This document shows, piece after piece, positions 1 through 64,000 of a DNA stretch of 64,000 nucleotides (its first letter is position 1; each line of letters starts with the position of its first letter). Location of the stretch: assembly GCF_001039005.1 (NCBI RefSeq), contig NZ_LDWR01000034.1, positions 1 through 64,000 of the forward strand. Direction: 5' to 3'. The position numbers were made by a program, and so were the translations under genes. Below the pieces are notes generated by a model. That model did not search any database. It saw nothing but the letters and a program-made list of their open reading frames with translations, and had not been told where the DNA came from. The stretch is from Burkholderia cepacia (GTDB lineage: Bacteria; Pseudomonadota; Gammaproteobacteria; Burkholderiales; Burkholderiaceae).

Positions 1-116
1 CAGATCGCGACGCCGCCCGCCGGCACGACGACCTATACCGACAGCAATCTCGGCCTGACCGCGGCCGGCACCTACAGCTTCGATTACGTCGTGCCGGCGG
101 GCAGCGTCGCGATCTG
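1..116. repeat. Inverted repeat with 30-bp arms around a 56-bp loop
   Basis: Bases 1-30 are the reverse complement of 87-116 with one mismatch (29 of 30). The 56-bp loop (31-86) codes on the plus strand for the last strands of a fibronectin III domain, while both arms code for QIAT(L/P)PAGTT. Flipping the loop would restore the complete domain to the minus-strand gene. The left arm may continue beyond the window. The single mismatch argues against a pure fold-back assembly error, which would give identical arms. Confidence 0.8.
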
Positions 117-132
117 CTGGCCCGCGCGGTAG
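1..132 (+). CDS. C-terminal fragment of a fibronectin III-like domain protein, cut by the window edge
   Basis: An open frame enters from the left edge and runs to a TAG at 130-132. It reads QIATPPAGTTTYTDSN, then GLTAAGTYSFDYVV, the usual last strands of a fibronectin type III domain. The start of the same domain (AIYRAGQQIATLPAGTT) ends the minus-strand gene at 84-1241. The last 14 codons here are antisense to that gene, so the frame probably lost its native end by rearrangement. What lies left of the window is unknown; it may be a convergent paralogue or an inverted copy of the neighbour. Confidence 0.5.
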   Translation, partial: QIATPPAGTTTYTDSNLGLTAAGTYSFDYVVPAGSVAICWPAR

Positions 133-1241
133 ATCGCGATCGCGCCGCTCGAAGGCGCGGCCCAGGTCAGCACGACACTGTGGCCGTCGGTGCTCGTCGT
201 GCCGGCGAGCTGCGACACCGGTTGCGCGCCGATCAATTCGCCGCCGTCCATTTCATATGCGGACGGCGCGGGCAACGCACCGAATTGCGCGAGCACGGTC
301 GGCGCGATGTCCGCGATGCTGGCACGCGTGTGCAGGTCGGCCAGCGACGCCGGCTGCGCGGCACTGCCGAGGCGCCCGTTGTCAGCCTGGTTCATCGCGA
401 TGAAGGTCGTCGCTTCGGACAGCAGCGGCAGGCCGTCGCTGCCGCCGGCCGCGTTCAGGCCGTGGCCGCCGGTCACGACGACCAGCCAGTTCTCCTTGTT
501 GCGCTTCGCGGTTTCGGCGACGAGCGCGCCGACGGCCGTGTCGAGCTGCTTCAGCGTGTTCGCGTATGCCGACGCGCCGAGGCCGTAGTTCAGCGCCGCA
601 TCCTGCGCCGAGTGGTATTGCGCGACGACCAGCGCGTAGCCCTGCTGGATCATCGTGGTGCTTTGCTGCGTGACGCAGCTGTCGACCGCCGCGCAGTTCG
701 CGAGCGTGTCGAGGTTGCCCGCATTGCGCCCGGCGGTCAGCAGCGACGCCAGCGCCGGCGACCCGACGGCCGCGCCGAGCAGGCCCGCGTTCGCGGTCTT
801 CAATGCGTCGAACGCGGTCGGCGCCTGCAGCGCCTGGTTCGGCGCATCGGACAGCACCTGGTGGCGGTTGCCCCATGCGCCGGTCAGCAGCGTGGCCCAG
901 CTCGGCGTATCGAGGTTCGGCTGCTGCGACAGCAGCCCGTTGACGCCGCCGCTATAGGCGGGCGCGACATGCAGCTTCGCGAGGTTCGGCAGCGTGCCGC
1001 CGGCGATGCCGGCCGTCAGCGCCGCGTACGTCACGCCGTCGAGCTCGATCACGAGCGCGCGGTTCGCGGCCTGCTGACCCGGCGGCGTGCCGCCGTTGCC
1101 GGTGCCGTTATCGGTGCCGCCGGCCGCGTTCGACGCCGTGCCGCCGGCCCCTGCCGTGCCGTCCATGTTGCCGCCGCACGCGCCGAGCGCGCCGACCAAG
1201 GTCAGCCCGCACAGCAACCGTGCGAGAGTGGTCTTCCGCAT
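84..1241 (-). CDS. Alkaline phosphatase/phosphodiesterase superfamily lipoprotein, 3' end disrupted
   Basis: The 385-residue product starts with a lipoprotein signal peptide ending in GALGAC (Cys 22), then a Gly/Asn/Thr-rich linker, then a domain of the alkaline phosphatase/type I phosphodiesterase superfamily. ALVIELDGV would supply the first metal Asp and TPSWATLLTG the nucleophile Thr. The usual DHG metal motif reads TGGHG, so one expected Asp is missing. The C-terminal part begins a fibronectin III domain (VVLTWAAPSSGAIAIYRAG) but stops early inside the inverted repeat at 1-116. It is probably an outer-membrane-anchored phosphoester hydrolase, active or degenerate. Substrate cannot be told from sequence. 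Confidence 0.7.
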   Translation of the reverse strand: MRKTTLARLLCGLTLVGALGACGGNMDGTAGAGGTASNAAGGTDNGTGNGGTPPGQQAANRALVIELDGVTYAALTAGIAGGTLPNLAKLHVAPAYSGGVNGLLSQQPNLDTPSWATLLTGAWGNRHQVLSDAPNQALQAPTAFDALKTANAGLLGAAVGSPALASLLTAGRNAGNLDTLANCAAVDSCVTQQSTTMIQQGYALVVAQYHSAQDAALNYGLGASAYANTLKQLDTAVGALVAETAKRNKENWLVVVTGGHGLNAAGGSDGLPLLSEATTFIAMNQADNGRLGSAAQPASLADLHTRASIADIAPTVLAQFGALPAPSAYEMDGGELIGAQPVSQLAGTTSTDGHSVVLTWAAPSSGAIAIYRAGQQIATLPAGTT

Positions 1242-1404
1242 GTTTCCCCCTGATTGGAATATCCGGACACGCCCGGAGATCTGCCCGGATTCTGCTCAGG
1301 GGATGCGATGCGCGTATTTCGTTTTGCAGAAGCGCGCCGATACAGGTATCAGTTTTTTTGGGGCGGGCCGGACCCGCGGAACAGCCGGCCCGCCGGTGGA
1401 AACG

Positions 1405-2574
1405 TTACCGCCCGTCGCCGAGCGACCCGAGAATCTGGTACGCGACCTTCACGCGATCCTCGATCGGGTAATTGCGATTCGCGAGCATCACGATCGCGAT
1501 CCGCTTCGCGGGGACGAACGCGACATACGTGCTGAAGCCGTTGGTCGAGCCCGTCTTGTTGATCCACATGTTCGGGCTCGGCGCCAGCGGCGGCGTGATC
1601 GCGCTCGCCGGCGTCGCGTTGAACAGCATCTTCGGCGCGTTGCCTTCGAGCAGCGTCGGCAGTGCGACCGGATACGGATACTGTTCCCAGATCAGGTCCT
1701 GCGTCAGCGGCGCCGAGCGGAAATAGCCGGTGTGCGTGCGTTCGATCGCGCGCTGCAGTCGCGGCGCCGTGTCGACCAGCCCCATGTTCGCCTGCACGAA
1801 GCGCAGCAGGTCGGCCGCCGTGGTCCGCACGCCATATGCCTGCTGCCACAGCATGCCGCCCGTCATCCGGATCGGCTTGCCGTCCTGCGTATAGCCCTGC
1901 GCATAGTCAGTCTTGCGCGCGTCGGGCACGTTGATATACGTATGCGTCATCCCGAGCGCGGGGAACAGCCGCTGCTCCATCAGCACTGCGAAATCGCGGT
2001 TCATCGCCTTCGCGGTGAGCCACCCGAGCATCCCGATCGCGACGTTGGAATACGTGCGGCGCGTGCCGGGCGTATACGCGGGCCGCCACGCGTCGAGATA
2101 GCGCATCAGGCCGGCTTCGTCGTGGATGCTGTCCGGTACCTGCAGCGGCATGCCGCCGGGCGTGTGCGTGCCGAGCTGGAGCAGCGTCAAGGCCCCGAAC
2201 GGCTTGCCCTGCATTGCGGGCAGGTACTTGCCTGCCGGGTCCGACAGCGACAGCTCGCCGCCCTCCTGCGCGTCGGACGCGAGCGTCGCCGTCAGCGTCT
2301 TGCTGACGGAGCCGATCTCGAACAGCGTGTCGCCGGTGACGGGCTTGCCGGTTTGTGTCGACATCACGCCGTAGTCGAACACGTAGGGCTTGCCGTCGGC
2401 GACGACGCCGATCGCCATGCCGGGAATGGCGTACTGCTTCATCAGCGGCGCGACGTGGCGGGTCACGGTGGCGTGGATGTCGTCCTGCGTGACTGCGGCC
2501 GCGCGGCCGGCCGTGGCGGTGGCGCACGCGGCGACGAACAGGGTCGCGGCGAAGCGGGTCGCGTTGAATCGCAT
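1405..2574 (-). CDS. ampC: Class C beta-lactamase (AmpC family)
   Basis: A 389-residue periplasmic serine beta-lactamase of class C. All three hallmark motifs are present: SVSK (nucleophile Ser 89, Lys 92), YSN (175-177) and KTG (340-342). A Sec signal peptide covers about residues 1-26. The start at 2574 is chosen because AAGGAA lies upstream at proper spacing; an upstream in-frame start (2613) would only add 13 residues with no signal-peptide logic. The length fits AmpC enzymes. No ampR-type LysR gene is next to it, so expression is probably basal or controlled from elsewhere. A carboxylesterase/DD-peptidase relative is possible but the full motif set favours a beta-lactamase. Confidence 0.88.
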   Translation of the reverse strand: MRFNATRFAATLFVAACATATAGRAAAVTQDDIHATVTRHVAPLMKQYAIPGMAIGVVADGKPYVFDYGVMSTQTGKPVTGDTLFEIGSVSKTLTATLASDAQEGGELSLSDPAGKYLPAMQGKPFGALTLLQLGTHTPGGMPLQVPDSIHDEAGLMRYLDAWRPAYTPGTRRTYSNVAIGMLGWLTAKAMNRDFAVLMEQRLFPALGMTHTYINVPDARKTDYAQGYTQDGKPIRMTGGMLWQQAYGVRTTAADLLRFVQANMGLVDTAPRLQRAIERTHTGYFRSAPLTQDLIWEQYPYPVALPTLLEGNAPKMLFNATPASAITPPLAPSPNMWINKTGSTNGFSTYVAFVPAKRIAIVMLANRNYPIEDRVKVAYQILGSLGDGR

Positions 2575-2869
2575 GGTTGCGGTTCCTTTGGTATCGGATG
2601 GTTGCGTGAACAACAGATCCGGCCGCGCCGCGCGGGAATCACGGCGGCCGGCCTGTCGAAGCAGGACTATCCGCTACCGGCCGGCCGCCAACAATCGACG
2701 ATATGTTGCGCGAGCCTAAAGAAAATCTTATGAGATACGCGTGTTGCTGGATTGGCTCGCGTGCAGCCGTTTCAAGCGCCGTGAATATGAACGGCCTATG
2801 CGCGATTGCAGGAAGCCGAGCGCGACCGGCAGATCAACGACAACCAAGCGATCGAGATGGGCGCGCGCG

Positions 2870-3682
2870 TCAGCCCGACAGCCGGTCGAGAAAGGCCAGC
2901 ATCGCCGCGTTGAACCGCGCGGGCCGCTGCAGCGGCGCGAAATGGCTCACACCGGGCAGGATCGTCAGCGTCGCGCCCGGAATCGTGCGCGCCAGATACG
3001 CCGCATGCTCGGGCCGAATGAATTCGTCGTGCTCGCCCTGCACGATCGTCACCGGCACAGCGATCGCGGCGAGGTCCTGCGTGCGGTAATTCGGTTGTGT
3101 GCGCATCATTTCGCTGACGGCCGCGACGAATGCGTCGAACTGGTCCGGCGTCGCGGACAGTTGTGCGTAGTCCTTCCGGTGCCGCGCGAAACAGCGGTCG
3201 ATCAACGGGCTCGGCACCATCTCCTTCGTGCCGCCCGGATCCATGTTGCACGCGAAGAAGAACACGCCGGCCGCACGTTCCGGCGCGCGGGCGGCGAGCA
3301 CGAGCGCGATGCACGCGCCGTCGCTCCAGCCGACGAAGCGCGCGCGATCGATGTGCAGCGCGTCGAGGACCGCGAGCACATCGGACGCCATGCGTTCGTA
3401 GGAATAGGGTTGGTCGTCGCGTGTGCTGCGGCCGTGGCCGCGGCTGTCGATCAGGATCGCGCGATAGCCGGCCGCGAGCAGCGCCGGCACCTGGTTGCCC
3501 CAGTTGCCGCCGTGGCCGAGGCCGCCGTGCAGCAGCACGACCGGTGGGCCATCGCCGAACGACGCGTGCCAGATGCGCGCGCCGTCATGTTCGAGCCATC
3601 CTTCGGCATCGGCCGCCGGCAGCGGCGTGCCGCCGTGCGCGTCGAAGCGGACGAGTTCGTCGTCGTCGAGTTCCGCATTCAT
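2870..3682 (-). CDS. Alpha/beta hydrolase
   Basis: A 270-residue cytoplasmic alpha/beta-fold hydrolase. The oxyanion loop VVLLHGGLGHGGNW (48-61), nucleophile elbow GWSDG (Ser 120), acid in GEHDEF (Asp 218) and base in GVSHF (His 246) form a complete triad. The fold is closest to the small-molecule esterase/C-C hydrolase group; the substrate is unknown. No signal peptide is seen. It lies about 295 bp upstream of ampC on the same strand, too far to assume co-transcription. Confidence 0.85.
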   Translation of the reverse strand: MNAELDDDELVRFDAHGGTPLPAADAEGWLEHDGARIWHASFGDGPPVVLLHGGLGHGGNWGNQVPALLAAGYRAILIDSRGHGRSTRDDQPYSYERMASDVLAVLDALHIDRARFVGWSDGACIALVLAARAPERAAGVFFFACNMDPGGTKEMVPSPLIDRCFARHRKDYAQLSATPDQFDAFVAAVSEMMRTQPNYRTQDLAAIAVPVTIVQGEHDEFIRPEHAAYLARTIPGATLTILPGVSHFAPLQRPARFNAAMLAFLDRLSG

Positions 3683-3769
3683 CGTTCTGCCGTCCTTTCG
3701 AGGGAGACGAGCTTGCGATTGTAATGCGTACGACGAAAGCGGCCGCGACGATCGCGCGGCCGGAACGCG

Positions 3770-4252
3770 TCACGCCTGCGTCGACACCAGCCCGCCCGAC
3801 GTCGAGCCGCCCGACTTCTCGAGCGCCGCGGCAAGCTGCGAGATCGCCGTCGCCAGCGCCCCCGAGATCGCGCTGGCTTCCGCGCTCAGCGACTGCTGTT
3901 CGATCGCCGCGGACGGGTCGTCCTTCGCGCGCTGGGCCGCGCTCGCCATCTGCCGCTCCAGCGTCGCGAGCTGCTGCTGCAACCGCTCGATCAGCGCCTT
4001 CAACTGGTTGACCGCCGGACTATCCGACGAGCCACCCGATGCGCCGAGCGTTTCGCCGGTGCCGCCGGTCGAATCCTTCGTGCCGGTGGTACTGGTCGTG
4101 CTGGTCGTGCCCGTGGTACCCGTCGCGCCATCGCTGGACGAAGTCGCGGCGGATGGGGCCGACGTCGCCGTCGCGGCACCCGGCGACGCGTTCGCGGTCA
4201 GGCTGCCATCGGTAAGCGGGGATCGCGCGGTCGTGGAGAAATCGATCTGCAT
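3770..4252 (-). CDS. FlxA-like coiled-coil protein
   Basis: A 160-residue protein. The first ~75 residues are a disordered Ala/Ser/Thr/Gly-rich tract (many TGTT/TSTT repeats). Residues ~80-115 form a heptad-like helix (VNQLKALIERLQQQLATLERQMA) typical of the FlxA-like family, known in enterobacteria as members of the flagellar regulon. A good sigma-28 promoter lies just upstream (4315-4342), which supports late flagellar expression. The molecular role of FlxA proteins is not established. Confidence 0.7.
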   Translation of the reverse strand: MQIDFSTTARSPLTDGSLTANASPGAATATSAPSAATSSSDGATGTTGTTSTTSTTGTKDSTGGTGETLGASGGSSDSPAVNQLKALIERLQQQLATLERQMASAAQRAKDDPSAAIEQQSLSAEASAISGALATAISQLAAALEKSGGSTSGGLVSTQA

Positions 4253-4314
4253 CGTATCGGTCCGTGTGTCGGTAAATGCATCATGACAGGGGGCAGGAAT
4301 TGCCTTCCAACTCG

Positions 4315-4342
4315 TTTACGGCATTCGTCACATGAAACTTGA
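4315..4342 (-). promoter_or_regulatory. Sigma-28 (FliA) promoter for the FlxA-like gene
   Basis: On the minus strand the sequence reads TCAAGTTT, 12 bases, then GCCGTAAA. The flagellar sigma-28 consensus is TAAAGTTT-N11/12-GCCGATAA; 7 of 8 and 6 of 8 positions match. It sits 63 bp upstream of the FlxA-like start codon. Confidence 0.65.
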
Positions 4343-4654
4343 GTATCGGGGCCGGACTGATTTTCGCGAGGATCGCGGCGCTTGAGCCACGAAAGGGCCA
4401 GATTCGCGACGAAGCGACGCTGGTAAAATTGCCGCTTCGCCGGCGGGATCCGCGCGCCGATCGCCCCCGGGCTCGATCGCGCAACGCCGCCGGTGTCGAT
4501 CCCGCCCGTTCGGGCGCGGCCCGCAACGCGTGCCGACGCCGCCGTCACGGCTTCGCGGGTCGCCTTTTCCGTCCGCCTTCGTGTCTCGCTCGCCGGTTCG
4601 AGCGGCCAGCGCCGTGCGGCACGGTGACGTCATCACGCATTCGAGGAACACACG
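4343..4654. other. Intergenic stretch without a recognisable gene
   Basis: Between the sigma-28 promoter of the leftward FlxA-like gene and the small rightward ORF at 4655. No convincing coding frame or RNA gene is visible; several overlapping GC-rich open frames here have no homology features. Confidence 0.5.
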
Positions 4655-4789
4655 ATGGCCCGCATCGGCGCCTTCTGCATCACGACGTGGCTTGCCGCCG
4701 CGATTCTCTACTTCGGCCAGCACTCCGTCGCGATGATGGTGCTCAGCGGTGTCGTCGTCTTCGGCGGGTTCGATCTGCTGCGTCCGTAA
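4655..4789 (+). CDS. Small single-pass or hairpin membrane protein, 44 residues
   Basis: An ATG preceded by GAGGAA seven bases upstream opens a 44-codon frame ending TAA at 4787-4789. The peptide has two hydrophobic stretches (FCITTWLAAAILYF and SVAMMVLSGVVVFGGF) separated by GQH, and a basic tail (DLLRP). This looks like a small inner-membrane protein. It converges on the GH2 gene with a 6-bp gap. Function unknown; I do not recognise a family. Confidence 0.55.
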   Translation: MARIGAFCITTWLAAAILYFGQHSVAMMVLSGVVVFGGFDLLRP

Positions 4790-4795
4790 CGCGCC

Positions 4796-7684
4796 TCAGC
4801 AAACCGCGAACGTCGGCACCGCCTGATCGACCGCCAACGCGCGCTCGTTGAACACCACCGGCACGCCGCCGAGCCCCAGCCTGCAGTTCGGGCGATCGAG
4901 CCGCCACCCGTCGACCCGCAACGCGACGCGCGACACCGGCGCGCCGCTCGCGTGCGGCAAGTCGATCGCAATCTGCCGCTTCGCGCCCGGCACGAGGTTC
5001 AGGTAGTTGTCGCTGTAGAACGCGGGCAGCACGCGCGCGCCGGTCGACGGATCGAATACCTGCAGGTGCGTCATCAGCGCGAGCGTCGCGCCGACGTTGG
5101 CGACATCGACCGTGATGCGCGTCGTCACGTCGTCGGCCTCGGCCGCCGTCGCACGGACGGCAACCGCCGCCCCCGGCATCGTGTCGAGCGATGCGTACGC
5201 GTCGTCGCCACCGTCGCGCTGCCGCCAGTAGACATTCTCCGCCAGCGTATTGCCGCCCGAATCGACGAGCGCGAGCGCGACGATGCACACGTCGGATTTC
5301 GCGGCGGCCATCGCCGACGCCAGGTTCGCCACCACACGATACGACGCCTTCGCGACGCCGCCGACATCCGCGGTGGTCCAGCTGCTCAGCGTGCCGTCCA
5401 GGTTGTACACGCGCATCTCGACGCGTCCGGTGACCGACGCGGCCGTGTGATTCGCGATCGTCACGTCGGCGGTATTCGCATCGAGGATCGCGTTGACGCG
5501 GCGGCACCCGTGCCGAACCGCGAAAAACGACGCGTGCTCCTCGAGATCGTGGCTGTACATCTGCCACACGAAGCTCGGTTGCGCGGGGTTCGTCATCCAC
5601 ATGATCACGCCGGTGGCCGGCGACGTGATCTTCCCGGCCACGGGGCCGATCATCACGGCCGCATTCGCCTCGTAGATCGAGCGAATGCATTCGTAGTTCA
5701 TCATCTGCGCCTTGCGCACGAAGTCGGCGAGATTCCGGATCGCGCCGTAGCGCAGCGCCGTCATCGCGATGTACCCCGCGCCGCCCTGCTTGCCGACCGC
5801 GTCGTAGTACGCGCCGTTGCCGTTCATGTCGCGGTCGGCCCAGAAGTCGTCGGGGCATTCGACCGAACCGGCCGGCAGCATCGCTTCGACGCATTCGAGC
5901 GTCGGGATCGAATGCGAGCCGACTTCGTTGTGAAACGCGACCGACGTCGTGCCGTAGCCGCGGCCGAACGCGGCCTGCGGCGACGCCCAGTTGTACGGGC
6001 CGCCGGACGAATAGCCGTTCACCGCGCCGGCGCCGGTGTCGCCCGCCGAACTCGTGAGGCACAGGCGTTGCGGGTCCAGCTCGGCGACGAGCGCGTCGAG
6101 CCCCTTGACGAGCGCCGGCGGCGGCGCGCCTTCGTTGCCGCCGCACCAGAGCAGGATCGACGGGCGATGACGGTTGTGCGCGATCACGTCGCGGATGTTG
6201 TCGAGATCGCGCGCCACGTTGGCGGCGCCCGACCCGTCTCCTTCGGTCGAGAAGAAGAAGTCCTGCCAGACGAGGATCCCGTAGCGATCGCATGCATCGA
6301 AGAAATCGTCGCTCGTGCTCTGTCCGTTCCAGTTGCGGATCAGGTTGAGATTCGCGTCGCGATGGAGCCGCACCTGGTTGAACAACCGTTCGCGCGGAAT
6401 GCGCTTCAGCGCTTCGTCGAGCCCCCAGTTGCCGCCCATCACGAGGATCGGCAGGCCATTCACGGTGATGCTCAACTGCGGGCCCATGCCGATGTCGCGC
6501 GCGTAGTCGATGCGACGCAGGCCGATGTTCAGCGTGCGCTCGTCCGACCGCTTGCGCGCCACGTCGATTCCGATCGTCACCGCGTAGAGATTCGGCTCGC
6601 CATACCCGTTCGGCCACCACAGGCGCGGCTGCCCGATCGACAGCGCCGCGATATCCGACGACGTGAGCGACACCTTCATCGTCGTGCTCGATGCGGGAAT
6701 CGCGATGTCGTGGCGGAACGGCGCGCCGTTGCCGACGGTGCCGACGACGGTCGCGACGAGGTCCGTGCCCGAGCCATTGTCCAGTTCGAGATCGAGCCGC
6801 AACTCCGCGCGCGAAAGATCGGCGGACAGCGTGTGGGCGATATTGATCGCCGCGATGCGCACCGCACCGGTCGTGAACCACGCAACCGGTTGCCAGATGC
6901 CGAGATTGCGGTCGGGGATCGTCGGCAGCCAATCCCAGCCGGCCGAACAGAAGAACGTCGGCCCGTTCTTCAGCGTGATGCCGGTCGGGCCGCCATTGCG
7001 CCCGCCGCGCGTGACGCCGCTCTGGTAGTTCGGCAGCAGCGGCCCTTCCGAGAAGTCCAGCTTGACGACGCGCACCGCAAGGCTGGCCGCGCCGCCCGCC
7101 TGCGGCACCAGCCGCGTGATGTCGAACGCACCTTGCTTGAACGCGCCCTCGAGCCGGCCGACGAGCGCGCCGTTCAGCCAGATCTCCGCGCAATAGTTGA
7201 CGCCGCCGAAGCGCAGCCACAGCCGCTGCCCCGGCTGCCGGGCCGGTGCCGCGAAGGTCGTCCGGTACCAGTAGTCGGTGTCCTTCAGCGTATCGGGAAT
7301 GGTGTCCGTGACGATGCGGCCATGGAACGGATCGGGATACTTGCCGTTGACGATCATGCTGTTCAGCACGGTGCCGGGCACCGTCGCCGGCGCCATGCCC
7401 GTCGCGCCGGCGGCGCTCGACAGTTGCGCGCCGCTCGCGCCCGGCAGGCTGCTCGCGGACGCGAACGTCCAGTGCTCCGACAGTTCCTGCACGGCCAGCA
7501 GGCTGTGTTCCGGGTCGGCCGGCACGCCCGGCGCGATGGGCGTGACCGTCGCCGGGCCGTCGGCGCCCGGTGTGCCGGATACGCCCGACGTCGAATCGAT
7601 GTCGCCATTGCAGCCGGCGAGCCAGCTCGTGCCGACCAGCGCGGCGCTGTAGGACAGGAATTTCCGGCGTTCTTTCGATGTCAC
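4796..7684 (-). CDS. Glycoside hydrolase family 2 lipoprotein (beta-mannosidase/exo-glucosaminidase type)
   Basis: A 962-residue exported GH2 enzyme. The N-terminus RRKFLSYSAALVGTSWLAGC combines a twin-arginine-like motif with a lipobox (Cys 25), suggesting a Tat-exported lipoprotein. A jelly-roll sugar-binding domain (~95-290) and an immunoglobulin-like domain (~290-395) precede the TIM barrel. Acid/base Glu 518 lies in CGGNEG and nucleophile Glu 587 in FHNEVGS; MGGNW (416-420) resembles the GANW motif of beta-mannosidases and exo-beta-glucosaminidases. C-terminal beta domains follow. The GTG start has GGAGGAACACAAC upstream and lies 28 bp after the GH92 stop, so the two form one operon for surface glycan breakdown. 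Exact sugar specificity is not decided. Confidence 0.82.
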   Translation of the reverse strand: MTSKERRKFLSYSAALVGTSWLAGCNGDIDSTSGVSGTPGADGPATVTPIAPGVPADPEHSLLAVQELSEHWTFASASSLPGASGAQLSSAAGATGMAPATVPGTVLNSMIVNGKYPDPFHGRIVTDTIPDTLKDTDYWYRTTFAAPARQPGQRLWLRFGGVNYCAEIWLNGALVGRLEGAFKQGAFDITRLVPQAGGAASLAVRVVKLDFSEGPLLPNYQSGVTRGGRNGGPTGITLKNGPTFFCSAGWDWLPTIPDRNLGIWQPVAWFTTGAVRIAAINIAHTLSADLSRAELRLDLELDNGSGTDLVATVVGTVGNGAPFRHDIAIPASSTTMKVSLTSSDIAALSIGQPRLWWPNGYGEPNLYAVTIGIDVARKRSDERTLNIGLRRIDYARDIGMGPQLSITVNGLPILVMGGNWGLDEALKRIPRERLFNQVRLHRDANLNLIRNWNGQSTSDDFFDACDRYGILVWQDFFFSTEGDGSGAANVARDLDNIRDVIAHNRHRPSILLWCGGNEGAPPPALVKGLDALVAELDPQRLCLTSSAGDTGAGAVNGYSSGGPYNWASPQAAFGRGYGTTSVAFHNEVGSHSIPTLECVEAMLPAGSVECPDDFWADRDMNGNGAYYDAVGKQGGAGYIAMTALRYGAIRNLADFVRKAQMMNYECIRSIYEANAAVMIGPVAGKITSPATGVIMWMTNPAQPSFVWQMYSHDLEEHASFFAVRHGCRRVNAILDANTADVTIANHTAASVTGRVEMRVYNLDGTLSSWTTADVGGVAKASYRVVANLASAMAAAKSDVCIVALALVDSGGNTLAENVYWRQRDGGDDAYASLDTMPGAAVAVRATAAEADDVTTRITVDVANVGATLALMTHLQVFDPSTGARVLPAFYSDNYLNLVPGAKRQIAIDLPHASGAPVSRVALRVDGWRLDRPNCRLGLGGVPVVFNERALAVDQAVPTFAVC

Positions 7685-7712
7685 GTTGTGTTCCTCCCTG
7701 ATTGCGTCGTCG

Positions 7713-10436
7713 TCAGTGCGAGCTGGTCTGCCGTATCCGCATCACGTCGGACGAACCGCTGGCCGTCATGCGCGTGTAGTCCGCATTCGGCCCGGACGGC
7801 GGCGTCAGGTTGTCGGCGGCCGCCCATTGCGTCGGTGTCGCCGACAGCGCGTAGTTCATCGTGCCGCCGTTGGCGATCCTGCCCAGCGGCAGCCACGAAC
7901 CCGCGTAGTCCGCACCATTGACCTTCAGCGACTGGATATACGCGAACGACGGGTGACCCGAGTCGTCCATCGCGACCTGCTTGTCGCTTTCGAGCCGCAG
8001 CGTCTTGCCGTTGCCGAGCCAGACGGTGATCCCGCTGAACTGCGGCGTGGACAACGTGAGCCCGGCTTCCGACGGAATGACCGGGAACATGCCGAGCGCC
8101 GCCCACACGTACCAGCTCGACGTCGCACCCATGTCGTCGTTGCCCGGCAGCCCGTCGCGACCGGTCGTGAATGCTTCCGACATGATGATCGGGAGAACGT
8201 ACTGTGCGCCGCTCGGCTGCCCGGCCCAGTTGTACCCCCACGGCGACTGGAACGACGGTTCGTTGCCGATGTACAGGTTGTCGGACGATTGGCCGCCGTT
8301 CAGGTCGCTGGAGGCCGGCACGGTCGAGAACGGCGTCGTGATCGCAAACAGCTTGTTCAGCCGCGTGACGGCCGCCTGCTTGCCGCCGATCGCGTCGATC
8401 AGCGCGGTCCAGTCCTGCGCGAAAGTCCAGAAGTAGTTCGGCTCCGTCGATTCATGGAACTCACCCTGCACGAGCGTACCCAGCGTGCCGGGAGGCGAGC
8501 CGGCCGGCGGTGCATTGCGCGCGGCAATCACCTTGTTCGTGTAGTCGAAGATGTTGCGCCACCAGCCTGCCCGCGTGTACAGCGTGCCGATGTTGTCCGG
8601 CGTCACGCCGACCGACGGCGCATTCAGCACGCTCGCCGGCAGCGCCTGCAGGAACGCGGCCGCCGAGCGGTCGCTCAGCACGCGCTCGATGGTCGCGGAC
8701 GACGAGTGACCGTCGTCGCTCTGCGACAGGTAGTGGGCCGACAGGAAATGGGCCAGCCCCCCATCGCTCGGGCGGTCGTTGCAGGCACTCGACGGGTCGA
8801 ACACGGATTGCTTGGTCAGGCGCGCGGCCGACACCAGATCGAAGTCGGTCGCACCGAACTTGTAGGCGCCTGCAATCACGTTCAGTGCGTTGTCGCCCGC
8901 CATCGGCGTCGAGTCGTCGCTGCCGTCGACCCAGTGCGGGAATGCGCCGCATTGCAACGCGTCGACGACGAGCGACTGCATCATGTCGCTCGATTCCTTC
9001 GGCGCGAGAAGCGCCAGCAGTTGCGCCTGCGACCGGTACGTGTCCCACAGCGAGAAGCCCGTGTAGTGGTTGCCGGCTCCGCCCTGCGAACCGTCGCCGC
9101 GCCGGAACGCGTAGTCGCCGACCCTGGCCGTCGCGCGCGGCGGAATGGTGCCGCTCTGGTCGACCGACTTCGGATAGCTGCCGTCCGGGTTCCTCGGCTG
9201 GCGCATGCTGCGGAATTCGCCGTTCGTGTCGCTATAGAGCGTCGGCGTGCCGAACACGTGATAGAGCGCGGTGTAGAACTTCGTGAGGTTCGCCTTCTGC
9301 GTTGCGTTCAGCGACGCGGGATTCGCGGCCTGGTCGATCTGGACCGTGTTGAGGCGGTCGTTCCACAAGCCTGATGCGTTCGTGCGTGCATCGTCGAACG
9401 CCAGCTTCTCGCCTTCGTCGTGCAGATTGCGCTGCGCGTTCTCGACGCTGACCGACGAGACGCCGACCTTCACGGTCACCGTCCTGTCGGAGTCGGTCAG
9501 GTCGAACTGCAGCGTTGCCGCGCCGTTGCTGACGGTATTCACCGCCGACGTGCCGGCTTGCTTGCGCAACGGCTTGTCGAAAGTTGCGTAGAAATACACG
9601 GGCGCATTCCACACCGTGCCGTACGGCGTGCAGAACGCCGGCGCCACGGCCTGCCCGCTCATCGACTTGCCGTCGCTCGCGATCGCCAGCGTGACCTTCT
9701 TGGCGGTGACCTTCGTGCTACCCGAATCGCTGTTGCCGTTCAGCTTCGCGTCGATCGAGAAGAAACCCTTGTCCTTGTTCGTGTATGTGAAGCGCGCAAT
9801 GCCGGAGCGGGCGGTCGCGCTCAACTCCGTCACGATCCCGTTCGCGAGGCGGACCTTGTAGTACCCGGGTTCGGCCGTTTCATCCGCATAGTTATACCCG
9901 ATGCCGATCGGCCGGCCGCCGGACGCGACCGCGGTCGCGGCATCGCTCGGCAGCATCGCGACCGCGCCCTGCCCCGGGCAGCCGACGCCGCTCAGGTGCG
10001 TCACGCTGAAGAAGTCGATCGTGCCGCCCGACCCGCCCGACGACAGGTAGCCGCCCGAACCGTTGAAGTCGTAGCGCGGCGTGTTCGGCCCGAAATTCAC
10101 CATGCCGAACGGCACCGTCGCGCCCGGGCTCACGTTACCCGCGTAACCGGAGTCCGAGTTGACCTGCGTGCCGATGAGCGGATTGACGAACTGCGTCAGC
10201 TGCATGTTGGTGCGCTTGGGCGGGGTCGGCTGCGACGGTTGCCCTGGTTGCGACGGCCCCGAAGTCGGTGGCGGCGAGGTCGACGGCGTGTCTCCCGCGC
10301 CATTGGCAGGTGTCGCGCCAATGGTGGATGTCGCGCCATTGGCAGATGTCGACGCGCTGTTCAAATCGTCGCCGCCACACGCGGCAAGCGCTGCGCAAGT
10401 CAGTGCAGCGACGATCAAGAGTCGTGGATTTTTCAT
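7713..10436 (-). CDS. GH92 alpha-mannosidase-like lipoprotein
   Basis: A large calcium-dependent exo-alpha-mannosidase-type enzyme (family GH92). The signal peptide MKNPRLLIVAALTCAALAAC ends in a lipobox, followed by a Ser/Pro/Thr linker. The N-terminal beta domain begins FVNPLIGTQ; the catalytic (alpha/alpha)6 barrel holds SLWDTYRSQAQL, GNEPSFQSPWGYNWAGQP and GLPGNDDMGATSSWYVWAALGMFP, all family signatures. An upstream in-frame GTG at 10484 has a better ribosome site (AGGAGG) and would add 16 residues before the same signal peptide, so the true start may be there. Being first in the operon with GH2, it likely removes alpha-mannose from mannan or N-glycan-like material outside the cell. Confidence 0.85.
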   Translation of the reverse strand: MKNPRLLIVAALTCAALAACGGDDLNSASTSANGATSTIGATPANGAGDTPSTSPPPTSGPSQPGQPSQPTPPKRTNMQLTQFVNPLIGTQVNSDSGYAGNVSPGATVPFGMVNFGPNTPRYDFNGSGGYLSSGGSGGTIDFFSVTHLSGVGCPGQGAVAMLPSDAATAVASGGRPIGIGYNYADETAEPGYYKVRLANGIVTELSATARSGIARFTYTNKDKGFFSIDAKLNGNSDSGSTKVTAKKVTLAIASDGKSMSGQAVAPAFCTPYGTVWNAPVYFYATFDKPLRKQAGTSAVNTVSNGAATLQFDLTDSDRTVTVKVGVSSVSVENAQRNLHDEGEKLAFDDARTNASGLWNDRLNTVQIDQAANPASLNATQKANLTKFYTALYHVFGTPTLYSDTNGEFRSMRQPRNPDGSYPKSVDQSGTIPPRATARVGDYAFRRGDGSQGGAGNHYTGFSLWDTYRSQAQLLALLAPKESSDMMQSLVVDALQCGAFPHWVDGSDDSTPMAGDNALNVIAGAYKFGATDFDLVSAARLTKQSVFDPSSACNDRPSDGGLAHFLSAHYLSQSDDGHSSSATIERVLSDRSAAAFLQALPASVLNAPSVGVTPDNIGTLYTRAGWWRNIFDYTNKVIAARNAPPAGSPPGTLGTLVQGEFHESTEPNYFWTFAQDWTALIDAIGGKQAAVTRLNKLFAITTPFSTVPASSDLNGGQSSDNLYIGNEPSFQSPWGYNWAGQPSGAQYVLPIIMSEAFTTGRDGLPGNDDMGATSSWYVWAALGMFPVIPSEAGLTLSTPQFSGITVWLGNGKTLRLESDKQVAMDDSGHPSFAYIQSLKVNGADYAGSWLPLGRIANGGTMNYALSATPTQWAAADNLTPPSGPNADYTRMTASGSSDVMRIRQTSSH

Positions 10437-10585
10437 TTTTCGTTTAGTGATGTTAATTAAAATGAATCGTCCGGCGTCGACCACCGCCGCCCTCCTCCTG
10501 CATCCGGGAATGTCACAGGCTTCCCAGGGGCTTACAGTGCCGTAACGACTGTTTATTCACCACGAGAAGTTTCCCGAATTTTCAG

Positions 10586-10603
10586 TTTGTTTAACTAAAC
10601 AAA
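10586..10603. promoter_or_regulatory. Palindromic operator candidate upstream of the glycosidase operon
   Basis: TTTGTTTA-AC-TAAACAAA is a perfect 8-bp inverted repeat with a 2-bp centre, in a locally AT-rich patch about 100-150 bp upstream of the GH92 start and facing the beta-propeller gene's 3' end on the other side. It is a likely repressor site for the GH92-GH2 operon; the regulator is not in this window. The rest of 10604-10790 shows nothing recognisable. Confidence 0.5.
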
Positions 10604-10790
10604 TGGGAGTTAAGTGTCTTTGGGTACAAATTGCCGCTATTTGTTGCGTTGCAGCGGCGCTGGAGAGGGTCGTGCACCGGCAAGCGCCCGGCAAAATCCG
10701 GGCGCCGCGTGACCGCGGGGATGAGAATGAATCGCCGACGCTCGCGCCGGCACGTGCGTCAGTGTCGGCGTCGGAGCGATACGACGCGCA

Positions 10791-11978
10791 TCAGCGCGGC
10801 AACGTCCTCAACGACGACGGCCCGCCCGTCAGCGCAATCCGCTTGCCCGTATCGCGCAGCTTGCCGCCTTCCACCACATACAGCGCAAGCTGCCGTTCGA
10901 CGTTGAACTGCACGATCACGTGCCGGCTGTCGGCGGTAAAGACGATCCCCTGCGCCGCTTCGCCTCCGGGCAACTCGCTGGTCTTCACCGCCTGCCCGTC
11001 GCGGATCTCGAACAGCAGCACCTTGCCGAGCTTGTGGCGGCCCGGATTGTCGGGCGTCAGGTTCGAGCCGTCCATCGCCTGCACGGCGATCCACTTCCCG
11101 TTCGGCGAAATCGCGACGCCTTCCGGCAGCGACGGCACCGTCAGGTACTGGACCGTGCGGAACGGCACGCGCGACACGTCGATCAGCGCGATCGAATCGG
11201 CGTCGCCCGCGAGCGTGCCCGTATAGCCCGGCAGCCCCGCGAGCCCGACGTTGCTGACGACGGCCCAGCGGTTGTCGCTCGACACGTCGATCGTGTACGG
11301 CGCGACGCCGGTGCTCAGGCGCGTGCCGCTGTCGGTCACCTTGCCGTCGTCGACGTTCAGCACCGCGACGCCCTGCTCGTCGCGCAACGACACGAGCGCA
11401 TGCTTGCCGTCGTGCGTGAAGCTGATCCCGGCCAGCCGCTTCTTGCCGATCTTCAGGTTGCCGTCGAGCGTCGCATGCGTGCCGTCGATGCGCAGGATCG
11501 AGACGCTGCCGTCGACGTTCGCGACGAGCGCGAGCCGGCCCGAGCGGTCGATCGCGATCCCTTGCGGATGGGCGCCGAGTTCGATGCGCGTGATCGCGGG
11601 CGGCGCGGCGTCGAGATTCACGACCTGCAGGAACGTGTCATACACGAGCTGCTTCGCGGCCGTGTCGTAACGCGTCGGCGCGCCGACGAGCGCGAGCTTC
11701 GCGTCGGGCGTGATCGCGACGGCCTGCGGCGGCCCCTGGATGCCGTTCTCGACATCGACCTGCAGGGCAACCTTCGGCGGGAACGTGCTGGCGTCGAGCA
11801 GCGTCAGCGTGTCGGCGGGCGGTGAGGCCAGATAGGTGTCGCGGCCTTCGACGCGTTGATACTTGCCGTCGTTGCCGGACACGATCCAGTCGGCGGCGTG
11901 CACGGCAACAGCGGTCGTAACGAGGGTCAGCGCGGCGAGCAGGCGCGCGCTGCGCAGGTGGAAAGGCTTCGAATGCAT
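10791..11978 (-). CDS. Periplasmic YVTN-type beta-propeller protein
   Basis: A 395-residue protein with a signal peptide (RSARLLAALTLVTTAVAVHA, cleaved before ADWIV) and repeated beta-propeller blades of the YVTN/lactonase-like class (PQAVAITPDAKLALVG, PQGIAIDRSGRLALVAN, LPEGVAISPNGKWIAVQ). It is the last gene of the leftward catabolic operon, 122 bp after the M81 peptidase. Such proteins act as binding scaffolds or hydrolases; no catalytic residue assignment is possible. The start at 11978 is the one giving a proper signal peptide, with CGGAGA upstream. Confidence 0.75.
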   Translation of the reverse strand: MHSKPFHLRSARLLAALTLVTTAVAVHAADWIVSGNDGKYQRVEGRDTYLASPPADTLTLLDASTFPPKVALQVDVENGIQGPPQAVAITPDAKLALVGAPTRYDTAAKQLVYDTFLQVVNLDAAPPAITRIELGAHPQGIAIDRSGRLALVANVDGSVSILRIDGTHATLDGNLKIGKKRLAGISFTHDGKHALVSLRDEQGVAVLNVDDGKVTDSGTRLSTGVAPYTIDVSSDNRWAVVSNVGLAGLPGYTGTLAGDADSIALIDVSRVPFRTVQYLTVPSLPEGVAISPNGKWIAVQAMDGSNLTPDNPGRHKLGKVLLFEIRDGQAVKTSELPGGEAAQGIVFTADSRHVIVQFNVERQLALYVVEGGKLRDTGKRIALTGGPSSLRTLPR

Positions 11979-12100
11979 GGCGGTCGGGTCTCCGGATCGG
12001 TTGCGGACGCAATGGATTGCTCGACCCTGCTGCTCGACGGGTCGATGCCATCGCATGATGCCCGAAAGCGGACGAAGCCGGCGTCTCGCGCCCGTTTCCG

Positions 12101-13603
12101 TCAGGCCATCGTTCGCGCGCCAGGCGCCCACCCGTCGACGTCGTCGAGCGGATACACGGGCCGCGCAAGCCGCTCGTAGCGAAACAGGCCGTAGTCCGAG
12201 CCCGTCACGCCGCGGCTGTCGCATTCGACCAGCGCGGCCGCGATCGGCACGAACACCGGCCGGCAATACATCCGCGACTTCAGCAGCAGGAAGCGCGCGC
12301 GGCGCGGATCGACGCCGACGCTCTCGAACACGCCGAGATCCCACGGCTCCTGCGTGCGTTCGGTGACGACGAGCGTCGCCGCGCCGATGTCGAGCACGGC
12401 CGTGCGGCCCATGTACGCGCGCTGGCCCGTATAAGTCGGCCCCGTGATCAGGTATTCGCCGTCGGTTATCGCGCGCACGACGCCCGTCGCGCGAAACGGC
12501 TCGCGCCGCACGCCGCCGTGCGACGGCAGCCGGTTGCCGACCGGCACCGCGACGGTCGCGCCGACGCCTGCATCGATCAGCGCCGCGACCGCTTGCGGGT
12601 CGCACACCGGCCCGCTGACGATGCCGTCGAGCCCGTGCGCGAGCGCGGCCTCGAGCAGGTCCATCGTGTCGCACGGGCCGCCCGACATGCAGTTGTCGCC
12701 GTGATCGAGCATCAGCACGGGGCGGTCCGCGCCGCGCGCGAGCGCCGCGGCCTGCGCGACCGACTCCGCGAGCGGCGCACTGCGGTACACGAACTCGTCG
12801 CGCGCCGCCCAGATCTGCCGCGCGATGCGCTCGGCCACCGCATCGGCCACGGCGCGGTCGCCGTCGGCCACCACGACGACGCTGATGCACGGTGCGGGAA
12901 TGTCCGCGAGCGAGAAGCCGGGCAACACCGACACCGCGAGCATCCCGTCGGCCTCGGCGGCGCGCGCGGCCTCCACCGCGCGCCGCATCGCGCCTTCCGC
13001 GCTCGCGCTGCGCAGCGTCGACGTCATCAGCGGCGGCTGCCGCCACGCGAGCACGGGCCGCGCGCGACCGTGGAGCCGGTCGAGCAGCACGCGCGCCGCA
13101 TGCTCGCCCGTCTCGTACATGTCGACGTGCGGATAGGTCTTGAAACTGACGATCACGTCCGCATGGTCGATCATCGTCTGCGTGACGTTCGCATGCAGAT
13201 CGAGCGCGACCGCAATCGGTGCGTCGGGCAGCGCCACGCGCACGCGCGCGAGCAGGTCGCCCTCGCCGTCCGCGCTCTGCTCGGCGACCATCGCGCCGTG
13301 CAGGTCGAGCATCACCGCGTCGCAGCCGGGCGCGGCCGCGACGATCGCATCGCAGATCGCCGCGTACGCGTCGGCCGCGACGGGCCCGCTCGGGTTCGCG
13401 GCCGCCGATACCGGCGTCACGACTTCCGCGCCTTCGCGCGCGGCCGCGTCGAGGAACGCGGCCATCGCGGTGCGCATCCCGTGGTTCGCGCGATACGCGT
13501 CGTCGCCCCAGTCGGGGCCGTTGCGGCCGAACGCGGCAAGCGGCGTCGGCACCGGCGAGAACGTGTTGGTCTCGTGGTTCATGCGGGCGATCAGGATCTT
13601 CAT
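12101..13603 (-). CDS. M81 family metallopeptidase (MlrC-like)
   Basis: A 500-residue zinc peptidase of family M81, whose founder MlrC (microcystinase C) opens or degrades small cyclic-peptide products. The family signatures MNHETNTFSP (8-17), MLDLHGAM (metal-binding Asp/His), ALDLHANVT and KTYPHVDMYETG are intact, followed by the C-terminal MlrC domain (DHGDNCMSGGPCDT, QAVAALIDAGVGATV). It is cytoplasmic. Its ATG overlaps the stop of a 22-codon leader ORF by the sequence ATGA, so translation is probably coupled. In an operon with an aminotransferase and an aldehyde dehydrogenase, it probably hydrolyses an amide or small peptide that feeds amine catabolism. Confidence 0.85.
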   Translation of the reverse strand: MKILIARMNHETNTFSPVPTPLAAFGRNGPDWGDDAYRANHGMRTAMAAFLDAAAREGAEVVTPVSAAANPSGPVAADAYAAICDAIVAAAPGCDAVMLDLHGAMVAEQSADGEGDLLARVRVALPDAPIAVALDLHANVTQTMIDHADVIVSFKTYPHVDMYETGEHAARVLLDRLHGRARPVLAWRQPPLMTSTLRSASAEGAMRRAVEAARAAEADGMLAVSVLPGFSLADIPAPCISVVVVADGDRAVADAVAERIARQIWAARDEFVYRSAPLAESVAQAAALARGADRPVLMLDHGDNCMSGGPCDTMDLLEAALAHGLDGIVSGPVCDPQAVAALIDAGVGATVAVPVGNRLPSHGGVRREPFRATGVVRAITDGEYLITGPTYTGQRAYMGRTAVLDIGAATLVVTERTQEPWDLGVFESVGVDPRRARFLLLKSRMYCRPVFVPIAAALVECDSRGVTGSDYGLFRYERLARPVYPLDDVDGWAPGARTMA

Positions 13604-13668
13604 CGCGTGCGGCCCTCCGCGAGCGCGGCCGCGCCGCGCATGCCCCCGGTCATGTCCAGAACCTGCAT
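13600..13668 (-). CDS. 22-codon leader ORF overlapping the M81 gene
   Basis: Reads MQVLDMTGGMRGAAALAEGRTR and ends TGA, which overlaps the M81 start codon as ATGA. It has the better ribosome site of the two (CGAGGAG six bases before its ATG), whereas the M81 gene has no clear site of its own. This is the layout of translational coupling. It may encode a small functional peptide or only deliver ribosomes to the M81 gene; conservation would decide. Confidence 0.5.
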   Translation of the reverse strand: MQVLDMTGGMRGAAALAEGRTR

Positions 13669-13747
13669 CGTCGAACTCCTCGCAATCGATGAAACGGCGC
13701 GGCGCCCCGCAGGACGCCGCCGCCCGGTTGGCGCATCCGCGCGTCGC

Positions 13748-15172
13748 TCAAGCGTACCCCGTCGTGCCCTTCGTCTCCAGATATTCGACGAGGCCGAACT
13801 CCGCATACTCGCGCCCGTTGCCCGAACGCTTGTAGCCGCCGAACGGCGCGGCCGGGTTCCACGCCGGGTAGTTGATGTGGACATTGCCGACCCGCAACCG
13901 TGCCGCGACGCCGCGCGCACGCTCGAGATCCGTCGACTGCACGTAGGCCGCGAGCCCGTAGACCGAATCGTTCGCGAGCGCGACGGCCTCGTCCTCGGTC
14001 CGGTAGGTCATGATCGACAGCACCGGCCCGAAGATCTCCTCGCGTGCGATCGACATGTCCGGCGTGACGTTCGAAAACACCGTCGGCCGCACGTAGAACC
14101 CGTCGCCGAGCCCGTCCGGCCGCCCGGGGCCGCCGGCGACGAGCGTTGCGCCTTCCTCGATCCCGAGCCGGATGAAATGCTGGATGCGGTCGAACTGCGT
14201 GCGGCTGACCACCGGCCCGATACCGGTTTCCGGCGAACGCGGATCGCCGACGACGGTGCGTTCCGCTTCCCGGCGCGCGACCTGCTCGGCCAGCGCCAGA
14301 TGATCGGCGTGCACGAGCATGCGGGTCGGCGCATTGCACGACTGGCCGCTGTTGCTGAAGCAGCTGCGCACGCCGCGCGTGACCGCATCCTCGATGTCGG
14401 CGTCGGGCAGGATCAGGTTCGGGCTCTTGCTGCCGAGCTCCTGGTGCACGCGCTTCACGGTATCGGCCGCGGCCTTCGCGACCTCGACGCCCGCTCGCGT
14501 CGAACCCGTGAACGACACCATGTCGACATCCGGGTGCCGCGACAGCGCGTCGCCCACTTCATGCCCGTAGCCGTGCACGAGGTTGAACACGCCGGGCGGC
14601 ACGCCGGCTTCGTGCAGGATCTCCGCGAACAGGATCGCGCTGAACGGCGCGATCTCGCTCGGCTTGAGCACCATCGTGCAGCCGGCCGCGAGCGCCGGCG
14701 CGACCTTGCACACGATCTGGTTGATCGGCCAGTTCCACGGCGTGATCAGCGCGCACACGCCGATCGGTTCGTGCGACACCAGCAGCGAATCGGTCTGCGT
14801 GCTGAACCGGAACGACTGCAGCGCGCGGATCGTCTGCTCGAGGTGCGCGGTGCCGACCGCGGCCTGCATCGCGCGCGCGAACGCGATCGGCGCGCCCATC
14901 TCCTGGCTGATCGTTTGCGCGACCTCTTCGTAGCGGCGCTGGTAGATCTCGAGCACGCGCCGCAGCAGCGCGACGCGCTCGTCGACCGGCCAGCGCGAAT
15001 ACGTGTCGAATGCGCGCTTCGCCGCGCCGACCGCATGGTCGACGTCGGCCGCGCCGCCGATCCTGAGCTGCGCATACGGCTGCGCGGTGGCCGGGTCGAT
15101 CACGTCGATCGCCGGCGCGCCGGCCGGATCGAACCACTGGCCGTCGAGATAGGACTGTTGTGACGTTCGCAT
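13748..15172 (-). CDS. NAD(P)-dependent aldehyde dehydrogenase
   Basis: A 474-residue aldehyde dehydrogenase of normal length. ITPWNWP (143-149), catalytic Glu 245 in QELGSKS and nucleophile Cys 279 in SNSGQSC are all present, with EEIFGPVL near the end. AGGAGC is well spaced before the ATG. It lies 36 bp after the aminotransferase gene. Together they fit conversion of a primary amine to its aldehyde and then the acid, as in polyamine or omega-amino-acid breakdown. Confidence 0.9.
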   Translation of the reverse strand: MRTSQQSYLDGQWFDPAGAPAIDVIDPATAQPYAQLRIGGAADVDHAVGAAKRAFDTYSRWPVDERVALLRRVLEIYQRRYEEVAQTISQEMGAPIAFARAMQAAVGTAHLEQTIRALQSFRFSTQTDSLLVSHEPIGVCALITPWNWPINQIVCKVAPALAAGCTMVLKPSEIAPFSAILFAEILHEAGVPPGVFNLVHGYGHEVGDALSRHPDVDMVSFTGSTRAGVEVAKAAADTVKRVHQELGSKSPNLILPDADIEDAVTRGVRSCFSNSGQSCNAPTRMLVHADHLALAEQVARREAERTVVGDPRSPETGIGPVVSRTQFDRIQHFIRLGIEEGATLVAGGPGRPDGLGDGFYVRPTVFSNVTPDMSIAREEIFGPVLSIMTYRTEDEAVALANDSVYGLAAYVQSTDLERARGVAARLRVGNVHINYPAWNPAAPFGGYKRSGNGREYAEFGLVEYLETKGTTGYA

Positions 15173-15208
15173 CGAATGCTCCTGTTTTGACGGATGCCGG
15201 CGCCGCGC

Positions 15209-16606
15209 TCAGCGCGTCGCTCGCGCATAGGTATCGACGAGGATGTCGCGGATCTGCGCGACGAACCATACGATCTCGTCGCGCGACATCACGAGCGGCG
15301 GCGAGAACTGCACGATCGGCGTGCCTTCGTGATCGACGCCCGCGCGGCACAGCAGCCCCGCGTCGAAGATCGCGGGCGCGAGCAGCGTCGACACGAACGC
15401 CTGCGCGCTGATGCCGGTCGCCCAGCGGCGCGCGGCCTTGTCGGTCACGAGTTCGAGCGAGTAGTGATAACCGTCGCCGCGCACGTCGCCGACGCACGGC
15501 AATTCGAGCAGGCCGTCGAGCGTCTGGCGGAACACCGCTTCGTTGTCGCGGACGTTCGCGAGCACGCCTTCGCGCTCCATGATCGCGAGGTTCGCAAGCG
15601 CGGCCGTGCACGCAACCGGATGGCCGCCGTACGTCGCGCCGTGCAGGAACATCTGCTGCGGCCCGTCGAGCACCGCATCGACCACCGCGTCGCTCGCGAT
15701 CACGCCGCCGAGCGGCATGTAGCCCGACGCGATGCCTTTCGCGAACGTGATGATGTCCGGCTTCAGCCCGTAGCGCGCCGAGCCGAAATATTCGCCGAGC
15801 CGGCCGAACCCGCAGATCACTTCGTCGGCGACGAGCAGCACGCCGTGCCGGTCGCAGATGTCGCGCAGCCCGGCCGCGTAGCCGGCCGGCGGCGTCAGGC
15901 TGCCGCCCGCGTTCTGCAGCGGCTCGACGACGATCGCGGCCACCGTATCGGGACCTTCCTGCACGATCAGCGACTCGATCTCGTCGAGCAGGTGGCGCGT
16001 GAACTGCGCTTCGGTCTCGCCTGCCGGGCGGCCGTAGCGCTTGGTGTTGCCCACATGCCGCACGCCCGACATCAGCGGCTCGAAATGCTTGCGGAAGTTC
16101 GTCATCCCGTTCAGCGCGAGCGCGCCGAACGACGTGCCGTGATACGCGACGCGGCGCGCGATGAACTTGCGCCGCTGCGGCTCGCCGCGCGACTGGTGGT
16201 ACTGGCGCACCAGCTTGATCGCCGCTTCGTTCGACTCCGAGCCGCTCGACGTGAAGAACACGCGGTTCAGGCCCTCGGGCGCGAGCGCCGCGAGCTTGTG
16301 CGCGAGCCGGATCGCCGGTTCGTGGCCATAGCCCCAGTTGGTCGCAAAGGGCAGCCGCACCATCTGCTCGCGGATCGCGTCGCCGATCTCCGCACCGTGG
16401 CTGTAGCCGACCTGCACGCAGTACAGCCCGGCCAGCGCATCGAAATAGCGCTTGCCGTTGCGGTCGACGAGCCAGCAGCCTTCGCCGCGGTCGAACACGG
16501 TCAGCGCGTGGTCGCGATACGCATCGGCATGCGTGAAGTGCATCAGCAGGTGGCGCTTGCCGAGCGCCTGCAGGTCCGCATCGAGATTGACGTCAACAGC
16601 GTTCAT
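15209..16606 (-). CDS. Class III (omega) aminotransferase
   Basis: A 465-residue PLP enzyme of the class III family. SSGSESNE (120-127), DEVICGFGR (261-269) and the Schiff-base Lys 290 in TFAKGI are intact. AAGGAGGA precedes the ATG. Relatives act on putrescine, beta-alanine or other omega-amines with pyruvate as acceptor. The 50-bp gap to the permease gene upstream and 36-bp gap to the dehydrogenase downstream indicate one transcript. Confidence 0.88.
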   Translation of the reverse strand: MNAVDVNLDADLQALGKRHLLMHFTHADAYRDHALTVFDRGEGCWLVDRNGKRYFDALAGLYCVQVGYSHGAEIGDAIREQMVRLPFATNWGYGHEPAIRLAHKLAALAPEGLNRVFFTSSGSESNEAAIKLVRQYHQSRGEPQRRKFIARRVAYHGTSFGALALNGMTNFRKHFEPLMSGVRHVGNTKRYGRPAGETEAQFTRHLLDEIESLIVQEGPDTVAAIVVEPLQNAGGSLTPPAGYAAGLRDICDRHGVLLVADEVICGFGRLGEYFGSARYGLKPDIITFAKGIASGYMPLGGVIASDAVVDAVLDGPQQMFLHGATYGGHPVACTAALANLAIMEREGVLANVRDNEAVFRQTLDGLLELPCVGDVRGDGYHYSLELVTDKAARRWATGISAQAFVSTLLAPAIFDAGLLCRAGVDHEGTPIVQFSPPLVMSRDEIVWFVAQIRDILVDTYARATR

Positions 16607-16656
16607 GGATCATTCCTCCTTCAGGGTTTCAAGGCCGGCATCGCGCGCCAGGCCAT

Positions 16657-18048
16657 TCAATTCATCGACAGCGTCGGCGCCGGGCGCGTGAAGCCGCGCG
16701 TCAGCCACACGAGCTGGCAGAGTCCGAGCACGAGCCAGCCGATACCGACGTAGAACGTCTGGCGCGACAGCCCCGACCAGAGCCATACGTTCATCGCAAA
16801 GCCGATCGCCGGCATCACGCCGAACGTGATCCAGCCGGCGACATGACGGTGCTCGGGCCGGCACAGATAGCTGCGCATCACGCACAGGTTCACGATTGCG
16901 AACGCGACGAGCGCGCCGAAGCTGATCATCGTCGACGCGAGATCGAGCGTGATGAACAGCGCGGACAACGACACGACGCCGACCGCGAGCGTCGCGCGCA
17001 CCGGCGTGCGCAGCCGCGCATGCAGGTGGCCGAACACGCGCTCGGGCAGCACGCGGTCGCGGCCCATCGCGAACAGCACGCGCGTCACGCTGGCCTGCCC
17101 GGCCATCGCGCTCGCGAAGCAACCGGCCACGTACACCGCGACGAAGAATGCCGACAGCGTGCCGCCGCCGATGCGCCGCATCAGTTCGAGGCTGGCCGAA
17201 TCGAGATCCTTGAACGCGTGCCAGTCGGGGAACACCACTTGCCCGGCATACGCGATCAACATGAACAGCAGGCCGCTCGCGAGCGTGCAGAGCAGGATCG
17301 CGCGCGGCACCGTGCGCCGCGGATCGCGCGTTTCCTCCGACAGCGTGGTAACCGCATCGAAGCCGAGAAACGACAGGCACAGGATCGCGGACCCGGCGAA
17401 GATCGCATGCGCATCGCCGGACGTCGGCAACGCAACCGCCAGCGACAGCCCTTCGCCGGCCGCGACCTGCGCCGATGCGATCACGAAGATCGCGATGAAC
17501 ACGAGCTGGCTCGCGATCAGGATCAGGTTCACGCGATTGACGAGCCGGATGCCGACGATGTTCAGCCCGGTGATCAGCACGATGCTCCCGACGATCCATA
17601 CGCTGGCCGGCACCATCGGAAACAGCTGCTTCATGTAGATGCCGATCGCGAGGTAGCTGATCATCGGGATGAACAGGTAGTCCATCAGCAGCGCCCAGCC
17701 GACCATGAAGCCGGCCGACGTGCCGAAGTTGCGGCTCGCGAACGTATAGGCCGACCCGGCGCTCGGCATCAGCCGCGCCATGTGGCCGTAGCTGCGCGCG
17801 GTGAACAGCATCGCGATCAGCGTGACCGCATACGCGGCCGTCAGATGCCCGTTCGTTTCGCTCGTGACGAGCCCGTAAGTCGTGAACACCGTCATCGGCA
17901 ACATGTACGCGAGGCCGAAGATCACCAGCGTCGAGAGTCCGAGCAGATGCGGCTGGCGGCGTCCGTCCGAGTCGTCTCGATGCATGCGCGGCCCGATGTC
18001 ATTCATCGCGGCGACTGATGCGGATCGACCTGGCCTGTCGTTGTCCAT
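16657..18048 (-). CDS. APC-family amino acid/polyamine permease
   Basis: A 463-residue inner-membrane transporter of the APC superfamily, with about twelve hydrophobic segments from residue ~35 on. It shows the family's GxG-type first helix region (LVIFGLAYMLPMTVFTTYGLV) and FLGFDAVTTLSEETRDPRRTVPRA, a typical cytoplasmic loop after TM6. First gene of the leftward operon and divergent from the AraC-type regulator at 18300, so it probably imports the amine degraded by the enzymes that follow. GAGGACAGC precedes the ATG; a second in-frame start at MNDIGPR is possible. Confidence 0.87.
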   Translation of the reverse strand: MDNDRPGRSASVAAMNDIGPRMHRDDSDGRRQPHLLGLSTLVIFGLAYMLPMTVFTTYGLVTSETNGHLTAAYAVTLIAMLFTARSYGHMARLMPSAGSAYTFASRNFGTSAGFMVGWALLMDYLFIPMISYLAIGIYMKQLFPMVPASVWIVGSIVLITGLNIVGIRLVNRVNLILIASQLVFIAIFVIASAQVAAGEGLSLAVALPTSGDAHAIFAGSAILCLSFLGFDAVTTLSEETRDPRRTVPRAILLCTLASGLLFMLIAYAGQVVFPDWHAFKDLDSASLELMRRIGGGTLSAFFVAVYVAGCFASAMAGQASVTRVLFAMGRDRVLPERVFGHLHARLRTPVRATLAVGVVSLSALFITLDLASTMISFGALVAFAIVNLCVMRSYLCRPEHRHVAGWITFGVMPAIGFAMNVWLWSGLSRQTFYVGIGWLVLGLCQLVWLTRGFTRPAPTLSMN

Positions 18049-18299
18049 GCTGTCCTCACGTGGGTGGCTTCCATGACTTCAACGCTCGTTCGCGCGGCAC
18101 GGCCGGCGTGTCACGATTCGAAGAAAGTGTGGTGCGCCAAAAAATCGAGGACGAATGAGAAAAGCGGACGTAATCGGGGGATATTTCCGGACGCGTTGCC
18201 GCGCATCGCGCCGGCCGGTCGTCAAGGATGCTGCGCCACACTGGCGTTTCGCGGACATTCCGGCTATGTTCTACGCGAACCCGTCGCCCCGTCAGCACC

Positions 18300-19394
18300 A
18301 TGGATAGCAGGTCTCATCGAAACCAGAGCAGGGCCGAGCGCAGCCTGCGTTCGTCGCTCGGCCTCGCGCGTCCGGCCGGACGCCAGGAGGACATTCCCGC
18401 CACCGTCCACGCGATCGCGGTCGCGCTGGACGAGTGCCGCGTGCGGCACATCGACAGCGCCGCGCTGCTCGAAGGCACGGGGCTCGGCGCGGACGAAGTC
18501 GCATCGCCGAACCTGCACGTGAATCGCGGCCAGGAACAGCGCTGTTTCAGCAACCTGCTGCGCTGCAGCGGCGTGCCGTCGATCGGGTTGTCGATCGGCG
18601 CGCGGCTGCACGTGTCGACGCTGGGCCTCGCCGGTTACGCGATGCTGATCAGCGGCTCCGTGATGCAGGCGTTCCGCTGCATGAGCCAGTTTCCGCTGTT
18701 CATGGGGCTGTATTTCGATGTGCGTATCGACGCGCACGCGGACGGCATGAGCGTGACGATCGGCCGCTACAACGGCGAGCCCGATCTCGAGGTGTTTCAG
18801 GTGGACATGTGCCTGTCGAGCCTGCGCCTGATCGTGTCCGATCTGGTCGGCAAGCCGGTCTGGCCCGAGCAGTTGCAGCTTGCGCGCCGCACGCCGCGCA
18901 ACGCGGCCGACTACGCACGCCACTTCGGCTGCAAGGTCGCATTCAATGCGGGCGACAACCGCCTCGTGTTCACGTCCGTGAACGGCACGGAAGCGCCGCG
19001 TCTCGCGAACGAAGTCAGCTTCAATGCGCTGCACGGCCAGTGCGAGGCGCTCGAACGGCAGTGGGCCGCGTCGGTCGGCACGCGCTTTGCCGATCGCGCG
19101 AAGGAGCTGATGGCACGCGACCTCGCGCGCTTCAAGTCGATGACGGCGCTCGCGGACGCACTGCACCTGACGGAGCGCACGCTGCGCAGGCGGCTCGACA
19201 AGGACGGCATCACGTTTCAGTCGCTGCTCGACGAAGTGCGTCACGACGAAGCGGTGCGGATGCTCGACGATCACACATTGACGGTTGCGGCGATCGCCGA
19301 ACTTCTCGGCTACAGCGAACCGCGCAGCTTCCGTCACGCGTATCGGCGCTGGACGGGCAAGACGCCGCGCGCCGACGCGGACGTCGACGCGTGA
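18300..19394 (+). CDS. AraC-family transcriptional regulator
   Basis: A 364-residue activator of the group with an N-terminal ligand-binding domain (~50-240; the segment LSIGARLHVSTLGLAGYAM is typical of the OruR/ArgR-like subgroup) and a C-terminal double helix-turn-helix (~265-355) with LTERTLRRRLDKDGITFQ and AAIAELLGYSEPRSFRHAYR. The start at MDSRSHRN was taken; an in-frame start 24 codons earlier exists but is less likely. It faces away from the permease-aminotransferase-dehydrogenase operon across 250 bp, the usual arrangement for its regulator. Confidence 0.85.
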   Translation: MDSRSHRNQSRAERSLRSSLGLARPAGRQEDIPATVHAIAVALDECRVRHIDSAALLEGTGLGADEVASPNLHVNRGQEQRCFSNLLRCSGVPSIGLSIGARLHVSTLGLAGYAMLISGSVMQAFRCMSQFPLFMGLYFDVRIDAHADGMSVTIGRYNGEPDLEVFQVDMCLSSLRLIVSDLVGKPVWPEQLQLARRTPRNAADYARHFGCKVAFNAGDNRLVFTSVNGTEAPRLANEVSFNALHGQCEALERQWAASVGTRFADRAKELMARDLARFKSMTALADALHLTERTLRRRLDKDGITFQSLLDEVRHDEAVRMLDDHTLTVAAIAELLGYSEPRSFRHAYRRWTGKTPRADADVDA

Positions 19395-19424
19395 AGCGGA
19401 AGTTCTACGGCTTCATGACCGGCA

Positions 19425-19814
19425 TCACGACTTCTTGCACACGTAATCCATCACGAGTTTCTGCATGGAATCGGGCACGACATTGTCGTAGTCGTCCGGG
19501 TATTCCGGAGACACGCTCACCTCACCGGGCGCCGTCCCAACCATCGTCGTCTCGCCCATGGACCAGGTCTTGTCGGCGCAATTGAACGACCACAGGGACA
19601 CCATGCTCTTCGTCGGAAACGGCGCCGAATAGGGCTGGGGATCGCCGAAGACCACCCTGACCCGGGTCCGGGTCAGGTTCTTGTCGTGGACGACGGAAGA
19701 CGTGTCGACATAGACGGCTGTGGTCGACCCTTCGATGAGCGTGGTCCAGTTCGCGGCACACGCCCCGTTGATCATGAACGCAAGCATGGCACCCGCGAGC
19801 GCGCTTCTTTTCAT
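19425..19814 (-). CDS. Surface-adhesin protein E-like secreted protein
   Basis: A 129-residue exported protein: signal peptide MKRSALAGAMLAFMINGACA, then ANWTTLIEGSTTAVYVDTSSV, the usual opening of the small 'surface-adhesin E-like' family. Two Cys (NCADKTW and DYVCKKS) may form a disulfide. AAGGAG lies five bases before the ATG. In this family the name is inherited from Haemophilus protein E; an adhesive role here is not shown. Confidence 0.65.
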   Translation of the reverse strand: MKRSALAGAMLAFMINGACAANWTTLIEGSTTAVYVDTSSVVHDKNLTRTRVRVVFGDPQPYSAPFPTKSMVSLWSFNCADKTWSMGETTMVGTAPGEVSVSPEYPDDYDNVVPDSMQKLVMDYVCKKS

Positions 19815-20091
19815 TGTCACTCCTTGAGTCTTGCCGGGGAATTCCGATGCGTGATTCTACGTTCTTCGCTTAACGCGTCATGCAGGCGAATCGAGTCGCG
19901 TAGAATGCGCGCATCAAATCAACCAGAACGGGGCCGCGGCCGCTTGCCGATTCCACCCGAGACGCGTCTGCCGATGCAGTCGATCCGACTCGCAACGACC
20001 CAGCGCAATCATCGGTAACCGCGGCGGCGATCGACGTCGTCGCCTGCCCGGGCGAACGTCGCCGCGACGATCGTCGACCGACGAAGCATCC

Positions 20092-22527
20092 ATGAGCAAA
20101 CCGATCCTGTACCTCCTCGCCGGCAACGGCAGCGCGGCCGACTGGTGGGACGATGCGCTGCCCCACTTCCGGCACTACCGGCCCGTGCCGCTGGAACTGC
20201 CGGGCTTCGGCGACCATCCCGCGCCGCCCTGCGAAGACCTCGCCGCCTACGCGCAAGCGTTGCTGGAGGCGACCGAGCCGGGCCACGCGATCATGGCGGT
20301 CGGCGTGAATGCGCTGCTGGTGCTGCACGCGTTGCAGCGGCGCCCCGGCCACTTCAGCCGCAGCGTGCTGCTCGCGCCCGTCGGTGCGTTTCTGTGGGAA
20401 CGGCGCCTGCCGAAGCTGATGGCGCCGCGGCCGCTGCGCAAGACCATTCACTGGCTGCTCGCGCACTACCCGACGCTGTTCGCCCGCAAGTTCTCGAACC
20501 AGACGTGGACACCCGCGCAGTACCGCCGCATGGGCGCCGGCTACGCGCGCTGCCGCGCGTTCCTGCCGCACTGGGATCTCGTGCGTGCCGATACCGCTCT
20601 GCCGCTGCTCGAATGGGTCACCGATCGCATCGAACTCGTGTGGGGCGATCAGGACAACGTGCTCGGCGTGCGCCAGGCCGCCGCGTGGTCGGCCATCCTC
20701 GCGCGTGCCGACCTCACCGTCACGCTGCAGGCGGGCTGGGGACACTATCCGTGGATCGACGCGCCGGCGGCGTTCGCGCAGTGGCTCGAAGCAGGCGACA
20801 CCGGCTTCGTCGCGCACACGAAAGGCGGGCGCCTGGCGCTGGCCGCGATGGCCGGGCTGCCCGTGCCGCCCGCGCTGTCGCTGACCCGCGCCGACGACCC
20901 GCGCCTGCCCGGCTTTCTCGCGAGCCAGCCCGACGCCGTGTGGGCAATCCGCTCGTCGAGTCATGGCGAAGACCAGGCCGATGCGGCCAATGCCGGCCTG
21001 CACACGACGTTCCTGCGCGAGCCGGCGTCGCAGGCGGCCGCGCGCGTGGCCGAACTGCTCGACGGCGGCCTCGAGGAAGCGGTCGTGCAGCGCTTCATCA
21101 CACCCGTGCTGTCCGGCATCGCGTTCGTGCGCCATCTCGCGGTCGAAGTGGAATGGGTGCAGGGCCACCTCGAAACGCTCGCCGACGGGCAGGCGAGCCC
21201 GCAGCGCGCGATCCTGTCGCGGCTCGGCGCCCCCTGGCAGAGCGGCACGTTCCCGACCGCACACGGCCTGACCGCGCAGCAGCTGTGGGCCTTCCTGCAA
21301 CGCGTGCTGCGCGCGTTCCATTACGTGCCGGGCGATGTCGAATGGGCATGGGACGGCACGCAACTATGGCTGCTGCAGTACCGCCCGATCAGCAGCTACG
21401 GCTGGCACCGGCACCTGACCTCGGCCAACATCGCCGAGATCCTGCCGCCGCAGCCGAGCCGGCTGGTCGAGTATGCGCAACGCCGCGCGGCCGGCAGCAT
21501 CCCGGCCATCATGGCGCGCTGGGATACGCGCGTGCTGCGGGACAACGAACCGTTCACCGCGCTCTATGGCGGCGCGTCGTACATCAACAACGACCTGTTC
21601 CTCGCGCGCCTGGCCGACTGGGGCGTATCGGCCGGCAACTACAGCGGCGAGATCGGCGGCGCGACGCCGCCGCTGCGCTGGCGCCCGCTGCGCCTGCTGC
21701 GTTCGCTGCCGGTGTTCTGGCGCATGCTGCGCGTCGCGCGCGGGCATCTGCCAACGCTCGAGCGCGGCTTGCAGCGCTTCGACCGGGAACTCGCGACGCT
21801 CGTCGAACAACGCGCCGACGGCCAGCAACTGGCCGACTGGTTCACGCGCTTCTACGTATTCGTCGTACAGGGCAACCTGTGCATCGCGGCATCGCTGGCC
21901 AGCAGTGGCGGCGCACTGTGGGGACGCCCGCCCACCGTCTACGGCCAGCTCAACGACAGCCCGCACCGGCTGCCGTGGGAAACCGATCCGGGCACCGCGC
22001 GGCCCGCGGCCACGGACCTGCCGCTGCAGGCGTTTCCCGACTGGCCGCTGCCGGTCCGCATGCTCCACACGCTCGGCGCGCCCGGCATGCGCGGCTGGTA
22101 TCTGCAGGTGCGCGAGTGGTATCGCGACAACCTGATGCGCGTGTTCTTCCGCCTGCATCACGCGATGCCGGCCGCCGACCGCGATGCGTGGTTCGCCCCC
22201 CATCCCGAGCGCCGCGAACGCAACGGCAGCTTCTGGCAGGACGGCGGCGAAGGCACCGACGAGGCAACCGGCTTCATGATCTATCCGGGCCACACGCAGG
22301 GCGTGCTCGGCCACGACATCCTGCTGGAAGACACGCTCGACCCGGGCCGGCACGCGCAGTATCAGGCCGCGCGTGCCGTGATCGCCCGCATGGGCGGCCG
22401 GCTGTCGCACGGCGCGACGCTGCTGCGCGAACTGCGCAAGCCGTCGGCGGTACTGCCGCGCGTCGATGCGGCCTGGGTCGGGCGCGAAGTGCGGCTCAGC
22501 GACGGCCGGCTGACGCTGGTCGAGTAA
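20092..22527 (+). CDS. Fusion of degenerate alpha/beta hydrolase with PEP-synthase/rifampicin-phosphotransferase-like enzyme
   Basis: An 811-residue two-part protein. Residues 1-235 have an alpha/beta hydrolase fold (LAGNGSAADWW; WGDQDN; GWGHYPW with His 218), but the nucleophile elbow reads VGVNAL, with Asn 73 where Ser is expected. Residues ~243-432 are an ATP-binding domain of the PEP-synthase/PPDK type: TKGGRLALAAMAGLPVPPA, IRSSSHGED (Arg 287) and VEWAWDGTQLWLLQYRPIS. A ~300-residue helical middle region follows. Residues ~730-811 are a swivelling phosphohistidine domain with GGRLSHGATLLRELRKPS (His 773). The order matches rifampicin phosphotransferases with an extra N-terminal hydrolase. 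It probably phosphorylates a small molecule via ATP and phospho-His; the substrate is unknown. Confidence 0.72.
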   Translation: MSKPILYLLAGNGSAADWWDDALPHFRHYRPVPLELPGFGDHPAPPCEDLAAYAQALLEATEPGHAIMAVGVNALLVLHALQRRPGHFSRSVLLAPVGAFLWERRLPKLMAPRPLRKTIHWLLAHYPTLFARKFSNQTWTPAQYRRMGAGYARCRAFLPHWDLVRADTALPLLEWVTDRIELVWGDQDNVLGVRQAAAWSAILARADLTVTLQAGWGHYPWIDAPAAFAQWLEAGDTGFVAHTKGGRLALAAMAGLPVPPALSLTRADDPRLPGFLASQPDAVWAIRSSSHGEDQADAANAGLHTTFLREPASQAAARVAELLDGGLEEAVVQRFITPVLSGIAFVRHLAVEVEWVQGHLETLADGQASPQRAILSRLGAPWQSGTFPTAHGLTAQQLWAFLQRVLRAFHYVPGDVEWAWDGTQLWLLQYRPISSYGWHRHLTSANIAEILPPQPSRLVEYAQRRAAGSIPAIMARWDTRVLRDNEPFTALYGGASYINNDLFLARLADWGVSAGNYSGEIGGATPPLRWRPLRLLRSLPVFWRMLRVARGHLPTLERGLQRFDRELATLVEQRADGQQLADWFTRFYVFVVQGNLCIAASLASSGGALWGRPPTVYGQLNDSPHRLPWETDPGTARPAATDLPLQAFPDWPLPVRMLHTLGAPGMRGWYLQVREWYRDNLMRVFFRLHHAMPAADRDAWFAPHPERRERNGSFWQDGGEGTDEATGFMIYPGHTQGVLGHDILLEDTLDPGRHAQYQAARAVIARMGGRLSHGATLLRELRKPSAVLPRVDAAWVGREVRLSDGRLTLVE

Positions 22528-22597
22528 GCGCCCGCCGTCGTGTTGAACGGCACGGCGGCGGTCGCTACACTGGTCCGGCGAATTCCGGAGACCCCAC

Positions 22598-23365
22598 ATG
22601 AAAGAAGCGCTCGCAAAACTGTCGGCGGACCTCGAACGGCTGCTCAAGCTGCGCAGCATCCCGTTCGGGATGAAGCTGTTCGAACGGCGCGAGGACATGG
22701 AAGCCGTGCCGCGCATTCGCCGCCCGAAAGCGATCCATTCGCTCGACCAGATCGTCGGGCAGACGGCGCGGCTCGGCTTCACGCTCGGCATCACCGCCGA
22801 CGACCTGGTCGGCGCGCAATGCCGGTCGGTCATCGGCCTCGGCCACGCGAAGGATGCCGAGTGGACGTCCGGCCAGCAGATGGCGGGCGTCTGGTATGCG
22901 ACGCAGGAGGATTCGCGCGCCCATCAGGCCGCAATGCACTGCGTGCCGGACGGCAAGTACGAAGCGCTCGTCGTGTCGCCGCTCGCGGCCGGCCGCATCG
23001 AGCCCGACATCGCGCTGTTCTACGCGACGCCCGGCGCGATGATGTACTTCATCAACGGGCTGCAATGGTCGGGGTACAAGCGTTTCGACTGGAGCGTGGT
23101 CGGCGAATCGGCATGCGCGGATTCGTGGGGGCGCGCGCTGGCGACCGGTCAGCCGAGCCTGTCGATCCCGTGCTACGCGGAGCGCCGCTACGGCGGCGTG
23201 CTCGACGACGAGATGCTGATGGCGTTGGCGCCGGATGCGCTGGAACAAGCGATTACCGGGATGGAGGCGCTGGCGCGGAACGGGCTGCGCTATCCGTTCG
23301 CGCAGTACGGCATCCAGCAGGACGTTCGCGCGGGGATGGAAGTCAGCTACCCGAAAACGACATGA
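22598..23365 (+). CDS. DUF169 family protein
   Basis: A 255-residue cytoplasmic protein of the DUF169 family (SIPFGMKLFERRED, GQTARLGFTLGITADDL, a conserved Cys in GAQCRSVIGLG, and SIPCYAERRYGG). Family function is unknown; Cys residues suggest metal or tetrapyrrole-like binding but this is a guess. GGAGACCCC precedes the ATG. It lies 70 bp after the PEP-synthase-like fusion on the same strand and may be co-transcribed. Confidence 0.75.
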   Translation: MKEALAKLSADLERLLKLRSIPFGMKLFERREDMEAVPRIRRPKAIHSLDQIVGQTARLGFTLGITADDLVGAQCRSVIGLGHAKDAEWTSGQQMAGVWYATQEDSRAHQAAMHCVPDGKYEALVVSPLAAGRIEPDIALFYATPGAMMYFINGLQWSGYKRFDWSVVGESACADSWGRALATGQPSLSIPCYAERRYGGVLDDEMLMALAPDALEQAITGMEALARNGLRYPFAQYGIQQDVRAGMEVSYPKTT

Positions 23366-23398
23366 TGCGTCGCGGTCGACCCGCGCCGGAATCGGACC

Positions 23399-23773
23399 TT
23401 AGCGCAGCGGCGTGCGGATCTTGCCATCCACCTTCAGCGTGCGCCTGTCGTGCGCGGCCTCGTATTCGACCGTCTGCGCGGGCGTGACCGCACCGTACGA
23501 CCGACCGTTCACATAGACGATACCGTCCCGCAGTTCGACCTTGTCGCCGTTGACCATCGCGGTGGCCCGCTCGCCCTGCAACACCGCGCCCGAGCACCCG
23601 GCGGTCGAAAAGCTGCGGACCGACGTGCCCGGCATCGCGGCGTTGCCGCCCGGGTCCGCCGCGTTCGCCGCGCTGCAGGGCGGCGCATCCATGCCGCCGG
23701 CCGCGCGGAGCGTTCCCGCGCTGAGGCCGCATCCGGCCAGCAACGCAATCGTCATCGGCAGCAGCTTGTTCAT
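23399..23773 (-). CDS. Secreted hypothetical protein
   Basis: A 124-residue exported protein, not recognised. The leader MNKLLPMTIALLAGCGLSAGTLRA can be read as a lipoprotein signal (LAGC, Cys 15) or as a Sec signal cut after LRA. The mature part has two Cys (PPCSAAN and TAGCSGAV) and a beta-rich C-terminus (VELRDGIVYVNGRSYG). CGGAGA precedes the ATG. It converges on the DUF169 gene with a 33-bp gap. Confidence 0.6.
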   Translation of the reverse strand: MNKLLPMTIALLAGCGLSAGTLRAAGGMDAPPCSAANAADPGGNAAMPGTSVRSFSTAGCSGAVLQGERATAMVNGDKVELRDGIVYVNGRSYGAVTPAQTVEYEAAHDRRTLKVDGKIRTPLR

Positions 23774-23994
23774 GGTGATCTCCGTTGTCCGTGACCGCGG
23801 ATCGAGACCGCGGTATCACGTCGACTGATAGCCCTCGCCTGCAGGTCGGCCAGATGTACCCAGTATGCGACCACTTCCCGGCGCTCAGCCATCCGCTTCA
23901 CTACCATTCACCGCCCATCCCTGCCGGCGGGTCCCGACCCCTGAATCCGCTTCAACGCCGCCGCCGGCGCAACCGGTTCGCGTGAAAATCCGCC

Positions 23995-24039
23995 TTGATC
24001 AAGTTGCGACCCGCAACTATTATTGATTGCGATACGCAA
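23995..24039 (+). promoter_or_regulatory. Sigma-70 promoter with two autoregulatory MarR-type operators
   Basis: TTGATC (23995-24000), a 17-bp spacer and TATTAT (24018-24023) form a strong promoter. The spacer is filled by the palindrome GTTGCG-ACC-CGCAAC (24003-24017), and a second copy of the core, TTGCG-ATA-CGCAA (24027-24039), covers the expected transcription start. Centres are 23 bp apart, about two helix turns, so dimers would bind the same face. The MarR-GNAT gene starts at 24056, making autorepression the obvious reading. Confidence 0.75.
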
Positions 24040-24055
24040 CCATTCCAGGCAAACC

Positions 24056-25033
24056 ATGGATCTCATCGACGCTCCCGCCAAGCCTCGCGACGCGACCATC
24101 CTCGAGCTTCGCGACTTCTCCCGCAAACTGGTCCGCGAGCTCGGCTTCATGCGCGCCACGCTGGCCGACAGCGACTGGGCGCCGTCGGCCGTTCACGCGA
24201 TCCTCGAGATCGGGATGACGCCCGGCATCAACGCCAGGGATCTGGGCCATGTCCTGCGGCTGGACAAATCGAACACGAGCAGGCAACTCGCCCGGCTCGA
24301 GGCAGCCGGTGTCGTGGAGCGGCGCGTGTCGAGCGACGACGCACGTGCGACCGAGTTGACCCTGACTGCCGACGGGAAAAAGCTCCAGAAAAGAATCGAC
24401 AAGTTCGCGACGGATCAGGTGTCGAATGCGTTGCGTCGCATGATTCCCGCGGACCAGCAGACGCTGCTGCGTTCCCTCGCGCTGTATGCCGATGCGCTCG
24501 CGCAGGACAACGCGGCCAGGACGCCCGCCGCGACACCCGAAGCACCGCCGATTCGCGAAGGCTACCAACCGGGCTGCATCGGCGACATCGCGAGCCTGCA
24601 CGCACGCTTTTATTCGGAGCACTGGGGATTCGGCGCCTTTTTCGAAAAGCGCGTGGCGACCGAGCTTGCCGAGTTCGCGGGCACGTTGCCGGCCGACGGC
24701 AAGGCGCTCTGGCTCTGCCAGGAAGACGGGCGCACGCTCGCGTCGCTCGCGATCGACGGAGACCCGGCGACCGGCGTCGCCCACCTGCGATGGTTCATCG
24801 TCAACGATGCGTTGCGCGGATCGGGCGTCGGGCGCCAGCTCATGACGCAAGCGATGCGCTTCGTCGACGCGCAGCGGTTTCGCGAGACCTACCTGTGGAC
24901 GTTCAAGGGCCTGGATTCGGCGCGCCATCTGTACGAGTCGTTCGGCTTTGCGCTGACCAGCGAGTCGGCGGGCACGCATTGGGGAACCGAGGTGGTCGAA
25001 CAACGCTTCAGCCGGCCGGGGCCGGGCCGCTGA
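24056..25033 (+). CDS. Bifunctional MarR-type regulator/GNAT acetyltransferase
   Basis: A 325-residue fusion. Residues ~10-145 are a MarR winged-helix domain (ILEIGMTPGINARDLGHVLRLDKSNTSRQLARLEAAG and wing RRVSSDDARATELTLTADG). Residues ~160-320 are a GNAT N-acetyltransferase with the acetyl-CoA loop DALRGSGVGRQLM and LYESFGFALTSE. This fusion is a known bacterial family. The ATG at 24056 is preferred over an upstream TTG that would fall inside the second operator. The acetyl acceptor is unknown. Confidence 0.85.
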   Translation: MDLIDAPAKPRDATILELRDFSRKLVRELGFMRATLADSDWAPSAVHAILEIGMTPGINARDLGHVLRLDKSNTSRQLARLEAAGVVERRVSSDDARATELTLTADGKKLQKRIDKFATDQVSNALRRMIPADQQTLLRSLALYADALAQDNAARTPAATPEAPPIREGYQPGCIGDIASLHARFYSEHWGFGAFFEKRVATELAEFAGTLPADGKALWLCQEDGRTLASLAIDGDPATGVAHLRWFIVNDALRGSGVGRQLMTQAMRFVDAQRFRETYLWTFKGLDSARHLYESFGFALTSESAGTHWGTEVVEQRFSRPGPGR

Positions 25034-25117
25034 TGGTCAACGGGCAGCGTCCGTTCCGAATGCCGCCATAGTCTCTCGACGAACCATTCCCGACTCGCCG
25101 ACACAAGGACGCAACGC

Positions 25118-25942
25118 ATGTTCGAACGTCTCGCGGCCCTCGCGCTCTGCGCGGCGATCACCGCACCGGCCGCCGCAGCCGGCACCGATCCGATCGACCA
25201 GCAGATGACGCTGTGCCTGAACGACCCCGAGCACGCATCGACGGGCGGCCAGGACGAATGCATCGGCGACGCGGGCCGCGCATGGGACGCGCGGCTCAAT
25301 GCCAGCTATCGCGCGCTGCAGGCATCGCTGCCGGCCGCGGACCGCCCGGCACTGCTGCACGCTCAGCGCGCATGGCTCGCACGCCGCGATGCCGACCTGA
25401 AGCTGATCGATGCCGTCTACGCGACGACGCACGGCACCGTTTATGCGCCGATGAATGCGAACGACGTGATGAGGCTGACGCGGCAACGCGCGCAGACGCT
25501 GCAGCGTTTCGAATCGGATCGCGCCGCACACCGCTTCAGCGTGACCGGGCGTCTGCCGCCGGCAACCGAAGCAAAGCCCGAACGTGTCGCAACCGTCCCG
25601 CAACGCGGCGCGCGCTTCGAACGCGCGCACTGCGCGGTGCTCGCCGATCTCGACGCAATGGGCCGCTGCGCGGCGCAGGCCACGCCGCTGTATCTGCAAG
25701 ACATCGACGACGCGACGAAGGCGATCGAGCGTCGCCTGCCGCGCACGTCGCGCGATGCCATGCGGATGTCGTCGCAGAAATGGCAGGCGTTTGTCGCCGC
25801 CCAGCCGCCGCTGATCAGTGCGCTCTACCCGGCGGCAAATTCCGCCGGCGTGAAGCCTCTGGTCGCGATCGAAATGCGCGACGAAGCCGCCGCACGGCTG
25901 CAGCAACTCGTGTACGCCGAAGACAAGATCGGGGCCGATTGA
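25118..25942 (+). CDS. Exported LprI/DUF1311-like protein
   Basis: A 274-residue periplasmic protein with signal peptide MFERLAALALCAAITAPAAAA. Residues ~28-115 match the LprI (DUF1311) pattern: DQQMTLCLNDPE, ECIGDAGRAWDARLNASYRALQASL and LLHAQRAWLARRDADL, with paired Cys. A second, weaker Cys-containing helical segment at ~165-265 (CAVLADLDAMGRC, SSQKWQAFVAAQ) looks like a degenerate repeat. LprI proteins inhibit lysozyme in some species; that role is possible here but untested. Confidence 0.7.
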   Translation: MFERLAALALCAAITAPAAAAGTDPIDQQMTLCLNDPEHASTGGQDECIGDAGRAWDARLNASYRALQASLPAADRPALLHAQRAWLARRDADLKLIDAVYATTHGTVYAPMNANDVMRLTRQRAQTLQRFESDRAAHRFSVTGRLPPATEAKPERVATVPQRGARFERAHCAVLADLDAMGRCAAQATPLYLQDIDDATKAIERRLPRTSRDAMRMSSQKWQAFVAAQPPLISALYPAANSAGVKPLVAIEMRDEAAARLQQLVYAEDKIGAD

Positions 25943-26032
25943 CGCGGCGGCATGCGCACGATTTCCCAGGCAAGTATCTGGTTGCGATCGGCGCATTCGA
26001 GCGAATCAGCAATAAGCTGACCGTCGATATGC

Positions 26033-26503
26033 TCACGAAAACCGTCTCTCCATCTTCACGATTTCCAGTTGAATCGGGCTGTTCCCGTGGGAGAAGTGCC
26101 CTCGTCCGATCACGTCGAAACCATGCCGGCCGTAAAACGGCACTGCGTTTGTCGTCGCCTCGAGATACACGCGGGCATACCCGGCTCGGGCGATACCTGA
26201 CACGGCGGTCTCCAGTAGCGCCTTCCCCGTGCCACGCCGCGCGCGATCGCCGCGAATGAACAGCTTGGTCAGTTCTTCGCCGGCCGTTTCCGCGAATCCG
26301 AGCAGGTCGATGTCTTCCGCAACCCACAGCGCGTGACGCCGGATCGCATCGAGATACATCGCCGGCGTGCGCCCGTCCAGCCAGCTGGCTATCTGCTCGC
26401 GCGAGTAATCCCCGGCGCACAATCGCGTGGCGGAATTCAGATGGACATCGAAGATTCGCTGTATGTCGGATTCTGTTGCGGATCGGATTTCAAAGGCGAA
26501 CAC
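26033..26503 (-). CDS. GNAT family N-acetyltransferase
   Basis: A 156-residue acetyltransferase of usual length: acetyl-CoA-binding segment LFIRGDRARRGTGKALLETAV and the C-terminal VYLEATTNAVPFYGRHGFDVIGRG. GTG start with GGGAG nine bases upstream. Substrate unknown. Convergent with the LprI-like gene, 90 bp apart. Confidence 0.82.
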   Translation of the reverse strand: MFAFEIRSATESDIQRIFDVHLNSATRLCAGDYSREQIASWLDGRTPAMYLDAIRRHALWVAEDIDLLGFAETAGEELTKLFIRGDRARRGTGKALLETAVSGIARAGYARVYLEATTNAVPFYGRHGFDVIGRGHFSHGNSPIQLEIVKMERRFS

Positions 26504-27334
26504 GTTCGCTCCCGGTTAATCGCCGCACAGCGTGCAGGCATCAGACCGTCGAATATTCTCATCGCTTCCGATACATCAAGATCCGGGAAAACCCTCGCAT
26601 ACATGCCATTTCGCGGCGAGTGGTTTCTCGCGCCGAACGCGCGCATCGGCATTCGAATCACTAGGGAAAATCCGGAGACATCCTTACAGCGATTTACCTG
26701 ATGATTCACATGAGCGTCATGTTTCGGCGATTCCGCAGCATGCCAAGCTTTCAGTCTGCGTCATGAAGCCGATGCCGCCGCGCGGCAATCGCGATGACTG
26801 AAGACTGAAACGGCAGTCGTTGGTGTATCGTCAGGTGTTCAATACTTTCAACAACCCGGTCGAGAGTAATCGTGAGAATCCGTGGCCCGCTGGTGCGGTG
26901 GAGACGAGGCGATGCGCGCAACCTGCGCGCCGCGATCGCGTCCGCCGACGACAGTGACGGCCGGCAAAGTCCTCGCCTGCCTCTGTCGATCTACACCATC
27001 CTGTCCCGCCGTTCCGTGCGCCGTCACAACGCCGTCGCCGCGCGCGCCTCCGTCGCGATCCATACCGACGACGTGGCGTCGCTGCTGCCGTAGCGCCCCA
27101 CTTTCCTTCCCGTTTTCCGTTCGACCTGCCCGCCGTGTCGCGTAACCGGTGAAGGGATCAACTCGCGCTTCTTTTTCGCTCGAGCCGGCGCAAGGTCGAA
27201 TGGACTCCTGATCGTTGTGCCCAGCCAGCGCTCGCGCGAGCGGCGGTCGTGCACGCCCGCTCCATCCGAAGAACCGTCGCGCAACGACCCGCGAATCGCG
27301 GATCGATACGCGCACCGCCATGGAAACCCTTGTC
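26504..27334. other. Long non-coding stretch upstream of the binding-protein gene
   Basis: About 830 bp with no gene I can support. Short open frames exist on both strands but lack ribosome sites, family motifs and the GC3 bias of neighbours. The first half (26504-26880) is less GC-rich than its surroundings and could be the decayed remnant of a gene; the second half is probably the promoter and 5' UTR of the gene at 27335. Confidence 0.5.
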
Positions 27335-28444
27335 ATGCGAATCCGAACGCTTCGCCGCGCCATTGCAACCGCCGCCGTCATGTCGCTTGCCGCCTACGCC
27401 GGCACGAACGCCCACGCGGCCGGCGAACTGAACATCTACAACTGGTCCGACTACATCGCGCCGGACACGATCCCGAGCTTCCAGAAACAGACGGGTGTGC
27501 ACGTCCGCTACGACAACTACGACAGCGACGACACGCTGCAGGCGAAACTGCTGTCGGGAAATTCCGGCTACGACATCGTCGTGCCGACGTCGAACTACAT
27601 GGCCAAGCAGATCCAGGCGAGCGTCTACCAGCCGCTCGACAAGTCGAAGCTGCCGAACCTGTCGAACCTCGATCCGCTGCTGATGAAGATGGTCGCCGAC
27701 GCCGATCCCGGCAACCAGTACGGCGTGCCGTGGGCCTACGGCACCGACGGCATCGGCTACAACGTGCAGGCCGTGAAGAAGGCGCTCGGCGACAAGGCAC
27801 CCACCGACAGCTGGGCGCTGGTGTTCGATCCGGCCAACATGGCGAAGCTGAAGAGCTGCGGCGTATCGTTCCTCGACCAGGCCGTCGACGTGTTCGCCGC
27901 GACGCTGCAGTACATGGGCAAGGATCCGAACAGCACGAACCCGGCCGACTACCGCGCCGCGTACGAGGTGCTCAAGAAGGTGCGCCCGTACATCACGCAG
28001 TTCAACTCGTCGGGCTACATCAACGATCTCGCGAACAACGACCTGTGCGTCTCGCTCGGCTACTCGGGCGACGTCGGCATCGCGCACCGCCGCGCGGCCG
28101 AAGCGAAGCGTCCGTACGAGATCCGCTTTGCGAATCCGAAGGAAGGCGGCCTGCTGTGGTTCGACATGATGGTGATCCCGAAGGATGCGCCGAACCGGGA
28201 TGCCGCGCTGAAGTGGATCAACTACCTGCAGGACCCGAAGGTCAACGCGGGCATCACCAACGCGGTGTTCTATCCGACCGCGAACAAGGCTGCGCGCCAG
28301 TACGTGAAGCCCGCGATCGCGCGCGACCCGTCGGTGTATCCGGCCGACGAGGTGTTGAGCAAGATGACGCTGCTCAAGCCGATGTCGCCCGAGATTCGCC
28401 GGCTGCAGAACCGGCTGTGGGCGCAGTTGAAGACCGGGCGCTGA
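27335..28444 (+). CDS. potF: Polyamine ABC transporter substrate-binding protein (PotF-like)
   Basis: A 369-residue periplasmic binding protein, the length of PotF. The signal peptide MRIRTLRRAIATAAVMSLAAYAGTNAHA is cleaved before AGELNIYNWSDYIAPDTI, the family's opening. YDIVVPTSNYMAKQ, GVPWAYGTDGIGYN and LGYSGDVGIA match the putrescine-binding PotF/SpuD group. The start at 27335 uses GGAAA upstream; an ATG five codons earlier is also possible. No permease or ATPase gene is nearby, so it is an orphan binding protein relying on components encoded elsewhere. Confidence 0.82.
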   Translation: MRIRTLRRAIATAAVMSLAAYAGTNAHAAGELNIYNWSDYIAPDTIPSFQKQTGVHVRYDNYDSDDTLQAKLLSGNSGYDIVVPTSNYMAKQIQASVYQPLDKSKLPNLSNLDPLLMKMVADADPGNQYGVPWAYGTDGIGYNVQAVKKALGDKAPTDSWALVFDPANMAKLKSCGVSFLDQAVDVFAATLQYMGKDPNSTNPADYRAAYEVLKKVRPYITQFNSSGYINDLANNDLCVSLGYSGDVGIAHRRAAEAKRPYEIRFANPKEGGLLWFDMMVIPKDAPNRDAALKWINYLQDPKVNAGITNAVFYPTANKAARQYVKPAIARDPSVYPADEVLSKMTLLKPMSPEIRRLQNRLWAQLKTGR

Positions 28445-28467
28445 GCAAGCCGCCGCGATACCGGACC

Positions 28468-28496
28468 GTGCCTGCGGCGGATAGCGCCGCAGGCAC
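28468..28496. terminator. Strong hairpin between convergent genes
   Basis: GTGCCTGCGGC, a 7-base loop, then GCCGCAGGCAC: 11 perfect base pairs between the 3' ends of the potF-like gene and the LOG-family gene. No T-run follows on either side, so it would be a weak or Rho-assisted bidirectional terminator. Confidence 0.5.
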
Positions 28497-28532
28497 GCCT
28501 CGCAACGAACACGGTCGAAGTCGATCTACGAA

Positions 28533-29090
28533 CTATCGCAACGCCTGCGCCTGCTCCGCCACAAACGCGTCTTCCACGAACCGGATCACGTCATCGAGCG
28601 ACGACGTGCACACGGCGCCGGCGGCAAGCTCCCGAAACGCGCCGTCCGGCCCGAAGCAGACGAGCGGCTTGCGCCAGCGCTGCGCGAGCGAAATCTCCTC
28701 GGTCGTGCCGGGCCCGCCCGGCAGTGCGACGATCAGGTCGCTGCTCAGCACGTTCACGTAGTTGCGGTTGATCGTCTGCGGATCGGCGCCCGGTTCGCGG
28801 CGCGGCAGCGGCGTGAGGATCGGAATGTCGACGAACGGATGCGGATAGCCGTCGAGCGGCACGAAGCCCGCGAGCGGATCGGCCTGCGTCGGCAGGATGC
28901 CGATCGATCGGCCGGCCCGCCCGGACACGCCGACGAACGCGCGCGCGACCGCCAGCATCACGCCCTGCCCGCCGCCCGTCAGCAGGTTGAACCCGGCCTG
29001 CGCGAGCCATGCGCCCAGCGGTTCCGAAAACGCGAGCCACGGTTCCTTGCCCGAGCCCATCACGCCGATCGTCTTGTTCTTCTGTTGCAT
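28533..29090 (-). CDS. LOG-family protein (TIGR00725-like nucleotide-binding)
   Basis: A 185-residue Rossmann-fold protein with IGVMGSGK, LLTGGGQGVMLAVARA and the family signature LPGGPGTTEEISLA. The LOG family includes cytokinin riboside 5'-monophosphate phosphoribohydrolases, but this subgroup is uncharacterised. ATG at 29090 has GGAAA upstream; a GTG right after the preceding MFS stop (29126) would add 12 residues. Translation is probably linked to that gene. Confidence 0.75.
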   Translation of the reverse strand: MQQKNKTIGVMGSGKEPWLAFSEPLGAWLAQAGFNLLTGGGQGVMLAVARAFVGVSGRAGRSIGILPTQADPLAGFVPLDGYPHPFVDIPILTPLPRREPGADPQTINRNYVNVLSSDLIVALPGGPGTTEEISLAQRWRKPLVCFGPDGAFRELAAGAVCTSSLDDVIRFVEDAFVAEQAQALR

Positions 29091-29126
29091 CGTGGTTTCC
29101 GGTGAAGTCGTTGCGGTGCGCCGCAC

Positions 29127-30374
29127 TCATTCGAGCTCGACGCCCTTGAGCTCGGGAATCAGGAACAGCGTCGCGACCATGTCGAGCACGTAGAGGCCGG
29201 CGAGCAGCGCGATGGCCGTCTGGAACGAGTAGTGCGCGGCGAGCGCGCCGACCGCGACCGGACCGAAGCCGCCGACCGCGCGGCCGATGTTCCACAGCAC
29301 GTTCTGCGCGGTCGCGCGCGCGGCCGTCGGATAACCTTCGGACATCAGCGTCCCGTAGCCACCGACCATCCCGTTGACGAACATGCCCATCAGCACGCCG
29401 GCCCACAGCATCGCCGTCGGGTCCGACAGCCGCGCATACGCGATGACCGTCACGACCGAGCCGAGCTGGTACAGCAGGAACGTCGGCTTGCGCCCGATGC
29501 GGTCGGCCAGTTGCCCGAACACCCACACGCCGATCATCATCCCGACGACCGTCGCCGCCGTCCACAGCCCCGACTTCGTCAGCGAGAAGCCCATCTGTTT
29601 CGACAGGAAGGTCGGCAGCCAGATCATGATCCCGTAGTAGCCGAAGTTCTGGACCGAACACAGGATCACGATGCCGAGGCTCGTGCGCGCGGTGCGGCCG
29701 TCCGCGACCAGCATGCGGAACGTGTTGGACTTCGGCTGCGTCGCGCGCTGCACGAACGCTTCCGGCTCGTGCAGCTTGTTGCGCATCGCCCACGCGAGCA
29801 GCGCGGGCAGCACGCCGACCAGGAACATGCCGCGCCAGCCGATGTGGAGCAGCAGGAACGGCGTCAGCAGCGCGGCCAGCAGCACGCCGGCCTGCCAGCC
29901 GAGCGCGACGTAGCACGACACGCGTGCGCGCTTGCTGGCCGGCCACGCTTCCGCCGCGAGCGCCATGCCGATCCCGAACTCGCCGCCCAGCCCGATGCCG
30001 GCGATGGTGCGGTAGACCAGCAGATCCCAGAAGCCGCGCGCGAACGCGCACAGGCCGGTGAAGATCGCGAACAGCAGGATCGTCCAGGTCAGCACGCGCA
30101 CACGCCCGTAACGATCGCTCAGCGCGCCGAACACGATGCCGCCCGCGACGGCGCCGATCAGCGTCCACGTGACCAGCGCGCCGCCCTGCCCGGGCGTCAG
30201 GTGCAGCGCCGCCGTGATCGCCGGCAGCATGAAGCCGAGGATCAGCAGGTCGAAGCCGTCCATCGCATAGCCGATCGCCGAGCCGGCCAGCGCTTTCCAC
30301 GCGTACGGCCCGACCTGCTCCACGCGCGGGGCCGACTGGCCGCCGAGCGACGAAGATTTCAAGTTTGCTGCCAT
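29127..30374 (-). CDS. MFS transporter (metabolite:H+ symporter)
   Basis: A 415-residue, 12-helix major facilitator. ALSDRYGRVRVL (loop 2-3) and GQLADRIGRKPTF (loop 8-9) are the duplicated MFS signatures, and AMDGFDLLILGFMLPAI near the first helix is typical of the aromatic-acid/metabolite:H+ symporter groups. The substrate is not decidable. In operon with the LOG-family gene. Confidence 0.85.
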   Translation of the reverse strand: MAANLKSSSLGGQSAPRVEQVGPYAWKALAGSAIGYAMDGFDLLILGFMLPAITAALHLTPGQGGALVTWTLIGAVAGGIVFGALSDRYGRVRVLTWTILLFAIFTGLCAFARGFWDLLVYRTIAGIGLGGEFGIGMALAAEAWPASKRARVSCYVALGWQAGVLLAALLTPFLLLHIGWRGMFLVGVLPALLAWAMRNKLHEPEAFVQRATQPKSNTFRMLVADGRTARTSLGIVILCSVQNFGYYGIMIWLPTFLSKQMGFSLTKSGLWTAATVVGMMIGVWVFGQLADRIGRKPTFLLYQLGSVVTVIAYARLSDPTAMLWAGVLMGMFVNGMVGGYGTLMSEGYPTAARATAQNVLWNIGRAVGGFGPVAVGALAAHYSFQTAIALLAGLYVLDMVATLFLIPELKGVELE

Positions 30375-30667
30375 GGTGTCCTGCCACGAATGTCCGGCGA
30401 CATTCTAAGGCCTGTGCCCGCGCACGACGGGCCGGCAAACGCGCCGGTGGCGGCCACCCGGGCGCGCGTCGGCGCCCGCTTGCGGGACGGCAAGCGAGAA
30501 TCTGCGGGCAATGAACGGGAAAGCGGCGATCCGGTGTCGGCGGCGAAGCCGGCGATGTCGCGGTCAGGCCGGACACCGGATGAAAGACAGCGTGCCGGCG
30601 GGGTATTGCCGGCGGGCCCGCCTGCGCGGCCTGGACCGCGCCGGGCGGCCTGGCGGCGCGGCCGGCT

Positions 30668-30997
30668 TCAGCCCTGATCGTCCCCGGGCCACCAGGCCTT
30701 GGCCTCGCGGTCGACGACGAGCATGTCGAGATCCTTGCCTTCGAGCCATTTCGGGCGCGGGCCGCGGCCCGACCACGAGCGGCCCGTCGTCGGATCGTAG
30801 TACTTGGCAGGCGCCTTGCGTTTTCGCTGGACGATATAGCCGAGCGCGCTCAGCACTTCCTGCTGCGAAATGCCCAACAGTTCGACCTGTTCCTTGAATG
30901 CCGCGAGCGCGGCCTGCTTCTCCTTCTGCTTCGCATCCGACAGCTTGATATTCAGGTCCCGAAGTTGTGCTTCGAGTTCCTGCAGGGCCTGGGTCAT
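30668..30997 (-). CDS. H-NS family nucleoid-associated protein
   Basis: A 109-residue H-NS-type protein: an N-terminal coiled-coil oligomerisation region (LEAQLRDLNIKLSDAKQKEKQ, ~5-45) and a C-terminal DNA-binding loop (KYYDPTTGRSWSGRGPRPKWL, ~66-86) with the TWSGRGR-like core. It binds AT-rich or horizontally acquired DNA. The ATG has GAGAGGA seven bases upstream; an earlier ATG (31018) would add MPREDEY. It lies downstream of the retron RT on the same strand, next to a lower-GC region it could silence. Confidence 0.88.
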   Translation of the reverse strand: MTQALQELEAQLRDLNIKLSDAKQKEKQAALAAFKEQVELLGISQQEVLSALGYIVQRKRKAPAKYYDPTTGRSWSGRGPRPKWLEGKDLDMLVVDREAKAWWPGDDQG

Positions 30998-31318
30998 GTA
31001 TTCATCCTCTCTGGGCATGTTTTTGCAAAAAGCTCCGATGGGCGAACCTACCACGAAGTTCCGCGGATCGGTGCTGTCATATGTGTGAATCGTTTGCCTG
31101 ATCCGGCATGGTTTGCGCGATGCGCAAAAACGACGTCGTGCGTCAATGACGGACAGGGCCGGGCCGGCAACGCGCGGCACGCCGCATGCACATGCACGGC
31201 GAACGGCTGCGGCAAGTGTTGCGCCGCACCTGGCACTGGCGCGGCATGGCGCGAATGATAGCAGTGCGCGGCGGCGTGTTGCACGAGTCGCGGGCCGGAG
31301 TCGATACGGGCCGGCGGT
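30998..31318. other. Intergenic stretch between retron RT and H-NS gene
   Basis: About 320 bp. The part next to the H-NS gene (30998-31110) is relatively AT-rich and probably carries its promoter. No coding sequence with supporting features is seen; in particular no effector-like gene lies directly after the RT. Confidence 0.5.
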
Positions 31319-32668
31319 TTACCGGTCGACGCCGTGGGCATCCCACGCGATCCGGTCGAACAGCGCGCGCAGCTTTGCGCCGCGCGCCGCGTTCAGCGCG
31401 GCCGCATGCGCGACGCGCCCGGCGAGATGCGCGCGGAAATCCGGATGCGCGCCGCGATTCTGCGAAGCCGGGCCGCGCCGGATGCAGTTGGTCAGGATGG
31501 CCTTCAGGAGATCGAACTCATCGCGCGCCAGGTTCGGATGACGATTGACCACCACGCCGGCCAGTTGCTGCCGCGTGCCGCGCCGCATCACGCGCGTCTT
31601 GCGCAATTGCAGCGCGAAGCCTTCCTCGAGTGCGATCGCGGCAACCCTGACCTGCAGCCGTTCGACTTCGCGCGCGAGTGCGCCGCCGCCCGAAAACGCG
31701 AGATCGTCGGCATAACGCGTGTAAGTCGCATCGAGCGAACGCGCGAGCGCGGCAAGCCGCATGTCGAACCGGAAAGCGCTCAGGTTCGCAAGCGCCGGCG
31801 ACGTCGGCGCGCCCTGCGGCAGGTGCCGTTCGCGATAGCGCTGCCGGCCGATCCAGTCGAACCGGTCGCGCAGGTCCCGCGCGAGCAGCCGTGCCGACGG
31901 CACACGATTGGTGCACAACCCGGTGAGCGTGCGCGCGACTTCGGCCGGATACCCGAGCGTCACGAACAGCGCATGGATGCGAGCGGCACGCACCGACACG
32001 AAGAAATCCGCGAGATCGAAGCGGACCACGACATCGCGATCCGCGTGCGGCGCCGCAAACGACACGATCCCGTGCCCCTTGCGGAAACCGTGTACGGCGC
32101 CGTGCGGCGCAATGCGATCGAGCAGCCCGTGCAGGATGCGGCGCTGCGCTTCGCGCAGCCGTCCCTTCGGGATCTCGACCAGGCGGCACCCGCCGCTGCG
32201 CTTGTCGACCGCAACGTACGTGTAGTGATGCAGCGGCGTGGCGCTGTCGCGCGCGTCGACGCGCCAGTGGTCGGACAGCCAGTCGAGTTCCGCAGCGCTC
32301 ATGCCGAGCCAGCCCGCGAGATCGCCGGGCGTCGCCCATTGCGGCACGTCGCAGCCGGCAAGCGGCGCCGGCAACGGCCGCTGGACCAGCGGCCGCCGCA
32401 CGACGCGGATCACGGTCGGCCGATGGTCGCCGTACCATGCGCTCACGAACCCGGATGTATCGGCTACGGCCACGGCAAGCGCATCGAGGTCGGCGTCGGC
32501 CCAGTTCGCGCCGAAGCGCGCGAGCGCGTCATCCGCGGCTTCGTGCGCCCAGGCCGGCGCATCGCCGAGCACGGCCGCAATCCGCGCGACGACACCGCCG
32601 CGTTCGGGCGAACCGGCCAGCATCGCTTCGGCAATCACGCGGGCGGTATCGCGCAAGGAGGAGTGCAT
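31319..32668 (-). CDS. Retron-type reverse transcriptase
   Basis: A 449-residue RT. Residues 1-~110 are a helical N-terminal extension; RT motifs follow: KRSGGCRLVEIPKGRLREAQRRIL (156-179), HGFRKGHG (193-200), motif A FDLADFF (217-223), motif B LPQGAPTSPALAN (283-295), catalytic YADD (319-322), then GVVVN (371-375) and LRALFDRIAW at the end. The long N-terminus and these motifs resemble the myxobacterial Mx162-like retron RTs. The VTG motif of many retrons is replaced by LAG and I cannot find an NAxxH motif, so the subgroup is uncertain. The start at 32668 is the first ATG after the msr-msd RNA, 12 bases from a2, without an evident ribosome site. An in-frame ATG at 32779 would run through the RNA and is rejected. 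Confidence 0.88.
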   Translation of the reverse strand: MHSSLRDTARVIAEAMLAGSPERGGVVARIAAVLGDAPAWAHEAADDALARFGANWADADLDALAVAVADTSGFVSAWYGDHRPTVIRVVRRPLVQRPLPAPLAGCDVPQWATPGDLAGWLGMSAAELDWLSDHWRVDARDSATPLHHYTYVAVDKRSGGCRLVEIPKGRLREAQRRILHGLLDRIAPHGAVHGFRKGHGIVSFAAPHADRDVVVRFDLADFFVSVRAARIHALFVTLGYPAEVARTLTGLCTNRVPSARLLARDLRDRFDWIGRQRYRERHLPQGAPTSPALANLSAFRFDMRLAALARSLDATYTRYADDLAFSGGGALAREVERLQVRVAAIALEEGFALQLRKTRVMRRGTRQQLAGVVVNRHPNLARDEFDLLKAILTNCIRRGPASQNRGAHPDFRAHLAGRVAHAAALNAARGAKLRALFDRIAWDAHGVDR

Positions 32669-32680
32669 GGGCAGAGATGG

Positions 32681-32848
32681 GCGGGACGATGAGTCAACGT
32701 GACCGGTACTGCGAGAGCCGCCGTTGCGCGACGCGCAACTCGGGCTCTTGCGACGCATCGGGGGGTCGATCTCATCCACGGGGTAGCCCCGTAGTCCTGG
32801 AACATCGAATGCCTGTTCCGGGCGTGTGCTTGACCCACCGCCCCGCGA
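32681..32848 (-). ncRNA. Retron msr-msd RNA (predicted)
   Basis: Read on the minus strand: a1 GCGGGGCGGTGGGTCAA (32846-32830) pairs along its full 17 bases with a2 TTGACTCATCGTCCCGC (32697-32681), with three G-U wobbles. AGC directly follows a1 (branch guanosine candidate at 32829). Two msr stem-loops come next: GGAACA/TGTTCC with a 9-base loop (32819-32799) and ACGGGG-CTA-CCCCGT (32792-32778). Then a long hairpin (32751-32711) with a 9-bp outer stem (one mismatch), a 3x3 internal loop and a perfect 7-bp inner stem capped by GTC, as expected for the msd. The order a1, branch G, msr loops, msd, a2, RT is the canonical retron layout. Confidence 0.82.
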
Positions 32849-32854
32849 CGCGAC

Positions 32855-32882
32855 TTTAATGGCCGGGAGGCCGGCATGTCAA
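32855..32882 (-). promoter_or_regulatory. Promoter of the retron transcript
   Basis: On the minus strand TTGACA (32882-32877), a 16-bp spacer and ATTAAA (32860-32855). The -35 is perfect, the -10 weak. The spacer consists almost wholly of the inverted repeat GCCGGCCTCCCGGCC. The expected start, about seven bases on, is 32848, two bases before a1. Confidence 0.6.
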
Positions 32883-32933
32883 ACGTGACGGCGATCTGGC
32901 GACGCCCCTGCGCGCCGGATCGCGTCGCGGTGC

Positions 32934-33506
32934 CTACCTGCACCGGGCAAACAGTTCGCTGAACGCGATCGGCGCGACGCCGACGCCCGCCATGTTGTTC
33001 AGCATCGCCGCCCAGGTCGCGTCCGCGACGCTCACCGGAAACGACCGTGCGCGATTGGCGAGCAGCCAGTAGGTGCGCGTCATGCCGTTGCTCATCGCGA
33101 CTTCGTAGCCACGTCCGTCGAGCCAGTAGCCGACCGGCGGCAGCTCGACCGGCTCGAGTCGGCCGGCCCGGAACGCGGCGGCGGCCGACGCGTACTTGCT
33201 GTCGAGCGGCATGATCCGGCGCGGCACGCAGTCCTGCGAATTCGGTTTCGGGAAGGCCGGGCTCGTGCCGAGCCACAGGCCGTAGAACGTGTCCGCGTCG
33301 AGATGCACGGCGTAGCGCTCCGTCTCGCCCGGCGTCGCCGCCAGATAGCAGTCGGCCTGGCCCGGAACGGCGACGCGCCACGTCGCGCGCTTCGCGTCCA
33401 GGTCGACCAGTTCGCTGGCCCGCGGGCGTGGCTGGATGGGAGATGGTCGTCCCGCGTCGCGCAGGTCGCGCGCGCGATCGAGTCCGATACGAAGACGTGT
33501 CAGCAT
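32934..33506 (-). CDS. Plasmid fertility inhibition factor-like protein
   Basis: A 190-residue soluble protein resembling the plasmid fertility inhibition factor family (FiwA/PFI-type), recognised from YGLWLGTSPAFPKP, DCVPRRIMPLDSKYA and GMTRTYWLLANRARSFPVSV. In plasmids such factors block conjugative transfer of a co-resident plasmid. Here it is chromosomal, on the same strand and 87 bp upstream of the retron a1, with its own ribosome site (GAGAGG). Whether it works with the retron is unknown. Family assignment is from memory of conserved motifs. Confidence 0.6.
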   Translation of the reverse strand: MLTRLRIGLDRARDLRDAGRPSPIQPRPRASELVDLDAKRATWRVAVPGQADCYLAATPGETERYAVHLDADTFYGLWLGTSPAFPKPNSQDCVPRRIMPLDSKYASAAAAFRAGRLEPVELPPVGYWLDGRGYEVAMSNGMTRTYWLLANRARSFPVSVADATWAAMLNNMAGVGVAPIAFSELFARCR

Positions 33507-33929
33507 GGGCCCTCTCTTTCTCTCGTGATTTGTTCGAATCAGTCAGGGCGCGGGCCGACACCGTGTGGCGCGTGTGCGGCCGGACGGCCAGCCCGTGCGG
33601 GGCGGCAGGTCGCGCCGTCGCGATACGTGTGCCTGGCGCCCTGACATTCCCGACATGTTCGGGAACCCGCGCAGTGTATCGCCTTTCCATGCCGCATCCG
33701 CGACCCGATCTCGGGGTGCGGGCAGCCGGCGCCCCGAGGTCTCTGGTGCGATGTGCGAGCAATCCTCGAACGCATGACGCAGCGGATCGAGACGCTTCGC
33801 GCTCGGATCCACGTTCCGTAGACACACGCGTCACGCCGATGCCCCGAGCCTTGCCTGGCAAGGGTTGTCGGGCGCAACCCCGGTTCAGGGGCGCCGGGCG
33901 TCGATGCCCACGACGACGGCCGCTCGCCG
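33507..33929. other. Left part of the long divergent intergenic region
   Basis: Between the fertility-inhibition-like gene and the ugp operators. GC content is like the chromosome; short open frames on both strands lack any motif or ribosome site. Nothing recognisable. Confidence 0.45.
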
Positions 33930-34013
33930 AATGTTCGTAAACGACAAATATGAACATTTTATGAAATTGTTTACATTTCATTTCGACGTTGGTAACGTTC
34001 GCAATCGAACATT
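33930..34013. promoter_or_regulatory. Two GlpR-like operators upstream of the ugp cluster
   Basis: The GlpR consensus of enterobacteria is WATGTTCGWTAWCGAACATW. 33930-33949 (AATGTTCG...ACGA) matches 16 of 20 positions and 33994-34013 (ending CGAACATT) matches 17 of 20. Between them, at 33961-33981, lies another palindrome with arms ATGAAAT and ATTTCAT. The region is AT-rich and 300-380 bp upstream of ugpB. A DeoR-family repressor sensing glycerol-3-phosphate would fit a G3P uptake operon. No such gene is in the window. Confidence 0.6.
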
Positions 34014-34187
34014 TGGCGTTCACTTCTGTTCGTTCGAAGACCCGTCGGACAACAAGACACGCGCTCGCCCCTTCACAACAGGGCTGCGTGCGCGGCGAGT
34101 TCCGCCCACATGCGCCCTCCCGTGCGACTGCACGAGCCGCACGCGATCACGGACAAACACGAAACTCGCAGCTTAGTTTTCCTAAGT

Positions 34188-34207
34188 AAAACGTTTTCGT
34201 ACGAAAA
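34188..34207. promoter_or_regulatory. Overlapping palindromes proximal to ugpB
   Basis: AAAACGTTTT (34188-34197) and TTTTCGTACGAAAA (34194-34207) are two perfect palindromes that share four bases, about 105-125 bp upstream of ugpB. Their CG- and TA-centred form suits LacI- or TetR-like repressors. A PhoB box was looked for and not found. Confidence 0.45.
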
Positions 34208-34311
34208 ATACAAATCACTCGAAGGAGACACAAACGCATTCCTTGAGCAGGCCGACGTTCAAATTATCGAGCCGCACCATCCTGATGCAGACGGCTCAAC
34301 GGAGGAGACAC

Positions 34312-35631
34312 ATGAAGTCGAATTTGTACAAGCGCGCGGGGGTTGCACTCGCGCTCGCAGGCATTTCCACGTTCGCACACGCCGCGACCGAAATTCAATT
34401 CTGGCACGCGATGGAAGCCGCACTCGGCGAGCGCGTCAATGAAATCGCGGCTGATTTCAACAAGTCGCAGAGCGAATACAAAATTGTCCCGGTCTTCAAG
34501 GGCACCTACGACCAGACGCTCGCGGCCGGTATTGCCGCGTACCGCAGCGGCAACGCGCCGGCAATCCTGCAAGTCTATGAAGTCGGCACGGCGACGATGA
34601 TGCAGGCGAAAAAGGCGGTTGTTCCCGTCTCCGACGTGTTCAGGCAAGCCGGTGTTTCGCTCGATGAAAAGGCGTTCGTGCCGACCATTTCGAGCTACTA
34701 CAGCGATGCGAAAACGGGGCACCTCGTCGCGATGCCGTTCAACAGTTCGACGCCTGTCCTGTACTACAACAAAGACGCCTTCAAAAAGGCAGGACTCGAT
34801 CCGAACAAGCCGCCAAAGACGTGGGCTGAAGTCAAGACCGACGCGGAACGGCTACGCAAATCCGGCATGAGCTGCGGCTTTACGACCGGCTGGCAAGGCT
34901 GGATACAGCTTGAAAATTACAGCGCCTGGAACGCTTTGCCGTTCGCAAGCCGCAACAACGGCTTCGACGGCACGGATGCAAGCCTGGAATTCAACAAGCC
35001 GCCGCAAGTCGCGCACATCGCGCTCCTGCAGCAAATGGCGAAGGATGGCACGTTCACTTACGCCGGCCGCAAGAGCGAAGCCGAATCGAAATTCAATAGC
35101 GGCGATTGCGGCATTATTTCCGCATCCTCGTCGGCGCTCGCGAACATCAAGAAATACGCGAAATTCGATCTCGGCACCGGGATGCTGCCTTACGACGCCA
35201 GCAACAAGGGCGCGCCTCAAAACGCGATCATCGGTGGCGCGGCACTTTGGGTACTCGGTGGCAAGGACGCAGCGACCTACAAGGGCACGGCCGAGTTTCT
35301 CAAGTATCTGGCATCGCCGGCTGTTGCCGCGAAATGGCACCAGGACACGGGTTATCTGCCGGTCACGACGGCCGCTTACGATCTGACGCGTAATCAGGGC
35401 TACTACGCGAAGAATCCGGGCACGGAAACGGGCATCAAGCAAATGATGAACAAGCCGCCCCTGCCTTTCACGAAGGGGATGCGGCTCGGCAACATGCCAC
35501 AAATCCGCACCGTGATCGATGAAGAGCTCGAGCAGGTCTGGACGGGTGGCAAGACGCCGAAAGACGCGCTCGATAGCGCCGTTGCACGCGGCAATGAATT
35601 GCTGCGCCGCTTCGAAAAATCCGCCGGCTGA
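34312..35631 (+). CDS. ugpB: Glycerol-3-phosphate ABC transporter, substrate-binding protein
   Basis: A 439-residue periplasmic binding protein. Signal peptide [19 protein letters not shown] is followed by [26 protein letters not shown], the diagnostic UgpB opening; [18 protein letters not shown] and the C-terminal [19 protein letters not shown] also match UgpB. It captures sn-glycerol-3-phosphate and glycerophosphodiesters. GGAGGAGACAC precedes the ATG. First gene of a cluster with two permeases, an ATPase, a porin, a phosphodiesterase and a Na/Pi transporter. Codon usage is less GC-biased than in flanking regions. Confidence 0.95.
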
Positions 35632-35718
35632 CCTGTAGTGGACCAAAACCGCAAGCTGCTTCCGTGATTTCACGGGGGCAGCGCGGATACAACGAAAATC
35701 TCTCGATGGAGACAAGCC

Positions 35719-36603
35719 TTGTATTCCCGTTCTTACTACGGCAGAAGCCTGTTGCCCTATCTCCTGATCGCGCCTCAGCTTGCGATTACCGGCGTGTTTT
35801 TCCTATGGCCTGCCGGCGTCGCATTGTGGCAAGCGATGCAACGGCAGGATGCGTTCGGCACGTCGAGCGAATTCGTCGGCCTCGCTAATTTCGCACAACT
35901 ATTCTCTGATCCGCTCTATCTCGACTCGTTCAAAACGACCATTCTCTTCAGCGCAATGGTGACGGTCAGCGGTCTTGTCGTGTCGCTGCTGCTCGCCGTG
36001 TGCGCGGATCGCGTTGTTCGCGGCGCCAGGATCTACCGCACGCTGCTGATCTGGCCGTACGCCGTCGCACCGACCATCGCGGCCGTGCTGTGGGCGTTCC
36101 TGTTCAACCCGAGCATCGGCATAGTCACCTACGTCCTGTCGAAATACGGGGTCGTCTGGAATCACGCACTTAATCCTGGCCAGGCGATGTTTCTCGTCGT
36201 GCTTGCGTCGGTGTGGAAACAGGTGAGCTACAACTTTCTGTTCTTTTACGCTGGGTTGCAGGCAATTCCCCGCTCGCTTATCGAAGCGGCCGCTATCGAT
36301 GGCGCGGGCCCGGTGCGCCGTTTCTTCAACATCGTTCTTCCGTTGCTGTCGCCGACGAGTTTTTTCCTGCTGACGGTGAACCTGGTCTACGCGTTTTTCG
36401 ACACGTTCCCGGTGATTGATGCGGCGACGGGCGGCGGTCCCGCACAGAGCACGAAGACGCTGATCTACAAGATCTTCACGGAAGGTTTTCAGGGATTGGA
36501 TATCGGTAGCTCCGGGGCGCAATCGGTTGTGTTGATGGTGATCGTCGTCGGCCTGATGGTGATTCAGTTCAAATTTGTGGAACGGAAGGTGCAATATGCA
36601 TAG
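35719..36603 (+). CDS. ugpA: Glycerol-3-phosphate ABC transporter permease
   Basis: A 294-residue, six-helix inner-membrane permease. The start [27 protein letters not shown] matches UgpA, and [24 protein letters not shown] is the EAA loop contacting the ATPase. TTG start with TGGAGA upstream. Its 3' end is very close to the next permease gene. Confidence 0.95.
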
Positions 36604-36670
36604 GGTGATGGTCATGCGCGCACAGCGCACGAAAGTCCGTCGTGCGAAAGCATCCAGAATCGAATCGTCC

Positions 36671-37516
36671 ATGATCGAGAATCGGAAAGGTTTCGATCTG
36701 TTCTGTCACGCGATCCTGATCGCGGGCATCTTGTTGATCGTGTTTCCGCTTTACGTTGCGTTCTGTACGGCGACGATGAACTCGGAACAGGTTTTCACCA
36801 TTCCGCTGTCGCTCACGCCAAGTACGCACCTGTTCGAAAATGTCGCGCATATCTGGCAGCACGGCAGCGGCGGCACGTCGGCCCCGTTCGGCAGGCTGCT
36901 CGTCAACAGTTTTCTGACGGCGTTGGCCATCACGGTCGGCAAGATCACAGTGTCGATCCTGTCGGCGTATGCGATCGTTTATTTCCGCTTTCCTTTTCGC
37001 AACCTCGCGTTCTGGTTGATCTTCGTGACGCTGATGCTGCCGGTCGAAGTGCGGATTTTTCCGACGGTGCAAGTCGTGTCGACGCTCCATATGACGAACA
37101 CGTATGCGGGCCTGACGTTGCCCTTGATCGCATCCGCAACCGCTACGTTCCTGTTCCGTCAGTTTTTCATGACATTGCCCGCCGAACTGATGGAAGCAGC
37201 ACGCATCGACGGCGCGGGGCCGCTGCGCTTCTTCTGGGATATCGTGCTGCCGCTTTCGAAAACCAGTATCGCGTCGCTGTTCGTGATCACCTTCATCTAC
37301 GGCTGGAATCAGTATCTCTGGCCGATCCTGATCACGACGGATGCATCGTTGTCCACGGCAATCGTCGGCATCAAGACGATGATCGTGGCCGGCGACGCGT
37401 TGACCGAATGGCATTACGTCATGACCGCGACGCTGCTCGCGATGCTTCCGCCGCTGGCCATCGTGCTGATCATGCAGCGCTGGTTCGTGCGCGGCCTGGT
37501 CGATTCTGAAAAGTAA
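36671..37516 (+). CDS. ugpE: Glycerol-3-phosphate ABC transporter permease
   Basis: A 281-residue inner-membrane permease. It starts [11 protein letters not shown], directly aligning with the E. coli UgpE start MIENRPWLTIF as I remember it, and carries the EAA loop [24 protein letters not shown]. An upstream in-frame ATG at 36596 overlaps the ugpA stop and has a better ribosome site (GGAAGG); it would add 25 residues and cannot be excluded. Confidence 0.93.
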
Positions 37517-37530
37517 ATGGGGAGATTGAA

Positions 37531-38613
37531 ATGGCTACGCTGAGCCTGAGGAACGTCAAGAAATCCTACGACGAAAAGCATACCGTCCTGCACGGTATCA
37601 ACGTGGATATTGCCGACGGTGAATTCGTCGTGCTCGTGGGTCCGTCCGGTTGCGGGAAATCGACGCTGCTTCGCATGATCGCGGGGCTGGAAAACATCAC
37701 GTCGGGCGACATCGCAATCGGCAAGCGCGTTGTCAACACGCTGGAACCGAAGGACCGCGATATCGCGATGGTATTTCAGAACTACGCGCTGTATCCGCAC
37801 ATGACGGTTGCGCAGAACATGAGTTACGGCCTCAAGATTCGCGGCGTCGACAAGAAGACGATCGATACGCGAGTGGCGGCCGCTGCGAAAATTCTCGACC
37901 TGGAGCAGCTGCTGGAGCGCAAGCCGAGCGCGATGTCGGGCGGTCAACGCCAGCGCGTGGCAATGGGTCGAGCGATCGTACGCGAGCCGTCCGTGTTCCT
38001 GTTCGATGAACCGCTGTCGAATCTGGATGCGAAGTTGCGCGTGCAAATGCGTCTTGAGATTCAGCGGCTGCACGCGCGTCTGAAAACGACCAGTGTCTAC
38101 GTCACGCATGATCAGATCGAGGCGATGACGCTGGCTCAACGCGTGATCGTGATGAACAAGGGCTACGCGGAGCAGATCGGCACACCGATCGACATTTACG
38201 AAAAGCCCGCAACGACGTTCGTCGCCAGTTTCATCGGTTCGCCAGCCATGAATCTGCTGCACGGCGAACTGAGCGAAGACGGCAAGACGTTCAACGTTGC
38301 CAACGGCCCGGCACTTCCGGTCGCCGGTGCGCAGGGTATGCCCTTCGCGGTCGCGCGCGGACGGGAAACCATTCTTGGCATCCGCCCTGAACACATGACG
38401 CCGCGTGGCGATACGCCATCGGCGACGCTGTCCGTCGATTCGTGCGAATTGCTTGGCGCAGACAATCTGGTGCATGGCCGGTGGGGCACGCACGATCTTT
38501 CGGTTCGGCTGCCGCACGCGGATCGCCCTGCACGCGGCGCCAACCTGCAGGTGTCGCTACCTGCCGACAAGCTGCATTTCTTCGATCCGCACACGAAACA
38601 GCGCCTGAACTAG
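37531..38613 (+). CDS. ugpC: Glycerol-3-phosphate ABC transporter, ATP-binding protein
   Basis: A 360-residue MalK-type ATPase: Walker [10 protein letters not shown] (~36-44), signature [13 protein letters not shown], Walker [14 protein letters not shown]-loop VYVTHDQ, and a C-terminal regulatory/TOBE domain. It powers import through UgpA-UgpE. GGGAGATTGAA precedes the ATG. Confidence 0.95.
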
Positions 38614-38713
38614 CCACGGGCATCCGACTTCATCGACGCAATTTCCCGGCAGGAGGAGACATATAGAAAACGTCCAACCATAAAAAAACGAATTCAAATT
38701 TTAGGAGACCTCA

Positions 38714-39922
38714 GTGAAAAACAAGTTCGGATGGGTATTGGCGGGTACTGCCGTACAAGCGCTGTTTGCACAAGCCACGTTCGCTCAAAGCAGCGTGACG
38801 CTGTACGGCCTCGTCGACAACGGCCTCGCTTACGTGAGCAACCAGTCGTCGGTCGGGTCCACGAGCGGCGGAAAATCGGCTGTCAAATTCAACACCGGCG
38901 CGTGGGCAGGCAGTCGATTCGGCCTCATGGGTTCCGAAGATCTGGGCGGCAATACGAAGGTGATTTTCAGGCTGGAATCCGGGTTCAACACGGCCAACGG
39001 CAATCAACAGTTCGCGAACGCGGAGTTCGGCCGTGAAGCGTCGCTCGGCGTGACGAACCCTGCGTTCGGTACGTTCAAGATGGGGCGCATGAACACGGCC
39101 TATTACACGATGCTGTCTCCGTACAGCCCGACGAATTACCTCACCGGCTTTACCGGCGCGCATCCGGGCGATATCGATTCGCTCGATACCGGTTACCGTG
39201 CGAACAATACCTTTCTGTACCAGACACCGACGTGGAACGGCCTGACGGCCGCTGCGTCCTACTCGATGGGTGGCGTTGCCGGAAGCTTCAACAGCGGTTC
39301 CACGATCGCCGCGGGCGTGCAGTATCTGAACGGACCATTCGGCATCGCAGCTGGCTACACGAAAATCAACAATTCCACGTCGGGTGGTGGTGCGTGGGGC
39401 GCGAACTCCACCACGTCATCGGGCGGCCAGGCGGGTATTTCGGCGCTTACGAACGGCTACCAGACAGCGCAATCCCAGCAGCGTATTGCCGTGACGACGG
39501 GCTACCAGATTTCCGGTGCGTTTGATGTATCTGCGTCGTATTCGAACGTGCAATACACGCCGGGGACGGGCTCGAGTTTCAAGAACAAGGCCGTATTCAA
39601 CTCGGCCGGTGCCGTGCTTCATTGGAAACCGTCGGTCGTCTGGGACTTCGCGGCCGGCTACGCCTATACGCGCGCATCGCAATCGAACGGCATCGAGAAA
39701 GCTGCGCAATACCAGCAAGTCAGCCTGTCGCAATACTACAGCCTGTCCAAACGCACGGGCCTCTACATGGTTCAGGGCTACCAACGCGCGACCGGCGAAA
39801 CGCTCGGCACGAACGGCGGGATTATCCAGGCCACCGCGAACGTCGGTGACGGCATGAACGGTACACCGTCGTCCGGCCGCTCGCAGTTCGTCGCGGCAGG
39901 CGGTCTGATCCATCGCTTCTAA
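38714..39922 (+). CDS. Gram-negative porin
   Basis: A 402-residue trimeric outer-membrane porin of the Burkholderia/Neisseria-type family. Signal peptide MKNKFGWVLAGTAVQALFAQATFA, then QSSVTLYGLVDNGLAYVSNQ; constriction-loop region around TAYYTMLSPYSPTNY; ends with the typical RSQFVAAGGLIHRF (terminal Phe). GTG start with AGGAGA upstream. Its place after ugpC suggests it admits glycerophosphodiesters or G3P. Followed by an intrinsic terminator. Confidence 0.93.
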   Translation: MKNKFGWVLAGTAVQALFAQATFAQSSVTLYGLVDNGLAYVSNQSSVGSTSGGKSAVKFNTGAWAGSRFGLMGSEDLGGNTKVIFRLESGFNTANGNQQFANAEFGREASLGVTNPAFGTFKMGRMNTAYYTMLSPYSPTNYLTGFTGAHPGDIDSLDTGYRANNTFLYQTPTWNGLTAAASYSMGGVAGSFNSGSTIAAGVQYLNGPFGIAAGYTKINNSTSGGGAWGANSTTSSGGQAGISALTNGYQTAQSQQRIAVTTGYQISGAFDVSASYSNVQYTPGTGSSFKNKAVFNSAGAVLHWKPSVVWDFAAGYAYTRASQSNGIEKAAQYQQVSLSQYYSLSKRTGLYMVQGYQRATGETLGTNGGIIQATANVGDGMNGTPSSGRSQFVAAGGLIHRF

Positions 39923-39932
39923 ATCAACCGGC

Positions 39933-39960
39933 GCTCGGCGTTTCCTGACGCCGAGCTTTT
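39933..39960 (+). terminator. Intrinsic terminator after the porin gene
   Basis: GCTCGGCG-TTTCCTGA-CGCCGAGC is a perfect 8-bp stem, followed by TTTT. It lies between the porin and ugpQ genes (ugpQ starts at 39975), so it probably ends most transcripts from the ugpB promoter and lowers expression of ugpQ and the Na/Pi gene relative to the porin. Confidence 0.8.
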
Positions 39961-39974
39961 CGACGAGAAGATAT

Positions 39975-40712
39975 ATGACGACGACAAGCGCACCGTGGGT
40001 CTATCCGACTTTTCTCGCGCATCGTATCGGCGGCACGCTGGCCCCGGAGAATACTGTTTCAGGTATCGACGTGTGCGTGAAACACGGCTACCGAATGGTG
40101 GAATTCGATGTGCGCCTGACCGCAAACAACGTGCCGTTCCTGATGCACGACGATACGCTGGAACGCACGACGAACGGGCACGGGATGTCGAACGAATGGC
40201 AATGGATCGACCTGTACAACCTCGATGCCGGTTCGTGGTTCGGCGAACAATTCGCAGGCGAGAAGTTGCCGGCCCTCTACCAGATGGGAATGGTTTGTCA
40301 GCGTCACGACATCCTGGCCAACATCGAAATGAAATCCTGTCCGGGAAACGAACGGCGCACGGCTACACACGTTGCGCGTGCACTGAATATGTTCTGGAAG
40401 GACAGGTGGCCGCTGGTGTCGTCGTTCTCCCAGGAAATGCTTGCCGTGTTCCGGGAATGCGCGCCGGACTTTCCGGTCGGGATGCTGTTCAAGGACATCC
40501 CCTCGGACTGGAAAGACATCGTCAAACGGCTCGATTGCTCATCGGTTCACGTCAAGCATACGTTCCTGAACGCGGAAATCGTCAAGGAAATGCACACGCT
40601 GGGGCTCAAGGTGATGGCGTATACCGTGAACGACGTCGATGCGGCGCAAGCGTTGCTTTCCATGGGCGTTGATCACATTTGCACGGATCGTCCCGATTTG
40701 CTTCGTTGCTGA
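39975..40712 (+). CDS. ugpQ: Glycerophosphodiester phosphodiesterase
   Basis: A 245-residue cytoplasmic GDPD TIM-barrel enzyme. HRIGGTLAPENT holds the first catalytic His and Glu; EFDVRLTANNVPFLMHDDTLERTTNG holds metal Glu/Asp and the second His; ANIEMK and VMAYTVND are further signatures. It hydrolyses imported glycerophosphodiesters to G3P and an alcohol, matching its position in the ugp cluster. Confidence 0.95.
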   Translation: MTTTSAPWVYPTFLAHRIGGTLAPENTVSGIDVCVKHGYRMVEFDVRLTANNVPFLMHDDTLERTTNGHGMSNEWQWIDLYNLDAGSWFGEQFAGEKLPALYQMGMVCQRHDILANIEMKSCPGNERRTATHVARALNMFWKDRWPLVSSFSQEMLAVFRECAPDFPVGMLFKDIPSDWKDIVKRLDCSSVHVKHTFLNAEIVKEMHTLGLKVMAYTVNDVDAAQALLSMGVDHICTDRPDLLRC

Positions 40713-40745
40713 ATCAAATCAGAACTTAGGGGGAATAAGCGGGTC

Positions 40746-42395
40746 ATGCTTATTTTGCTGAATCTTCTTTCTGCCGTCGCGCTGCTTGTGTGGGGTTCGC
40801 ACATCGTGCGCACCGGTATCCTGCGTGTATTCGGCTCGGACCTGCGCACCATGATCAGCCGCAGCACCGACGGCAAGCTCAGGGCATTCGCGGCGGGCAT
40901 CGGCGTGACGAGCCTCGTGCAAAGCAGCAACGCGACAGCGGTCATCGTCGCATCGTTTGCCGCGCAAAATCTGCTGCCACTGACGAGCGGACTTGCCATC
41001 CTGCTCGGCGCGGATGTAGGTACGGCCTTGATGGCCCGTGTGCTGACGCTTGATCTATCGTGGCTGTCTCCGCTGTTCATCCTCGTCGGCGTTTTTCTGT
41101 TCCTGTCGAGAAAGCAACATCGCGTCGGACAAATCGGCCGCACCGGGATCGGTCTGGGCATGATCCTGCTGGCCTTGCATTTGATCGTGGAAGCCGCGCA
41201 ACCGATGATGGAAGGGAACGGAATTCGCGTGATGTTCGGCGCACTGACCGGCGATACGATGCTTGATGCGTTGGTCGGCGCCGCGTTCGCGATCGTGTCT
41301 TATTCGAGTCTCGCCGCGGTCTTGCTGACCGCCACGCTGGCTGCATCCCACGTGATTTCATTGAAAGTGGCGTTGTGTCTCGTCGTGGGCGCAAACCTCG
41401 GGAGCGGTCTGCTCGCGATGTTCGGCACACTCGCGCAGAACGCAGCCGCCCGTCGTTTGTCGGCCGGCAGTTTGCTGTTCAAGTTTGCAGGCGCAGTCCT
41501 GATTCTTCCGTTCGCCGCCATGCTCGCAGACGGATTGCCGCTGCTGATTGCCGATGCACGCGAAACCGTTGTGACTTTTCATCTGGTCTACAACGTTGCA
41601 CGTTGCGTCGTGTGCCTGCTGTTCATCGGCCCGGTCGCGACTCTCTGCACCCGCTTCCTGCCGGACAAGCCAATGCCCACGGACGGCATTCGTCCGCTGC
41701 ATCTGGACGAAACCGCACTGACTACGCCGACCCTGGCGCTCGCGAATGCCGCTCGTGAAGTGCTGCGCGTTGGCGACATCATTCGCTCGATGCTCGGCAA
41801 TGTCGGGGAATTGATCCGGAGCAATGACGCCACGAAAGCAACGGAAACGGTTCTGCTCGATAACGACGTGGATGAGCTTTACCGTGCGACCAAGCAATAC
41901 CTGTCACGCATCTCCCGTGAAGACCTCGACGACGCGGACAATCAACGCTGGACGGACATATTTGCGCTGACCATCAACCTCGAGCATGCAGGCGACATCA
42001 TCGAGCGCATCGCGAACGACGTGAAGGAAAGGAAGATAGCGCAGCGTCTGGCGTTTTCAGAAGAAGGCGCCGCGGAACTCAACGACCTGTACACGAGGCT
42101 TCAGAGCAATCTGCAACTCGGATTGTCGGTGTTTTTCAACAACGACCTGCGCTGCGCGGAACAGCTGTTGATGGAAAAAGAATGCTTCAGGGATCTGGAG
42201 CGGAAGTACGCGAACGCGCACGTCGATCGACTGGTGAACCAGACGTTACGCAGCATCGAAACAAGCGCACTGCATCTCGACATGCTGAGCGATATGAGAC
42301 GATTGAACTCGCTGTTTTGCTCGACGTCTTACTCGGTGCTGGAAGCGGCGAGCAAGCTGCACAGATCACGTCTGCGTGGACGCACGAACGGTTGA
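40746..42395 (+). CDS. Na/Pi cotransporter family protein with PhoU-like tail
   Basis: A 549-residue membrane protein of the NptA/YjbB family. Residues 1-~300 contain paired Na/Pi repeats with the QSSNA motif (TSLVQSSNATAVIVASF) and its second copy (SYSSLAAVLLTATL). Residues ~340-540 form a helical PhoU-like domain (ATETVLLDNDVDELYRATKQYLSRISRE). Relatives export or import phosphate with sodium. In this setting it could expel excess phosphate liberated from G3P, or take up phosphate under starvation. Confidence 0.88.
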   Translation: MLILLNLLSAVALLVWGSHIVRTGILRVFGSDLRTMISRSTDGKLRAFAAGIGVTSLVQSSNATAVIVASFAAQNLLPLTSGLAILLGADVGTALMARVLTLDLSWLSPLFILVGVFLFLSRKQHRVGQIGRTGIGLGMILLALHLIVEAAQPMMEGNGIRVMFGALTGDTMLDALVGAAFAIVSYSSLAAVLLTATLAASHVISLKVALCLVVGANLGSGLLAMFGTLAQNAAARRLSAGSLLFKFAGAVLILPFAAMLADGLPLLIADARETVVTFHLVYNVARCVVCLLFIGPVATLCTRFLPDKPMPTDGIRPLHLDETALTTPTLALANAAREVLRVGDIIRSMLGNVGELIRSNDATKATETVLLDNDVDELYRATKQYLSRISREDLDDADNQRWTDIFALTINLEHAGDIIERIANDVKERKIAQRLAFSEEGAAELNDLYTRLQSNLQLGLSVFFNNDLRCAEQLLMEKECFRDLERKYANAHVDRLVNQTLRSIETSALHLDMLSDMRRLNSLFCSTSYSVLEAASKLHRSRLRGRTNG

Positions 42396-42700
42396 GTCAT
42401 TGACCCGGCATTCGATCGAAAGAACAACCTTTTGATCGTCCTTCCCATTGACCCTTATGTCGTCTCTCCATCCAGGGTCAATTTTTCGGCGGGCATTCTG
42501 GAATCCGGACGCCCGCTATTTTTTCCCCGGGACCGACGAGCAGCGCGGCGTGGATGGCTTCGCCGGCCGTGACTACGCTGACGGGTTCCCGTTTGTTCAT
42601 GAATGGACCTCGTGCGGCGAGTCAGACTCCCTCCTGCCGCACTGACCGACGCCGGGGCAAACCCAGACTGCAGTCGTCATGCGTCCAGTAGCGCCCGATC
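42396..42700. other. Intergenic stretch after the ugp cluster
   Basis: Holds the terminator at 42448-42486 and, on the right, about 200 bp of GC-rich DNA with no supported gene. It is the boundary between the lower-GC ugp cluster and normal-composition DNA. Confidence 0.5.
42448..42486 (+). terminator. Candidate intrinsic terminator after the Na/Pi gene
   Basis: TTGACCC, a 20-base loop, then GGGTCAA followed by TTTTT. The 7-bp stem is perfect but the loop is long, so efficiency is uncertain. Confidence 0.5.
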
Positions 42701-43666
42701 CTACAGCGCCTGCGGCGCACCGCCCAGCACGGTGCGCAACGCACTATCGAACGGCGTCGCGTAATCGATGCCGAGCTGGCGCACGCGCGAAGCGTCCAGA
42801 TGGCAATCGTACGGGCGCGGCGTCGCATCGGTCGGCTGGTCGATCCGCGTGAGCGATGCGTCGATGCCGAGCGCGGCCGCGATTCGCCGCGCGATGTCGT
42901 ACTTCGTCATCGGCTCCTCGCCCGACCAATGACGGATGCCCGTGACGGACGTGCCGGCGAGATGACGCAACGTCAGGTCGCGGATGACCTGCGCGACGTC
43001 CGGTGTGTAGGTCGGATAACGGATCGCCCATGCGTCCATGCCGACCGCGTCGGCACCCGGGCGCGCGGACGCGACGATCGCCGGGACGAGGCTCGTGACG
43101 GCCGATTCGCTCCAGTCGGCGATCGGGCCGTACAGCAACGGCAGGCGCAGCACGCATGACAGCGGCGACGCGGCGAGGAGTGCCGCCTCGCCTTCCAGCT
43201 TCGTGCGGCCGTAAATGTTCAGCGGATTCGGGGTGGCGTCTTCACGGTACGGGGCGGCCTTGCCGTCGAATACGTAGTCGGTGGAGATGCCGAGCGTCCA
43301 CGCGCCATATCGCGCGGCGAGCGCGCCGATGCGGGCCGGGGCGGTGACGTTGATCGCGCGGGCGGCGGCGGGGTTGTTTTCGCAGACGTCGGGGCGGCGT
43401 TCGGCGGCGCAGATGATGACGGCGGCGGGTTTGCGGGTTTCGAAGAGGCGCTCGAGGGCCGGTTGGTCGAGGGCGTCGAATTCGGTGATGTTGTCCGGTG
43501 GCAATGCGAGCAGTTTCGCGCCCGCGCTTTGCGGGTTCCGGATGGTCGCGATGAGGGACAGCGACGGTTCGCTGACAAGGGACGCGGCGACCGCGCGGCC
43601 GAGCAGGCCGGAGGCGCCGATGAGGAGGACGGACGGAAGTTCGGGTGATGAAGTTGGGCTTGGCAT
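42701..43666 (-). CDS. SDR family sugar-nucleotide reductase (RfbD/RmlD-like)
   Basis: A 321-residue NAD(P)-binding protein. LLIGASGLLGRAV (N-terminal dinucleotide loop), STDYVFDG and YGRTKLEGE (Tyr-x3-Lys active site) place it in the dTDP-4-dehydrorhamnose reductase/MAT2-beta-like branch of extended SDRs. No other rhamnose genes are nearby, so dTDP-rhamnose synthesis is unproven. Ribosome site is weak. Confidence 0.78.
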   Translation of the reverse strand: MPSPTSSPELPSVLLIGASGLLGRAVAASLVSEPSLSLIATIRNPQSAGAKLLALPPDNITEFDALDQPALERLFETRKPAAVIICAAERRPDVCENNPAAARAINVTAPARIGALAARYGAWTLGISTDYVFDGKAAPYREDATPNPLNIYGRTKLEGEAALLAASPLSCVLRLPLLYGPIADWSESAVTSLVPAIVASARPGADAVGMDAWAIRYPTYTPDVAQVIRDLTLRHLAGTSVTGIRHWSGEEPMTKYDIARRIAAALGIDASLTRIDQPTDATPRPYDCHLDASRVRQLGIDYATPFDSALRTVLGGAPQAL

Positions 43667-43800
43667 GGGCGGCGATTCGGGTGACGTGGGGAGGCGCGCG
43701 GTCGGCGTTCCGGCTCAACGTTCGAGCCATGGTTGTGCCGAGGATAGCCGAGTTTGCCAACAGATGCAGCGTGGCCCCCCAATTCATTTCAAACAAATCA

Positions 43801-44271
43801 TCAGACAGACAATCTGATCAACTCCATCACGTCTTTTACATACTTTTTTGCAGCCGGAATCCGTGACTTCTTTACATATTCTTCGAGATACTGTTGCCCT
43901 TTGATCCCTAACAGAAACTCAATGGCGTACATCACCAAAATTCCACGAGAAAAGCCAAGGATCTTCTCCTTTTTGTCGAAATCCTCAACCTCCTCTCCCT
44001 TCGGGAAATCCTGCTTGGCCTCATGCGTTCTGAAGAAATCGATCTTTGCGGCACAAAAATCGATAAATCTTTTATCTTTCTCCTGCACCAGGGCCTTGAT
44101 TTCATCCGAGCTCAACCCGGACACCTCAACCCTTCCCTTATCAAATCTGAAAATTACATCGTTATATTGCGCATGAATAGATATACCTTCCCGCCCGCAA
44201 AGTTCATCAAGGACCTCTTGATATTGAGGAGAAAAAGCAAATTCATACAAACCTTGGATATCCTCTACCAT
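43801..44271 (-). CDS. Putative immunity protein for the Rhs effector
   Basis: A 156-residue acidic, low-GC gene product of no recognised family. Its ATG overlaps the end of the Rhs gene by seven bases, and its base composition (AAA/GAA/ATT-rich) matches the Rhs toxin tip rather than the core. This is the standard position of a cognate immunity gene in Rhs loci. It probably binds and blocks the Rhs C-terminal nuclease in the cytoplasm. Confidence 0.75.
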   Translation of the reverse strand: MVEDIQGLYEFAFSPQYQEVLDELCGREGISIHAQYNDVIFRFDKGRVEVSGLSSDEIKALVQEKDKRFIDFCAAKIDFFRTHEAKQDFPKGEEVEDFDKKEKILGFSRGILVMYAIEFLLGIKGQQYLEEYVKKSRIPAAKKYVKDVMELIRLSV

Positions 44272-47200
44272 GTGTCTATTCCCTTTATCGTGCTGATCAA
44301 GTCTTCGCCGGTGTGTCGATAAGGATCGACCGCCTCATGCTGCCAGGGCGTCAACTCGCTGAGGTTCGATGGCGCATGCACGCCTGTTCCCCCAACACGC
44401 TGCGGTATCGTGGTGTGATGCAGTTCCATCGCAACGTCCTTGGTTGAGATCGCGCCTGTCTTCCGGTTGATAACCTCGACTGTCATCTTTGGCGCTCTAC
44501 CCGCCGCCATTTCGTTGATGTTGTTTTGCGAATACCGTCCGGTCGGATTCAAATTTTCTTTCTCACCGACGGACTTCCAATAATTCTTGCGCTCGGTACT
44601 CCAGCACGCCCAGCCCCACGGATCGATCCAGCTTAGCGGATTCGGCGCATACCGATACTGATTCAACCCACCCGCCAACCCGATCGGATCCGGTGTGATG
44701 AACCGCCCGACGTCCGGGTCATAGTACCGGAACGTGTTGTAGCAGAACCCCGTCTCCAGATCCTCATACTGCCCCTGGAATCTCAGCGTCTGGGGCAGCG
44801 GCTGCATGACATCGCCGACCGGGTTCGGCTGGAACTCCTGCGCATACTCCTGCAGCACCGTATTGCCCCACGCACGATACCGCGTGCGCCACACCACCTT
44901 GCCGTCGCGGTCGGTCATTTCCTCCGGCGCCCCGCTCACGTTCGCATGGAAGTAATAGATCTTCGCGTCCGGCTTCGCATCCGCCGGCGGCTTGTTCCGT
45001 TCATCCTCGTGATACAGCCGCCACAGCCAGTGACTGTCTTCATGAAGCGCGTCGATTCGCGCGAGCGGCACGTACCCGCCCCCCTCATACAGATACGTCA
45101 CCGCCTGATGCCCGCGCTGCTCCTGCGCGAGACGCATCCCGTCCCACACGAAACGTGTCGTGCCGAACGCATCGCGCTTTTCGGTCCGGCGTCCAAGCGC
45201 GTCGTAGCGGAACCGTACCGTCTGCTCGACACCGCGTCGATTCGTGTTCACCTCGATCAACTGATGCTCGGCGTTGTACTTCAGACGCTGGATCGTATGA
45301 CCGCCAGTCAGTTTCTCGATGAGCCTGCCATGCACGTCATACCGGTAGCGCCGGTCGCCGCTCATCAGCAGGCGGTTGCCTTCGACGCGGCCCGGTTGCC
45401 CGGACGGCCGCAAATTCGACGCCGCGTCGTACGCGAACTGCTCCGTCAGCACGCCCGCCGCATCCGTCCGCCCGCCCGCGCCCGCAGCCGCGCTGCCCAG
45501 CAAGCGCCCGGCAGGGTCGTAGCTGTACGTCAGTTCGCCACCGAGCGGATCGATTCGCGCGGTCAGTTCGCCCGCGCGGTCATACGCAAACGCCTTGCGC
45601 AGCACGTCCTGCCCCTGCCGCGCGCCGAACGCGGTCCATGCGCCCGGCGCGTGCTGCGCATCGCCGATCCATTGCGCCACTTTCCGCGACAGGCTGTCAT
45701 AGCCCGTCGCCAGTGTCAGCGCCCCCTGCGTACGACTCACCTCGCGATGCAGCCGATCGCGCTCGAAGTCGCACACGACCTCGTCGTTCGATGCGATCTG
45801 ATGCAAATGGCCGCTGCCGTAGTACAGCCAGTTCACGGTCCGGTTGCCCGGCAGCGTGGTTGCCGTCCGATTGCCAAGCGCGTCGTATTCGTGCGCCAAA
45901 CGCGTCGCCAGCACCTGGCCCTCATCGCCGACCGTCTCCGCCACTTCCTCGATCAGCCGGTCCAGCGCGTCGTACGCAAACGTCACCGTATCGATCGGCC
46001 GGTTGTCGCGATCCGTTCGCGCGACGCGTTCGAGCCGCCCCGCCTCGTCGTAGCCGTACGTCGTCACGGTCTCGGGCGTACGCTTGCGGACCAGACGCCC
46101 GAGCGCGTCGCGCGTCAATCCGACCGTGATCTGCTGCGGCGTACCGGCACCTTGCCTGACCACGATCGGCGCACCGCGCGCGTCGTGCTCGTATTCGACG
46201 CGCATGCCGTCCGGACCGACCTGTTCGATCACCCGATCGGCGGCGTCGTATGCGAACCGGTAGCTGTCACGGACTTCGTTGTAGAGCGTGCGCAGGTTCC
46301 CGGCCGCGTCGTATTCGAGGCTGACCCGATGCCCGTTCGCATCGGTTCTCGATGTCACGCGTCCGGCCGCATCGTAGTCGAACGAAGTGGCATGACCATT
46401 GCCGTCGACGGCAGCCGCGAGGCCGTCGGCCGCGGACCAGCGGTACTGCTGGCCGCTGCCGTCCGGCAACTGAACCTCGATGGTCCGGTCGCGGCCGTCG
46501 TGACGATAGCGCGTCGCGTGGCCGAGTGCATCGACGAGCGCGGTAACGCGCCCCCGCGCGTCATACTCGAACCGCGTCGTGATCCCTGAACAATCGGTAC
46601 GGGCAATCAACCGATGCTGCCGATCCCAGCCGAACTGCGCGATCCCGCCGCGCGCGTCGACGATCGCTGCCGGCCTGCCCTGGCGGTTGAGCCGGAACTC
46701 GGTGCGCTGCCCGAGCGGATCGATCTCGCCCACGCAATTGCCGCGCATGTCGAACTCGTATTCCCGCTGGCGCCCGTCCGCGAGCGTCTGTCGCTCGAGC
46801 GTCATCCACATCGGATGCCACTCGAACTGCGTCGTCTGCCCCAGCGCGTTCGTCAGTTCGGTCGGCAAACCGCGCTCGTCGTCGTAACGAAGCTGCGTCG
46901 TCGCATCGCCCGGCTCCACGATGCGCAGCAGCTCGCGAGACGGACTCCAGTCGAACCGCCAGGTCTGTCCGAGCGCATTGGTATGCGCGGTCACCAGGTA
47001 ATCGGTATTCCATTCGCACAGCTGCTCGCGGCCGAGATGATCGGTCACATGGGTGGCTTGTCGCGCGAAATCGTAGGTCAGTCGATAGCGCTCGCCGTCA
47101 TCCGTCCAGTGCTCGACGACACGCGCCTCGCGCCCCGTGAGGCCGTTCTCTTCCGCAAGCGCGTCGCGCTCGAACTCCTCCCATGCATAAAACGCCGATT

Positions 47201-48707
47201 GCCCGCTCGGCAGCCGATGCATCGTCATGCGCGCGGCCGGGTCATAGGCGAACCGGCGCCGCTCCGTGCCGTCGCCGTCGGCGACGCGCTCGAGCAACCC
47301 GTCAGCGGTATAGCCATAGTTCACCAGGCATTCCGTACCGCCGTCGGTATGCAGCATCACACGCGCCATCCGCTGCGCATGCACCGCGTCATAGTCGATC
47401 GTCACGCGATGGCCGGCCATCGTCGCGAGCTCGACCAGCCGCCCCTGCGCGTCGTAATGGAAATTGAGCCAGTTGGCGTTGCGGTCCTCGATCACGCGCG
47501 GGCGCAGCGTCTGGACCATTTCGCCCGGCACCGGCAAGCCGAAGTCGAAACAGGTGCCGTCGTCCTGCTCGATCATCCAGTGGCCACCCGGCGTGCACGC
47601 GAAGGTCAGTGCCTCGCTGCGATTGAAGTATTTCTGCCCCGGCTGGAGATCGGGCACGGGCGTCCGCCGCCCCTGCGAGTCGATCCACCGATGCGGATTC
47701 TCGCCGCCGGCGCCGAGCCGCAGTTCGACCGCATACGGCACGTTCCAGCCGCGACCGAGCGGCCGGTCCGTGCGCGGATCGAGACTGCTGTAGAAGCGTT
47801 GCCAGACGATCGGCACCGGCGCGTCGAGCACGAAATCCAGATCCTCGTCTCCGTCGAGAATCTTCGCGCCGGTCGGCAGGTGAACCGGATGGCCGAGGCG
47901 GCCGGACATCGCGGTGCTGACGAGTTTGTCCGCGGCGACGTTGATCGCGAAGTTCATCGCGAAACAGGCGAGCTTGCTGGCGAGCGATCCGTGACCGCGT
48001 AACGCCTGGCAGATCGCGATTGCAAGACCCGCGTACTTCGCGATCGTCGCGAGCCACGGCGGCATCTCGCTCGTGACTTCCCGCACGCGCAACCGCTCGC
48101 CGCCGATGCTGACGTTGGTGGAGCCGGTGTTGATCTTGCCGTCGCAAGTCGTCGCATCCTTGATGCGCGATGCGGGCCGACCGTTGATGAAGACGCTCGA
48201 CGAGCCTTCGGCCAGATGCTCGCCTTTCGGATTCGGGTGATTCGAGCAACCGACCAGGTCCTGGTCGACCGGCGTGAACAGGTCGGCGACCGACTGCGGT
48301 TCGACCCCCACCGGAAGCGGCGGCTTCGGCACGCCTGCCGCGCGCGCGGCGCCCTTGCTATTGACGAATACATCGGCGGAGCCGGTCAGGATCGCGCCCT
48401 TCACTTCGCCGGGAATGAAGCTATCGATCAGTTCTCCTGCCTTTTCTGATAAATATCCCTCCAGCGAATCGCTGCCGAGGAACTTCGACGTCGCGGCGTT
48501 AACGACTTGCGACAGCACCGCACCGACGATCGCGCCCACGACGACCGCGCCAAGCCCGCCCGTCCCGACGATGAAGACCGCCGCCGCCCCGATCGCCGCG
48601 CCGACCAGCAACCCGGCCCCGATGGTCGACGCAACCTTGAGCATCTGTGCGAGCAGGGACGTATGGGTAAAGGTATCGCCCAGGCGGGCAGCGGCGAGCA
48701 GGGACAT
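44265..48707 (-). CDS. Rhs-repeat type VI effector with PAAR domain and HNH-like toxin tip
   Basis: A 1480-residue polymorphic toxin. The N-terminus has hydrophobic segments (~20-75: GAGLLVGAAIGAAAVFIV, AVVVGAIVGAVL) of the type bound by EagR. A PAAR domain (~105-210: GSADVFVNSKG, VGCSNHPNPKG, GSSSVFINGRPASR, GSTNVSIGG) caps the VgrG spike. About 1100 residues of YD repeats form the Rhs shell, ending GRFITPDPIGLAGGLNQYRY...IDPWGW, where self-cleavage occurs. The ~115-residue tip (44265 to about 44610) is lower in GC and contains MELHHTTIPQR and TPWQHEAVDPYRHTG, an HNH/endonuclease VII-like pattern, so it is probably a DNase. Confidence 0.9.
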   Translation of the reverse strand: MSLLAAARLGDTFTHTSLLAQMLKVASTIGAGLLVGAAIGAAAVFIVGTGGLGAVVVGAIVGAVLSQVVNAATSKFLGSDSLEGYLSEKAGELIDSFIPGEVKGAILTGSADVFVNSKGAARAAGVPKPPLPVGVEPQSVADLFTPVDQDLVGCSNHPNPKGEHLAEGSSSVFINGRPASRIKDATTCDGKINTGSTNVSIGGERLRVREVTSEMPPWLATIAKYAGLAIAICQALRGHGSLASKLACFAMNFAINVAADKLVSTAMSGRLGHPVHLPTGAKILDGDEDLDFVLDAPVPIVWQRFYSSLDPRTDRPLGRGWNVPYAVELRLGAGGENPHRWIDSQGRRTPVPDLQPGQKYFNRSEALTFACTPGGHWMIEQDDGTCFDFGLPVPGEMVQTLRPRVIEDRNANWLNFHYDAQGRLVELATMAGHRVTIDYDAVHAQRMARVMLHTDGGTECLVNYGYTADGLLERVADGDGTERRRFAYDPAARMTMHRLPSGQSAFYAWEEFERDALAEENGLTGREARVVEHWTDDGERYRLTYDFARQATHVTDHLGREQLCEWNTDYLVTAHTNALGQTWRFDWSPSRELLRIVEPGDATTQLRYDDERGLPTELTNALGQTTQFEWHPMWMTLERQTLADGRQREYEFDMRGNCVGEIDPLGQRTEFRLNRQGRPAAIVDARGGIAQFGWDRQHRLIARTDCSGITTRFEYDARGRVTALVDALGHATRYRHDGRDRTIEVQLPDGSGQQYRWSAADGLAAAVDGNGHATSFDYDAAGRVTSRTDANGHRVSLEYDAAGNLRTLYNEVRDSYRFAYDAADRVIEQVGPDGMRVEYEHDARGAPIVVRQGAGTPQQITVGLTRDALGRLVRKRTPETVTTYGYDEAGRLERVARTDRDNRPIDTVTFAYDALDRLIEEVAETVGDEGQVLATRLAHEYDALGNRTATTLPGNRTVNWLYYGSGHLHQIASNDEVVCDFERDRLHREVSRTQGALTLATGYDSLSRKVAQWIGDAQHAPGAWTAFGARQGQDVLRKAFAYDRAGELTARIDPLGGELTYSYDPAGRLLGSAAAGAGGRTDAAGVLTEQFAYDAASNLRPSGQPGRVEGNRLLMSGDRRYRYDVHGRLIEKLTGGHTIQRLKYNAEHQLIEVNTNRRGVEQTVRFRYDALGRRTEKRDAFGTTRFVWDGMRLAQEQRGHQAVTYLYEGGGYVPLARIDALHEDSHWLWRLYHEDERNKPPADAKPDAKIYYFHANVSGAPEEMTDRDGKVVWRTRYRAWGNTVLQEYAQEFQPNPVGDVMQPLPQTLRFQGQYEDLETGFCYNTFRYYDPDVGRFITPDPIGLAGGLNQYRYAPNPLSWIDPWGWACWSTERKNYWKSVGEKENLNPTGRYSQNNINEMAAGRAPKMTVEVINRKTGAISTKDVAMELHHTTIPQRVGGTGVHAPSNLSELTPWQHEAVDPYRHTGEDLISTIKGIDTW

Positions 48708-48791
48708 GACGGGATCGATCCTGATTCGTTACGGAATGGCCGCGCCGGGAACGCAAGCACGGGCACTCGGCGTTCGATGAAGTAGGTGTTC

Positions 48792-49223
48792 CTATCCGTG
48801 AGGGTGATAACTGTCGAGCAACTGCTTCCACGCGGTGCGATGCTCGTCCGACAGCGGCGTCTGGCTCGACAGCGTGATGACGAGCAGGCGCGGCGCGTCG
48901 ACGACGGTCATCGCCTGGATCTGGTGAAACGTCGACCCCGATTGCCGGAACGTACTCTCGAGCTCCAGCGCCGGCACGTGTTGCGCACCGATCTCAACCT
49001 GCCGCCGCGCGATCTCCTTGAAACCCGTCACGTGCCGCGTCATCAGGCCGATCTGCCGCTGCATGCAGCGTTCGAGATCCTCTCCTCCGACAAGCTGGTC
49101 GCGGCTGACGACGATCTGGTACGTGCCGCTCGTCTGCGGATGCGCGAGCGTCAGCACGTTGACGGTGCGATCGTCGGTCGGCGACGGCACATCGAAACTG
49201 CATTCCTGAATGAGATATTTCAT
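48792..49223 (-). CDS. EagR (DcrB-like) effector chaperone
   Basis: A 143-residue cytoplasmic protein of the DUF1795/DcrB family: MKYLIQECSFDVP, RTVNVLTLAHP, GTYQIVVSRDQL. In type VI loci such proteins (EagR) bind the N-terminal transmembrane helices of Rhs-PAAR effectors and load them on VgrG. It lies exactly between vgrG and rhs, as expected. Confidence 0.85.
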   Translation of the reverse strand: MKYLIQECSFDVPSPTDDRTVNVLTLAHPQTSGTYQIVVSRDQLVGGEDLERCMQRQIGLMTRHVTGFKEIARRQVEIGAQHVPALELESTFRQSGSTFHQIQAMTVVDAPRLLVITLSSQTPLSDEHRTAWKQLLDSYHPHG

Positions 49224-49263
49224 ATGCGTTGTCGTCTTCGGAATAATCCGGCGCCCTCGCCGG

Positions 49264-51195
49264 TCAGGGGTTCAGATCGATCTTCTTGCCCTGCATCAGG
49301 AAGTAGTCCGACGCGTTCTCGACGATCTGCACGCCTTCGAGCCGGATGACACCGTCCTTGGTCAGCGTGATGCGCGCCTTGCCGCACTGGATCACGATCT
49401 GTTCGGTGACGTTGAGCGTGTAAGTACCGGCGTCGGGCGGCGGCGCGTTGTCGGGCGGCAGCGCACCGACCGTCATCGCAAAGCCGCTGCCCACGCCGAC
49501 CGTCTGGTTGTTGCCGGTGTTCGACGCATGATCGACCTTGACGTTGAGCGTGTGATTGCGGCCGACGGCCCAGCGATGATCGTTGCCGACGACACGCAGT
49601 TCGTCGTGCTCGACCTCGGTGCGCATGTCGCGTTCGGCCTGCAGCCAAAGCTCTTCTTCGCCCTGCTTGTCCTCGAAGCGAATCGCGTTCGCGGTACCCG
49701 AGTGGCCCTTGGTCGAGCGCGACAGGATGCCGCTCTGCGTCGCATTCTCCGGCAGCTTCCACGGCGGCATGTTCTGCGCGTTGTACACGCGCGAGATGAT
49801 GATCGGCCGGTCGGGGTCGCCGTCGAGAAACGACACGACCACCTCGTCGCCGATACGCGGAATCTGCACGCCGCCGAAGCCGCCGCCCGCCCACGGCTGG
49901 CCGACACGAACCCAGCACGAACTGCTCTGGTCGCGCTTGCCGAGGCGATCCCAGTGGAACTGCACCTTCACGCGGCCGAGCGAATCCGTGTGGATCTCCT
50001 CGCCCTTCGGCCCGACGACGATCGCCGTCTGCGGACCGGCGATGACCGGCTTGACCACCGACAGCGACGGCCGCCACGGAATCTTCTTGCGGATGCACTG
50101 GAAGCTCGCCGAGTACCGGCCCGAGCCTTCGTTCGACTGGTAGTTGTTCATGCCGTGGTGCCGCACGGCCGTCACCAGGAATTGCCGGTCGGTCTCGTTG
50201 CTGCTGCCGGGATCGTAGTGATCGGTCAGTTCGAAATAGCGATCGGGCGACAGCGTGCGGCAGTTGGTGGCGCCGGAGAATGCCTTGCCGTTGGCGGCCA
50301 GCGCCTCCAGCCGGAAGCGTGCGAGCTCTTCGCCATGATCCGTCGAATCGAAACCGTACCCGCCGAGATAGTCGTAGATCTCGTAGTGGTCGACGTCGCC
50401 CTGTTTGATCGGTGCGTCGCCGGACACATAGCGCCGCGCATTCGGCACCTTGTAGTCGAACGTCTTCATGCTGACGCTATCGGACGACAGGTGTCGCTGC
50501 GCGACCCATTGCGTGACCACGCTTTCGTCGTCGAACGCTTCACCGGCCGCGGCATAGCGCAATGCCGACGGTCCGTCGATCGGCTTCGCATTGGTCGACG
50601 CGTCGGTCACGATCAGCTTGTGGCTGTCCTTCGCATGCTCGAAATAGAAGAACAGCCCGTCCTGCTCCAGCAGGCGCAGCACGAAATTGAGATCGGTTTC
50701 CCGGTATTGCGTGCAATAGCTATACGGCTTCAGCGTTCTCGATACACGAAACTCGTAGGACGCGAGTTTCGAGTAACGCGAAAAAACATCGCCGAGAATA
50801 TCCTGGACATTCTTGTCCTGGAAAATGCGCGAATCGACGCGACGCGACAGCATCCACAACCACGGCCGCACGGTTGCCGTATAACTGGCCAGCCCGCCGT
50901 CGGTTCCGGTATGCGCGAACTGCGTCACGTAACCGTGGAAAACCCGTTCGTCGCTGCTCGCCAGCGCATTGCTCAACTGCAACGATACCGTCACGGGCTG
51001 CCCGATCATCTGCTTCAACTCGATGTTCGGGTTTCTCGACGCGAGTCCGAGTTGCATGTCGTACAGAACCGACAGCCCCTCATTGCATTGAAAGTCGCCC
51101 AGCACGAGTTCCGACGACCCGGACAAGGGTGTTTTGATCGTCAGCAGACGGCTGTTCTGCAGGTTGAGAAAACCTGCCAGATCGGACAATTGCAT
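49264..51195 (-). CDS. vgrG: Type VI secretion spike protein VgrG
   Basis: A 643-residue VgrG. The gp27-like part holds QFAHTGTDGGLASYTATVRPWLWML and FQDKNVQDILGDVFSRY; the gp5-like OB fold and stalk hold GPKGEEIHTDSLGRVKVQFHWDRLGKRDQSSSCWVRVGQPWAGGGFGGVQIPRIGDEV. The stalk ends in a beta-helix region with LTKDGVIRLEGVQIVENA. No extra effector domain is evident. First gene of the leftward vgrG-eagR-rhs-immunity operon. Confidence 0.95.
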   Translation of the reverse strand: MQLSDLAGFLNLQNSRLLTIKTPLSGSSELVLGDFQCNEGLSVLYDMQLGLASRNPNIELKQMIGQPVTVSLQLSNALASSDERVFHGYVTQFAHTGTDGGLASYTATVRPWLWMLSRRVDSRIFQDKNVQDILGDVFSRYSKLASYEFRVSRTLKPYSYCTQYRETDLNFVLRLLEQDGLFFYFEHAKDSHKLIVTDASTNAKPIDGPSALRYAAAGEAFDDESVVTQWVAQRHLSSDSVSMKTFDYKVPNARRYVSGDAPIKQGDVDHYEIYDYLGGYGFDSTDHGEELARFRLEALAANGKAFSGATNCRTLSPDRYFELTDHYDPGSSNETDRQFLVTAVRHHGMNNYQSNEGSGRYSASFQCIRKKIPWRPSLSVVKPVIAGPQTAIVVGPKGEEIHTDSLGRVKVQFHWDRLGKRDQSSSCWVRVGQPWAGGGFGGVQIPRIGDEVVVSFLDGDPDRPIIISRVYNAQNMPPWKLPENATQSGILSRSTKGHSGTANAIRFEDKQGEEELWLQAERDMRTEVEHDELRVVGNDHRWAVGRNHTLNVKVDHASNTGNNQTVGVGSGFAMTVGALPPDNAPPPDAGTYTLNVTEQIVIQCGKARITLTKDGVIRLEGVQIVENASDYFLMQGKKIDLNP

Positions 51196-51536
51196 AATGG
51201 CCCCCTCAGATTGCTTTTGCCCTTGTCTCGGGTATCAAGCCGCAAAATCATAATCCACGACCGGCCAAAAAGGGGACTCCGGAATCGTTATTTGACAGTT
51301 CAACGAACGAACCCCAATAATCAATATAGAAATAATTACCGACATAAAATCGACTTGAAATATATTGCGGGAATTATTACCTTTCCGTTGACTTTCCCTT
51401 TATTGACAACGACTTCCTTTCGTCCATCCGGCTGGTTTTCGTCATGCAGCAGGATTATATTTGCGCTGATCGCCGAAAGCGTCGGCACGCTCACTGGCCT
51501 CATCGATAATCAACTCAGCATTATTAATACGACGCC
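51196..51536. promoter_or_regulatory. AT-rich divergent promoter region of the type VI island
   Basis: About 340 bp, clearly poorer in GC than the chromosome, between vgrG and the rightward gene at 51537. TTGACA occurs at about 51291 and again at about 51412 on the plus strand, the first followed 18 bp later by AATAAT. Low GC and position make it a likely H-NS target. Confidence 0.5.
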
Positions 51537-52673
51537 ATGCCGAAATCACCCGCACTGTGGGAACCCTATTGCCACCGGGCCGACGCCGAGTTTCACCTGT
51601 CGAATTTCGCCGGACGGGTACTCGGCCCCAAGGCGGGCGTGATCTTCTTCGACGGCCTGGCCGCGGCGCGGCTCAAGCCCGCGCTTCCCGACGCCGACGG
51701 TCATGCGCTGGATCTCGTCGTATCCGCGTCGAGGTTTCCCCTTGCGGCGCCCGATCCGTTGAGCAACGCCAGCCCGCAGACCATCGCGCAGCTGTCGCAT
51801 GCCTGGTCGCAACGCGTCGCGGCGGCATCGGGGCCGACGGCGCTCGACAGGGGGCTCGCGGCGACACGACAATTCATGGGCGAGCACAAGATTGCATTTG
51901 GCGCGGCGGCCGTCGCCGGCGATGCATTCGGGGTGCTGGCAGGCGTCGTGTCGCTGGGCATACTGTTCGCCGGGGGCGCCGTGCTTCTCCCGGCACTCGG
52001 CGTGGTCGCCGGCGCCGCCTCTGCCGTGCTCCTGTTCGAGGACGGCAAGATGCTCAGCTACGAGCTGACCGGCGACGAAGTCCACCGAAAGGCGCTCGAA
52101 AACTCGTGGCATTACAAGCTGGTCGAAACGATCGGCCCGATCCTGCTGTTGCCCGATCTCGCATTCAGCGGTGTACGAACACTGGCGTCACTGCCCAGGC
52201 TTTCACGGGAAGCCGGCGAAGCAGCGGAGGAAGCCGCTCAAGCGGTCAAGCGGCTGGCCAATCAACGCAAGGACATCGATGCGTTTACCCGCAACAACCT
52301 CGATCACCCGAATCAGGCGCTGATGCGTGAACAGGCCAATCAGATGCGCGGACAGGCAAGCGGTTTCGCGAACGACGTGCGTGAGGCACAGAGAAAACTC
52401 GACAAGGCCCACCGCGAGCTGATGCTGGCGCGGACCATCGGCGCGCCGGCATACTTGACGACGACCTACGGCACCGGTGTCTACGGCGTCAATTCGCCCA
52501 ACAACTGGCCGGAAATCATCGCGTGGGTGCAAGAACATACGCATCAGTTCGCGGACCATGCAGCCGGTTTGCTCATGCCGCCGCGCGTGGCCAACGATAC
52601 CGGGGCCGGCGACCCGACAACCGTGTTGCAGTTCCAGGTCGGTATCAGCCGCCATCCGGAGCACGCGCAATGA
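51537..52673 (+). CDS. Hydrophobic type VI-associated protein, candidate effector
   Basis: A 378-residue protein I do not recognise. Residues ~120-180 form long hydrophobic helices (FGAAAVAGDAFGVLAGVVSLGILFAG and VLLPALGVVAGAASAVLLF), followed by ~100 residues of charged coiled helix (RLSREAGEAAEEAAQAVKRLANQ, ANQMRGQASGFANDVREAQRKL). It is transcribed divergently from vgrG and its stop overlaps the start of a four-helix membrane protein (ATGA). The pair looks like a membrane-acting effector with its immunity protein, but this is inference. No ribosome site is obvious. Confidence 0.55.
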   Translation: MPKSPALWEPYCHRADAEFHLSNFAGRVLGPKAGVIFFDGLAAARLKPALPDADGHALDLVVSASRFPLAAPDPLSNASPQTIAQLSHAWSQRVAAASGPTALDRGLAATRQFMGEHKIAFGAAAVAGDAFGVLAGVVSLGILFAGGAVLLPALGVVAGAASAVLLFEDGKMLSYELTGDEVHRKALENSWHYKLVETIGPILLLPDLAFSGVRTLASLPRLSREAGEAAEEAAQAVKRLANQRKDIDAFTRNNLDHPNQALMREQANQMRGQASGFANDVREAQRKLDKAHRELMLARTIGAPAYLTTTYGTGVYGVNSPNNWPEIIAWVQEHTHQFADHAAGLLMPPRVANDTGAGDPTTVLQFQVGISRHPEHAQ

Positions 52674-53179
52674 CCGACCTCGATCGACGGTCGATCGCTT
52701 TCGACGACCCGCAGCCGGAGCGCCCGGGCGATCGTCCGCGCGGTGCGCCCGCACAAGCCGCCATTGCAGGCGGTGCATTCTTCGTGGCGGCGGGATTCAC
52801 GTTCGTGGAACTCGTCTATGGCATCGCCTCGCTGATGCACGTCGGCGACGAAGTCGTGATGCTGCCGACATGGATCGTGCTGTCGATCGTCATGCTCACG
52901 GTCGGTATCGGCGTAGGCCGCGGCAAGCTCTGGGCCGTCCGCCTGTTTCGCTGGCTCTCGTTCGTCGCAATGGCGCTCTATCTTCCGTTGCTCATCCTCG
53001 CGCTCTACCTGAACGCGGGCCCGATACCTATCGATCGTGGACTGGCCGTCGTCATGTTTGTCTCGGCCGCCGTCAAGCTCCTGCCGTTCCTCATCATCTA
53101 CCGCGCACTGCGCAAAGTCCGCTGGCTCGACCCCGATTCGCTGCCCCATGAATGGGAACCGCCCTACATCCAGCGCTGA
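52670..53179 (+). CDS. Four-helix membrane protein, candidate immunity protein
   Basis: A 169-residue protein with about four transmembrane helices (AAIAGGAFFVAAGFTFVELVYGI, MLPTWIVLSIVMLTVGIGVG, LSFVAMALYLPLLILALYL, VVMFVSAAVKLLPFLII). Its ATG overlaps the preceding stop as ATGA, implying coupled translation. A polytopic inner-membrane partner is usual for effectors that attack the membrane. No recognised family. Confidence 0.6.
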   Translation: MTDLDRRSIAFDDPQPERPGDRPRGAPAQAAIAGGAFFVAAGFTFVELVYGIASLMHVGDEVVMLPTWIVLSIVMLTVGIGVGRGKLWAVRLFRWLSFVAMALYLPLLILALYLNAGPIPIDRGLAVVMFVSAAVKLLPFLIIYRALRKVRWLDPDSLPHEWEPPYIQR

Positions 53180-53190
53180 CCCGATCGAGG

Positions 53191-55020
53191 ATGGACGAAC
53201 TCCTGCCCCACTATGAGCGCGAGCTGGCGCTGCTGCGCCGCTCGACGCGCGAGTTCGCCGCGCGCTTTCCGAAGATCGCCGCGCGCCTCGGGATGACCGA
53301 CGGCGAAAACGACGATCCGCATCTCGGCAGGCTGCTGCAGTCGTTCGCACTACTGGGCGCGCGCATCAGCAGGACACTCGACGACGACTATCCGGCGTTC
53401 GCGCAGGACGTCATCGACACGCTCTATCCCGAGCAACTGCGCCCCATTCCGTCGTGCTCGATCGCGCAGTTCGACGCAGGCGTCGCGCTCGGCCAGCTGA
53501 CCGAACCCGTGACGATGCCGCGCGGCACCGAACTCGAGGACCGGGCCGGCACCTGCCGGTTCCGGACCAGCTACGACATCACGTTCGCGCCGATCGCGAT
53601 CGATCGGGTCGGCGTCGCGCCGGCCGCCGCGTTGTCGCCGCGCGGCAAGCTGCCGCCGAATACGTCGATCGTGCTGTCGATTACGTTCGCATCGCTAACG
53701 GATGAGGCGGCGTTTCGCACGGCAACGCCGGAGCAGATCCGCATCCACTTCCACGGCATGCCGGCACTGTCGTCCACGCTGGCCGATGCGATGCTGCTGC
53801 ATGCACCGATGGCGTTCGTCGAAAGCGATCGCGGCGGCCACTGGAAACGCCTGCCGCAATTTCCGCTGAAGCCGGCCGGGTACGACGAACGCGACGCACT
53901 CGTGCCGCACGCGGAAGCGGAACACGCGCCGTGGCGCCTGCTGCGCGAATACTTCGCGTTTCCCGACAAGTTCGCATTCGTCGACATCGACTTCGGGATG
54001 CTCGCGCGCGCGGCCGGCCCGTGCCGAAAGCTGACGCTGCACGTGCCGATCGTCGACGTGCCGGAATCGTCTGCCGCACGCGTGCAGCTCGACGCGATCA
54101 CGACCGACCACCTGCGGCTGTGCTGCACGCCGATCGTGAACCTGTTCAGTCGCGACGCGATGCCGATCACGCTCGGGCCCGACGCCACGGCCTATGCCAT
54201 CACGCCGCACGTGTTGAGCATGCGCGGCATCACCGTCCGCTCGATCGATTCGGTTCGGCTGGCCGCCGAGGGCGCACCGGAGACAGCAGGCGGCACACCG
54301 GTGCCGTGTTACCGCGGCTTCGTGCATGAACGTTCATCGCGCGACGCGCCGGCCTACTGGCTCGCATCCGTGCGCGAATACGACGACGACGCCAACGCGT
54401 CGCGACACCCGGAGATCATGCTCGTCGACCTGCCCGGGCGTGCGATTGCACGAGCGGGCGGCCAGCTCATGCTCGGCCTGACCTGCACGAACGGCAACCA
54501 CCCTGCGACGCTGCCGTTCGGCGCCCCCGACGGCGACCTGTTCAACGAGAACGACAATCTCGCGGGCCGCGTGACGCTGTTGCGCGCCGCGTCTCGCTGC
54601 CGCACCGTGCCGCGTCGACAGCGTGCGCTCTGGCAGCTCGTCGCCGGCCTTGCGCCGCATGTGCTGACCCTGAACCCGGCCAGCGTCGAAACGCTGCGGG
54701 CATTGCTGCGCCTGCTGGCGGCCGACGCAGCGGGGCCGACGCCGATCATCGACGCGATCGTCGGCGTCTCGCACCGGTCCGCCATGCAATGGACGGCCGT
54801 CAAACCCATGTCGACGTTCGTGCGCGGCATCGAGATCACGGTGAGCATCGAACCGTCCGCATTGAATACGGCAAGCCTGTACGCATGCAGCCGCATGCTC
54901 GAGCCGTTCTTCGCCCATTTCGCGCCGGCCAACGGCTTCGTGCAATGCGTGATCCGCGATGCGTCCGGCCGCGAGCGGGTGCGCTGCCCGCCGCGCTTCG
55001 GCACGACGGCGGTGCTGTAG
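53191..55020 (+). CDS. tssF: Type VI secretion baseplate subunit TssF, orphan copy
   Basis: A 609-residue TssF (VasA/ImpG family): MDELLPHYERELALLRRSTREFAARFPKIAARLGM is the family start, FALLGARISRTLDDDYPAF and DTLYPEQLRPIPS follow, and the C-terminal TLNPASVETLRALLRLLA and LEPFFAHFAPANGFVQCVI complete it. TssF joins TssE, TssG and TssK in the baseplate wedge. None of these genes is in the window, so this is a solitary copy in the VgrG island. The start at 53191 follows the family; one at 53152 would overlap the preceding gene. Confidence 0.85.
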   Translation: MDELLPHYERELALLRRSTREFAARFPKIAARLGMTDGENDDPHLGRLLQSFALLGARISRTLDDDYPAFAQDVIDTLYPEQLRPIPSCSIAQFDAGVALGQLTEPVTMPRGTELEDRAGTCRFRTSYDITFAPIAIDRVGVAPAAALSPRGKLPPNTSIVLSITFASLTDEAAFRTATPEQIRIHFHGMPALSSTLADAMLLHAPMAFVESDRGGHWKRLPQFPLKPAGYDERDALVPHAEAEHAPWRLLREYFAFPDKFAFVDIDFGMLARAAGPCRKLTLHVPIVDVPESSAARVQLDAITTDHLRLCCTPIVNLFSRDAMPITLGPDATAYAITPHVLSMRGITVRSIDSVRLAAEGAPETAGGTPVPCYRGFVHERSSRDAPAYWLASVREYDDDANASRHPEIMLVDLPGRAIARAGGQLMLGLTCTNGNHPATLPFGAPDGDLFNENDNLAGRVTLLRAASRCRTVPRRQRALWQLVAGLAPHVLTLNPASVETLRALLRLLAADAAGPTPIIDAIVGVSHRSAMQWTAVKPMSTFVRGIEITVSIEPSALNTASLYACSRMLEPFFAHFAPANGFVQCVIRDASGRERVRCPPRFGTTAVL

Positions 55021-55049
55021 GCGACGCCTGCGCGCAAGCCCATCCACCA

Positions 55050-55090
55050 ACAACAAAAACAAGGCCCGGTGCACTTCCGCGCACCGGGCC
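55050..55090 (-). terminator. Intrinsic terminator of the DoxX gene
   Basis: GGCCCGGTGC and GCACCGGGCC form a perfect 10-bp stem with an 8-base loop (55063-55090). On the minus strand it is followed by TTGTTTTTGTTGTTGG, a T-rich tract. It also lies at the 3' end of tssF and may act in both directions. Confidence 0.75.
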
Positions 55091-55120
55091 CATCCTGCTT
55101 CACGAAATTCCCGCGCTATC

Positions 55121-55534
55121 TCACTTGCGGTCGAGCGAATACCGCCCCGGCCCGCTCAGCGCGAGCAGCAACAGCCCGCCGATGATGCTCACGTTCTTGT
55201 AGAAGTTGATCATCGCCATGTACTGGTCCATCCCCTGCAGCGCCCAGTAGCGGTGGCCGATCAGTGCAGTTGCGAGCGTATAGGCGGCGAACACGAGTGC
55301 GAGCGGACGCGTATAGAAGCCGATCGCGATCAGCAAGCCGCCGGCCAGCTCGACGGCCACCGCGATCGCGGCCGCCAGCTCGGGCGCCGGGTTACCCGTC
55401 GACGCCATGTACGCGACCGTGCCCGAGAAGCCGGTCAGCTTCTGCCAGCCGAACAGCACGAACAGGATCATCAACAGCACGCGAGCCGCCAGCAGCAGCT
55501 CGTCCTTCTTCGATTCCAGCGAAAAGTAACGCAT
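55121..55534 (-). CDS. DoxX family membrane protein
   Basis: A 137-residue, four-helix inner-membrane protein of the DoxX family (ARVLLMILFVLFGWQKLTGFSGTVAYMASTG; ELAGGLLIAIGFYTRPLALVFAAYTLATALIGHRYW). Start chosen at MRYFSLESKK, preceded by AAGGGTGA. DoxX relatives act in thiol or quinone redox systems; role here unknown. Confidence 0.85.
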   Translation of the reverse strand: MRYFSLESKKDELLLAARVLLMILFVLFGWQKLTGFSGTVAYMASTGNPAPELAAAIAVAVELAGGLLIAIGFYTRPLALVFAAYTLATALIGHRYWALQGMDQYMAMINFYKNVSIIGGLLLLALSGPGRYSLDRK

Positions 55535-55567
55535 GACAATCACCCTTGAATTGACGGTTTGATGCAT

Positions 55568-56592
55568 CCGGTGCCGATACGCGCCGAATCAGCGCGCCAG
55601 TCCGGCAACGGACCACTCCTCGCACAATCGGACAGCGGGCCGACCGGCCCGCCGCCGAGGAATCCGATCCGGAGGGCGCCGTTCCTGGCGCGCTCCGGAT
55701 CGGTTCTGGCGAAGCACGAGTGCAGTCTACTGTCTCACCAAGAATCATCAATCCGTTAAAACATGATTCGCTGTCTCGATAAAGTGGACAATCGGAGACG
55801 ACAAGGCCGTACAAGGCAGCAGACCGGGCAGCGTCAATGAACCTGTTCCCGTGTTTCAAGACCATGAAAATTGCCCGGCCTTTTACCGGTCACCGTCTCC
55901 AATAACTATTCCCGGCTTCAATTGACGCGCACCGGCCGCAACAACGCGCCACAACCGCTATTCAGCGACACGCTCAATGCGCGACTTCCTCACGATCACT
56001 TCAACCTGACAACTCGACGGTCTTTGCAATTGCCGAAGCATCATGTTCCGCATAAGGACACACGGCCCGGGAATGCGAAGTGGCAAGCGAAAGCGTTTCA
56101 CGTGCATGTGGCCTGGTGTCGCATGTGACGGGATGACGTCCGGTGGGCAAGGCTCACAGCTCGACGCCCGCCGGGAAACACGCGTTCTCCGCGCAGTCGA
56201 TCCGACCGATGTTTAGCGAAATGCACGAAAACTTCTTCATCAAACATTCATGCTTTCAGCAAGATTTCAATGCTGGCGGAAATCCTCGAATAAATGCAAT
56301 TAAAATCATGCGCTTACGCTAAAAAATCGCTAACCGCCCTCGCACATCCACCCGCCCGCACCCCGTCTACAATTTTCTCAAGAAGCATTACAAAAAATTA
56401 CCAATTAATACCGATTTAAATATAGGATAGCGCTCTGTCACGTTCTTACGTTTCCCCGACACCGCCCGTGGACCCGGAAGGCGTCGCGCGGGAAACGGCA
56501 TGCAGGCGAATCGCGACGAGGCCGCCCGGATCACCCGCACGCGGGCTCGGCGGCCGCTCGTCTGAGGATCGCCTTTCAACCGGAGCTCACCC
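55568..56592. other. 1-kb intergenic region upstream of fliD
   Basis: No supported gene. It contains the long hairpin at 55664-55703; from about 55740 on it is AT-rich, with the 200 bp before fliD the most so. A good sigma-28 site for fliD was not found; ACCGATTT near 56409 resembles a sigma-28 -10 element but lacks a proper -35. Confidence 0.5.
55664..55703. repeat. Long near-perfect hairpin
   Basis: CCGATCCGGAG / CTCCGGATCGG form 11 bp, then one G-G mismatch, then 5 more pairs (GCGCC/GGCGC) around the loop GTTCCT. No T-run follows on either strand. It lies 130 bp upstream of doxX. It could be a structured RNA element, a terminator of a lost gene, or a palindromic repeat. Confidence 0.6.
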
Positions 56593-58104
56593 ATGCCAAC
56601 GAACACGCCTGTGAATAGCAGCGCGAACGCAAACAGCCTGATGCAACAGGCGGCGCAATCGATCATCAGCGGTTCGACCGGCAATCCGTCGGTCGACGTC
56701 GGCGCGCTCGTCAAGTCGCTGGTGAACGCGAAGACGGCCGGCCATGCCGCGTCGCTTGCCGCGTCGCAAACGTCCAGCAACACGCGGATTTCCGCATTCG
56801 GCGCGCTGTCGTCGGCACTGGGCGCGCTCCAGGCGGGCCTCACGTCGCTGACGAACGGCGGGCTGCAATCGACCTTCACCGCGGTCGCGAGCGGCAAGGG
56901 CCTGACCGCGACGTCGGGTGCGGGCGCGGTCGCCGGCACCTACACGGTCGGCGTCACGCAGATCGCAACCGCGCAGGCGCTGTCGTCGGCGGGTTTCACC
57001 GGGAACAAGGCGCTCGGCACCGGCACGCTGACGCTGTCGCTCGGCAGCCAGTCGTTCAAGGTCGAGGTCGGCGGCACGAACAACACGCTGTCGGGCATCG
57101 CGGCCGCGATCAACTCGGCATCGAACAACCCGGGGATCAGCGCGACGGTCATCAACGGCACCGACGGCGCGCACCTCGTGCTCGGGTCGTCGAAGACGGG
57201 CTCGGCGAACGCGATCAGCGTCGCGGTCGGCAACGTGGCCAACGACAACGGGCTGTCGAGCCTCGGCGTCACGTCGACGGCCGACACGACCGGCGGCGCA
57301 TCGAAGATCGACTCGGCGAACAGCGCGGCCGCGTGGCGGCAAAGCGCCGTCGCACAGGACGCGAAGTTCACGATCAACGGGATCGCATCGACCAGCGCGA
57401 GCAACGCGGTGTCGGGTGTGTTGACGGGCGTCACGCTGAACCTGTCGGCTGCCGCGGTCAGCGCGACCGATACGCAGACGCTGACGGTCAGCACCGACAC
57501 GAAGTCGCAAGCGGCGACGATCACGAATTTCGTGAACCTGTACAACACGGCCGTCAAGACGATGGGCGCGCTGACGAGCTACACGGAAGGCGCGAGTTCG
57601 CAGGGCGCGCTGATCGGCGACTCGACGCTGAACACGATCCGCAACTCGCTCGCGTCGATCGTCGCGCGCGGCGTCGACGGCGCCGCCACCGAGAACGGCC
57701 ACGGGCGCATGAACCTGATGGCGATCGGCATCAAGCTCGAGAAGGACGGCACGCTGAACGTCGACAGCGCAAAGCTCGGCGACGCGCTGTCCGCCAACCC
57801 GACGGCGGCCGCGCGCCTGTTCGACCCGACGAACGGGATCGGCACGCGCCTGAACGATCAGATCACGCACTTCACGAAGAAGGACGGCATGATCGACGTG
57901 CGCACGAACGCACTGAACGCCGACCTGAAGCGCGTCACGCAGCAGCAGTCCGATCTGTCCGACTACGCCGCGCAACTGACCAAGCAGTACCAGGCGCAGT
58001 TCACGGCGCTCAATACGCTGATGGCCAGGATGAACACGAACACGAAGTACCTGACGCAGCTGTTTGGCGGCGCCAACAGCAGCGGCACGCTGGCGAACAA
58101 GTGA
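56593..58104 (+). CDS. fliD: Flagellar filament capping protein FliD
   Basis: A 503-residue FliD (HAP2): N-terminal domain with GNPSVDVGALVKSLVNAK, D2/D3 head region with FTAVASGKGLTATSGAGAVAGTYTVGVTQIATAQAL and NNTLSGIAAAINSASNNPGISATVING, and C-terminal domain QGALIGDSTLNTIRNSLASIV ... LNTLMARMNTNTKYLTQLFGG. It caps the flagellar filament and helps flagellin folding. No fliC, fliS or fliT is adjacent, so this is a solitary copy. Confidence 0.92.
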   Translation: MPTNTPVNSSANANSLMQQAAQSIISGSTGNPSVDVGALVKSLVNAKTAGHAASLAASQTSSNTRISAFGALSSALGALQAGLTSLTNGGLQSTFTAVASGKGLTATSGAGAVAGTYTVGVTQIATAQALSSAGFTGNKALGTGTLTLSLGSQSFKVEVGGTNNTLSGIAAAINSASNNPGISATVINGTDGAHLVLGSSKTGSANAISVAVGNVANDNGLSSLGVTSTADTTGGASKIDSANSAAAWRQSAVAQDAKFTINGIASTSASNAVSGVLTGVTLNLSAAAVSATDTQTLTVSTDTKSQAATITNFVNLYNTAVKTMGALTSYTEGASSQGALIGDSTLNTIRNSLASIVARGVDGAATENGHGRMNLMAIGIKLEKDGTLNVDSAKLGDALSANPTAAARLFDPTNGIGTRLNDQITHFTKKDGMIDVRTNALNADLKRVTQQQSDLSDYAAQLTKQYQAQFTALNTLMARMNTNTKYLTQLFGGANSSGTLANK

Positions 58105-58276
58105 ACGGCCGGGCAGCGCGCTGAACGCGCCGGCGGCTCGCGCCGCCGCGCGCGGTGTGTCGCCTGGCGGTATGGTTCATGCCCAGTGCTGCACCAGCGC
58201 CTGCCGGGTGCGCTTGCCCGATTCATCCAATCGCGGCAGGCAGCCTGCACGCGGTTCGCCCGACATGGGCGTGCCG

Positions 58277-58966
58277 TCAGCCAAGACCTTCGACCCGATC
58301 GGCGAACAAATCGATCGCACGCGAAACCTGACGCCCGAAATAGCCTGGCCGCTCGCGTTCGTACGCGCGCAGCAGCGACGTGCATTCGCGCTCGGCCCAG
58401 CGCCACACGGGGCCCTGCTTCGCGAATACCGGATGATCGTGCAGCTCGGCCGGCACCGCGTGCTCGTCGTCCCAGCCCCAGAAATAAGCCTGATACGCGC
58501 GGGCGAACGGCATCCCCAGATTGGTCGCGACGGTCTCGTCGTGGCGCAGCGTGAAGTCGACGATCTCCTTGCGTGCGCGACCGCCGACGTCGTCGTGACG
58601 CGCTTCGATCCAGCAGTGATACCGCGCGAGTTGCGACAGATGCCGCGCGGTCCGGCGCCGCTCGCGCGTCGTGCACAGCGCGTACAGGTTGCCGGCGCCG
58701 AAATCCATCACTTCGCCGCCCGCGAACGGCCGGTAAGGCTTACCGGTCAGCAGCGTCAGCACCTGCGCGCCAACGATCGCGTAGTCGGCACAGCGCATGT
58801 AGCCGCTGCGCGTCGTCGCCTCCGACACGCTCCGGTGGACGGCCTCGTCGATCACGGCGTGCAGCATGGCATCAACCGGCGCCGCCAGGATCGGTGGCTG
58901 GCTTGTCGTCGTCACTTGTTGCATGGAGGGCGAATACGGGTTCAACGGTTCGTCGGTAAAAATCAC
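58277..58966 (-). CDS. Transglutaminase/papain-like fold hypothetical protein
   Basis: A 229-residue protein without a family name I can give with confidence. Cys 59 at a helix start (RCADYAIVGAQVLTLLTGK), His 117 in HCWIEARHDD and Asp 137 in EIVDFTLRHD have the order and local context of a transglutaminase-like Cys-His-Asp triad. It has no signal peptide. GTG start at 58966 or ATG at 58924; neither has a clear ribosome site. Confidence 0.55.
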   Translation of the reverse strand: MIFTDEPLNPYSPSMQQVTTTSQPPILAAPVDAMLHAVIDEAVHRSVSEATTRSGYMRCADYAIVGAQVLTLLTGKPYRPFAGGEVMDFGAGNLYALCTTRERRRTARHLSQLARYHCWIEARHDDVGGRARKEIVDFTLRHDETVATNLGMPFARAYQAYFWGWDDEHAVPAELHDHPVFAKQGPVWRWAERECTSLLRAYERERPGYFGRQVSRAIDLFADRVEGLG

Positions 58967-59547
58967 ACCGCGGCATAATATTACGAATCGTTACGGAAAA
59001 CGATGGGAAGGTTTGGCGATATTTGTGTGCTTTTGTCGTACGGTACGGGAGCCCGTCGGACAGCCTGTGGAAGCGGCAAACGCGGGACGCAGCGCCGCAC
59101 GCCGGACGAGTGTCGGCGGTGCGCTCGCGGATCGCGGGCGGCTCGCTGTGGTGATGCAGTGAATGAAGGCCGGACCGCGCGTCGGCCTCGTGTCGGCGAT
59201 GCGCTGTCGTTGGTGGCATGGGTATCGTGACGGACCGGCCGGCTAGCGTGGACTTGCTGCCGCGGCAGGCGGCTTTGCCGTCATCGACGCGCTCGGGAAT
59301 CCCGGCGGCTTCGTTGCGTGGCGCACGCGGCCCGGTCGCGGCGCCGCGTTCGTGTCATCCGGGGCATTGCAGACACACCGTTGACGCCGCATGGCGCGAC
59401 GCATCTCGAGGTGCCGATTCTTCTTGCGGCAAACGCACGCACCGGCCGCGCGCTTCCTGACGATCACATGCAAAGGCAACCGCACGCGCGGCTCGCCAGT
59501 GTGTCGCGCGCCGCCCGATCCGCACGGCGCACGGCACGCATCCCACG
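58967..59547. other. Intergenic stretch without a recognisable gene
   Basis: About 580 bp. The first 70 bp are AT-rich and could hold the promoter of the leftward hypothetical gene. The rest has several GC-rich overlapping open frames without motifs or ribosome sites. Confidence 0.5.
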
Positions 59548-60495
59548 CTATTGAGCGGCGATCCGCCGGCGGAAATGCTCGGTGCCGGCCACGATCTTGT
59601 CGAGCACCGCGTCGAGCGCCCAGAATCGTTCGCGCACGTCGTAGTCGATCGCGCGGCATTTGATCGACCCGAAGGTGCCGATCCGCTGATGGTAGAGCTT
59701 CGCGAGCGCCGGGTAGCCCAGCGCCTCCGATACCGCCGAGACCACCAGGAACGTCGACAGCTCGTCGGCCAACGCCGGATTCGTGTGTCCTTGCGTGCGC
59801 AACCACCGGTACAGATCCGGATGGAAGTTGGTGAACACACCGTTGAAGCCGGCGGAGCCCGCCTTCATCGCGTCCCACGCAATCGCGGCATTCGCGTTCA
59901 GGATCTTCAGCGGCGATCCGGCCGCGAGCGCGACACGCCGCTTCACCGTCTCCAGGTCGCAGCTCACATCCTTGAGCATCACGAACCGGCCCGTGTCGAT
60001 GCACGCGCGCAACTCGTCGTCGGACAGCAGCCGTCGGTAGGGCGCCGGACACTCATACAGGCCGAGCGGCAGATCGGACGGCAGTCGCGCAAGCAGCTTG
60101 TGAAGATGGTCGAGCAACGCGGCGCTGCCCTTGCGCTGCGGATCGAGTCGGTTGGTCACGAGCACGACGCCCTGCGCGCCCGATTCGGCCGCCGCGCGCA
60201 GCTCGGCCACCTGCGCATCGAGATCGTCGCTGATGTGCCCGGACGCGACGACAGGCACGCGCCCGGCCACCCGCTCGACCACGAAGCGCGCCAGTTCCGC
60301 GCGTTCGGCAAGCGTCAGGAACTGCATCTCGCTCGATTGCGCCACCGCGAACAACGCATCCGAGCCGTGCGCCAGATACCATTCGATGAGCCGTTCGAGC
60401 CCCGCGTAGTCGATCGCGCCGGCGTCGTCGAACGGCGTCAGCATGACCGGCACGATCCCCTCGATGGTCACGCTCGATTGCTGCTGGTGTTGCAT
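59548..60495 (-). CDS. Dihydrodipicolinate synthase/N-acetylneuraminate lyase family aldolase
   Basis: A 315-residue class I aldolase of the DapA/NanA superfamily. Schiff-base Lys 175 in VMLKDVS and Tyr 147 in LYECP are present; the usual GTTGE loop reads AQSSEM, so it is not a housekeeping DapA. More likely it cleaves a 2-keto-3-deoxy sugar acid or related keto acid. AAGGAG precedes the ATG. Last gene of the operon with an MFS importer and a ribokinase-like kinase. Confidence 0.82.
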   Translation of the reverse strand: MQHQQQSSVTIEGIVPVMLTPFDDAGAIDYAGLERLIEWYLAHGSDALFAVAQSSEMQFLTLAERAELARFVVERVAGRVPVVASGHISDDLDAQVAELRAAAESGAQGVVLVTNRLDPQRKGSAALLDHLHKLLARLPSDLPLGLYECPAPYRRLLSDDELRACIDTGRFVMLKDVSCDLETVKRRVALAAGSPLKILNANAAIAWDAMKAGSAGFNGVFTNFHPDLYRWLRTQGHTNPALADELSTFLVVSAVSEALGYPALAKLYHQRIGTFGSIKCRAIDYDVRERFWALDAVLDKIVAGTEHFRRRIAAQ

Positions 60496-60539
60496 CTGTT
60501 TCTCCTTGCTTCAGTGAATACGTGGTGCGAGCCGCGGGC

Positions 60540-61859
60540 TCAGGCCGGCAACGGGCCGGGCGCGGCGTTCGCGGCGTGCTCGGGAATCGGCTTGCGCACC
60601 AGCAGCAGGTACGCCATCGCGCCGGCGAACGCGATCGCCGCGGCAGTCAGCAGCGCCGGCACGAACGACCACTTCTGCGCGATGACGCCCGTCAGGATCG
60701 GCGCGAGCGCACCGCCGATGAAGCCGCCGAAATTCTGGATCGCGCCGAGCGAAGCGATACGGCTCGGCGGCGCGGCCGCCGTCGCGAGCGCCCACGAGCA
60801 GGCCGACGCCGCGTTGGCGAGAAAGATCACGACCGAAATGCACGCGAGCGCGACCACGTTGCTCTGCACCAGCGCGGCCGGGATCGTGAACGCGACCATC
60901 CCGAGCATCGCGACCACCACCGCATTGCGCCGGCTCACCACCGGCGAACGGCTGCGACGCGTGACCAGGTCCGACAGCCAGCCGGCGACCAGCGAGCCGA
61001 TGAACCCGCACAGGAACGGCACCGACGCGGCGAATCCGGTACGGATCAGGCTCATGTGCCGCTCCATCGTCAGATAGCCGGGCAGCCAGGTCAGGTACAC
61101 CCAGTTCAGGTACACCGACCCGAAAAAGCCGATCAGCATCCCCCAGGTCGTGCCGTGCGAGAACAGGCTGCGCCATTCGACGAAGGTCAGTTTAGGCGCC
61201 GCAACCACGCTTTGCGCATCGGCATCGAGATAACCTCGCTCGGCCGCGGTCAGTTGCGCACGCACCGGATCGCGGTACAGCGCGAACCACACGACGGCGA
61301 CGACGAGGCCGAGTGCCCCCGTCACAATGAACGCCCAGCGCCAGTCGAACGACACGACGAGGATCGACAGCAGCAACGGCGCGAGCGCGGTGCCGAGCGG
61401 CGACGCGGCGTTGAAGATCCCGGTCGGCGTGCCGCGCGCGCGCAGCGGAAACCAGTTGCTCACCACGCGCGCGGCCGACGGGAATTGCGGCGCCTCGCCG
61501 ATGCCGAGCGCGATGCGCGCGACGATGAACCAGCCGAAGGTGGACACGATACCGCCCGCCGCCTGCGCGAACGACCAGACGATCAGCCCGATGCCGAGCA
61601 GCCGGCGCGGACCGATGCGGTCGACCAGGCCGCCGACCGGGAACTGGCACAGCGCATAGCTCCACGAGAACGCCGACAGCAGCAGCCCCATCTGCGCGAG
61701 CGACAACCCGAGATCGCCCCGGATCGCCGAGCTCGCGACGGCCAGCGTGCCGCGATCGAGATAGTTGACGATCCCGCTCGCCATCAACAGCGCGAGCGCG
61801 ATGCGTTGCCCGCGCCGGATCCGCGGCGGCGCATGCGGATCAGATTGGTTTTCGCTCAT
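60540..61859 (-). CDS. MFS transporter, anion:cation symporter (ACS) type
   Basis: A 439-residue, 12-helix transporter of the ACS group that includes galactonate, glucarate and other sugar-acid importers: MASGIVNYLDRGTLAVASSAIRGDLGLSLAQMGLLLSAFSWSYALCQFPVGGLVDRIGPRRLL and FGSVYLNWVYLTWLPGYL. The ATG at 61859 has GGAGA seven bases upstream. In the operon it would import the substrate of the aldolase/kinase. Confidence 0.88.
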   Translation of the reverse strand: MSENQSDPHAPPRIRRGQRIALALLMASGIVNYLDRGTLAVASSAIRGDLGLSLAQMGLLLSAFSWSYALCQFPVGGLVDRIGPRRLLGIGLIVWSFAQAAGGIVSTFGWFIVARIALGIGEAPQFPSAARVVSNWFPLRARGTPTGIFNAASPLGTALAPLLLSILVVSFDWRWAFIVTGALGLVVAVVWFALYRDPVRAQLTAAERGYLDADAQSVVAAPKLTFVEWRSLFSHGTTWGMLIGFFGSVYLNWVYLTWLPGYLTMERHMSLIRTGFAASVPFLCGFIGSLVAGWLSDLVTRRSRSPVVSRRNAVVVAMLGMVAFTIPAALVQSNVVALACISVVIFLANAASACSWALATAAAPPSRIASLGAIQNFGGFIGGALAPILTGVIAQKWSFVPALLTAAAIAFAGAMAYLLLVRKPIPEHAANAAPGPLPA

Positions 61860-61919
61860 TTCGATTGTCTCCATGTCATGGGTATCGGCCGGATCCGGCC
61901 GTTCCGTCGTGTGCGGAAT

Positions 61920-62846
61920 TCAAGCGTCCATGCGTGCCACTTCCTCGCGTGTCGGGATCGAGGTCTGCGCGCCGAAGCGCGTGACGCTGATCGCAGCCGC
62001 ACGCTGGCCGAAGCCGATCGCGTCGTCCATCGACGCGCCTTCTGCCCGGGCCGCCGCGAACCCGCCGACGAACGTGTCGCCGGCCGCGGTCGTATCGACG
62101 GCGACCACCGTCATCGCACGATGGCGGCCGTGCCCTGCGCTGCCGCGCCAGCACACGCCGCGCGCACCGAGCGTGACCAGCACGTTGCCGACGCCCTTCG
62201 CGCACAGCGCATCGGCGGCGCGCACGGCCGACGCATCGTCGCCAACCGCGATGCCGGTCAGCGACTCGGCTTCGGTTTCGTTGACGACGAGGTAGTCGAC
62301 CCGCGCCAGCAACGCGTCCAACAGCGGCTGCGCGGGCGCGGGATTGAGCAGCACCGGCGTGTGGTGTGCGGCTGCACAGGCAATCGCGCGCGCCACGGCG
62401 GCGAGCGGCACTTCGAGTTGGCACACGAGCAGCGCCGCCCCGGCGATCGTTTCGCGCGCCGCATCGATCCGGCCGTCATCGACGCATGCATTCGCGCCGG
62501 GCACGACGACGATGCTGTTCGCGCCGCGCGCGTCGACCGTGATCGTCGCAACTCCGGTTGCCGTGCCGACGACGCGATGCAGGTGCGTCACGTCGATGCG
62601 CTCGGCCGCCAGCGCGTCGTGCAGGCGCGCACCGAACGCGTCGTCGCCGACGCAGCCGATCATCGCGACCGACGCGCCCAGGCGCGCGGCGGCGACCGCC
62701 TGGTTCGCCCCCTTGCCACCGTGAACGGTCTGGAAATCCGTGCCGAGCAGCGTTTCGCCCGGCACCGGCAGGCGCGGCGCGCGCGTAACGAGGTCGATGT
62801 TCACGCTGCCGACGACAGCGATACGCGGTGATTGAGCATCGTTCAT
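61920..62846 (-). CDS. rbsK: Ribokinase-like PfkB family sugar kinase
   Basis: A 308-residue PfkB-family kinase with the ribokinase signatures VVGSVNIDLVTRAPRLPVPGET, GGKGANQAVAAARLGA and the C-terminal DTTAAGDTFVGGF holding the catalytic Asp. ATP-dependent phosphorylation of ribose or a related pentose/deoxy sugar. The start codon lies six bases from a LacI-type palindrome that covers its ribosome-site region, so repression probably acts here. A different sugar specificity is possible given the aldolase and ACS importer. Confidence 0.85.
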   Translation of the reverse strand: MNDAQSPRIAVVGSVNIDLVTRAPRLPVPGETLLGTDFQTVHGGKGANQAVAAARLGASVAMIGCVGDDAFGARLHDALAAERIDVTHLHRVVGTATGVATITVDARGANSIVVVPGANACVDDGRIDAARETIAGAALLVCQLEVPLAAVARAIACAAAHHTPVLLNPAPAQPLLDALLARVDYLVVNETEAESLTGIAVGDDASAVRAADALCAKGVGNVLVTLGARGVCWRGSAGHGRHRAMTVVAVDTTAAGDTFVGGFAAARAEGASMDDAIGFGQRAAAISVTRFGAQTSIPTREEVARMDA

Positions 62847-62851
62847 TTTCG

Positions 62852-62869
62852 AATGTAATCGCTTACATT
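62852..62869. promoter_or_regulatory. LacI-family operator O1
   Basis: AATGTAA-TCGC-TTACATT, arms perfectly symmetric over 7 bp, nearly the LacI/RbsR-type consensus AATGTAAGCGCTTACATT. Directly upstream of the rbsK-like start. Confidence 0.75.
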
Positions 62870-62960
62870 TGCAACGGACAAAATAGCCGGAAAGGCCGTC
62901 GTCAATGAAAATTTCGCAATGCGGATGGAAAGGCCGTCTGACATAATAGGAATACAGCAT

Positions 62961-62978
62961 CAAGATAGCGCTTACATT
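62961..62978. promoter_or_regulatory. LacI-family operator O2
   Basis: The right 12 bases, AGCGCTTACATT, match the operator consensus exactly; the left half is degenerate (14 of 18 overall). Its centre is 109 bp from O1, allowing looping or separate control of the divergent lacI-type gene. Confidence 0.55.
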
Positions 62979-63087
62979 CTCACAGGGTCGAACGGGAACG
63001 CAAGCGGGACCATCACGAATCGAGGGTAAACAATGACGCTTTTGACAGCGCGCGGCGCCGGCCACCCCGCCACGCCGGGAGACGGCC

Positions 63088-64000
63088 GATGAGCACGACC
63101 CCGTCCCGCGGCGGTGCATCGCGTGCGCGCCGCGGCAGCGGCCGCTCGGTGCTCGGCGATGTCGCGAAGCTGGCCGGCGTGTCGACCGCGACCGTCTCGC
63201 GCGTGTACAACGATCCCGGCAAGGTGTCGGCCGATGTGCAGCAGCGCGTGCGCGATGCGGCGCGCGCACTGAACTGGATTCCGAACGCGGCCGGCCGCGC
63301 GCTCGCGTCCACGCGCACCCACATCACGGGCGCGATCATTCCGACGCTCGACGACCAGGTGTTCGCGTCGCAGGTCGCGGGCATGCAGACCGTCATGGCC
63401 GAGCACGGCATCACGCTGTTTCTGGGCTGCTCGAACTACGATCCCGCACAGGCGCTGGCCCAGGTGCGCGCGATGCTGTCGCGCGGCGTGGAAGCCGTGT
63501 CGCTGGTCGGCGAGGCGTATCCGCCGGAACTGTTCGAACTGCTCGCGCTGCACCGCGTGCCGTACGTCGTCACTTACGCGTATCGCGACGACAGCCCGCA
63601 CTGCTGCATCGGCTTCGACAACCGCGCGGCGTTCGCGCGGCTCACCACCCACCTGCTCGACCTCGGCCACCGCGATTTCGCGATCATCATGCAGCCGTCG
63701 GCGGACAACGACCGCGTGCAGGCGCGCCTGCGCGGCATTCACGACACGCTGGCCGCGCACGGGCTCGCGGTGCGCCCGGTGCATCAGCACGAAGGCGCGG
63801 CCACGATCGCGTTCGGGCGGGCCAGCCTGCGCGCGATCGCCGACAGCGACGCGGCGACGCGGCCGACGGCCGTGATCTGCGGCAACGACGCGCTCGCGCT
63901 CGGCGCGTTGCTCGAGGCGCAGGCGCTCGGCATCGCCGTGCCCGCGCAAGTGTCGATCACCGGGTTCGACGACATCGCGCTCGCGCGCGAGATCCAGCCG
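63088..64000 (+). CDS. LacI-family transcriptional regulator, truncated by the window end
   Basis: Reads 304 codons to the window edge without a stop. Residues ~19-65 are the LacI helix-turn-helix (VLGDVAKLAGVSTATVSRVYNDPGKVSADVQQRV) with hinge helix GRALASTRT; the periplasmic-binding-like sensor follows (ITGAIIPTLDDQVFASQVAGM, GFDNRAAFARLTTHLLDLGHRDFAII, GNDALALGALLEAQALGI, GFDDIALAREIQP). GGGAG precedes the ATG. Divergent from the kinase-importer-aldolase operon with LacI-type operators between, so it almost surely represses it. Confidence 0.9.

Follow-up and report, generated by a model that had tools for sequence, protein, structure and literature searches.

The stretch of Burkholderia cepacia DNA analysed here (64,000 nucleotides, from now on called the window) contains on its minus strand what, judged by the anatomy of its RNA, the profile matches of its reverse transcriptase (RT) and the predicted fold of this enzyme, is almost certainly a retron. 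We propose that it is a two-part system, composed of a non-coding RNA (ncRNA) and an RT, which would act as a phage-sensing guard and in which the N-terminal domain of the RT would replace a separate effector. To this reading we assign a probability of about 0.6; for phage sensing taken alone we see about even odds.

Anatomy and covariation of the ncRNA

The first-pass annotation had listed a TTGACA promoter, a 17-bp a1/a2 duplex with three G-U pairs, an AGC branch site, two msr stem-loops with 6-bp stems, a 41-nt msd hairpin and an RT start 12 bases after a2. Upon direct reading of the sequence each of these parts was found again on the minus strand, at the same place and in this order; the only amendment concerns the msr, where stem-loop 1 indeed has 6 pairs and stem-loop 2 has 8, counting one U-G.

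The promoter is sigma-70-like (32853-32882, minus strand), with TTGACA at 32882-32877, an 18-nt spacer and TAAAGT at 32858-32853, and is the sole promoter-like site within 31000-33000, where 0.1 would be expected. TTGACA followed after 18 nt by TAAAGT, TACAGT or TACATT is present in 41 of 42 aligned loci of the genus (exception L075); the −35 hexamer is identical across these 41, and the 40 nt upstream average 52% identity. Between promoter and RT lies the ncRNA, which as modelled covers 32680-32854 (minus strand; 208 bits with covariance model R1, which was built with the window sequence among others) and of which the folded part spans about 32680-32846.

Its 5′ end is the a1 arm (32830-32846, minus strand; predicted transcript start at about 32846), which forms 17 pairs, three of them G-U, with the a2 arm (32681-32697, minus strand), 32846-32830 pairing with 32697-32681. 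Adjoining a1 is the candidate branch guanosine in AAGC (32829, minus strand), which would prime reverse transcription, with 32698 as the probable start of copying. There follow, all on the minus strand, msr stem-loop 1 (32799-32819; GGAACA...TGTTCC), msr stem-loop 2 (32776-32794; CTACGGGG-CTA-CCCCGTGG) and the 41-nt msd hairpin (32711-32751), made up of an apical GTTGCGC/GCGCAAC stem and a covarying middle stem. The gene of the 449-aa RT (31319-32668, minus strand) starts with ATG at 32668, the twelve bases after a2 mentioned above. The 175-nt RNA folds with −85.6 kcal/mol (z −3.1), and none of 200 shuffled sequences was as low.

An alignment was made of the regions upstream of 43 genus RT loci, with five further loci omitted as cut, broken or distant. 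The RNA anatomy is retained in 42 of the 43; L074, in which the RT is shortened, has no such RNA. Across the 42 loci 97.1% of the cells pair on the structure given above, and both sides have changed in 10 of the 46 pairs (48 cells vs 15.2 in shuffles, none of 500 shuffles being as high; cells count sequences and not events, least event counts having been computed for seven pairs). Structures shifted by 1-3 columns score far worse. The middle msd stem occurs as AGC/GCT, GGG/CCC, GAG/CTC and other variants, which on the RT tree require 13 changes or more. Compensation inside the genus is mostly in the msd stem. Changes in a1/a2 are mostly one-sided and a1/a2 pair 15-171 is unpaired in 17 of the 42 loci, so that within the genus the covariation of a1/a2 alone is weak; pair 114-138 is unpaired in 24 of the 42.

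Identity across 41 genomes is 96% in a1, a2 and msr and 92% in the apical msd hairpin. Msd segment 104-117 (window 32738-32751, minus strand), which comprises the 5′ side of the middle stem and the internal loop, has 70% identity vs 76% at the third codon positions of the RT; here the letters change and the pairing is mostly retained. The first-pass annotation had called a duplex of this length, in the right place and order, unlikely by chance and had regarded a lack of compensatory changes among homologues as evidence against it. The former estimate is borne out by the 42 homologues that keep the RNA with compensatory changes, and such changes were indeed found, mostly in the msd stem.

Run with strict filters over 65 genomes of the genus, model R1, built from the 42 genus RNAs, matched in 43, with one real copy in each adjoining an RT or a piece of one; G027 and G037 have further weak matches, which are the same place read on the opposite strand. 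The RNA without an RT was found in none of the 65. Beyond the genus, public genomes were scanned with the RT alignment and the best 80 of 575 relatives, from many phyla, were retained. R1 matches the RT strand in 73 of these best 80, and in 69 the match is just upstream of the expected RT start with E under 0.001; without the six Burkholderia loci the latter count is 63 of 74. Matches of other kinds are those upstream in L318 and L301 (E 0.05-0.08), one that overlaps the RT start by 86 nt (L313) and one inside the expected N-terminal region that may be false (L327). R1 did not match in 7 of the best 80 loci, in three of which (L283, L305, L308) the end of the contig is too near. In Myxococcus, all 10 RT loci that belong to the same lineage have an R1 match just upstream of the RT (E 5e-9 to 0.09); upstream of four other Myxococcus RTs R1 has none.

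An alignment of 71 rows (A3; 69 other loci, the window RNA and one short opposite-strand match) has double changes in 43 of 46 pairs (774 cells vs 206), a result that leans towards structure because A3 was fitted to the model. A3 is conserved in CaAG at the putative branch site, in the GGGG and CCCC of stem-loop 2, which is the most conserved stem, and in the start of a2. Rfam gave no family at gathering score in the window; in the locus no family had an E-value below 1.6.

The reverse transcriptase and its inheritance

Among the PADLOC profiles the RT is best matched by RT_other (473 bits, residues 4-445) and RT_outgroup (450 bits, residues 9-442), RT_XIII reaching 302 bits; by these scores it belongs to the RT_other/RT_outgroup clade and not to RT_XIII. 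The catalytic motif YADD (residues 319-322) is invariant in 34 aligned RTs, and retron RTs top the structure-comparison list for the predicted RT fold. The first-pass annotation had correctly read LAG in place of VTG in region Y, had missed NAxxH in region X and had wondered whether the enzyme is of a divergent type. The counterpart of NAxxH is, however, present as FAAPH (residues 204-208), in which A and H are kept and N is replaced. Among the best 80 of 575 relatives all 80 retain the histidine and 63 the alanine, the first residue being F in 38, H in 14, N in 12, Y in 8, G in 7 and C in 1; in region Y, LAG occurs in 25 and VTG in 16 of the 80. Because the departures are common to much of the clade, the window RT is no odd one out.

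Residues 1-102 (32363-32668, minus strand) are predicted to form a five-helix domain that marks the clade; no Pfam domain was found in this N-terminal part at gathering score. The likeness to the myxobacterial group with a long N-terminus, also proposed at first pass, holds in so far as 13 of 27 Myxococcus genomes harbor full-length relatives, but not with respect to the best profiles, which are RT_other and RT_outgroup instead of RT_XIII.

Matches to the RT were found in 45 of the 65 genus genomes: 42 are uninterrupted, one is split over two contigs (G058), one is shortened (G048) and one consists of two end pieces (G059). In a gyrB tree of 64 genomes (gyrB alone is a weak species tree, with 20 of 61 inner branches open) a clade of 39 comprises 35 genomes with an uninterrupted RT, G058, G059 and 2 without RT; among the other 25 genomes 7 have an uninterrupted RT, 17 have none and G048 has the shortened one. 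In the Burkholderia cepacia group the retron is retained by most of the species sampled. In the remnant of G059 (L076, contig C3) residues of about 1-41 and 353-446 are recognisable and an ncRNA match is absent, which makes it a natural deletion.

The same H-NS-like gene is located downstream of the RT in 37 of 47 loci examined and is absent there in 10, and therefore the retron occupies more than one site. In two genomes (L042 and L045) the H-NS-like gene is shifted by ~8 kb from the RT. On the other side, ending ~50 bases upstream of the retron promoter, the window has a gene for a plasmid fertility inhibition factor (PFIN, PF22162; 32934-33506, minus strand), which is upstream of the retron in 20 of 37 same-site loci. 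Distances between RTs and between gyrB genes are correlated (n = 41; Mantel r 0.58 for dS and 0.59 for dN, values reached in none of 999 permutations), which argues for largely vertical inheritance with some exchange. For exchange speaks G010, which by gyrB is in the clade of 39 and of which the RT groups with those of G062 and G022 and shares their site. Overall, the sequence comparisons make the retron look largely inherited within the genus, with some exchange. The median dN/dS is 0.28 for the RT (0.475 for residues 1-105, 0.215 for the rest) and 0.049 for gyrB; by this measure the RT is under purifying selection.

Outside the genus the retron is rare by sequence matching: with E 1e-60, matches were obtained in 8 of about 258 genomes that belong to other genera of the family (the split being counted from the listing) and in 3 of 397 genomes sampled from the rest of the phylum. 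Three of the 8 are partial, and one order-level match has an in-frame stop.

As to replicons, 12 of 15 genomes with no more than four contigs have the uninterrupted RT on a contig of 0.85-1.4 Mb (G002, G008, G018, G026, G032-G035, G037, G040, G042, G056), one of which is named chromosome 3 (L252); in G010, G022 and G030 it is on contigs of 3.7-4.8 Mb. Other, distant RTs with 28-38% identity are encoded in G004 (L079, contig C35), G047 (L077, C27) and G059 (L078, C1). The genome from which the window was taken has a second, partial RVT_1 match (L002, G000:C16:3421-3606) of 35.4 bits in a 180-aa open frame, with no Rfam match at gathering score.

Partner genes, proposed mechanism and alternatives

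The retron had at first pass been connected with the tripartite anti-phage systems, a view that the neighborhoods do not sustain. When the open frames up to 5 kb from 24 divergent loci are compared, common families appear only among same-site loci, save for a few, each present in 3 to 6 loci, whose distances and strands vary. In the flanks of the best 80 of 575 relatives, many of them short, only two families recur in at least four non-Burkholderia loci, ABC-type ATPases (8 loci) and sensor-like candidate proteins (4 loci), again at scattered distances. Thus neither the flanks of these 24 and 80 loci nor a Pfam search of the N-terminus revealed an effector gene next to the RT or fused with it. 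Among 14 neighbor genes in the window PADLOC matched that of an ABC transporter ATPase, with mad3 as best profile (102 bits), in our reading a generic ATPase match, and gave a single marginal match besides; the Pfam names of the 14 are those of transport, metabolic and regulatory proteins, and the neighborhood does not look like a defence island.

We propose that one promoter probably drives ncRNA and RT on a shared transcript and that the RT binds the ncRNA encoded beside it, most likely via the invariant GGGG-NUA-CCCC of stem-loop 2. Reverse transcription would be primed on the 2′-OH of G32829, the putative branch point, held beside the template by the a1/a2 duplex, and would copy the msd, beginning at 32698 and running through the 41-nt hairpin. 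This would yield msDNA, a branched molecule of RNA and DNA, presumably some 55 to 80 nt in length, which contains a DNA hairpin and remains attached to the RT; the RT-msDNA complex would be the working unit, as in retrons generally. The five-helix N-terminal domain may give docking, oligomerising or effector action; most likely it supplies the role of the separate effector, because it is the only extra part found travelling with the RT. The complex would then most likely serve as a guard that senses phage and of which the N-terminal domain delivers the output.

The pattern of inheritance leaves much room for a different reading, in which a domesticated, working retron has a housekeeping function, its msDNA hairpin binding or titrating a host DNA-binding or repair protein instead of serving phage defence. 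An uninterrupted RT in 35 of the 39 genomes of one gyrB clade, the same downstream gene in 37 of 47 loci, a host-like GC3 (0.859 for the RT vs 0.840 for gyrB), the 92% identity of the apical msd hairpin and the finding of no defence genes among the 14 window neighbors are all in line with it, as is the probably vertical inheritance of myxobacterial retrons in the available text of PMC6868368. Losses and broken copies do occur, however (G059, G048), the N-terminal domain evolves fast, and the 12 of 15 genomes mentioned above carry the locus on what by size is the third replicon; the pC3 megaplasmid is reported to be often lost in variants (PMC11925244), which we also count against a housekeeping function. 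We consider such a function a tentative alternative, unlikely on balance. A tripartite defence retron with the effector encoded elsewhere in the genome would agree with the typical description of retrons with an effector (PMC12548924, as far as available) and with the counting of such RTs among defence genes by PADLOC. Yet its partner would need to follow the retron through different sites, and the 24 loci share nothing beyond shared sites and scattered families, nor do the flanks, many of them short, of the best 80 of 575 loci, except for the two scattered families (8 and 4 loci); we regard a distant effector as improbable.

Broken copies might also suggest a decaying relic that has kept a conserved look: outside the genus 3 of the 8 family matches are partial and the order-level match has its in-frame stop, and within the genus G048 is shortened and G059 reduced to two end pieces. 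Against such decay, which we hold to be very improbable, stand an uninterrupted RT in 42 of 65 genus genomes, the invariant YADD in 34 aligned RTs, purifying selection, compensatory changes in the RNA and the kept promoter.

The Burkholderia locus bears on the function of retrons without a known partner gene. It suits the question of what solitary retrons do because it is widely kept and no partner gene was found beside the RT. The system is compact (~1.6 kb of promoter, ncRNA and RT), its N-terminal domain is the one obvious extra part, related genomes offer natural intact, broken and missing versions, and with model R1 the RNA is detected across many phyla. DNA-writing tools could also profit from an RT and an RNA that do not belong to the usual E. 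coli types.

Comparison with known retrons

The RT_outgroup/RT_other profiles (PDLC03740, PDLC02949) cover nearly the whole window RT, N-terminal part included, and the Myxococcus relative L337 scores 525 bits with RT_outgroup and 556 bits with RT_other. These labels are profile names, and no experimentally studied member was found in the limited literature examined; likewise, no title or abstract start among the matches listed from the open-licence literature indicated a paper about this retron. Some retrons are described as being without clear effector association (PMC8867640, in its available part).

Each of 27 Myxococcus genomes (G710-G736) has 2 to 4 related RTs, indicating that several retron-type RT lineages coexist there. 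From their length and region X we tentatively take two Myxococcus RTs, L334 and L335, to be of the Mxa1/Mxa2 types. Unlike the window RT they have RT_XIII as best profile; a FastTree tree, in which long branches are flagged, places them outside the clade of the window RT with a support of 97, and they do not match the N-terminal profile of the clade. Retron Eco1 (Ec86) has no counterpart of the N-terminal domain, since its 314-residue chain (7v9x) aligns only to residues 91-445 of the window RT, with 25% identity; the 7v9x structure, according to its title, includes a separate effector.

According to the available text of PMC6868368, 27 of 28 myxobacterial strains contained msDNA, many myxococcal retrons are considered to be probably vertically inherited, RT N-terminal extensions are of unknown function, and the asparagine of NAxxH is substituted in Mx65 and Ec48. 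With the myxobacterial Mxa1 (Mx162) and Mxa2 (Mx65), as there described, the Burkholderia retron shares an extended N-terminus of the RT and inheritance in the host group, and Mx65 likewise lacks the asparagine of NAxxH. From its sequence the Burkholderia retron thus appears to be a new member of a clade already recognised by PADLOC profiles, with an inheritance like that described for myxobacteria.
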